Position numbers and translations under genes: made by a program. Shown piece after piece: positions 1 through 64,000 of a stretch of 64,000 nt of DNA (the first letter of the stretch is position 1; each line of letters opens with the position of its first letter). The stretch is from Antedon mediterranea (Eukaryota; Echinodermata; Crinoidea; Comatulida; Antedonidae): NCBI RefSeq assembly GCF_964355755.1, contig NC_092670.1, positions 16,367,201-16,431,200 of the forward strand, written 5' to 3'. The notes beneath the pieces were generated by a model, which searched no databases, was not told where the DNA came from, and saw only the letters and a program-made list of their open reading frames with translations.

Positions 1-37
1 AATGTTTAATAATTTGTTATTGAATATAGTAGCAGTG

Positions 38-95
38 TATTATGGTGGTAAATTAGCAGAGCTCTAGGTTCAAATCTTAGCTGCGACAGTAACAT
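38..95 (+). mobile_element. tRNA-derived SINE fragment
   Basis: TGGTGGTAAATTAGCAGA and GGTTCAAATCT resemble tRNA A- and B-box promoter elements at a suitable spacing. It lies outside visible SMG1 exons. Confidence 0.4.
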
Positions 96-106
96 AATGT
101 TATGCA

Positions 107-400
107 ATGACACAAAGTACAAGCTTAAATGCTTGGTGGTATAATATAATAATAAAAATAAAGTGGATAGCCCATTTACTTTTAGGTGAAGTTGTCCAAG
201 AGAATAGACGAGGGAGACCAGCCAAGAAATGGTTAGACTGTGTGAAGGCAGACTGCACATCAAGAAACCAAGGATCCCTAACAAGTGCAACTAGAACATA
301 ACAAGATAGGAGGATCTGACAAGAGGTCGTGAAACAGAAGCCATCACAAGTCTCCCAGATGGTGTGGACTGCTTGAGTCAATGTAGGTCAGAACAGCCCA
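107..400 (+). pseudogene. Decayed LINE reverse-transcriptase C-terminal remnant
   Basis: The plus frame encodes ENRRGRPAKKWLDCVKADC, the common GRPxxRWLDxVKxD tail of LINE reverse transcriptases, followed by stops inside a still recognisable QDRRI-like section. It is a short fossil in an SMG1 intron. Confidence 0.6.
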
Positions 401-482
401 TTTTCATTAGGTCTATGAACATGTTTAATATTTTGTGTTTACTGTTTCCATAGTTAAATTGTTGTAAGGATAGATGTAATAC

Positions 483-9609
<9,127 letters not shown>

Positions 9610-9766
9610 TACACAAACTAACTTTACCTCTCTATTATATTTAAACAGTTAGCAAGAAACATTTTATTTTAGTCAGGAACATCGTCTGATCCATTCCCGT
9701 CAGCCGCCATTAATAAATATAAATGTTGCCCTCAATTGTTGAGGGCGGTATATCAAAATAAGGAAA
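9610..9766. promoter_or_regulatory. Bidirectional promoter interval between SMG1 and RINT1
   Basis: Only 157 bp separate the divergent start codons of SMG1 (minus) and RINT1 (plus), so both 5' UTRs and the core promoter must share this interval or overlap it. It contains GCCGCCAT at 9703-9710, which fits the YY1-type core seen in many housekeeping promoters. It also contains a palindrome at 9728-9746 with 8-base arms GCCCTCAA/TTGAGGGC around TTG. There is no clear TATA box at a useful distance. Promoter function is inferred from the geometry. Confidence 0.6.
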
Positions 9767-17138
<7,372 letters not shown>

Positions 17139-17918
17139 CTTGTGTGAGTGTATGCTTTGCTGTCCAATTGAGCAGGACAGGCTAGTATATGTACAATTAT
17201 GCAGTATTAATTCTATTTGAGAAGTAAACTTTAGATTTTGTTATAAATAACATGTATTTTCTGACATACATAAGTATCGAGGATACAAGAAAAATGAGAA
17301 CAGATTACTCTCTATTATAAAGTATATTTAACAAGTATTGAAAGTAATAATTAATTTAATAAAATTAACACTAAACAATGAAAATTTGAGAGAATTTTTT
17401 TGAGTGATCATTTAACATGAATCTTGTAATACTAGTGATTGCTAATTGTTGATATGCATTCTCAGATGTAAGTAATTAAAATCCAACAAAACACAGTACA
17501 ATTATGGTACCTTGTCTCCATAGACATGTAATATTAATAATATAATAGTATATTATTATTGCACTGATGAAGGGCTAGTGTTGCCCGAAAGCTCTGCTAA
17601 CTTTTCTGGCTGTTTTACTTATCGTTTTCATTTAGCTTTTCGGGGTTTTTATTTCAGTAATTTGCCTTTGGATTAATATAATAGTATAATATATTTATTT
17701 TATTTAAACAATATTTTGTAAAGGTGGTTCATCCAGCCGAATCTGATTTTTATGCACCCTCAGAATAATTCAGTTTATACATTTAATTAAATAATAACAT
17801 TCACAGTAAATAAAATAGAAATCTTAAAAAGTGATTCCTCGCATTGCTCTGCTGTAATTCAAATAAACTGTACCATAATTGTTCTGTAGTAGTTTGATTG
17901 CTTTAAACAACTTGATCT
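17139..17918. other. Gap between RINT1 and the orphan ORF: 3' UTR, Penelope-like fragment
   Basis: No coding potential was seen. A candidate RINT1 poly(A) signal AATAAA lies at 17358-17363. A repeat fragment at about 17560-17660 resembles the tail of Penelope-like elements and is listed separately. Confidence 0.5.
17560..17660 (+). mobile_element. Penelope-like element terminal fragment with a hammerhead-like core
   Basis: The stretch contains CTGATGA, a GGGC/GCCC stem with a 7-base loop, and then GAAA. These are core bases of a hammerhead ribozyme in the usual order. A related copy lies in the opposite orientation near 52383-52447, with matching flanks such as CTGGCTGTTTTA. Hammerhead motifs are known in terminal repeats of Penelope-like retroelements. 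Here stem I cannot be paired convincingly, so the motif may be decayed. No reverse transcriptase ORF is nearby. Confidence 0.45.
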
Positions 17919-18620
17919 CTAAAACTTACACAAATGTATTTTACTTTGTCTGTTATAAAGCGTTTTAGAAGAAGTTGATAAAATTTGCTTTAATTTCGGT
18001 TTCCAGATCCTCATTGGTTCTTCATGGTCATTTATATACTTGGCATTATCATCTTTAATATGCTTCACATTATGCGGTCCCACTTTGTTAAGTAATAATA
18101 ATGGAGAATAAAATTGTAAATGCGTTTTAACGTAAGTAATATGATGGTTTGGATTGCCGTCTTCCATTATCTCTGTACAAGTAATATGGTGATAATCTTC
18201 ATCAAAGTGTAACTTACATCTCGGCGTATTTAGCTTCTCTGTTTGTAGCCGTTTAAATAGTATTTCTTCAAGTCCTGTGCGTCGTGGCATCTTCTTTTGA
18301 TCCTGTGATCGTTTTTCGACGTTTTTTATTTTTCCATCTCGTATTTCGGGTAAATGTAAATTCGTATCAATTTCACAGTTTTTAGGTTTTACTAATATTC
18401 CTTTCATAACCCGTTCATTGGTTTGACTGACTCTATTGCCGTGCGAACATTTTTTTACAGTTTCCTTAGAATCAAAGACGTGCTTTCTATCGGTACGTCC
18501 GTCGTTCTTGTTATTTGTCCGTTCTCTGAGTACATTGCGTTTACTTGTGTGTGTGTCTATAGCAACTAACTTTTTCTGTGATACTTGGAGACAAGGTAGC
18601 TGGATGGTTGCTGATGACAT
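17919..18620 (-). CDS. Hypothetical intronless ORF, 233 aa
   Basis: The ORF is uninterrupted and long for such AT-rich DNA. The protein is basic in its N-terminal half, with many Lys, Arg, Asn and Thr. A conserved-looking C-terminal half contains FDEDYHHITCTEI and a stretch rich in His and Lys before RIWKPKLKQIL. No signal peptide, membrane segment or known domain was recognised. It is convergent with RINT1 and divergent from the ORF at 20034. It could be a lineage-specific single-exon gene or the largest exon of a spliced one. It is not recognised. Confidence 0.5.
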   Translation of the reverse strand: MSSATIQLPCLQVSQKKLVAIDTHTSKRNVLRERTNNKNDGRTDRKHVFDSKETVKKCSHGNRVSQTNERVMKGILVKPKNCEIDTNLHLPEIRDGKIKNVEKRSQDQKKMPRRTGLEEILFKRLQTEKLNTPRCKLHFDEDYHHITCTEIMEDGNPNHHITYVKTHLQFYSPLLLLNKVGPHNVKHIKDDNAKYINDHEEPMRIWKPKLKQILSTSSKTLYNRQSKIHLCKF

Positions 18621-20033
18621 TACAGCAACGTTTCCTGTCTCCGTATCAATGATATAAGTGATATATCCAAGTTAGCTAACGTATGCACATTGCTTGACGA
18701 TCCGTATAAATAGACCGCGTATCAATTACCTTCTCATTCGTGTGAATAGTAAATCTAGATTCTGCTTGTCAGATGATCATCTAAAAATGAGTCCCTTACG
18801 AACTTTTCTGAACGTCGGTTCAAATTTGATGATATTAAGTGTTTGTTTAGAAATTCTATTGCCTATCGAGTTATTATACTTGCACCTGAATAAATTAGTG
18901 TTAGGTCTGACAAGTATGGATACGTGTAATAATCATCAATTTCTTATCGCAAATTATCAGTATACTATTTACCAATCCGTAGTACGTGCTTGCCATAATG
19001 GTGTTACGTCAGTTAATGGTTGTAATTTATCCACGTGGTATATACAAAGTAATTAATTCGTTCAAGTTCAAAATATTTATACCCGAACTTAAAATCGATG
19101 ATTCTGTTAAGTGCATTGTGAAGGTTATTTGATAATTGTTGGCTGTTATTACTTCTAATAGTTAGGCTACTATTTAAGGAGTAATTATATCTGTTGTCCT
19201 AAATGCCTACTTCTTCATAATGGCCTTTATTCACTTTGCCGTTGATATTTTAAACAATGACTGTACTTAAATATCTGCTGTAAAAGTAAAAAGCTTGAAG
19301 TCTTGTAGAGTACTTGACATTTAGTAACTCAGCAAGTTTTCTTTCGACGTAATCACGATTGTCAATTAGAGTCGTTTTAATATCAATTTCCAATTTGTAA
19401 TGTCTAAGTGTGATAACTACAACAATTACAGTGAGTTGTTAACAATATACCAACCTCTGTGCCTATTCATTAAACCACGGTACTGTTGCTACTTTTCAAA
19501 AATACTCTTTGGTTTTATCGATTTAATTACGTCAGTGGGATAATATTGTATATGGAATAAGCTGTGTTTTTGTAAAACAGGAAAGGTCATTTTTATCATT
19601 AATTTTTAAGTTGAAAGAATTAAATTTGATTGACGCTCTGATATTGTAAAGAATGAAGAGTTGAAATGCGTCAGTTTTCGATTTTATTTGTCACAAGTCA
19701 CTTTCTTATTGAAAATAATTCTCAGATTGTGGATATTCTCTGTACCTGAGTATCTGTCGCACACTACGTTTGATTCGATCTTAGCGAAGATATTGAATAT
19801 AATTAAGCTGGGTTCCTCCGATGTACGTCGACCTACTTACACGATTTTGAAAGTCATAGACTAAACTTTAGGCCTACAACTCAAGAAAACATAATGCGGC
19901 ACAGTTTCGTCAATTAACATTAGGCCTATCTCGTTACTGCCTTAAAGTTATCAGTAAAACCTTATCCGGAATCCACCTGCGACCTACCAAGTATAAATTG
20001 AAGTGACCAATATAGGCTTATCAGTGTCCTAAG
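18621..20033. other. Interval between two divergent orphan ORFs
   Basis: No convincing gene, RNA or repeat was found in this 1.4 kb. A plus-strand ORF at 18694-19056 has no coding character that I can recognise. The interval presumably holds the promoters of the flanking ORFs. Confidence 0.35.
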
Positions 20034-20771
20034 ATGCCAGGGAATAAGGTTCATTGGGGACCGTGTGTAACAAACGATCAAGGCAAGAAACCCGGACACA
20101 GATGGGACTGCAAACAATTGTTTCCAAAGTCGAAGCCATCGCTCGAAGTTGTGAAATCGAATTTTCCGGTTCCCATCGGCCGTCATAACTTACTGCCAAC
20201 CTCTTTAAAGCAAGTCATTTTATATGAAAATGTGACAGAGGGTAGGTTGCTTGATCTAAAGTTGGAACGAATTCGCCATCAAGAGAAGAAGATTGCTGAA
20301 AGTTACGCAGCTAGAAAGACCAAGTTTATTAACACCGTAATAAAAACAAGATCATCTTTTACGGAAAGTTTAAATTTTAACTTTGATGCTAAAGAAACCT
20401 TTTCTGCTTTGATGAAGAGTAGTTTTGGATCTGTGACAAAACTACCAAATGTATTCACTTCTTCAGTAGACTTACATTCGTTGGGCTCGTCTAAAAGCGA
20501 ACGTGTTATCACGAAGAACGCGCGTGAACCATTTAATGCCCCGTGCTCAAATTCAGCAAGTGGGAAAAGAATAAACTGCACGAAATGTGCCGTTACCACG
20601 GATAGAAAGTCAATTAATGTATCTACTAGCTGTCCATTCAACACGTTGCTACCAGATCTACCGTTAGTCAAACAACATAGAAGTGAACGCAAAGTCGACC
20701 AACAAAGTTTTATACACATCCCGAATGATGATTCAACCACTCTGCAGAGACGTCTAGTAATAAATGCATGA
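20034..20771 (+). CDS. Hypothetical intronless ORF, 245 aa
   Basis: A single open frame begins MPGNKVHWGPC and ends QRRLVINA. The protein is basic and rich in Ser, Lys and Asn. It has a short predicted helix around residues 75-110 (DLKLERIRHQEKKIAESYAA) and several Cys pairs near residues 175-210. No signal peptide, membrane segment or known domain was recognised. Base composition is richer in CpG than the surrounding non-coding DNA, which supports real coding. A minus-strand ORF at 20303-20833 over the same bases is treated as a shadow. The function is unknown. Confidence 0.5.
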   Translation: MPGNKVHWGPCVTNDQGKKPGHRWDCKQLFPKSKPSLEVVKSNFPVPIGRHNLLPTSLKQVILYENVTEGRLLDLKLERIRHQEKKIAESYAARKTKFINTVIKTRSSFTESLNFNFDAKETFSALMKSSFGSVTKLPNVFTSSVDLHSLGSSKSERVITKNAREPFNAPCSNSASGKRINCTKCAVTTDRKSINVSTSCPFNTLLPDLPLVKQHRSERKVDQQSFIHIPNDDSTTLQRRLVINA

Positions 20772-21183
20772 ATGATAAAAGCTTTATAGAACTTCAGAAA
20801 GTGCTCTTTCCTCCAATTGTGACAAAACAACAAAGAAGAGGTTCCGTCTACTCAAGAAGAGCATCATTGCCGATTTTGGGTTGTAAAAGCATATGGGAAT
20901 AGGCCTAGTATTGATACACTGTATATAAGGACCACCCTAAATGACCTACATCTGCCTCTCTCTTGTAAAATATGGGTCGCGCAAATGCAAATGCGTGAAG
21001 AAAGCTATTAACTTCGTGACATTTTCTATATATAAATTGTTTGTATTATAATGTTTGTGTATTAAAATCTATTACTATTACGTAATATTTATTTTATACC
21101 ACTAAAATGTATACCGCCCTCTATAGTTCGAAACTTTTTTCACTACTCATCGCATCGTCGTCTCGTACACAATTTCTGAAAAC
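20772..21183. other. Upstream region of ASPSCR1
   Basis: This interval holds the 3' end of the preceding ORF's transcript and the ASPSCR1 promoter and 5' UTR. Nothing specific was recognised. Confidence 0.3.
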
Positions 21184-24100
21184 ATGTCGGGTACAGTGAA
21201 TGTGTTAACTCCAAATGGACGAAGACAAAATGTTAAATATTCTGCAAATATGACAATACTACAGGTAAGTTCTTCTTATTTACCTTAACCTACATCTTGT
21301 ATAAAGTGCATATGTATAGGACAGGTAGGACAAGCAGTGTAGGCCTACTACTAGCCTACTTAGTCTAGGGCTAGGCCTACTTTCACTGTTCAGCCTACGG
21401 TAGGAGGCATAGGGCCTAGCCCTAGACTAGCCTTTTCCCCGTGCTTGGTTGGGAAAATCCCACAAACAAAGAGACTGGACCTAGGCCTACGGATATATCT
21501 AGTCTAGGCCTTTTACTAATCATTTAAATATTTTTATTGTAATATTGTATTGTTGTTTGATTATAATTTTATTGTGCATTATTTTTACTTTTAACTATTT
21601 TTTTAATGATTTTTTGCCTAATTTGATTTTGAAGGAAATAAGATGACCTTTTTTTGTTTTTCATTATGTTGTTTGTAGATTATTGAAAAAGTCTGTGAGA
21701 AACAAGGTTATACAAGTGCTGAATATGACTTAAGGTAATTGTATCCAATTCAATACAGAATCATGATTAAATATATATTATAATTACTAGGCCTACTAAT
21801 ATATTATTGTTTACAAAACAATAACAGACAATCAACAAATCAGCGCTTTTTATTATTAATCATTAGTTGCTTAGCGATCTCCCAATCTATGAATAAATTA
21901 ATTTTGTTTTTTATTATTTTTTAGGCATCAAAGAAAGATTCTTGATCCAAAACTATCTGTGAGGTTTAGCAATATTCCAAACAATGCCAAGCTGGAGCTT
22001 GTTAAAGCAGCAACAGCTAGAACAGAGTCAAGTATACAAATTGCTCTACAGATGCCTGATGGACAGAGACTACAACATGCATTCTTACCAAGTAATACAT
22101 TGTGGGATATTATTCAACATTGGCAAAAGAAACTCGACAGGTACGTATAATATTTTAAAACTTTGAATTGCAACTAAGTTTACTGTAGGTAAATGGCAGT
22201 CTTTGATAGTGGGAAAAAGGATCTTTACATATGACAGATAAAGATAGAAAACATAACTGAAGCGTTGATTGATAGGATAAAATTCCAACCATATGTTAAT
22301 GTATGTATTTATTTTTAATTTACAGACAACTTCTTGCTGACAGTGTTAAAGATGATAAAGTAATGGAACTAACACTTGTCTATATGACGCATACGGTAAA
22401 CTACACCCCTATTAAGGGTACACCTTTGGGACCTTGGGAATACATCCATTGATGTCCATTGAATAGGGATTCTCCCTGAATAAGAATGTTCTACCAAAGG
22501 AGATTGTATACTGTATCATTACGATATTGTGACTTTTATTTTATTCTTAATTGTGGTTACAACTCAGTTTATTTTTACCTAACAGATAACAGGAGAAAAG
22601 GAATTGAAGGAGACAAAATTGAGGTCATTGGGTCTGACAGGAGGTTCGGCCGTTATTCGTTTATCTGGACGTGCAATTGACACCACCACGACTACAAATG
22701 ACAGTATAGAAACAAAAGAGGATGTGGGTAGAATTAAATTAGATTCGTCATCAATATCCTCACCAGATAATATGGACACAAGTGAAGGGCCTGAAAATAC
22801 TTCTCCCATGTCCCCACAAGCTATGGACATTAGTGAGGCATCAGAAATGGGTGCTAAAATATGTATTCAACAAAAAGATGAACAAAAAGATGAACAAGAA
22901 GGTGTTCTTTCATCAAAAAAGAATAACGTTAAACAGAATGCTTTGAGTGAAGCTGTTAGGTCAGATAAAGGAGCGAGTTCAATCGGAGCTGATGTCAGTA
23001 GTTCTAAAGTAGCTGATGTCAGGAAAAAGGTACCTAAGTCTGTGCCTGCAAGAGAGCCGTTGCAGACTTCTGATTTGCGTTTAAGTGAATTTGCTAATTT
23101 TAAGGTAATAAATCTTTGTTTCATTCAGGAAGTCAGTTCATTCAGTCTTTTGACATTATAACCTTAGGCAATAATGGTACATTAATAAGGAATAATAAAT
23201 GCTTAGAAAAATTTGTATTAGGCGCTATGAAAGACAACCATTATTATTATTATTAAAAGCTATTATTGGAAAGCCTACGATTTTATTTTCAGTTTCCAGA
23301 ACCATCAACCGACAGTAATATGCAAATGAATACAGAGGAATCTAGTGAGGTGCTATCACAGGTAATGTATTACACAATATAATCTATCTGATTGGCAAAG
23401 TCATAGCCTGACATAGACTAGCAGATATACAGTAGTTCATTTCATCTCTCATAAACACTAAGATAAGTCAAACAGCAACCAGGAATAGAGGAAAAAAAGA
23501 TTGTTTGTAGTATAAGAAAGTTAATTTAAAACAGTAGGATAGATCTGGACACACACAAGTAAGAAATCTACAGTAGAACCTCGGCTTTTGGACACCCCTA
23601 TTAAGGGAACACACCTAAGTGATACTTTATTATGAAAAAACGAGAGGAAATACTGTACATATTAAACTCTACTGTATTCTATAATACGTTCCTAAATATA
23701 TTTAAATTACATATTTGTATTGATTCCCACAGCCTTGTAATCGTGAGGCTGTCGTATTTGATTTATCAAATGAAAATACATCAGAAGTTAAGGACACCCC
23801 AGACACTGATGAATTCTTTGAAGTGACTGTTAATGATGTTAGAAAAATGCTTGCTGATTTAAAACATCAAAGGTAACTAGATTTAATTCGTCATTCATCA
23901 TTTTGTTAACTTACACGTGCGTAGCCTGTCACTTTTGACGTGCTCGTATAACGCTGTTTCGCGTTGAAAAGTGAATAAAAATATGACATTATTAAAGAAA
24001 GGTTATACAAAAGTAATCGGACAAAAACAGTGCGCGTGCAAAAATCTGCGCACTCATGGCAATTTTTTAATCACTTAAAATTGCCTGAAACGTACTCTAA

Positions 24101-27100
24101 TTTTATCGAAAATAAATTCTGACAATTTTGAACATTTTAAGCGCGTACGCATGCGTTATATGCGCTACGCACGTAATTGTAGTGCCATATGATGAAATAT
24201 GACCTCAAATTTTGTTTAAAAGTGATTCATGCTTGTGAAGATATGATTACAAACGTGATTTCGTTAAATCGTGCGTAGACCGCGTAATTTTTGATTGCGC
24301 ACCGTGAAAACATAACCACATCGATTCCTGGCCATAAGGAATATACTCTGAAAAATTGACTTAGCTAGATTAAACTGATACCAAGATAATTCACGGACAA
24401 AATTGTGTTAAGGAAAGAATAAATAAATATGCATATAACCTAATTAAAGTAAGTTTGGGAGGCTCTTGAAGAATTGATTGATTGATTGAATTTATTTGAT
24501 GCTCAACATTAAAATAACAAACAGACAAAAGACAAAATAACGAGCATCAGGAACACCCATTAGGCCGGAAAAACCAGCCCATTTCCAATGGGGTCCAAAT
24601 TGCACATAACAAACAAGAGAAAATACAACATTAATAAAACTATAAATATATAAATATACATTAAAATAAAGCCCAGTAAAACAGAAAAATTAAAAGAGAA
24701 AGCAAACAAGAAATGAGAAAAATTGCACGTAATCAAGACCATTATAGTTATCAAAATTATTCTAAATATAAAATATTGCGTTCAAAATGTTTTTTAATAT
24801 GAGATTTGAAGGTAGTTAAGTTGGAAATTAATTTTAAGTTTGATGGAAGAGCGTTCCAGTCTTTGATAGCAGAGAAGAAAAAAGTAGAATGAGACTGTTT
24901 ATTTCCTTTAAGTAGAGGTAAAACCAGATTAACATTACGTTGGCGTGTGTTATGTGTGTGGATTGTGGATGTCCGTGAGAAATGTTCAGATAGATATGGA
25001 GCTGCATTGTTATTGACAATTTTATGAACATTACAAAGCCTGAGAAATTTTACTCTACTTTCCACCTTAAGCATGCCAATGTCTGATAACTCCTTCTGAC
25101 CAATATGAGATCGTGGTCCGAAACCGTAAATAAAACGCACAAATTTGTTCTGAGTGGTCTGTAGTTTTTGCTTCAAAACTTTGTCAATACCTTCATACCA
25201 AGTCGAAGCACAGTAATCAAACAAGCATTGAATTAAGGCAGAGCATAACAGTTTTTTCGTGTTTTTGTCCAAGCAACTAGCCTGACGATATAAATACCTT
25301 AATCTACTATTCGCCTTTTTTATAACACTTTTGGCGATGTTGTTACAAGAGGCAGAACTATCAAGTTCTATACCTAAATATTTTACTGACTTAGAACCCG
25401 TTAAAGTAAGGCCATGAGAAATAATATTGAAAGATCGTAAACGTTGAAGTCGTTTTTGGGTACAAAATATGATAGATTCAGTTTTACTGATATTGATAGA
25501 TAGTTTGTTATCGACAAGCCATACTCTACATGAATCAAGAGCTTTACTAAGTTTATCAGCGACGACAGTCGGATCTTTGTGCCAGAAAACAATTGCACTG
25601 TCATCAGCATATAACAGCAATTTGCATTCAGGGTCGATACTTACAACCATATCGTTTATGAAACATAAAAAAAGCAAAGGACCCAGTATGCTACCCTGTG
25701 GAACTCCACATGAAATATCCATGGGAACGGATAAGGAGTCTTCGATTTTAACAATTTGGCTTCTGTTTGACAAATATGAACGAAACCAGTCTAATGAGGT
25801 GATGCCCATTAACAAAAGCTTTTCACACAATATATCATGATCGACAGTGTCGAATGCCTTACATAAATCTATAAGTACCATACCAGTATGTGTACCTTCG
25901 GAGTTATTTAATTTAATTGTGTCTAACAGATTAATTAAAGTACTTTCGGTAGAATGAAATTGCCGAAAACCTGACTGATATTGATAAATAAGATCATTTT
26001 CCACAAGGTACTGTTCTAACTGAACATGAACCGACCTTTCGAGAATTTTTGAGACAACACTTAAGACGCTGATGGGTCTATAGTTTTCTGGATTTTTACG
26101 ACATTTTTTTTTATACAGTGGGATGACTTTAGCTATTTTAAAATCACTCGGAACAACTCCTGTATTAATTGACAAATTGATAAAATACGTTAAAGGGGAA
26201 GCCAGTACACCGGCGCCATCTTTAAGGAATTTAGCTGGTAGCCCATCGAGACCTGTACTTTTCGTAGGGTCAAGACTTTCAAGTTGTTTAAGAATGAATT
26301 CTTCTGACACAGGTTTAAGGCTAAAAAGAGTTGTAACTTTTGAAGAATAAAAGTCTTTTACAATTTTGGAACCATAGTTAAACATGTTACTCATGGGTGG
26401 AAGTTTATCAACAAGATATCTTGCTACATTGGTAAAATGATTATTAAAATGTGTAGCAACCTCTTGTGGATTGTGAATTTTTGATTCATTTATTTCCAAA
26501 ACAACTTTAGCTTGTTCAGACGTCTTTTCACTATATCCTAATTTCTTAAGATGTTGCCATAATTTCTTAGGATTGTTTTTATTTTCAATTATTTTATTTC
26601 GAAAATACGTTGATTTAGCTTTTTTAACATTGCGCTTGACCTTGTTTCTTAATTTACAATACATATCATGATCTTCTTTGATTTTACTCTTTTTAAATTT
26701 ATTAAAATATTGATCACGAGTTCGTATATCATTTAGAATATCTGTGTTAAACCATGGATCTGACCTTTGTTTCACCCTCATCTTTCTAAGAAGCAACAGT
26801 CCTAGTCAGGGAAGGGAAATGCTGCTTTAGGTGGGGGAGGGGGGGTGTCTAGAGTGGGTTGGGATGTAGCCTAGAACCACTTTATTCTGCTCGGTTTAAA
26901 AATGATATTCAGGAGTCCAGAGAAAAGTCATACTTGGTTACAGCCAGCATCAAACCCAGCATCAAACTCTGGGATTGTAAGTAGATCTACAACCATACTG
27001 GTAATGCCATACTTGCCAAACCATTTAAAATATGTAATGATAATTGTTGTAATTTAATACAACAGCACAAGTGATGCACCTTTGGAAACAACAAAAATGA

Positions 27101-29152
27101 GAGAGGATAAGGAAAAACAGAAAATGTTGCGTTACAAAAAAGCTATAATTCGAGTCGTCTTCCCTGATAAAGTAATTTTACAAGGACTGTTTAGACCTAA
27201 GGAAACTGGTAAGTATTGTTTATAGTCCCATCATGGGGCATGGTAATTCACACCCATGTATTCTATATGTTGTTGTTTGACTGCCATCTACCTTGCACTT
27301 TGCACTTAATTCATTTCTCTGTTCTTTGTTTTTACTAGTACAAGCTTTGTTTGATTTTGTAAAGAACTCTTTAGAAGAACAAACACTGCAATTCTACCTA
27401 TGTAAGTTAATGTTATGTCATGATACAATTATAGCCATAGCAAGTCAAATGGCCGAGCGGTTAAGGAAGAGCGCCGTTTACTGTACCTAAACAATATCGG
27501 CATGGGTTTGAGGCCGACTCGCTCTTAGTACTGGTGTTGGAACAAGTCTTCTTGGATAAGGACTATAAACCGTAGGTCCAGTGTACACAGTTATAACCTG
27601 TGTGCACGTTGAAGAACCCAGTTCATTATTCGAGAGGAGTAAGGGTTACCTCTGTGAACTGGTTTACTAAATAGCCCCTGTATCAGCAGGATTACCACCT
27701 ATCTGATAAGACAGTGATTTATTTTGGTAATCCTTAGCCACATGTGCGTAAAAACATAAAATAATAAAAACAAAAATCAATGTGTATTAGGGACACCCAT
27801 AATGACGGTGAAACTCTGTTGGGCTCTTCTTAGGTGCTATTAATAGGGATTCTATTGTATTTTAATGACTATACTTATTTCTTCTCAGATACATCTCCAC
27901 CAAAATCAATTTTAAAAAATACACAGGACAGCCTTTTTGCGGTAAGATTAACATTTGGTAATAAGTATGTAACTTAGTACAGACCACTATGCATGGTGCA
28001 CGATTGCGCTCCCTATAAGTCCGGGCTACAGTTGGCAGCATCTAGTACTGAACATGTGTATCTTAGTAATATTTAGTTTTTTATTGTGAAAATTTTTAAT
28101 GTTATGTCTCACAGACTGGTTTGTTCCCAGCTGCTAAAGTCTATTTTGGATGCAAGGACAAAAGAGGTAAGTTAACATTAATAAAATTTATAATAAATTA
28201 TTTGATTCCTAAAATGTATCATTTAAATGTATCCATTTTCTACTTGTTCGTCAATGGAAAAGATGCCAATCAAATATGCCAATTGTTACCAATTTTTTTT
28301 AGTTATGCAATAACACATATATTTAACTTTGGCTTTCAGATTGCTGGCTCTCTCCATCTCTTCTGAGCTTAATAAAACCAGTAGCAGCAGTAAATGAATC
28401 TTTAAAAAGGTAAAGCACAAAATAACTTGCTTGAATGTTACATGCTCAAAGCCCACAAGTCTTTGCCGATAGGATTAACAAGTTTTTGCTTTTTTCTTTC
28501 AGTTTAACAGGCATTGTAGCAGAAGCTGACAGGGCAAGCACTTCACGAGGGGCATCCTCTATCAATGCGAAAGGAACATCGCAATCACCGCCGTCGTCAG
28601 CGGCTAGTAAGCGTCCATCTTCAAATGATTCTAGTGCAAACTCCAAAAAGATTCCAAAATGGTTCAAACTAGGTAAATGTTATTGAAGTATAATATTCAT
28701 ATTAGAAAGGTGTAATATCCCGGTCTTTAGTACCCGTGCTGTCTTACTAAAACGTGGTTCCCACTAGCGACGCAAGGCAACCCATGCAATGTAACAAAAT
28801 GCCCTTCCAATAATTGTGTTTTCCCCCGCCTTTGTGAAATCAAATCTGCTTGTTGCGCGTTAACGTTGGCATGCCGTAGCCTTTTACCTGGTTCACCCAG
28901 CATACTTTTTTAGTATGTGCTGTACTGTGTTTTCCGGGCATTCTTTTGCCTCTATTTGATTTCCAACTGCAATACAGCACTGATACGTCGCTGCGTTATA
29001 TTGTGTTGCTAAAATAAAAATACTATAATATCTCTATGCTATTACATTATTGTATACTTTCATATTATTTCTCTGTTTGCATATACCTGTTACAGTATAT
29101 TTACCAGTGTGTTTACTTTTGTTTTTGTTGGTTTTTTTTAGGCAAGCAATGA
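21184..29152 (+). CDS. ASPSCR1: TUG / UBX domain-containing protein 9, complete
   Basis: TUG tethers GLUT4 storage vesicles in vertebrates and disassembles p97/VCP hexamers. Exons: 21184-21264, 21679-21734, 21925-22140, 22326-22395, 22586-23104, 23293-23361, 23733-23872, 27066-27208, 27339-27401, 27889-27941, 28115-28166, 28340-28409, 28503-28672, 29142-29152. All phases close, giving 570 residues (human about 553). Exons 1-4 encode the N-terminal ubiquitin-like domain (MSGTVNVLTPNGRRQNVKYS) and a second ubiquitin-like segment. Exon 5 is a Ser/Thr-rich linker. Exons 7-11 carry the family block DEFFEVTVNDVRKMLADLK and the UBX fold (IIRVVFPDKVILQGLFRP, TGLFPAAKVYFG). The C-terminus KIPKWFKLG is the family's ending. 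The FPR p97-binding loop of typical UBX domains is FPA here, as in vertebrate TUG. Intron 7 (23873-27065) contains a LINE. A poly(A) signal AATAAA is at 29256-29261. Confidence 0.95.
21340..21515. repeat. TAGGCCTA-rich cluster in ASPSCR1 intron 1
   Basis: Words GGCCTA, TAGGCC, GCCTAC and CTAGGC recur many times within about 175 bp on both strands. The same word is scattered through the window, but this is its densest patch. Confidence 0.5.
23915..24330. repeat. CpG-rich interspersed block in ASPSCR1 intron 7
   Basis: An abrupt patch rich in GCGC, ACGT and TGCG words lies in otherwise CpG-poor intron DNA. It starts about 45 bp after exon 7 and ends before the LINE. No ORF of note was found. 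It is probably a repeat of unknown class. Confidence 0.35.
24473..26812 (-). mobile_element. 5'-truncated non-LTR retrotransposon (CR1/L2-like, Jockey superfamily)
   Basis: The element lies antisense in ASPSCR1 intron 7. It encodes an intact reverse transcriptase ORF and ends in a short (ATTG/CAAT)n microsatellite at 24473-24490, typical of CR1/L2-type 3' ends. The 5' part, including the endonuclease domain, is missing, so it cannot be autonomous. No clear target-site duplication was found. Clade assignment is by eye only. Confidence 0.85.
24757..26796 (-). CDS. Reverse transcriptase ORF of the truncated LINE, 679 aa
   Basis: The frame is open throughout. Reverse transcriptase motifs are visible in order: the family block SLDPTKSTGLDGLPAKFLKD (about residues 174-193), ENYRPISVLSVVSKILE (237-253), motif A LIDLCKAFDTVDH (308-320), GVPQGSILGPLLF (364-376) and the catalytic YADD (396-399). 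The C-terminal tail has the usual HNTRQ...WNALPSNLK pattern of CR1/L2-like elements. The apurinic endonuclease domain that precedes RT in this family is absent. The lack of stops suggests a fairly recent insertion. Confidence 0.85.
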   Translation of the reverse strand: MLLRKMRVKQRSDPWFNTDILNDIRTRDQYFNKFKKSKIKEDHDMYCKLRNKVKRNVKKAKSTYFRNKIIENKNNPKKLWQHLKKLGYSEKTSEQAKVVLEINESKIHNPQEVATHFNNHFTNVARYLVDKLPPMSNMFNYGSKIVKDFYSSKVTTLFSLKPVSEEFILKQLESLDPTKSTGLDGLPAKFLKDGAGVLASPLTYFINLSINTGVVPSDFKIAKVIPLYKKKCRKNPENYRPISVLSVVSKILERSVHVQLEQYLVENDLIYQYQSGFRQFHSTESTLINLLDTIKLNNSEGTHTGMVLIDLCKAFDTVDHDILCEKLLLMGITSLDWFRSYLSNRSQIVKIEDSLSVPMDISCGVPQGSILGPLLFLCFINDMVVSIDPECKLLLYADDSAIVFWHKDPTVVADKLSKALDSCRVWLVDNKLSINISKTESIIFCTQKRLQRLRSFNIISHGLTLTGSKSVKYLGIELDSSASCNNIAKSVIKKANSRLRYLYRQASCLDKNTKKLLCSALIQCLFDYCASTWYEGIDKVLKQKLQTTQNKFVRFIYGFGPRSHIGQKELSDIGMLKVESRVKFLRLCNVHKIVNNNAAPYLSEHFSRTSTIHTHNTRQRNVNLVLPLLKGNKQSHSTFFFSAIKDWNALPSNLKLISNLTTFKSHIKKHFERNILYLE
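27443..27730 (+). mobile_element. SINE family A copy
   Basis: TGGCCGAGCGGTTAAG (A box), GGTTTGAGGCC (B box) and AAGGACTATAAACCGTAGG. It lies in ASPSCR1 intron 9, about 40 bp after exon 9. Confidence 0.75.
28747..28870. mobile_element. MITE family 2 copy, partial
   Basis: Begins AACGTGGTTCCCACTAGCG. The right end is unclear. ASPSCR1 intron 13. Confidence 0.5.
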
Positions 29153-29839
29153 AAGGTTTAGCAAATAGACTACTGTTTCGCTGAAGGAATGAAATTAAGA
29201 TAACTTCTATGTTTAATCAATGATATTTATTATATATTCAATGAATGCATCTGGAAATAAATAGTGATAATATTAATAATCCGATCACACAAAATAGCTG
29301 AAACATAAGTTATAAAATTGTTACTATTTCTATATTTCTCTGTTAATTTAATGGCTAATTATGCTACATACACACAATCATTATATTACGACAATAAAAT
29401 ATTATTAAACGATTACTATTATTAAACAACATCTGGTAACAGTATTTTCATCATATGAAGAATGCAGCTTGTTCCACTTTCTGGTCGTTCATTATTCATC
29501 ATACAGTTAGTTTATTCTAAAGCTCTGTCCACACTATCAAACTGGTTTGACTAAAAAAGTGTGATGTGCCTAAATATGGTTGTGATATGACATAATCATG
29601 TCCATATATGGGCACATAACTTTTTTTTTCTACATAAAGTTTAATATTGTAGACAGAGCTTTAATTTAATCAACCTCGTTTTCAAAACATTCTCATGGCC
29701 GAATTTTTAAAACAAAATTAAAATCATCAAATCGCGAATAAGAGTACCGTATCCATCCATCATGTTTTAAAGTCTGTTACAAACTACAGTTTTCTTATAA
29801 AACGTTAGCAATGATGTTGACTGTATTTCACTTCTCACT
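29153..29839. other. ASPSCR1 3' UTR and downstream gap
   Basis: Contains the ASPSCR1 poly(A) signal and one foldback MITE (29520-29661). No gene was seen. Confidence 0.4.
29520..29661. mobile_element. MITE family 1, full copy
   Basis: AAGCTCTGTCCAC...GTAGACAGAGCTT bounded by TA on both sides. Confidence 0.9.
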
Positions 29840-30442
29840 TTATTCTAGTCCTAAATCGAAATCTTGGACGTTCTTTACTTTACTATATATCTTAGTTGTT
29901 GCCACGTGTCCGTATTCGATGAGTTTCATTGATCCACCGCCTAAGTATCTTTTAGCCCAGTTCCTATTAAACGATTTTCGTCGTCGAGACAAAGATGTTT
30001 CGTCAATTTTCTCGTGACGTGACATCTTTCTCTGATGCGCATCTTCAGCGGGTGGAGGTGCGTTTATGTTATACGAAATAACGCAGTAATAATCGTTGCT
30101 CACGGTTGGATATTTGCGAACGTATGAATGTGTCAGAGTTAGAATGCATATACCTTTATCAGATATCACCAAGTATTCTTCGTCCTCACGTTTTCTACGA
30201 AGTGCGTTATTGACGTCATCGGCCGTAATAATTACGTATGCTTCGTCATCCGGGTCTTCATGATTCTGCGAACATGGTCGTTCAGACTGCGCGCACTCAG
30301 ATTGAGCGCACTCGGATTCACATTTTGCAATTAATGAGACATCTTCCATTGTAATCTCGCAATATTCATCATCTAATAATGATGCGATTGTCTCCGGATT
30401 ACGACGACGTGACGTTTTTCTGTTCCTAGTCCTCTTTGACAT
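29840..30442 (-). CDS. Hypothetical intronless ORF, 200 aa
   Basis: The ORF starts MSKRTRNRKTSRRR, a strongly basic head, followed by an acidic middle section (residues about 22-95). The middle contains a short internal repeat SECAQ-SECAQ-SER and paired Tyr/Ile motifs EYCEITMEDV and EAYVIITADDV, which look like a duplicated short motif; EEYLVISDKG may be a third. The C-terminal third is again basic. No known domain, signal peptide or membrane segment was seen. It is a single exon with above-background CpG, like the two other orphan ORFs in this window. The function is unknown. Confidence 0.5.
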   Translation of the reverse strand: MSKRTRNRKTSRRRNPETIASLLDDEYCEITMEDVSLIAKCESECAQSECAQSERPCSQNHEDPDDEAYVIITADDVNNALRRKREDEEYLVISDKGICILTLTHSYVRKYPTVSNDYYCVISYNINAPPPAEDAHQRKMSRHEKIDETSLSRRRKSFNRNWAKRYLGGGSMKLIEYGHVATTKIYSKVKNVQDFDLGLE

Positions 30443-30652
30443 GACGTAATCGTGGTAACCAAGGAAATCAACAATATTCCGAACCTATGACGAACAAAAT
30501 ATGAAACAAATACATTATTAAATATTCTCATTTGTTACCTCTATGTTCATTCATACAACCTTTTAAAATAAAATAATTTGGTAGGCCTATTTGGTTTTTT
30601 TTAACTTTCTAGCTCTCATAGTAGGCCTACCGACGTTCCTATAGGCGTACGG

Positions 30653-30840
30653 CTAAAGCGTGGTTTCCACTAGAACGCAACGTATCGACGCAAAGTGCTG
30701 TATTACGTAATCACAAGTGAGACCCGACGACGCAATAGTGCTGCAAACGTCGTAGGTTTGATTTCACGCAGGCGGGGAAAACACAAGGGCATTTGCTTAT
30801 GTAGCGTAGATTACTATAGCTAAGTGGGAACCAAGCTTTA
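30653..30840. mobile_element. MITE family 2, full copy
   Basis: Left end TAAAGCGTGGTTTCCACTAG; right end, reversed, TAAAGCTTGGTTCCCACTTA. About 188 bp, no ORF. Confidence 0.7.
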
Positions 30841-31495
30841 GTACATTCACTTTAGGCTAGTCAACAACTTCTCTATATAATGTAAAGCCTATTTATTTCA
30901 ATAATAACACAAAGGGTCAAAGCAGCAACAAAAAACCAATAGCAAGCCACGCATGATGGAAAAAAAAATAAAAATCCAGATAGGAATTTACGTTGGTGTT
31001 TAATACCATTCAACACAAGCAGGTCCTTTACTATTCAATTCTAAAGAATGTCTACATCCCATCCCGAATTCCATACAAAATTGAATAACATAACAATAAC
31101 AAACTACGTCACACATCAATCTATACAATTTGTATAATTGATATAGGCTTAATTGATATAGGCTAAAGTTTGGAGACAAAATAGATACTATAGATATACA
31201 ACAAATATGCTATAGCTTATACTTAAGAATCTATTTACTATAAATCATACGTCAAATTATAGAAACAGTGCTCATATTCGAAACATGATCTCATAATCGC
31301 GTCAAGCATAGCTCATCGGAAACTAGTTCCGTATTTTTAGTTGAACAAATGTCTCTGGTGGGATTATATATGCTCAATCATATCATTTATTACATAGAAA
31401 ATCGATTTCTTAGAGAAGTAACAACACGTGAAATATAAATGCAGAAAACAGTGCAAAACTAACACACAAACAATATGCCTTATGTATGTAATTGT

Positions 31496-31616
31496 GAACT
31501 TACGCATAAGTGCTGAACTTAGGCATAAGTACTGAACTTAGGCATAAGTGCTGAACTTAGGCATAAGTGCTGAACTTAGGCATAAGTGCTGAACTTAGGC
31601 ATAAGTGCTGAACTTA
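31496..31616. repeat. 19-bp tandem repeat, 6 copies
   Basis: The unit GAACTTAGGCATAAGTGCT occurs six times from 31496 with single-base variants, then a partial seventh copy. Confidence 0.9.
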
Positions 31617-31864
31617 AAAGTGTATAGTTTGCAATATAAATTCTTGCAATTTAGGGGCGGGGCCTGGCCTTCAATCCGCCTATGAGATCAACAAAGAACC
31701 AACTTATTTTTCCTGACGGTTTAAGATATTTTTGTATCTACTACAATACTACTATTTTACACAATATACTACTAGGCCTACTAATATTTATTATACAAAA
31801 TTGATGCGCATTCGTATGTTAAAAAGATTACGCATAAATAAAGCCTAAATAAAGCAAATTATAT

Positions 31865-31926
31865 CATGGACCTATAGGTGAGGTAGGTCCATGCAGGAAG
31901 TTGTAATTAAAACTTCCTGGTCCATG
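31865..31926. repeat. Two adjacent short hairpins
   Basis: CATGGACCTA/TAGGTCCATG (31865-31874, 31884-31893) is followed at once by CAGGAAGTT/AACTTCCTG (31894-31902, 31911-31919) and another GGTCCATG (31919-31926). Confidence 0.8.
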
Positions 31927-33639
31927 CTTATAGTAAACAACTTTTTTCCAAACAAGAACTCTTTTGCAACTAGGCCTACAACTCAGACTTAAGACTTAAC
32001 GTAGACGTGTACAAGTTTTCCAATCGATTTTATCCTACCAACATAGGCCTAATTGCAAATACTGTACATACTTAACTATAATTCATTTTAGTTCATTTAA
32101 TTAATAACAAAACTTACCCCAACAATTAGGTTTAGGTTTCATCAAACGCTATCGACTTTTCACTCTCCAAAAGTACATAGTCGTAAAAATTAATCAAATG
32201 TAGGGCTTTCTATGGCTTTAGTACTAATAAGACCTTAGCGTGAAAAAAAATCACGGTCATTGGTTTTTAACTATACCAGGTATTTAGTTTTATGAGAAAA
32301 CCGTGTTTTTTTTTGTAATAATCAATACTTGTGTTTAACGCCCCGTGACGGCAATTAAATCCATGTGTTTTTGTCAGTATTATTATCAATGGTATCATCA
32401 ATGGACCTATTAAACCATGGTCCTATACCTGTTCGGTTGTTCCTTATTCAAACTGAATGAAAGGGACACAGTAAAATTGTATTAAAATTATAATGCGTTT
32501 TTACGGAAAACAACTATGGTGGCATGTGTCTTTTGTGGATATTGTTTACTTGACTTACTTTTTAATTTGAAAATACGTCTATTTATATATATTATTTCTT
32601 AAATACAACAATATTGACTTCTGTATTTAGGAACTCTTCCAACTTAGATTGTTTTTGTTTTAAAAATTTATTTATTTGTTCAAATAAATAGATTTTAAAA
32701 AACAAACAAACTACGCTAACAATAACATGGTCATTTAGTGAAATAAATTGGCCAACAGCTGACTTTTTATAATGGAATCGTCCTGATGACGTGAAAGGGG
32801 CTTGTCCTTGCGTCATATTGTTGGAAATTGTTCTTACTCCCTCCGTATTCTCCGTCTTACCAACATAAAACGTTTAAATTAAAACAAATATTACATATTG
32901 TACAATTAAAAGCATAAAAATATCTATTAAAATATATTTTTATAGAAAATGTGCTTACATTATCAAATAGTTAAAATTTTACTACAAAATAACCATGGAA
33001 GCTTATCAGGTTAAACAGCTAATTTGCATATCAACGTAAACAGAAAATCTCGTGGTTGCAGTTTCAAAACAAGTGGCTAGCTAGTGGTGAGTAAAATGTT
33101 TTGGGTTTTTACATGCTGATTTCTTACATTTAAATTGGTATGTATTTGAAATTTGAATTCTTGTTAATTTATACATTCATTTGAGTACTGTTTAGCTTTA
33201 AAATCTAAGCCTAATATAGAACACGATTCTGTTTATTGAATTGACTGGCTAGCCTATTTACTCGACGATATCGTGTTACTTTTTTATAAAGAATAAATGG
33301 TATAAAGAATGATGGTGATGACAACAACCGAGTTAGGTTAGCCGGGGATTTGCCAGTGCTACCTGGTCTTTGATAATGAATATTAGAAGAATGGGAATAG
33401 TTAGCTAGGCCAGAAAATTTACCACACATAACTAGGCCTAATATAGTACGGAACTGGTTTTAACTGGATCTTTTAACACCATATCTGGAAAGGTTTGCCT
33501 GATATACTGTACAGTCTGTGTAGGCCTACACAGCAGTAGGCCTATAAATTCACAAACAAATGCAAAATTTAATTTACTTTGCAGCTTTTTAAGAACTCAA
33601 CTATCTTTTTCCCCTAGAAATATTTGATACTTTATTAAG

Positions 33640-35605
33640 ATGGTAAAGCATAGTGGAGGTAAGTTTACACTTTTGAAACAATTACATTTAACTACACCAC
33701 ATCTAGTAACATCTAATTCCTATGTGCCGCATTCCCATAGGTCCATGTCAGTTATTATATCCCACAATCGGTTTTAATCAATTAATTTAATTTTCTACAA
33801 CATTGTGTTCATGTTTGTTCTAAATTTAGGTGAAGGAAATTCTGTTGAATCGTTGCACGCTTTTAAAGAATATCACTCAGATGATTGGTGTTGGGATCCT
33901 TGCAACAAATCGTCCGATGTAGTTTTATCAACCAATCATTTAGCTGCATATTTTCATACAGGTAAACATACTTGGACACATTTTTTTGCATTGCCTTGGT
34001 GGGAAAAAATGTGATGTGCCCATATATGGACATGATGATGTCATATCACTACCATATTTGGGTATATCACTACTATATTTGGGCACATCACACGTTTTTT
34101 TTTTCAAACTAGTTTGATAGTGTACACAGAGCAATTATACACATAATTCATTTGAGTGAGCGTACGTCCAATATTCACACTTAAACATTGACCTTAAAAA
34201 ATCTAATGAAACTCAGCGAAGAGGACAGATATAGATAAGACAAACAAACAAAGATCGAAAGAATCATAAAGCAGTCGCACCCTAGGATATGAACTTGCAC
34301 AATGGTGTTGTGTCATTTATAGACTGATTGTTTAAACATGCCAAACAGAAGCAGAACATATTAAAAACATGAGTGTGAATAAATGCATCATCATTAGACA
34401 TTAGGAAAGTGACACTTCAGGAAGGATTGTCACTCATAAGTTCCTGATTGGGGTCATCAATGGTGACGCATATTAGGATTAAGAGATTTACTGGTATTTT
34501 CCATATTAGTGGAATCAGGATATTTAAATTGTCTTTCGATATATTTCAAATTAATCTTATAAGGCTATCCAAGCATAGTGACTTCACAAAAGGTGCAAAC
34601 AATTATAGTGTGATTGTACTTAGTATTACAATAAAATCCTATAAAGGATAAAAAAGAAAAATTAAGGGTGTCCCAATGTAGGGGTACACTGTCCTAAATG
34701 ACAACAGTGGTAATGATAAATGGTGTATGATTAAAATTGTTTTTAGATCCAGTATATGAGAGTATTGGAACGGCAGGTGTGCGGGGAACAAAAGGATTTA
34801 GGGAGGGTGAATACTATTGGGAGGTCATCTTTACAGAACCTCCTCTTGGTACAGCAGTTATGGTCGGTGTCGGCACATGTGAAGCTTTGTTACACACAGG
34901 CAATTATCAGTATGTAAACTTAATAGGTAAGTTATAAACAAACAAATTGCTAAAAGTAATGCATGTGATACAGTACTTCAAACTTACAGTTATACAGTAT
35001 AGCATACATTAAACATGATAGCAAGTATAACATGATTTTTTTTTCTTTCAGGTATAGACAGCCACAGCTGGGGTATATCACACAAAGGAACAATATGGCA
35101 TGATGGGAAATATCGTAACTACTGCGAGGCATTTTTTGATCAAGAAACTCGTATTGGGGTACAGCTAAACTTGTATAGTGGAACGTTGACTTTTTACAAA
35201 AATGGGGTCAACTTAGGGGTTGCATTTACAGGTTGGTGAAGTCACACTATAACTTTGGTTTAAAATGAGCAAAAGTTGCTAGTATCAAACATAATAAGTA
35301 GAGTATACACATACAAGTAGGGCTTTATGACTATTATTTTTGTAAAATTAACTAATTAACATTTTGTACTGTGTTTTACAGGGTTATCAGGAGAAGATAT
35401 GGATGACATTTATCCACTTGCTTGCTCGACGTCGGCTTTGACGGAACTCGAGCTTGGAATCCGAACATCCCGAAAACTATCCCTCCAAGAAAAATGCTAC
35501 TCCGCGATTTTAAATCGTATTGGCAACAGCAAAAGAAAAGTAGATCAGTTACCACTACCCCCTCTGTTAAAAGACATATTGAAGGGGATTGCAGTGTACA
35601 AATGA
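33640..35605 (+). CDS. SPSB3: SPRY domain-containing SOCS box protein 3-like
   Basis: SPSB proteins are substrate adaptors of Cullin5-ElonginBC ubiquitin ligases; SPRY binds the target and the SOCS box binds the ligase. Coding exons: 33640-33658, 33830-33961, 34747-34926, 35052-35231, 35382-35605. All phases close, giving 244 residues. A non-coding first exon probably ends at 33086. The protein has the SPSB3 signature WCWDPCNKSSDVVLS and AGVRGTKGFREGEYYWEV, then SHSWGISHKG and GTLTFYKNGVNLGVA of the SPRY domain (residues about 25-185). A C-terminal SOCS box follows, with a BC-box-like SLQEKCYSAIL and the Cul5-type LPLPPLLKDIL. It is shorter than human SPSB3, mainly at the N-terminus. A poly(A) signal candidate lies at 36107-36112. 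Confidence 0.9.
34003..34130. mobile_element. MITE family 1, left-truncated
   Basis: Core GTGATGTGCCCATATATGG and right arm AAACTAGTTTGATAGTGTA. It sits about 40 bp after SPSB3 exon 33830-33961. Confidence 0.8.
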
Positions 35606-36944
35606 GGGGTGTCCTAAATCTATTGGGAAATCCATGGAAGATCATGCATACACCAATAACCCACTGTGGAATCAAGGACCAGAGTCATTGGTTGAATGAC
35701 GATACAGAGACAAGTGTAGCTACGATGAGTTTTATTGCGCAGAGTGCAATTGAGGGTCCTTTGTTTATTAAATTTAAGGAAGAGAATTGACAATTGAATT
35801 TGACCTCAAACAAGGACTGTCAGCTGACATGTTTTAGTCTCCAGGTTTGGAAGTGTTCATGACTATTGAAGTATATAAACTTGAAATATTTAGAGAAAAA
35901 TAATATTATTTAGAAGATATAGGTTGAAATTATGGCTACTACCTAAATTAAGTAAGATTGTACCAAAGAGAAGCACGTTGATTTCTAACGTTCAGGTAAC
36001 AAGTAAGTATTATACTGATTCGTTTGTACAGTATTAAATGAACAAAAAACAAATAGCATACTAACTCGTATATAAGCACATTCTGATTATACAAAACGCT
36101 AACGTGAATAAAAGCTAAATCACTTAAAAATGCGATAAGCCCATCTCCCGATTACCTCTTTTTCATTTTCAAATGGCGGGGTTGCGTCATTGCGATAAAA
36201 TGTAAAAGTGTAGCAGACAACTTTTAGGAGTTGATAGACAGAATCTAGAAATTAAGTGCAATAATTGCGTAGTATTTTTCGGCTGTTTGATTATACCAGG
36301 CCTGGTTATATAGGGCCTACAGTATCATTTTACAATTCACTTACTTATATTAAGTTTGTATTTGCTCATTACAGTATTTGATTATTTAAATTTAAATATT
36401 TGAAATTAGTTTTGATTAACATTTTAGGCATACTCTGGTTCAACAATCTATAATTGTATGGGGATAAAGGTTCCAGGTTATAGGGATGTTGGGGGGGGGG
36501 GGGGTGGGCGATGGGCGATGGGCTTGTATTAGATATTCCAAATATAAGATGTACTGTGCTTTGTATAATATCTTCCGTGCTCATCAACTGCTAATGTATA
36601 TCAAATTTAAGCTTAGTTTAAAAGTATATATTTTATGAATCGAATATATTCTTATATATCAGTATTTTGTTTTGCAATTATCAATTTAGTTTCCGAATAT
36701 TTCGGATTGTTAAAAAAAACCATCTGTAAATAAATTACAATTGCATTTAACAAGTGTTGGAATCATGTTTTCTTGGAGCCATTTTTCGTTAGTATACGTT
36801 TCGTTTAAGACAGTAAGTTACTACCAAGTAAAATCAAGATTTTTACAATAATAAATACGGTAACGCATCAGTTGACAGTAGAAACTGAATAATGGTAACG
36901 GGAATATTTCAGTATTTATGAGAATGGTTGTATTATTCTTACCT

Positions 36945-37036
36945 CTTTGATGATTTGCTGGTCGAAAAATACTGATGATCCAAATGATAAATATTGATAT
37001 CAGAAGTAAAATCCCAGAGAAATCTTGATAATTCAA
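36945..37036 (-). other. Possible exon with a transmembrane segment
   Basis: The minus strand reads GILLLISIFIIWIISIF, then basic residues, then a GTAAG donor at 36944-36940. The strong hydrophobic segment and donor suggest an exon, but no acceptor or partner exon was confirmed. Confidence 0.2.
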
Positions 37037-37551
37037 GAGTAGGCCTAAGAGTTTTGACGATTCAGCAGAAAATCTTGATGAACCAAATTAAAATCCAAGA
37101 GGGAAAAAAAATCAAATTGGATTTGATGTTCTGTGATGCAACAATTTAATATATAGGCCTATTTTTTTATATTTGTGATACGATTCTCTTAAATTGATAT
37201 TTCAGATTTGTTTACTTTACATCAACCACACCTAAAAATAACATAAATTATAGATTGTATATAAGATTTGGTAAAATGCTAACTAAAGACGAAAGTTGAA
37301 TTAATTTTTTTCTGAAAACAATTACACGATTCAATATAAATAAAATGATATTAGGTGAATGTTTATTCACTTGTTAGATATTCTATTGCAAGATTGTGTG
37401 ATGCGAGGTTTACGATTTAAAGGTATATCTGTTTTAATGCAATTGGCCTACATACATCAATGGATATCAACATCGATATTATACTGTTTGATTGTATACA
37501 AGTATGATTGATAGGGCCTATTTATTTATCTATATACATATAACTACTTAC

Positions 37552-37688
37552 TTCCTAAAATTCCATTTATGTTGACGTCTCCTCACTCTCAATGCAAACA
37601 ATAACGACAAGAATAAACCGAAAGCGACTGCCACAATAATATGTAAATCTTCAGCGCATTCATTAAAACAGATAAGAATGTAAACCAT
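37552..37688 (-). other. Possible small first exon encoding a membrane anchor
   Basis: The minus-strand ATG at 37688 follows in-frame stops. The frame encodes a hydrophobic segment (IIVAVAFGLFLSLLFAL) followed by RVRRRQHK, then a GTAAGT donor at 37551. This is the layout of a stop-transfer anchor with positive residues on the cytosolic side. It may belong to the same gene as 36945-37036. No family was recognised. Confidence 0.25.
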
Positions 37689-38371
37689 ACGTGCTTATCA
37701 GGTGGTGGTATAACGTATACTGCAATAAATGTCTAAAACAAAGTTAAGTGCAGATTATAAATCAACTATCATATTAATTTCGTTTATTGTAATATTTATT
37801 TTATTCTAAAAGTGGACACGTAGACGTATCTGCACTAAAATGTAGACTTCAAGTGAAAAGAAGAAAGAAAGAAGCCTACAACTGTAAGAAAAAGAAGAAA
37901 TTCTTGGTAATATTTTGAATTGATTTGAATTAATTGAAATACATTTCTAATTTGAATATTAACTAGCAACTGCAAAATGCAAGTGAGATATATTATTGGC
38001 GTGTCTATGCGACAAACTCATACACAAACACGATAAAATATATTATGTTGCAAAATTAAAATAAAGTTGAGGCCGAACAACGTTTTAAGATAGCGCCATC
38101 TAGAGTTAAAAAACTTTTCTTGAGGACTGAAGGTTGGATGATGGAAGAGAATAGTGGTGGCTAAAATGGAATAATTTTACTGAAGATTGAATTATATGTA
38201 AAGATTGGTATTCCTAAAAATGAGTTATCATTATATCTTTGGTAATTTAAGATCGTTGTTGGTTTTAGCATAGGCCTACAATTGAATGCTTACCCATCAG
38301 ACCACCTGCCACCAGTGGCAGTGGTGGCAGCAGCTACTTTAAACTGCTACTCTAGTACTTAGCCTAAGACC

Positions 38372-38403
38372 AGAGCCATATATATATATATATATATGGC
38401 TCT
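38372..38403. repeat. Perfect AT palindrome flanked by 11-bp direct repeats
   Basis: AGAGCC and GGCTCT bracket an uninterrupted (AT)n core, making a perfect 32-bp palindrome. GCCTAAGACCA occurs on both sides (38362-38372 and 38404-38414). Confidence 0.85.
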
Positions 38404-38612
38404 GCCTAAGACCAATTTGGGCTAAAGATTAGGCCTAGCTAACAGCCTATACTCAACAGTGACCTAATGGCATTTTTTAGTAGCATTTTGGAACATATAT
38501 ACTAAAATAGTGTATTAACTATTACTAAAAACATATTTCATAATTATTTATTTATTCTTATTATAATTTTTCTAATTTGTTCTTAGAACATAACCACCAT
38601 AGTGGTGGATCA

Positions 38613-38734
38613 AGGACTGTGACAAAAAAAGTGTGATGTGCCCAAATATGGTAGTGATATGACATCACCATGTCCATATATGGGCACATCACATTTTGTC
38701 ACATACAATTTAATAGTGTAGCCAGAGCATTTAA
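38613..38734. mobile_element. MITE family 1, left-truncated
   Basis: Core with GTGATGTGCCCAAATATGG and a degraded right end AATAGTGTAGCCAGAGC. Confidence 0.8.
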
Positions 38735-39746
38735 GACTGCTGCTGCTCTCTCTCCTAATTTTTGTAACTATAGCGAAAAAAAAAACAGTAATAAAAAAGT
38801 TACATTAACGCATCGTGGCCATATAATAATATATATATATAATATGTTCAACGCAAGATATACCTACTAGGATGTACAGATTGATTACATAATGTTTTGA
38901 TCTTCATCCTGGTTTTACAGTTAAGTCCACTTCCTAACTACAAGGTCTTTCTCACTACTGGTAGTAGGCTTGCTGTTAAAGCCTACTTAATCATTCTTTC
39001 ATGGAATTATAATGTTGTAAGATTGGTGGTCTATTGAAAAAAAGGTAATTAGAATCAATTCATATAGTGAGGAAATATCGTATATTAATAATTAATAATT
39101 ATTCACTTATTAATTCATTCAAAATTTTAACTATTCTTTTTTTCCCTCATAATACTGCAGTGGAGCCGTCTCAACTTTTGTTAGTGACATTTCTATTGTC
39201 ACCTGTGTTTGTTTCATTGGTTAGTTTTATAAATAGCATGATAAATAAATTCCATTTGATCGGAGCTGAGTAATAGAACTTCCTTATAAGCTGAGTATGC
39301 AAACAATACACATGTTGTGTCATGGTTCACTAAGTTTCTTCAATTGTGAATTTCCTCCTGAACACAAAAAGAAACCTGCAAGCGTTCACATTCTTTAGAT
39401 AAATTCAATACAATATACATATTGTAAGAGTATTTTTTATTACTAGTTTATTACTAGTAATAACACTTTTACAGTTCACAAGTAGAATACCTAGGCGTGT
39501 GTCTCTCTGGGTTGGTAGCTAGTATCATATCATCTTTTGCAGATTGTGTAACTGTAAGGTAAGGATATCCTTCTTCATTGGAACCTCTGTACGTATTTAC
39601 TCTGGGTGACTCTAATCAGGTGAGGTGTTTCTATACACATTTTTCTGGCTGTTTTACATTATTGTTTTGAATTTTTTGCTTATTTATGTTGTATCTTCAT
39701 TGAGATCAAGCCACAGATACCCACAGATTGTCATTAACATACATTC

Positions 39747-39788
39747 ACACTTTTTTTGCCAAACTAGTTGATAGTGTAGACAGAGCTT
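39747..39788. mobile_element. MITE family 1, solo end
   Basis: Only the terminal arm GATAGTGTAGACAGAGCTT remains. Confidence 0.65.
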
Positions 39789-39903
39789 GAAGTTTAATCA
39801 TATTATTCATGTCTATTTCTACACATAAGTAATATCATAAAGCTATACAAATTGTCCATAATAAAAACTGTTCAGTATAGATATTGAGAGGTACTACGTG
39901 TTT

Positions 39904-40292
39904 AGGCCCGTAGCCAGTGGGGGGGGGGGGGTTATGGTTCGGGCGAACCCCCCCCCCCCCCTTTTACAGCGAACCCCCTTAACCGACTGCGAACCCCCTT
40001 AACCGACTGCGAACCCCCATCCCCGACATGCCCAATACCTCACCCTCATCTCCGAAAATCGTCCAAATACGTGCCCCACAGTACAAAAAGTTGTTCGTAA
40101 ATTGAAAAATTCGTAAAATCGTTCGGAATAACTCATACAGTACCTTCTTCCCTGTTTATGAGCGTACTTCGAGCGATAGGCCTACGTGTCTGTAAATTTC
40201 TAAGAGTTGCAAATGAATTGCCGATTTTAACCTGACCCAAATACTTAGTGTCCGAACCCCAGCATGACAGATCCTGGCTACGGCCCTGGTGT
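39904..40292. mobile_element. MITE-like repeat with GGCCGTAGCCAG-type ends and poly(G)/poly(C) arms
   Basis: The left end reads GGCCCGTAGCCAG and the right end, reversed, AGGGCCGTAGCCAGG. A G run near 39920 faces a C run near 39950. GCGAACCCCCTTAACCGACT is repeated at 39968-40010. This looks like a non-autonomous DNA element widespread in marine invertebrates, by memory only. Confidence 0.55.
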
Positions 40293-40801
40293 TACACTGT
40301 AGGCGTTATATATGTAAGATTGATATATATTCAACCAAGATACATACAGTTAAAAGCATGCACTAATGAATAATGAATGTACAGTATTGTATGAAGCCTA
40401 ATGGAACTCACAACACTGTAATTATTTAATTGACTTGTCACGTAGGCTTGCTTAGCAACAAGTCTCATCATCGAGTCAAATCTAATATCTGTTCGTTGAT
40501 ACTCTAATTACTAAATGGAATTCAAATTGCTGTAGATATATCACCAATTTTAATGAATATTACCTGTTCTTAATAAGAAAGTCTTAAGTAATTGAAATTT
40601 ATGATGTCTGAACTCCTTGAAACTCAGTTGGTACTCTAAATGACTTGCAGATAAGAGCCTACAAAAGTCTACAAACAACATTTACATGTTTACGAGGTAA
40701 ATCCATCAGTTCACACTGTAGATTCAATATTGTAGTGGATTGCAATAGTGATATATAACATTTTAAATTAATATTATTTTTAATTGCAGGTAGATAGAAA
40801 T

Positions 40802-43800
40802 ATGCCAGCTTTGGTGGCATTCAACCGTCGCTGGGCAATAGGTAGTGATGATTTTGCATTGTCTGGTGTTGTTCCCCTTCTTATTCGACTTGTATGGTAA
40901 GTACAATGTTGCCAATTATGTGCCTTGATCATGTTAGTCAGTGTGTATCTGATTGCTACATTGCACAGTGTCAACCCAACACAAGCTGGGGTAATTTACA
41001 TAGACAATGATCTATGCAGTTGACCCATCTGAATTAGGTTTAGCCTACCTTTGGTCCTCAGTAGGCCTAGGTCTATAGGCCCACCTTTGGTCCTTAATGT
41101 AGTTCTAAAACACATCTTTTTGGTCCACATGTACATGGAACCCCATCTTTTGGTCCCTATTCAAGTTTAAAACCCACTGTTGATCCTAATCTAAGCACCT
41201 TTTGATGCTTAAGAATAAGCCACCTTTTGGACATCAGAGATCAGACCATCTTTTGGTCATCAGAGATCAGACCATCTTTTGGTCCTCATGCATAAGCCCA
41301 CCTACCTATCCAAACTCAGTACAATATTCACCAATCACTTTCCTATCTGTTTATTACTAGGTTCATAGTTGTTGCCGTCATCTTTACAGAACACATCGCA
41401 AGCCACAATCACTTTGAAAAATGCAATGCAGAAAGAATAACATACACTTATTTCTCTGGATTCTTTACAATTATGATTCTAACTATTATCTTTGAAATAC
41501 TTATTATATACGTGAGCAGTCGAGGTACTATTATTGATACTCATCCACGCAGACACATTCCTCGTCTTTTATATTCTCGATTGTTTCTATACATATTCGA
41601 AATATTGCTGAGTATTCTTGGAATTGTGACAGTTTCTAGGAATTGGAATACAGACAAATTGAACTGTGATAATGATGTGATGTCATTGATGTTAGCGGTA
41701 GTTGTTCTAAGTTGGTCAGGACTACTTGTCAACCTTATCACTATATTTATTAAGTTTGATCCGTTGGGTCACATACGTGAAAAAGAAAAACGCAAACTGC
41801 ATAAACGGTTGCGCAGGAAGTCTTCTGTGAGGTCTGTGTTCAATGTTGAAACACCAAAAGCATTATGGGAACGCCGGTAAGAAAATGAATGTTTTGTGTT
41901 ATACTAATACTTTATTTATTTTTGTGTTCAGTTATAACCCCATCTCACAAGTTGAAGTGTGGACTGTGGACCAAAAGTCTGCCTTGAGCCTGCTAGAGTG
42001 GGTGAATACTGGTAATAATTAGTGTGGAGGATTGCCACCAAAATGATGGTTGAATTTATAAGAAATATTAAGAAAATTTACAATTATGATTTCAGGTGTC
42101 GTACAATGTGTTGTAATGAAAACGCTGGTGAAGCCTTTGCAGATGTCTCATCAATATTCGCACAAGTGTTTGAGGTGTGTAAATAACTTAATTGTTTAGT
42201 CCTTTTTGCAACTAGAGTTTTATTCCAATATCCCAATGTATATATTTATAAATGTCTGTATATTTTTTCTCCTCAGGAGCATGATGTGGTAGCTTCGGAT
42301 ATTTTAGCTGGTCTAACGTTAATCCGAAAAGAGCACAAACTGTTAAAAATGCAGGGCTGTATGCCGAAATCATCCCAGTCACATTTCCCAAAACTTACAA
42401 AACCATCTCAGCTTGTTACTGACGTGCTCCCGCGAGCTGTTCACTACCTGCAATATGCAATTAGTTCATATGGATATCTTTTCTACCTTTTTGATAACAT
42501 TGCATGCGGAATTTGTAAATTATGCCGATATAAAGATTGTATATGTTGTTGCTATGAAGATGAAAATTGTGCAGGGTACAACACAGCTGTTGTCAAGGAG
42601 ACGAATGGATTAACAGATGATGAAATTGTTTATATTACTTATCAAAATAAAGTAAGAGAATTACAAAATATTGATTTCAGATAGACAAACAGGATTGTAG
42701 CCACCATGAATTTATTTATAGTGATATGACATCATCATGTCCATATATGGCCACATCACATTTTTTTGTCACATAAAGTTAGATGGTGTAGACAGAGCTT
42801 TAGATATTTGAACTTCTTGTCTTTCTAGATTTATGAAATACCATTTTTTGTAGCCGTGGATCACAAACATAAATCTATAGTCATATCTCTACGTGGAACA
42901 TTGTCAGTTGAGGTAAGCAAACATGGACCAATTGGGATTTGAACCAAAGCATGGCTTTGTACCACTTTACCATCAAGCTAGGAATTTTTCATTTTTAAAG
43001 AGGTTGAAAAGATTTTGTACCATTTTACCATCGACCTAGGAATATTTAAAGAGGTGCAAAAAACACTATTTTGATTTGTGTTTTTTTAAATAATGTAATA
43101 TTTTAGTGTATGTTATAAAGCTGTTAATATGTTATTTTTCTTTCATAGGATGCACTGACAGATGCAAATGCAGATAGTGCCTTGATGATTGTTGATAACC
43201 AAAGGATGTACGCTCATAAGGGCATTTTGATAGTCAGCCAAAATGTTAAAATAATATTAGACAGAGAGAAAATTATTGAGAAAGCCTATGAAATAGCAGA
43301 GGTGAGGTATTATTAAACTTGCAAAACATGAGGGGTTGAAGGGGAGGAAATTATGGAAAAGAAAAGAGAAGGGAAAGCACCCAATACATAAATTGATCAA
43401 CATTTTGGGAAAAGGGAGGTCATTGGAAGCAAATATCACTCCGCACTACCCCCTAAAATAATACCTTCTGAGTCAAAGTAGTTTGTTTGTATATAGAGCA
43501 ATGATTATGAACTAGTGGTAACAGGACACAGCCTTGGTGGGGGAGCTGCAGCTATCCTAACAATACTTCTCAAACCTGATTGGCCAGACATAAAATGCTT
43601 CTCATTTGCATGCCCAGGAGGACTTGTCAGGTAAGGTGTGTGTGTGTGTGGGTACAATTTTTTTGTGTAAACATTGTTGATTTTGCTTTATATATTTAGA
43701 TGTTACAAAGTAGTGTACAGAATTTCTGATTTTATTGAACGAAGTAAATGCTGATGTTCAGTGACCCGTATTTAAAGTCTCAATATATAAAGTAAAACAT

Positions 43801-45765
43801 TTGTGTATTTAAGTTAATATTTTTCCTTAAAAGGTATTCATAGATAGGAAGATTTTAAAAAGTGCCTAAAGCCTTGTCTACACTATCAAACTTTATGCGA
43901 CAAAAAAATGTGATGTGCCCATATATGGACATGATTATGTCATATCGCTACCATATTTGGGAATATCACTACCATATTTAGGCACATCAAACTTTTTTTA
44001 TTAAACTAGTTTGATAGTGTAGACAGAGCTTAACAATGTAAAATCTTGCCTTTGTGTATATTTGACAAGAAGATGACAACTCTCACAAAAGTAGAATCAT
44101 GAACAATAAATAAAGTAAAACATCTGTGTATTTAAGTCAATTATTATTTTTCCTTAAAAGGTATTCATAGATAGAAAGACTTTATAAAGTGCCTAACAAT
44201 ATAAAATCTTGTTTTTGTGTATATTTGACAAGAAGTTGACAACTCTCACAAAAGTGGAATAATGAATAAAGGCTACCTTTTGTTATCTTTGACCCCGCAC
44301 TACATTATATTCTTCTTTCCAGTTCTGTAGCAGTGCAATATTCTAGGAGCTTTATCACCACAGTGATTCTGGGCAGTGATCTAATTTCAAGGTACAAAAC
44401 AATGATTAATTTAATATAATATTAATTAAGTACTGGTTCAAATAACCGTTTCACAGGGACATCTGGTAGCCATTGACTTGAAGTTGGCATTTGGATGTGT
44501 TACTTTTAAATGTACAGTATGAGAGTGACCACTACCAAATTGCACAGTCATAAAACAACTTATAAAACAGTTCATATATACAGTTAAAACAGTGCTGGGT
44601 ATTATCAATTTCTTTTTATAAATTTCTACTCAACTGGCCTAATATGTCAGTCTGATTTTCCAGAAAGTCTGGTATTCGAAATGTGTTATTAATGGTGAAT
44701 AAATAAAAGAGTTTTCGGTTTTTAAAGAGTCCGGTATTGGGAGAGTAGACTGTAATATATATGGGCAATATTGTCACAAACTCATATTTTTTGTTTCTTT
44801 TTTGATAGAATGTCATTAGAGAGTTTAGAAGATATAAAAGGACAACTTATAAAGGCAGTGATGGAAACAGACCAATCAAAGGTAGTGTATGATGTTATAG
44901 CAGAATACTAACTTATAACATCTTTAAAAGTGTGAACTAAAATTGGGAATAATGTTTTCTTTCTCCAGTGCTCTCTGTTATCGCAGGGATGTTTGAGCGG
45001 TATGTGTGGAACGGACACATATGATACTTACGGATACGATGAGATGATGTTGACAGTAAATGACAACCAGAACTTGGAATGCCAGCCTAATGCAACCTCA
45101 TCATCGTACCAGCATCTATATGACTGCGATGACAACACCATTGATGAGACTACTGGCCTTACAGCTGTTGATGAGGGTGATAATGGGGAGGGCGACAATA
45201 GGGAAGGTGACAATGATGAGGAAGATGGGGATCACGCCAAAAATAGACAATTGTTTTTACCAGGCCAGATTTTATGGATCAAAAAGATATCAGAGGGAAT
45301 AGAAAGGTTAGTATTTTCAAAATAATAATTACTGTTTTTAAGAGAGTACATCTGGCGGCACATGGGTACAAAATAAAAATAAGGTGATTATACTTAAGCT
45401 CTGTCTACACTATCAACAAAATTAGATGTGCCCATATATGGACATAATGATGTTATATCATTTAAAATCACTACCATATTTGGGCACATTAAAACCATAT
45501 TTGGGCATATCACTACCATATTTGGACACATCACACAAGTTTGATAGTGTTGACAGAGTTAAGAAATTGAAATAATTTTCTATTGTCTTCTTCCAGAAAC
45601 TCATGTTGTGGTAAACGACAGTATGTTGCTACATGGGCGAAACATGAAGACTTCTCATCTATCTTAGTCAAACCTAGCATGGTCACAGACCACGTACCTT
45701 ACAACTTGATGAATGCAATTCATTTGATTATAAATGACAATCGTGAATCACATCAACAGGTCTGA
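40802..45765 (+). CDS. DAGLB: sn-1-specific diacylglycerol lipase (DAGL beta-like), complete
   Basis: DAGL hydrolyses diacylglycerol to 2-arachidonoylglycerol at membranes. Exons: 40802-40896, 41361-41876, 42096-42174, 42277-42651, 42829-42912, 43149-43301, 43497-43630, 44323-44391, 44809-44881, 44969-45306, 45597-45765. All phases close, giving 694 residues (human DAGLB 672). It begins MPALVAFNRRWAIGSDDF, as in DAGLB. Four membrane helices lie near residues 22-42, 60-83, 101-123 and 139-163. The lipase elbow is VVTGHSLGGGAA with nucleophile Ser446; candidate Asp498 (VILGSDLISR) and His671 (TDHVPYNL) complete the triad. The short C-terminus matches DAGL beta rather than the long-tailed alpha. 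Exon 10 carries an acidic, repetitive insert (EGDNGEGDNREGDND) in the regulatory loop region. A poly(A) signal is at 46843-46848. MITEs end about 27 bp and 36 bp before the exon 5 and exon 11 acceptors. Confidence 0.95.
41040..41300. repeat. Degenerate tandem repeat in DAGL intron 1
   Basis: CCACCTTTGGTCCTCA-like and ACCATCTTTTGGTC words recur about eight times with variable spacing. Confidence 0.6.
42716..42800. mobile_element. MITE family 1, left-truncated, beside DAGL exon 5
   Basis: GATATGACATCATCATGTCC core to GTAGACAGAGCTT, followed by TA. It ends 28 bp before exon 5 (42829). Confidence 0.8.
43780..44264. repeat. Tandem duplication in DAGL intron 7, one copy carrying a MITE
   Basis: About 160 bp is duplicated: copy 1 at roughly 43780-44103, copy 2 at roughly 44104-44264. 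Copy 1 is interrupted by a MITE (43869-44030). Copy 2 reads GTGCCTAACAAT at the matching point, the empty site. Confidence 0.85.
43869..44030. mobile_element. MITE family 1, full copy inside a tandem duplicate
   Basis: Flanked by TA on both sides. The neighbouring duplicate lacks the element and has a single TA (see findings). Confidence 0.92.
45397..45559. mobile_element. MITE family 1, full copy, beside DAGL exon 11
   Basis: AGCTCTGTCTACACTATCAA to GACAGAGT with TA on both sides. It ends 37 bp before exon 11 (45597), so it is close to the branch-point region. Confidence 0.88.
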
Positions 45766-46313
45766 TAAACTGGTTTTCATGCATTGAACAGTTTAGTATA
45801 GTTAGTATGTTATAACAAAAGGGTAGGAATAAGGTTATAACAGAGGTAAATTTAGCACAGGGCTAAAGAGATATGAAATACCTTGTAGTTTAAAAAAAGG
45901 CTGGGTTGTGCTTCTATTTTTTCTTTCATTAAACAATCATTATTATGAACATAAACAAATATATAATGCATTATGAGAAGGGCTAATTCATAATTGAAAA
46001 TGAAAGTGATGAATCAAGAAAAAAACTTTGTGGTTAATGGATTATATTAATACAATGGTGTTGCAAAATATAGGTTAGAGGAAGAAGTAAAAGTTGAATA
46101 CATTCCAGAATAGTGTATAGTAGAACCACTTAATAACACATTATTGCTATATAAGCATTTCCTTCATTGCTTTTACCAAAGGATATGTGTATTCAATAAT
46201 TTGAAGATAGGCCTAGTCAATTCAGTTCCTGGTCTGTGAACTAGGTTATGCATCACAGCAGCAATATTATAACTTGTAACTCGTGTGTAAATGGTAGGAT
46301 GAATTCAAACTTT

Positions 46314-46461
46314 AAGCGCTGACTACTATCAAACTTTATGTAGTAAAAAATGTGATGGGCCCATATATGGACACGATGATGTCATATCTCGGCATATCAC
46401 CACCATATTTTGCCACATCACACTTCTTTATCAAACTAGTTTGATAGTGTAGACAGAGCTT
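46314..46461. mobile_element. MITE family 1 copy
   Basis: Core and right end GTAGACAGAGCTT followed by TA. The left end is degraded. Confidence 0.85.
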
Positions 46462-46564
46462 TAGAATAAACCAATTGTATGATGAATTAAGAATGATTCT
46501 AATAAAATAAATCAGAAGTGGAAAGTGCCATTCTTTATATAATGAAGATACTGTCACCAGATGT

Positions 46565-46602
46565 TGTCACATCAAACTAGTTTGATAGTGTGGACAGAGC
46601 TT
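46565..46602. mobile_element. MITE family 1, solo end
   Basis: AAACTAGTTTGATAGTGTGG to AGAGCTT, then TA. Confidence 0.7.
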
Positions 46603-46945
46603 TAGTCTACTTGATAGATGGCCGATCACTAGTTTCTCTCTTTTCGTTTAAACTAAAGTAGTGATGGCATGGCACTCGTTTCCTCACCTTATTGTAGAAA
46701 ATGTTTTTATGTACATTGACAGTATATATGGTGATTTATGGTAAATTAATCTTTTGTAACAAAAATCAATACAGTTTAATGTATACATTTTGTAGAATAT
46801 TTAATTGAGAGTCTTAAATAATGTCCTGTTAAAATACTTGTGAATAAAATTTTCAATTTTGAATTAAATGACCTTATTGTGTGTAGTGTAGAAAACCATA
46901 GAAATCTTTAATTGTTGAAATGGAATCTTTATGCGTGGTGTGTTA

Positions 46946-47053
46946 AGCTCTGTCTACACCATAACAAAATGTGATGTGCCCATATATGGACACAATCATG
47001 TCATATCACATTCCACTGTTTTGTCAGTGTAGTTTGATAGTATAGACAGAGCT
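46946..47053. mobile_element. MITE family 1, short full copy
   Basis: AGCTCTGTCTACAC to GACAGAGCT with TA on both sides; the centre is shortened. Confidence 0.85.
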
Positions 47054-48410
47054 TAAAAGACAAATAGTAGAGCAATAAATTTAACAACAAACTGAGCCTC
47101 AACTCAATCACAGCTTCTCACTAATACTGACCAGATCACTCAACTGTGGATATGTACACATATGAAAAAAAAATAAGCCAAAATTATTTTACTGTAAAAT
47201 ATAATCTTTTAGAATAGTTATTTTTACTTAATTAATTACAAGTTGGTCTATTAATGTATCTAAGTACAGTCTTAATTTATTACATTTTATACTTGGTTCA
47301 TAAATATATTAATATTATTGTTAATATAATAATGATATATATAAATGCATTATCAAATGTGTATATTAATTGTTAAAAGTGCAAGTTGTAAATAGATTTT
47401 AAGTCTATGGGGCTGCAGTTTTCCTCTCCAACTTTCTGAATTGTGGAACTGAAGTAACTTAGAGTGGACCTTGGCTAATTTATTTCCACCCTTCATCAAT
47501 ATCCACTAGAACTACTGGAGATACATACTTATAAATATATTAAGTGTTGAATGGGAGATTTGTACAGTATGTGACTGCATGAGAATGACAATTATCAAGG
47601 CTAGCCCACTATACCTACTGTACAATCATGGCTTTACTGTTTTGTCAATCAACTTTGCTATAATAGTTGAAACACATGAATTTATAATGCTGATATTTAA
47701 AAACCTAGAATTGTTTATTCTGCGTATGAATAAAAAATATATATATATTAATATAAATTTAAATATCAGAAAAATTTAGGGGGAATATGATTGGTATTTG
47801 ATAGCAAATAACAAACCATTCAAGTATTATGTCCAAAAAAATATATTAACAATTAATAAGTATTCAGCTGATTTAAAAATGACCAATAACGTATATATAT
47901 GCTAATTATCAGTAAAATATTAGTATTTATGAAATATGGTTATTACAATGATTTTTTTAAATATAAAAATAATTATATATTAAAATATTAAAACATTTAA
48001 ATATATATACACAGTGAATTTTTACAAATATTTTCTTTATCCCATTAGTTACAAGCATCATATCAAATATAAATACATAACATTATATGTAGATCTAAAT
48101 TTCAACCATAGTGTGTTGACAAATCCTTTTCATATTTACAATTTAAGAAACATTGCTGCAGTAACTGCAGTAGATTTACTGTTGACATGAATGATGATTT
48201 AATATTAGTTATTAAAAATAGTTCTTTCTCGAAGGCCCTGTTTCCACTGAAACACATCTTTATAATATAACACCAACAAAAACATATTCAACAAGTTGCA
48301 CTGAATTTAAAAGCACCAAATACAAAGGAAATAATAATGATGATATATGATATATCATTACTTATAGCTTCATGATATCACCATCTACCACCTTTTTTGG
48401 TATAAAGATA

Positions 48411-48637
48411 TCACTGTTTTGTGACTGTGAAGATGTCATCATCTACCTCAGTGTTTGGCCCTTCTGGTATTGATTGAAAAACATTGTCATACGGTTGTTT
48501 GCTTTTAGTAACAGTACAAACAAGAACGACGAGAAAGATGACTATTAAAATTACTAGGCCAGCTATGATACCTATCCACCATGGCTCAACCAGAAACGAG
48601 TTGTCACTAGTGCTTGCAGCTGCCTCTGAATTTGGAG
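48411..48637 (-). other. Last exon of the EGF gene: transmembrane helix and cytoplasmic tail
   Basis: After a short Ser/Ala stalk, [20 protein letters not shown] forms one membrane helix, then CTVTKSKQ begins the tail. The tail is only about 30 residues, contains PYDNVF, a possible phosphotyrosine or sorting motif, and an acidic cluster, and ends TVTKQ. The stop is at 48413-48411. Confidence 0.85.
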
Positions 48638-51600
48638 CTGAAAGATATTGAAAAACATTGAAATATAAATATAGTTGTATTAAAGGGTATTTTATATTCT
48701 TACAAGCTCAGCCCTTGAACATGAAATATGATAAAATATATATATGACTCAGTAGTATAACAATAAAAAATCTCAAAGAGAGGGGATATTTTCATATTCA
48801 TTAAAACTTCTGTTTAAAAATCGATAAGAAGAGTTGATAATACATTTGTTTATGTGCAAGTGCATGTCTTTTTATCATGTTATGAGAGTGCAGTTAAAGA
48901 AACAGTATGTGTGTTCATCTGCACATGATTGAAGAAATTTAGTATAAAGGTTGAACCTTCTTTATCACACTAGTATTCAATATATAACTACTATTAAAAT
49001 ATATTAGAAAACGTTATTTATAATAGGTTATTGTGTTATTTATTTGTAGTAAGATTTGAATTAAACGATAAATGGTTTACGTAATAGTCGTAATTGTGTG
49101 CATCATTAGAAATATACTATGACTGTTAATTATTTAATTATTATTTAATATAGATTTATAGACGTGATGATGGCCAAGTTGCATGTATCATTCTCTGTAC
49201 CTCTTATTAAGAGGTTTCATGAGCGCATTAGTTAATTTTCATCCCATTGAGCATTGAGCCACTCTTGTGGCTTACATTACCAAGTGATTCAACTGGTGAA
49301 CACAGTGATAAACATCAGGGGCCTAAATGAACCAGAACACTGGGGTGACCTACTTATTTCAAAAGAGGAACTTAGGTTCTTTTAAGTGCACAGTAGCCCA
49401 AGAAGACTCGACTACATGAACCAATACACTGTTATGAATCTTCTACTCTCAAGAGTAAATTCTCTACACTAAACATTGAGCCCCTCCCTCAACTGCTTGA
49501 CCAATACAAATCTATAAAAATTAGTTATCCACTTTGAATATCACCTGTATGCAGATTGTTAAGAATCATTAAGAATTAGCGTGAATCCAGATGCAGACAT
49601 CTCTAAAGTGTGACTGGTTAGAGACTACTAGTTTACTTACATCAAAGAAAATCTGGTAAAAATCACTATATATCAACTATAAAAAATAATCACCAATTAC
49701 TATTAGAAAAATCTTTAAGACAATAAAACACTCCAATTACTTGACCTTTGACATGAAGTTATCAATATTCATTATGTTGATTATTTCAATGTAGCATGTT
49801 AGGTTGTGTAGAAAATGAACTCATGTCTAATAGCAAGTATACACCACACCATATTGTTCTGGTTGCAGATCAAGTCAAATAAGGATCGTAAACCATAGGC
49901 ATAGAGTAATTGTATTATGTGCACTTCAAAGAACCCAAAACTAACAATTTCCTTGGGTATGTTGTGTAGCCTTTCCCAGAAGACTTAGACATTAGACAAA
50001 CTGTGTAAAAACATTCACAAAACAGCAAAGCCCATATAAACCAAGAGTATTATGGGTAAAAACAATTTTACCTTCTATTACTAATATTTTGATTAAAAAA
50101 CCAAAAACAAGCAAAAATGACAATAAACTTGAAAAATGAATGTAGAAAATGTTGAGTAAAATGTAGAGAAGCGGCACTTAATTAAGTGAGAGCTTTGGAA
50201 GGAATGTGTACTTACCAAATTGACAGTTAGTACCAGAGTAACCTGCTTCACATAGACACAGATAAGAGCCTACTTGATTCTGACATGTACCTGCAACCTC
50301 ACAAGGATTACTAGAACACTCGTCAAAATCTGTCAAAAATAACAATGAAAATAAAAACGAATAATAATAACAAAATTGTGTACAGTAAAATTTGATAAGT
50401 ATTACTATCAGGTTATCTTACTGGGCTGGTTGCATAGTTATGGTAAATTTTGATAAATTTTACCAAATAGAGTCCAGAGCAATTTATCAAAATCATTGAC
50501 ACATCAATACACATGCATATTGTTATTTTGCAGGGATGCCACCACGCTGGTCGGTGGTGGACGGGCCCCAAATAAATGAACATTTCATATATTGTGACGT
50601 GAAAAATACACAACCAATAAGAACTCAGGAATATTTGATTTGCGCGAACACATTTGCTAGTGGAAAACAGGCTTTACATAAACATAAAAAGAAATAATCA
50701 ACAAATACATCATTTGCAAAACTGTAATAAACAATGTTAAATCTCCCATATACAAAAATAAATTTATCTTACCAATTTCGCATCGATCTCCACTTATTCC
50801 TGGATAACAGCTGCAGATATACCCATTGGAAGAATCTATGCATACACCATTATTTCCACAGGGATTACTTAAACATTCATTAACATCTGGAAAAAAAAAA
50901 TGATTTAACAAATTTATATTAAAAACCAGCCATCGGTAGCTTAAAAAATCCAATGTGGTTTATTCCTAGAAACACTAGGGGTGGTTACAGATGAAAAAAA
51001 ATGTTTAGTCTTAGTTGTCAATTCCTTATACAATATTAGGTTATCTTTACCAATATACATGTTGGATATGTTTCTAAACTGAGTTAAAACTAGCTAAAGA
51101 TTACTGGTAGCCGACTGGGCTACAAAAACCATACCTGTAGCACAATTTGCATCTGAATATCCTGGAGGACAAAAGCAAATGTATCCAGAATTTGAAAATG
51201 GTTGACATGTACCACCGTTTTGGCAAGGGGCTATGTCACAGTCGCTTTCAACAGCTAAAAACAAAATTTATAAAATGACGTCACTATTACAAACAGAAAA
51301 TGTAAAAAAGTATCTTGGCATGATACAGTACATTTTTTACTATAAAATACTTATGGTATTAATTAAATATGGGGTGAGGAAAAGGGGTGGAGGTAGTCGG
51401 GGTGGGGGAGGGAAGATCATAAACATCTATTTAGACAAATAGTCAATACAATTAAACATTTGATTGTAAATCAAAATGAAGGTAGGATAAAGAAGTAAAC
51501 TTACGTTGTTCACATTGTGCACCTATATATTCTGCTGGACAGAAACACACAAAGCTATTTACTTGATCAATACAATTACCCCCATTCAAGCAAGGTTGAC

Positions 51601-54600
51601 TTTGACATTCATCGCTATCTATTAAAAGATACAAAAAAATGCACATTATCATCACGATTATTTTAACAGGACTATTTTGTTTGAGTTGCATGACGAAGAA
51701 TAGACTAAAAAACATGGTCCTTCAAATCCAGCCATATGTTTTTTATTATGCTTTATTCATCAGCCCAGGGCATAGCACACAATTGCAAAATGTTTAGAAA
51801 AACCTGTTCAATGTACTCTAAACAATTAACCCAAATAATTCATAATAATAATAATAATAATAATAATTCCTCCTAAATTACCAAATACAATACAAAATAT
51901 GTGACATAAGTTCAAAACTTCATTTTATAATTTTTAGGCCCTCAGTGCCCTACTTCAAAATCCTGAATTAACCACTGTGTGTATAAAATATACTTTACCA
52001 ATGATTGGTGCAGGCGTCTTGATAAAGTCTTGACTATGAACATGAATAATAATGTTTTAGACTTACCTATTTCACACAAATCACCCTCATAGCCGACAGT
52101 ACAAGTACAGATGAAGGTTTCAGGTGAGGTTGCAATACAAGTTCCACCATATAAACAAGGATTCTCACGACAAATTACTAAAAACAAAATGAATCGGGAG
52201 TAATGAATTATCATTATCAAGAATCAAAAGGCAAATTACTAAAAAATTAGCTGTAGAGTTGTGTTGCATGCGACTAAAAATTATGCTGTGGGTATCAGTG
52301 GCTGTATTTCTATATAAATCGAACGATTGATTGATTGATTGAGACACAAATAAAATGAGCAAAACGCTAAATAAAAACGATAAAATAAAACAGCCAGAAC
52401 AAATTTTCAGAGTTTTCGGGCAACATTAACACTTCCTCAGTGCAATAATTATAAAGCTCTGTCTACACTTTCAAACTAGTTTGACAAAAAAGTGTGATGT
52501 CGCCAAATATGGTAGTGATATTCCCAAATATGGTAATGATATGACATCATCATGTCTATATATGGGTACATCATATTTTTTTGTCACATAAAGTGTGATA
52601 GTGTAGATAGAGCTTTATATAAGAAATATATCAGCAGAATAAAATATACAAATCAACATATTCTCTATTTGTCCTTTAAAACTAATATGATAATATTGTA
52701 CTTACTAGGTTCTTCGCAGTTGTTTCCCTGGAATGCTTTAGTACAACTACAATAATACTGGTTTACACTATTTAAACATGTGCCACCGTTCATACATGGT
52801 TGACTTTCACACTCATCAATATCTGCCGTGTAAAAAATTATACAAAATATGATAGTAAGTCGCAATTACTTCTGTTTCTTTTGATAAAAGGTAATTCAAC
52901 GCTTGATGGTTCAGAGGTATGGACCATAGTCAACTCCCCTAATACCAGACACCCTTGATCTGGCCTAATATGTCTGGTTTTCACTTTGAAAAAAAATGGG
53001 GACCTTTTGGATCTCAAGAAAAGTCTCGTTTTTGGTAGAGTTTCCTGTTTTCAGATATTCCAGTATTGGGCAGGTATAATTGGTTTGAAATCATACACAC
53101 AGAAGATTGAGTACATTGAATTTGCAATTTACAATCAGGTTATTCACTACCTACCCTACTGGAATTTACAATCAGGTTATTCACTACCTACCCTACTGGA
53201 ATTTACAATCAGGTTATTCACTACCTACCCTACTGGGATTTACAATCAGGTTATTCACTACCTACCCTACTGGAATTTACAATCAGGTTATTCACTACCT
53301 ACCCTACTGGAATTTACAATCAGGTTATTCACTACCTACCCTACTGGAATTTACAATCAGGTTATTCACTACCTACCCTACTGGAATTTACAATCAGGTT
53401 ATTCACTACCTACCCTACTGGAATTTACAATCAGGTTATTCACTACCTACCCTACTGGAATTTACAATCAGGTTATTCACTACCTACCCTACTGGAATTT
53501 ACAATCAGGTTATTCACTACCTACCCTACTGGAATTTACAATCAGGTTATTCACTACCTACCCTACTGGAATTTACAATCAGGTTATTCACTACCTACCC
53601 TACTGGAATTTACAATCAGGTTATTCACTACCTACCCTACTGGAATTTACAATCAGGTTATTCACTACCTACCCTACTGGAATTTACAATCAGGTTATTC
53701 ACTACCTACCCTACTGGAATTTACAATCAGGTTATTCACTACCTACCCTACTGGAATTTACAATCAGGTTATTCACTACCTACCCTACTGGAATTTACAA
53801 TCAGGTTATTCACTACCTACCCTACTGGAATTTACAATCAGGTTATTCACTACCTACCCTACTGGAATTTACAATCAGGTTATTCACTACCTACCCTACT
53901 GGAATTTACAATCAGGTTATTCACTACCTACCCTACTGGAATTTACAATCAGGTTATTCACTACCTACCCTACTGGAATTTACAATCAGGTTATTCACTA
54001 CCTACCCTACTGGAATTTACAATCAGGTTATTCACTACCTACCCTACTGGAATTTACAATCAGGTTATTCACTACCTACCCTACTGGAATTTACAATCAG
54101 GTTATTCACTACCTACCCTACTGGAATTTACAATCAGGTTATTCACTACCTACCCTACTGGAATTTACAATCAGGTTATTCACTACCTACCCTACTGGAA
54201 TTTACAATCAGGTTATTCACTACCTACCCTACTGGAATTTACAATCAGGTTATTCACTACCTACCCTACTGGAATTTACAATCAGGTTATTCACTACCTA
54301 CCCTACTGGAATTTACAATCAGGTTATTCACTACCTACCCTACTGGAATTTCTAGCCTAGCATGTGTAAGAGGGTCTAAACCAACATGTGCTCACCTTGT
54401 TCACAGAAAGTTCCCATATATCCCGGTGCACAATCACAAAAGCTGATGCCATCTGAACCTACTACACACATTCCTCCATTATGACACATTGTTGGTGTAC
54501 AACCTCCATCGGTAGCTGGTTTTGGAAAAAAAACATGCTGACGTAAGTATTACGAATAATATTCTTCATCAAACCGTTAGATGACTAATTACAAAATTAA

Positions 54601-57600
54601 TTATGCTTTCTAAACAAAGTTCACTTTTCAAAACTACTATCATCAATCATTATCAATAACATTATAAAGCTCTGTCTACATTATCAAGTTAGTTTAACAA
54701 AAAAAGTGTGATGTGCCCAAATATGGTAGTGATATGACATCACCGTGTCTATTTATGGGCACAACACATTTTGTTGTCACATAAAGTTTATAGTGTAGAC
54801 AGAACTTAGCATTTGCATTCAGAATATACATACAAGAACAGAACTGTCCAGTAAAGCCAGGCAGACAGGAACAAACTGTATTGCCTTGTGAGTCCAGGCT
54901 ACATGATCCAAGATTCTGACATGGGTTGGGATTACATGCACCTGGAATAACAAAAACACATTACAAGAATAATGGAAGAGACATAAATATTAAACATTTA
55001 GTTCTACCCATCGCAACAAGCATATGGCTGACTCACCTTATAGGAGGGGATGAAATCTAACTTGATACTTTGGTATTGTGGCATAAACAAGGATAGAACC
55101 ATATATCATTATATATATAAAATGTTGTCTTAAAGTTGGAAATTGTCAATATATACATACTTTGAGTTTCACAGTTTGTTCCAATATAATTGGTAGGACA
55201 ATCACAAGTATAACTTTCGACGACATCATTACATGTTCCTCCATTCAGACATGGGTTACTATCACATGGGCTAGTAGCTATAGTAAAAGAAAATATACAT
55301 ATTAATATAAAATCATGTCTTTACCATAGAGTTAGTATATTACAACTAGAGTCATGCAGCAACACAGGCATGGTGCTGGGTAATGGCATAGTAGATGCGA
55401 TTGTATTCAACTCTCTATATATAATAACTCTATGCTTATTTACAGCTACAGAAAATTCCTTTTCTTGCGAAAGGTCCATACTTTTTCGCTAAATAAATGT
55501 GAACTTGAATCGAAGTACAGCAAATAAATAAAAGGAAAAATTATATTTGTTCAGAATTGGGACAGAATTTGCTTCAATTTTGTCAAGAATACTCTCTTCT
55601 CTTTCAGTACTTTCAAATCAAATAAAAAATACTTTTCAGTTTGTGTAATTTCTTTACAGTTTACCAATGTTGTTTATATTTATATCAAGGTTTTGTAATA
55701 AAATCTTTATTACAGTATTATTAAATATTAGTCCTACTTACTTTGTATTTCATCATCCTGGAGAGTAATACTAAATCCTCTTGCAGTTATAGCATCATTT
55801 GAAATAAAACTAATAAACACTTTATTATCTGTAGAAATAAAGTTTTGCGGTTTATCTGGTCCCGAGTGTCTGACAACAAGCATTGATGTGTCGGCTGGGT
55901 TGTCGCCATTACCAACTTCCAACCAATCATTCATAAGCTCAGTTGAAAAATCGTTGAATATGACACGTATTCTACGACCTTCGGCAATTGTGATAGTCCA
56001 CAAACAGTTATCTCCGTTGTTGTAATTTTCAGGGTAGTTATTTGAAGTCAGTACTAAGTTGTCATTAGTTGGTATTGTGTAGTCATTTACACACTGGCTT
56101 TCTCCTAATATAGGAACATAAAAAGATAATATATAATTTATGATATTTCAAAGTGAGTGACTACTGTCGAAAAGAGCCATGAAACTATGCCAATGTTATG
56201 GCTGTATGTTGCCCCTGCCTTTAGCAACTTAACTCAACTTTAAGGAATTTGTCACTGTCAGTTTCATTACGAAAAAATTGGATCATTTATGTTACTCAAA
56301 AGTAATTAGTAACATATACAATAAAAAATATTTAAAATAAAACAATTGGAAAGAAAAATACAAGAGCTTTAGGTAAAAACATGAAACTATGATTACAAAC
56401 ATGAATTAACTTACGAATTTCACAGAAAGTTCCAGACCACTGCCCTTTACAAAGACATATGAATCCATCCACAAATGGAAAGCAATCACCACCATTAAGA
56501 CAAGTATCATTTTGACATTTCGACTCAACTGAAATTTAAAATTGTTACATTTATTCACATTATTTTGTGTGTTTTGGTTTCATTTTTAATTTATTTGTTC
56601 TGGACATGGTTATGTTCTGAAAATGATAAAGTAAAAAATGTATTTGTTCTGGATTGTACTAACTGGTTACTAGACATAAACATTACAGTATTTAATTTTG
56701 TTTATTTCTATAATTAATTTAATTGTGTACTTACACGTGTCACAGTTAAAGCCAGTATATCCAGGTTGACAATGTTTATTTCTATAATTAATTTAATTGT
56801 GTACTTACACGTGTCACAGTTAAAGCCAGTATATCCAGGTTGACAATGTTTATTTCTATAATTAATTTAATTGTGTACTTACACGTGTCACAGTTAAAGC
56901 CAGTATATCCAGGTTGACAATGTTTATTTCTATAATTAATTTAATTGTGTACTTACACGTGTCACAGTTAAAGCCAGTATATCCAGGTTGACAATCACAC
57001 ATGTAACTATTGGCTCCTTGGCTAAAACACACACCATTCACACAAGGATTACTTAAACAAGCATTTTTATCTAAAAACAGAAAACAGATATTTTTAGACT
57101 AAACTCAGTAGTTTAATACAATTACAACCCTGTTGGTGCAGTACCCGCTGCTTACTTGGGTTCGAATCTAACCACTAGCCATCAGCGCAAGCTCGGTGGT
57201 CTAGAGGTATGAACGATAGGCTAGGGATCGCGGGTTCGAATCCCACCCAAGAATTACTCAAATGTACTTAGTATGAAATACAAATTACGTCAGAGTAGGG
57301 CATCTGACCAATTACTCCCTGACGCAAAAGCTACTCCATAGTAGTTTAATACAATTACAACCCTAGACTAAACTCTAGGGAAATGAAGTATAAAATGATA
57401 AAATAAGTAAACATGTTTAAATAAAGATAATAGAAAGTTCTAAAAGTTCTTTTTGTTACATACCAAATTCACAGTTTGTTCCGTCATAGTCATCTGTACA
57501 AACACATGTATAAGAAGTACAAGCATCCTCACATGTACCTCCATTCTGACAAGGTGCGCTAACACAAGCAGAAACATCTAAACAAAATAATATAATTACA

Positions 57601-60600
57601 CTTGAATTTAAACTAGTATATGGCACAATGAAGTAAAACATACTGTGAACAACCAATTACCAAAATAAACTGTTACAGCTATGGTGTAAATTTGAATTAT
57701 AAGGAAAAAAACAAAGTGTACAAAATGGGATAGATGGGTAGATAACACAGTAAAATAAAAGCTTCCAAATATTGTAATAGGAATAGCAACGTTTTGGAGT
57801 AAATTTTAAACTATGTGATTTAAAAAAAATCAGTGCATCTATTGTTAACTGTAGCTATACACACAGAAATAGATTAGGCCACAACAATTATTGAACGGTC
57901 TCCATAATCATACCATTTTGACAGAATTGACCAGAATGACAAGAGTCACAAGCACAGATGAAGTTTTCAGGTGTTGGTACACATGTGCCACCGCTCACAC
58001 ACGGGTTATTGTCACATATATCTAACAAAGAAAAAAAAAGAAATAAACAAATGATAAATCTAACATTAAGGTCTATCATTAAACAAAATGCACAGTTAGT
58101 TAGGCTCTTCCATGTACAGTGATCTTGATATTTGTTAACATGTAAAAGGTAAAGGTGAGTCCCGTGTTCTCTGAACGTAGGGGAATGAGCTGTTAGGAGC
58201 ACATTGTACTAAGCCTCGGCATTATGTGGTAGGGTGGCCAGTTCCTTTCCACGCCGTCTTTTTTCTCCCTAGTATTTTCAACCAGGTACTCATTTTACAG
58301 CTGAGTGGACCGGGAGTTGTCGGGCATTGAACCCGGGTCTATCTGTACGACAGTCAAGTGTCCTAACCACTCGACTGTGTTAACATGTACCTAAAAAGGT
58401 GAGTTGAATAGTATGAAAATCGTCATCTTTCAACTCAAATGTCACCAAGACACATTTTTACATATTTTAACAAAAAGACCAATGAAATGTATTCATTATC
58501 TAATCTGCTAAATTAAACAATGTCATTTTATACTACTTACAATTTTGACAATTGTCTCCGGAATAACCGACAGCACATTCACAGGAGTAAAAAGAACACG
58601 AGTTTGTACACGTCCCTCCATTAATACATGGATTCCCATTGCAAGCATTGATTTCTAAAAGAAATGATGAACAGAATTAGTATTGCTTGTGAGAGTCTAA
58701 AGCTCTGTCTACACTACCACACTTTGTGACAGAAAAATGTGATGTGCCCATATATGGAAATGATGATGTCATATCACTACTACCATATTTGGACACAACA
58801 CTTTTTTTGTCAAACTAGTTTGATAGTGTAGACAGAGCTTAATAACAAACGATTACAAACAAAAATTTATCAGTTTGTAGAAATTGCAGCCTGACTATAA
58901 AGTAAAGCTGAATGAAGTAAAACCAGTTTATTATAACTATTATTTACAATATTTTTTATTTTTAGTAGTGTCTGGCTAAAAAATTTTTAAATGCTTACGT
59001 TCAGTGCAGAGTTGACCAGTCCAACATTCTTGGCATTGACATACAAAATCCTCTGTATCTGGGCAACCATTATTACAAACACCTCCATTTTGACATGGTG
59101 ATGAAGCACAGTTGTCTACAACTAAACAAATAACATACAATCGTTAATAATAATCAATATTATAATGTCAAAATATACCTTTAATGTTAGTTTTTATGTA
59201 TCTAATGACTTACGTATGTTACAGGTGCTGCCAGCCCAACATTCAGAACACTGACAGGTAAATTCACCACATGAGTTTCCTTGGACACAGTTACCTCCAT
59301 TCATACAGGGAAAGGCCGCACATGCATTTATATCTATAAATTAAATAATTTAATTTAAGTTAGCATTACGGCGTTCACTGGTTACTCAGATTGATTACAT
59401 TGAGGAGGTACACTTATGTTTTGTTAAGAGGGGAATTACTGCAGCAACCAAAGAGAAATTACTGCAGTAACTAAAGAGGAATTACTGCAGTAATAAGTAG
59501 TAGTAAGATGAATAAATACTTCATTAAGTCAAAAAAAAGTTACCTGTTTCACAGTTGGGACCAGATTTGCATACAGGACATGTACAGGTGTAACTACAGG
59601 TGTCTGTTGATGCATCTAGCTGGCACACACCTCCATTCAAACATGGGTTGTTAGGTTCACACAATGTTGCTTCTGAATTGAATAAAAACAAACAAACGAT
59701 TAATGATGTTCTACCACTATACTGGTTTGTGACAGTGTGCCACCTATGTTGTTAGTGCAATTACCTGTTTGGCATTGATTGCCACTGTAGCATGTTTGAC
59801 AGGTACAGGTGTACCCTTGACATAATCCATCAGGCACACATTCACCCCCATTAAAACATGGGTTGCTCTGGCATGGGTTCACATCTGAAATTTTTATTTA
59901 AAAAAAAAATTATATATATTTTTATTCAGCAATTATTTACCAAATATCATCTCTCTTAAGCTCTGTATACACTATCCTACTTTATGAGATAAAAACAAGT
60001 TATGTGCCCATATATGGACATGATATCACTTCTATATTTTGGCCACTGTCTGTCTGTGTAAACAGAGCTTTATATTACAAGGTGTGTATTAATTAGTGGT
60101 GAATCTTACTTGTTTGGCAGTTGGTTCCACCATAACATAGCGAGCACTGACATGAATAGGCTTGACAATTAAATGCATCTACGTCACATACCCCACCATT
60201 TTGACAAGGGCTGGTGGAACAACCATTCACACCTTGAGAAAAAAAAAAGAAATACAGTTTAAACTTCAATATACTAATAATAACAAATCCGAAGTTTTTC
60301 ACTTAACTAAACCAAGGACACTAAAGCTCTGTCTATACTATCAAACTAGTTTGACAAAAAAAGTGTGATGTTCCCAAATATGGTAGTGATATGACATCAT
60401 TATATCCATATATGAGCACATCATATTATTTTGTCATATAAAGTTTGATGGTGTAGACAGAGCTTTAAAGGAGTTTACAATCACTATGGTAACAAAAGAT
60501 TGACTGAATATCATAGCAACCCATGGACAGTTGTAAATACTAATAAAAAATGAGAACATTTTTACAAAACTTACTGATTTCACAGAAAATTCCTGTATAG

Positions 60601-63600
60601 CATTGTGCACATTGACATCCAAAGTAACCGCAATCATTAACCGCTGGGTAGCATTGACCTCCGTTTTGACACGGGTTACTCATGCATGAATTGGTATCTA
60701 ATAAACAAAAACAACCGTACTTAGAGACTATGTAAAGTGATACATTAAACTTTACATGACACCCTTTGGAAAGTTCAAAATGTCTGTTTTATTGTTGTCT
60801 TATTTTATTCAAATATTCAATAGTGTTGGTTATGTCTGATTATATGAGATGTTTTACAAACCGATTTCACATCGATCACCAGTATAGCAACCACTACATT
60901 GACATGTGTAGTCTCCACATCCAACTCCACTCTCAGAGCAAACACCTCCATTGAGGCATGGGTTCGGACTGCAGCCTTGTGTAGCTGCAATATAATATTC
61001 AACATAATTATAATGTGAATAAAACAATGGAGAAACTGTCACCACTTGACAATGGCAGAGGGCAGATTGTGTGGCAGTGAATGTGGATCTTCTTTACAAG
61101 ATGGCCGCATTGGAGTTGAAGATCTAGTCTTCGGCTTTAAGATCTTTGAATATATTACATCTTTCAGATGTGCTAAATTATTTCGATATCCAGGTCTAAG
61201 GGAGATGGTTGCATTTGACCAGTCCTGTAGTATCATTACAAATACCTCAATGGTCATTCCCTCTTCTGTTACAGTAAACTAAAGCCTAATACTTCATAAA
61301 CATATACTTTACCCATTTCACATCTGTCACCAGAGAAGCAACCAGTACATGTGCAGGTAAAGACTGAGCAGCTAACCCCAGATGTTGAGCACACTCCTTG
61401 ATTTAAGCATGGGTTTGATGCACAGGGATTAGACACTAACAACATAAACAAAATAATAATTTTAGTAAAAATGACTACTAATCATTTAAATCTGTACATG
61501 AACAATTTATTTTATAGAAAGTAAAAATATATTTGCTATTAAACTAACTTTTGGATTTCTCAAAAATGACATGTTTCTATATATCCTCATGTATCAATGC
61601 GATAGGGAAGATTTACTTGGATGCAATGCAAGGATGTAAGTCCTCCGCAAGTGCTTTGACTAATCGGACGATGGGTTATTCAATACTGTCTTGTGATTGG
61701 TCAACTCTTTTGCATTGCACCTACATTGTTGCTTAAGCAGAAGAAGTGCTGCAGTCCCCATCTTAAATATTGTTTGAGTAGAAAAAAATAAGTAGAAGTG
61801 AAGAGAATTTATAAACAAAACAACTTACATGTTTCGCAGAAGTCACCAGTGTAACAATCAGAACACTGGCAGCTGTAACTACTACATGTATTCACAGAAG
61901 ATATACAGGTTGCCCCATTCAAGCAGCCGTTGTTATCACAAGGATCCAAAACTATTAAAAGATAACATCATGTCAGTGTGAAAAGGAATTATTGTTATTA
62001 TAAGGATCCAAAACTATTAAAAGATAACATCATGTCAGTGTGAAAAGGAATTATTGTTATTATAAGGATTCAAAACTATTAAAAGATAACATCATGTCAG
62101 TGGGAAAAGGAATTATTGTTATTATAAGGATCCCAAAACTATTAAAAGATAACATAAAATCTGTGTGAAAAGGATTGCAATTACAAGGATCCAAAACTAC
62201 TAAAAGATAACATCTTGACAGTGTGAAAAGGAATTATGGTAGCTATTAAATGATTAAAACAGAAGCCACACTTTCACTCAAGATACATCTATTTATCTTA
62301 GTGAGCCTCAATCAATACTTGTTTTTATTAACCTATTTTGCTTAATTTGCAACTGCATAAGATGTAGACACATACAAAGCGGACAGAAAATGATAGTCTT
62401 TTGACACGTATAATGCCACTACTACACTGCCCAATTGTTCATTTTTCTAATTTTATATTCAACTTACATGTTTCACAACTGGGACCTGTAAAACATTCTG
62501 AACATCCGCAAGTATAGCCAGAACATTGTCCAACAACAACACACTGACCTCCATTTAAACAAGGGTTACTGGCACAAGGCTGTATACCTAGGAATTAATA
62601 TAAATTAAATATCAATATTTGCCTTTTAAATCAAAGCACAATAAAAAACGAAACAAAAAATGTGAATTATGATGTAATGATGATGGTAATACTGATGATA
62701 TGATGGTGGTAATGATGATGATGACTGTAATACTGATGATATGATGGTTGTAGTGATGACAGTAATGAAGATAATGATGATGGTAATACTGATATGATGA
62801 TGGTAATACTGATGATGTGATGGTAGTAATGATGACAGAATGATGATGATGCTGGTAATACTGATAATATGATGGTTGTAATGATGACAAAAATGATAAT
62901 GATGATGGTAATACTGATGATATGATGGTGGTAATGATGACAGTAATGATGATGACAATGATGATATTTATCATTTTGATGAAAATATAATAGCAAAACA
63001 CCATCAAAATAGAAGTTAGAAGTCAAAATTAGAAGAAAAACTCACTTATTTCACATGAATCTCCTTCCCAACAAGAAGCACAAGAACAGACATGGGTGTC
63101 ACACCCACCTTGGAAACATACACCACCATTCTGACATGGGTTATTTAAGCATGATCTTTGCTCTAAGCATTAAGTAAAGAAAAAGAATACCAAAAACATA
63201 AAAAAATTATCTCCCATAGAAACAGTAAAAAACAGAGAATATCCCATAAACAAGATAAAATTAACAGAACAGGAATTAAGTCAGTGAAAATGTAATTTAA
63301 AATAAATTTTACAAATAATGATTGCTGATAAATTAAATAAATCTCTTTCCACACCATCAAACTAGTTTGAAAAAAAAGTGTGATGTTCCCAAATATGGTA
63401 GTAATATGACATCATCATCACATAACGTTTGATAATGTAGACAGAGCTTAAAACAAATGTTTGTGGGAACACAACAAACTCCTAATGGATAATAGTGAGC
63501 CTTAAAATGGTAGTCTTCATCATCAGGAAAATAAAGAAAACAGGACAGGACATGCATTTTACAGGTGAGGAATGGTTCTGGTAAAAACTAATTTTTATTG

Positions 63601-63871
63601 GTCAATCACTAGGTGTTTAGCAATGACCAACTATTAACATTTAGTTTTGTCGAGGGAAATTTGAAACTTCAATCTACATTTATCAGATTGCTTTGATTCC
63701 ATTTCAGACTTTAATCGGGGTATTAAAAATTGATAAAAGAAAACTTACCAGTTTCACAAAAGGTACCTGTATAGCAACCAGTACAATTACATGTATACGA
63801 ATCACATGATCCAGGCACTGGGGTACACGCCGCACCATTTGCACAGTTATTATTAAAACATGGGTCAGCCT
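48411..63871 (-). CDS. Giant multi-EGF/CUB single-pass membrane protein (3' part; 5' end outside window)
   Basis: Exons, 5' to 3': 63871-63749, 63162-63046, 62587-62468, 61951-61829, 61435-61313, 60984-60862, 60697-60575, 60232-60110, 59884-59765, 59672-59544, 59333-59214, 59121-58999, 58654-58541, 58021-57914, 57577-57464, 57070-56957, 56528-56415, 56104-55742, 55277-55161, 54941-54834, 54515-54396, 52822-52706, 52177-52067, 51618-51505, 51254-51135, 50886-50773, 50329-50216, 48637-48411. Every internal exon is phase 1-1 and a multiple of three, the classic shuffled-module pattern. There are 26 single-exon EGF domains, one CUB exon (55742-56104) and a final exon with a transmembrane helix and short tail, about 1218 codons in all. 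The N-terminal 12 EGFs have eight cysteines, the next three seven, the rest six. Several near the C-terminus have calcium-binding starts (DFDEC, DVNEC, DSDEC, DIDEC). It resembles fibropellin/Notch-type proteins, but no named orthologue was recognised. Likely an adhesion receptor or matrix-anchoring protein (inference). Confidence 0.9.
49195..49495 (-). mobile_element. Degraded SINE family A copy
   Basis: Retains fragments of the family body (AACTTAGGTTC, AGAAGACTCG) and a weak tRNA-like end. A second weak fragment lies at about 49865-49990. Confidence 0.4.
51842..51868. repeat. (AAT)n microsatellite
   Basis: A short uninterrupted run of AAT units in an EGF-gene intron. Confidence 0.9.
52383..52447 (-). 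mobile_element. Penelope-like terminal fragment, antisense
   Basis: The minus strand reads TTGCACTGAGGAAG ... TTGCCCGAAAACTCTG ... CTGGCTGTTTTA, a diverged copy of 17560-17660. It is directly followed by a MITE. Confidence 0.45.
52454..52615. mobile_element. MITE family 1, full copy
   Basis: AAGCTCTGTCTACAC to ATAGAGCTT with TA on both sides. EGF-gene intron. Confidence 0.88.
53127..54347. repeat. 37-bp minisatellite, exactly 33 copies
   Basis: A 37-bp unit containing ATTTACAATCAGGTTATTC and CTACCTACCCTACTGGA is repeated from 53127 to 54347 (1221 bp = 33 x 37), nearly without variation (one visible ACTGGG variant near 53237). It lies in an intron of the EGF gene, just downstream of exon 54515-54396 in transcript order. 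It contains no stops in three plus-strand frames, so it makes false ORFs. Confidence 0.97.
54667..54806. mobile_element. MITE family 1, full copy
   Basis: AAGCTCTGTCTACATTATC to GTAGACAGAACT with TA on both sides. Its right end is about 28 bp from the exon 54941-54834 donor. Confidence 0.85.
55742..56104 (-). other. CUB domain exon
   Basis: One 363-bp phase 1-1 exon encodes a CUB-like fold: [28 protein letters not shown], then [13 protein letters not shown] and [20 protein letters not shown]. These follow the family order of NYP, C-W-I, F-F and F-SD-GF. CUB domains bind proteins or carbohydrates outside the cell. It sits between canonical EGFs in the protein. Confidence 0.85.
56700..56995. 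repeat. 74-bp tandem repeat, 4 copies, spanning a splice donor
   Basis: Four apparently identical 74-bp units start at 56700, 56774, 56848 and 56922. Each carries the last bases of the exon 57070-56957 coding end, its GTAAG donor, and intron start. Confidence 0.95.
57181..57345 (+). mobile_element. SINE family C (tRNA-like) copy
   Basis: GCTCGGTGGTCTAGAGGTAT (A-box region) and GGTTCGAATCC (B box) at tRNA-like spacing, in an EGF-gene intron. Confidence 0.65.
58190..58386 (-). mobile_element. tRNA-like SINE, antisense
   Basis: The minus strand has GAGTGGTTAGGACACTTGAC and GGGTTCAATGCC, a Val/Lys-type tRNA head, followed by a non-tRNA body. Confidence 0.6.
58700..58839. mobile_element. MITE family 1, full copy
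   Basis: AAGCTCTGTCTACACTACC to GTAGACAGAGCT with TA on both sides. EGF-gene intron. Confidence 0.88.
59959..60070. mobile_element. MITE family 1 copy
   Basis: AGCTCTGTATACACTATCC to AAACAGAGCTT with TA on both sides; diverged. Confidence 0.8.
60324..60465. mobile_element. MITE family 1, full copy
   Basis: AAGCTCTGTCTATACTATC to GTAGACAGAGCTT with TA on both sides. EGF-gene intron. Confidence 0.88.
61942..62240. repeat. 62-bp tandem repeat, 5 copies, spanning a splice acceptor
   Basis: Units begin with GGATCCAAAACTATTAAAAG at 61942, 62004, 62066, 62128 and 62187. Each includes the acceptor of exon 61951-61829 and its first few coding bases. Later copies are more diverged. Confidence 0.9.
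62675..62985. repeat. Imperfect (TGA)n-type microsatellite
   Basis: ATGATGGTAATACTGATGATATG-like trinucleotide-rich sequence of about 300 bp lies in an intron. The three overlapping His/Ser-rich minus-strand ORFs here are artefacts. Confidence 0.85.
63342..63448. mobile_element. MITE family 1, internally deleted copy
   Basis: CACCATCAAACTAGTTTGA left arm, shortened core, ATGTAGACAGAGCT right end before TA. Confidence 0.8.
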
Positions 63872-64000
63872 CTGTCAAAATAAAAATAATTGTTTAAAAC
63901 ATACCATCAAGATCTTCTACGTTGATAAAGATCTGGAGTTACATAAGTTGTCTCCAAACTTATTTTGGCCTCCTTATGTACACTTTTTTTTACTAGTGTA

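What the first reader, a model, noticed from the sequence alone, without database searches (positions are those of the whole stretch)
56957..63871. EGF modules step from eight to seven to six cysteines along one protein
Counting cysteines exon by exon from the N-terminus gives 8 in the first twelve modules. The next three have 7: exon 58654-58541 keeps only the extra Cys before C-x-C, 58021-57914 only the one after it, and 57577-57464 only the one before. From exon 57070-56957 on, all have 6. The two extra positions vary together in the 8-Cys block, so they probably form a fourth disulfide that is not laminin-type. The three odd-numbered modules look like intermediates, or leave free cysteines that could bond between modules or chains.
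Basis: partly seen in the sequence, partly recalled or inferred. Interest (0 to 1): 0.78.

Follow-up and report, generated by a model that had tools for sequence, protein, structure and literature searches.

The report
EGF arrays with paired intermodule cysteines
In this unnamed animal, hundreds of small EGF modules carry two extra cysteines placed so that each module is probably bonded to the next one, like links of a chain; the modules with one extra cysteine that looked like intermediates are the end caps of these chains, an arrangement I found no description of.

Summary
The cysteine counts are right: in the window twelve modules have 8 Cys, three have 7 and eleven have 6. But the window shows only the tail. 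Upstream the same gene continues, giving one run of 90 8-Cys modules. The run starts with a module holding only the extra Cys after C-x-C ("b") and ends with one holding only the extra Cys before it ("a"); a b-only/a-only pair follows. Every b is thus followed by an a in the next module. Modules of this kind recur genome-wide (665 pattern hits, 7 in the control). Across the arrays read, b and the next module's a agree at 300 of 303 junctions, whereas 23 of 317 modules are odd if a and b paired within a module. Caps are not one lineage. In solved Notch tandems the equivalent positions lie at the contact between neighbouring modules. Calcium-binding residues are lost in the array (0 of 72). So the extra pair most likely forms a disulfide between adjacent modules; the 7-Cys modules are caps, not intermediates. 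One array breaks the rule at both ends. No two-module structure was predicted and no chemistry tested. I found no description of such a bond.

The parts
58999..63871 (-). Twelve 8-Cys EGF modules, one per phase 1-1 exon: 63871-63749, 63162-63046, 62587-62468, 61951-61829, 61435-61313, 60984-60862, 60697-60575, 60232-60110, 59884-59765, 59672-59544, 59333-59214, 59121-58999. C-terminal part of a run of 90
58541..58654 (-). C-terminal cap of the long run: 7 Cys, only 'a' (before C-x-C)
57914..58021 (-). N-terminal cap of a two-module block: 7 Cys, only 'b' (after C-x-C); preceded by the only 4-residue linker
56415..57070 (-). Two 6-Cys EGF modules (57070-56957, 56528-56415)
55737..56104 (-). CUB domain (Pfam PF00431, E 1.4e-20; exon start read from the acceptor, end approximate)
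50216..55277 (-). Nine 6-Cys EGF modules, several with the calcium-binding consensus
48414..48707 (-). Reading frame with a hydrophobic, probably transmembrane stretch, a short cytoplasmic tail and a stop: likely C-terminus of the gene (exon start not fixed)

Best explanation
The window holds the C-terminal part of one giant type I membrane protein (signal peptide, EGF, CUB, a b-only EGF, 90 8-Cys EGFs, an a-only EGF, a b-only/a-only pair, two EGFs, CUB, nine EGFs, transmembrane segment). In the 8-Cys run, Cys b of module n (three residues after the fifth canonical Cys) bonds to Cys a of module n+1 (five residues before the fourth canonical Cys, at the tip of the major hairpin). These are the positions that pack against each other, without a bond, between neighbouring modules of Notch-type EGF tandems. 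The bond would lock each junction and take over the work that calcium does in calcium-binding EGF pairs, giving a long, covalently clamped stalk that does not need calcium. Shown: the sequence pattern, its end rule, the constant linker, the loss of calcium residues, the number of arrays. Inferred: the disulfide itself, the rod shape, the function as a cell-surface stalk or adhesion protein.
For: (1) End rule: every run with resolvable ends except one starts with a b-only module and ends with an a-only module. Over all arrays read, b(n) and a(n+1) agree at 300 of 303 junctions, while 23 of 317 modules would be odd under pairing within a module and the opposite polarity breaks 31 junctions. (2) The caps are not one inherited lineage: with cysteines masked, some a-only caps are closest to 8-Cys modules, others to 6-Cys modules, and the b-only caps are mostly unlike one another. 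(3) Linker: 91 of 92 junctions in the window's gene have six residues between C6 and the next C1; the one exception, with four, is the only junction inside the run without a b-a pair. (4) Position: in Notch1 the packing aromatic four residues after C5 touches the major hairpin of the next domain (W287 with H316, which is C4 minus 5); in EGF5-6, A208/T209 (C5 plus 2 and 3) contact V239 (C4 minus 4) (PMC4826273). In this genome's own 6-Cys modules these positions are mostly Gly and often Ile/Val/Phe. (5) Calcium consensus: 0 of 72 8-Cys modules against 4 of 8 6-Cys modules of the same protein. (6) In array C1b two b-only modules follow each other, and the second carries an extra Cys in its linker, which could serve as the partner. 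(7) A single 8-Cys module is predicted as a canonical EGF (pLDDT 82.6, TM about 0.8 to Notch and factor IX EGFs).
Against: The large C1b array (C1:13.836-13.860 Mb) starts and ends with 8-Cys modules next to 6-Cys ones, so an a and a b are left without partner. Array C2b could not be resolved at either end. Several C8 arrays are recent copies of each other, so the counts are not all independent. The end rule alone cannot tell a bond within one chain from a one-module-staggered bond between two chains.
Confidence: 0.82

Rival explanations
1. The two extra cysteines form a fourth disulfide inside each module.
For: 90 modules in the gene, and well over 250 in all arrays read, carry both; the large C1b array has only modules with both or neither.
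Against: 23 modules carry just one, b-only at the N-terminal end or a-only at the C-terminal end of a run. In the canonical EGF fold, C4-5 is at the hairpin tip that faces the previous domain and C5+3 is in the loop that faces the next one (PMC4826273).
Confidence: 0.06
2. The bonds join two parallel chains with a stagger of one module, giving covalent fibres instead of one locked stalk.
For: The end rule allows it, and the orphan a and b at the two ends of the large C1b array could join molecules end to end. Teneurin EGFs with odd Cys are my recalled example of bonds between chains.
Against: The positions already touch within one chain in solved EGF tandems, and a constant six-residue linker tied to the pair points to one chain.
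Confidence: 0.09
3. The 7-Cys modules are evolutionary intermediates or carry free thiols for redox-dependent assembly, as proposed for the scallop adhesive protein Sbp9 (PMC13348336).
For: Free thiols in EGF repeats have been reported for Sbp9.
Against: Intermediates would be expected in either polarity and inside the arrays; those seen lie at the ends or at the internal break, with fixed polarity.
Confidence: 0.03

Closest known systems
Tandem calcium-binding EGF domains of Notch and fibrillin
   Same: EGF fold, six canonical cysteines, linker of six residues as in Notch, packing of the aromatic after C5 on the hairpin of the next domain (PMC4826273)
   Different: No extra cysteines; the junction is stabilised by calcium and hydrophobic packing. 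Here the calcium residues are gone and both contact positions are Cys
Laminin-type EGF
   Same: Eight cysteines
   Different: From established knowledge: the additional two cysteines form a fourth loop C-terminal to the EGF core; here one lies between C3 and C4 and one between C5 and C6
Integrin EGF (I-EGF)
   Same: Eight cysteines
   Different: From established knowledge: the extra bond is inside the module (C1-C5) with other spacing
Teneurin EGF repeats 2 and 5
   Same: Odd cysteines in tandem EGFs that bond outside their own module (from established knowledge)
   Different: Single odd Cys used for dimerisation between chains; no run of paired modules
Marine adhesive EGF proteins (Pvfp-5 beta, Sbp9)
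   Same: Tandem EGFs in invertebrate extracellular proteins; similar sequence (Pvfp-5)
   Different: Six Cys per module (PMC9314366, PMC13348336)

Membership tests
EGF module (PF00008) | Six canonical cysteines with EGF spacing and the C-x-C before the last loop | tested here: met
   All modules of A1 keep them; 27 of 37 match PF00008 at E up to 1, best 1.4e-5, mostly weak; single-module model matches Notch and factor IX EGFs
Calcium-binding EGF | [DN]-x-[DN]-[EQ] before C1 | tested here: not met
   0 of 72 8-Cys modules
Laminin-type EGF | Extra two cysteines C-terminal to the EGF core | tested here: not met
   Extra cysteines lie between C3-C4 and C5-C6 in every module
Laminin-type EGF | Match to the laminin EGF profile | tested here: not met
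   Not among the 13 Pfam families matched by the 37 modules
Disulfide-linked tandem EGF (this proposal) | b in module n is matched by a in module n+1 | tested here: met
   300 of 303 junctions; the three disagreements are all in the C1b region
Disulfide-linked tandem EGF (this proposal) | Actual bond between b(n) and a(n+1) | not testable with these tools
   Needs a two-module structure or mass spectrometry

The most novel reading that the evidence does not exclude
A so far undescribed architecture: long EGF stalks in which every junction is locked by a disulfide between neighbouring modules instead of calcium, closed at both ends by half-modules, and expanded to hundreds of modules in about a dozen loci of one animal genome.
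Probability: 0.68. Interest if true: 0.8.

Novelty: new variant of a known kind. Interest (0 to 1): 0.72.

Why it matters
Tandem EGF proteins are stiffened by calcium. A natural design that locks each junction with a disulfide would be a calcium-independent way to build very long extracellular stalks, can be read from sequence alone by a simple end rule, and gives a ready template for engineered rods. It also warns against reading odd-cysteine modules as intermediates or free thiols without looking at the neighbouring module.

Tried and rejected
A five-cysteine DNA pattern was too unspecific, the C-x-C-x2-C-[FY]-x-G-x2-C one was specific. Viral and prokaryotic contigs: pattern matches were chance, none is an EGF module. 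Other animals could not be searched. PDB sequence searches with single and two-module profiles gave Notch, Delta and clotting-factor EGFs; the five best alignments printed lack both extra cysteines. Literature searches found no intermodule EGF-EGF disulfide. Naming the species failed. Considered and dropped: laminin-type, intramodule bond, gradient 8-7-6, free thiols.

Full report
What was claimed.

The observation. A search for phase 1-1 exons with EGF cysteine spacing recovers the 26 modules with the stated coordinates and counts: twelve with 8, three with 7, eleven with 6. The plus strand gives none. The pattern is far from chance: the spacing C3-x(3-10)-Ca-x4-C4-x-C5-x2-Cb-x5-C6 is nearly fixed except for the first gap.

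The window is a tail. The window is G000:C1:16367201-16431200 of a 354 Mb assembly. The flank read upstream continues the same run of phase 1-1 exons. Altogether there are 90 8-Cys modules: 89 found by the six-frame parser plus exon 86425-86249, which that parser skips because its last loop lacks Gly. The run starts at 97623-97504 with a module that has only the Cys after C-x-C ('b'). In protein order the states are: 6-Cys, b, (a+b) x 90, a, b, a, 6-Cys. Around it the gene reads: a reading frame with a likely signal peptide near 101.5 kb, an EGF-like exon at 98978, CUB at 98.4 kb (PF00431, E 2.5e-10), the run, two EGFs, CUB at 56.1 kb (E 1.4e-20), nine 6-Cys EGFs and a probable transmembrane segment with a short tail at 48.7-48.4 kb. 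Upstream lie a UDP-glycosyltransferase gene and another 6-Cys EGF gene. The gene model is mine; no transcripts were available.

The rule. The 7-Cys modules are ends. Each 'b' is followed by an 'a' in the next module: the long run opens with b-only and closes with a-only, and the pair 58021/57577 is a run of two. To test this I looked for the same module elsewhere. The DNA pattern for C-x-C-x2-C-[FY]-x-G-x2-C gives 665 hits in the genome against 7 for the reversed pattern. I read parts of further arrays on C1, C2 and C8. Arrays C8a, C8b, C8d, C8e, C8f, C8h and C2 open with b-only and close with a-only. C8g and C8i close with a-only (their starts were not read). The small C1b block has b, b, a, where the second b-only module carries an additional Cys in its linker. 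In all, b(n) and a(n+1) agree at 300 of 303 junctions; the three disagreements are all in C1b. Pairing within modules would leave 23 odd modules, and the reverse polarity 31 broken junctions. Assigning polarity at random to the 23 odd modules gives on average 18 broken junctions. That table of states was entered by hand. The recent copies on C8 are not independent. With cysteines masked, however, the caps do not form one family: some a-only caps resemble 8-Cys modules, others 6-Cys modules, so caps probably arose several times with the same polarity.

Why the positions fit a bond between modules. Cys b replaces the Gly of the C-x-x-G-[FY] motif. Cys a sits five residues before C4, at the tip of the major hairpin. 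In tandem EGFs of Notch1 the aromatic four residues after C5 packs on the major hairpin of the next domain; the paper names W287 with H316 in EGF7-8 and A208/T209 with V239 in EGF5-6 (PMC4826273). Counted on the sequence, W287 is C5+4, A208 and T209 are C5+2 and C5+3, V239 is C4-4 (Notch1 EGF4-7 sequence). H316 is C4-5 by counting on the human sequence as I recall it, where residue 316 is indeed His. In this genome's 6-Cys modules C5+3 is mostly Gly and C4-5 often Ile, Val or Phe. The aromatic after b is kept in 83 of 89 8-Cys modules. Within one canonical EGF the two positions face opposite neighbours.

Linker and calcium. 91 of 92 junctions have six residues between C6 and the next C1; the only exception, four residues, is the junction 58654 to 58021, which has no b-a pair. 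The linker length of six equals that of Notch. The full calcium consensus before C1 occurs in 0 of 72 8-Cys modules and in 4 of 8 6-Cys modules of the same protein. This suggests that the bond replaces calcium.

Structure. AlphaFold2 on a window module with the 26 window modules as alignment gives a canonical EGF (pLDDT 82.6) whose best PDB matches are Notch1 and factor IX EGFs (TM about 0.8). No coordinates are returned, so distances were not measured.

Known or new. Pfam models match the modules only as ordinary EGF, mostly weakly. PDB profile searches return Notch, Delta and clotting-factor EGFs, and the best alignments lack both cysteines. Full-text searches found no disulfide between consecutive EGF modules; subscription literature and predicted-structure databases were not available. 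Hence 'new variant of a known kind', with the caution that proteins of this sort may sit undescribed in other invertebrate genomes.

Limits. The large C1b array leaves one a and one b unpaired, possibly because exons are missing, because the gene ends there, or because these ends bond to other molecules. C2b is unresolved at both ends and C8c is broken by an insertion. The species is unknown. The disulfide is inferred, not shown.

Noticed in passing
67566-64672 (flank L001, window coordinates continued) and 64207-61313: Recent tandem duplication of six consecutive 8-Cys modules, period about 3.36 kb, with two amino acid differences seen; it straddles the window end.
   Followed up: partly
window 56699-56995: 74-bp perfect tandem repeat, four copies: the end of exon 57070-56957 with its splice donor is repeated three more times in the following intron.
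   Followed up: partly
window 53126-54351: 37-bp minisatellite, 33 copies at 99% identity, in an intron of the gene; it reads as long open frames on the plus strand.
   Followed up: no
window 61930-62237: 62-bp tandem repeat, five copies, running into the splice acceptor of exon 61951.
   Followed up: no
window 24757-26805, minus strand: 682-aa open frame that reads like a LINE reverse transcriptase.
   Followed up: no
L013, C1:13850609-13850838: Two 8-Cys modules in one exon, a natural two-module piece for structure work.
   Followed up: no
C2:13.68-13.83 Mb and C8:10.54-10.58 Mb: Very large arrays of nearly identical 8-Cys modules, some with more than one module per open frame; apparently still growing by tandem duplication.
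   Followed up: partly
L015, C8:1332500-1333560: b-only cap module of a C8 array split by an insertion: a broken array copy.
   Followed up: partly
L011, C1:13833991: b-only module with an extra Cys in the linker just before C1, following another b-only module.
   Followed up: partly
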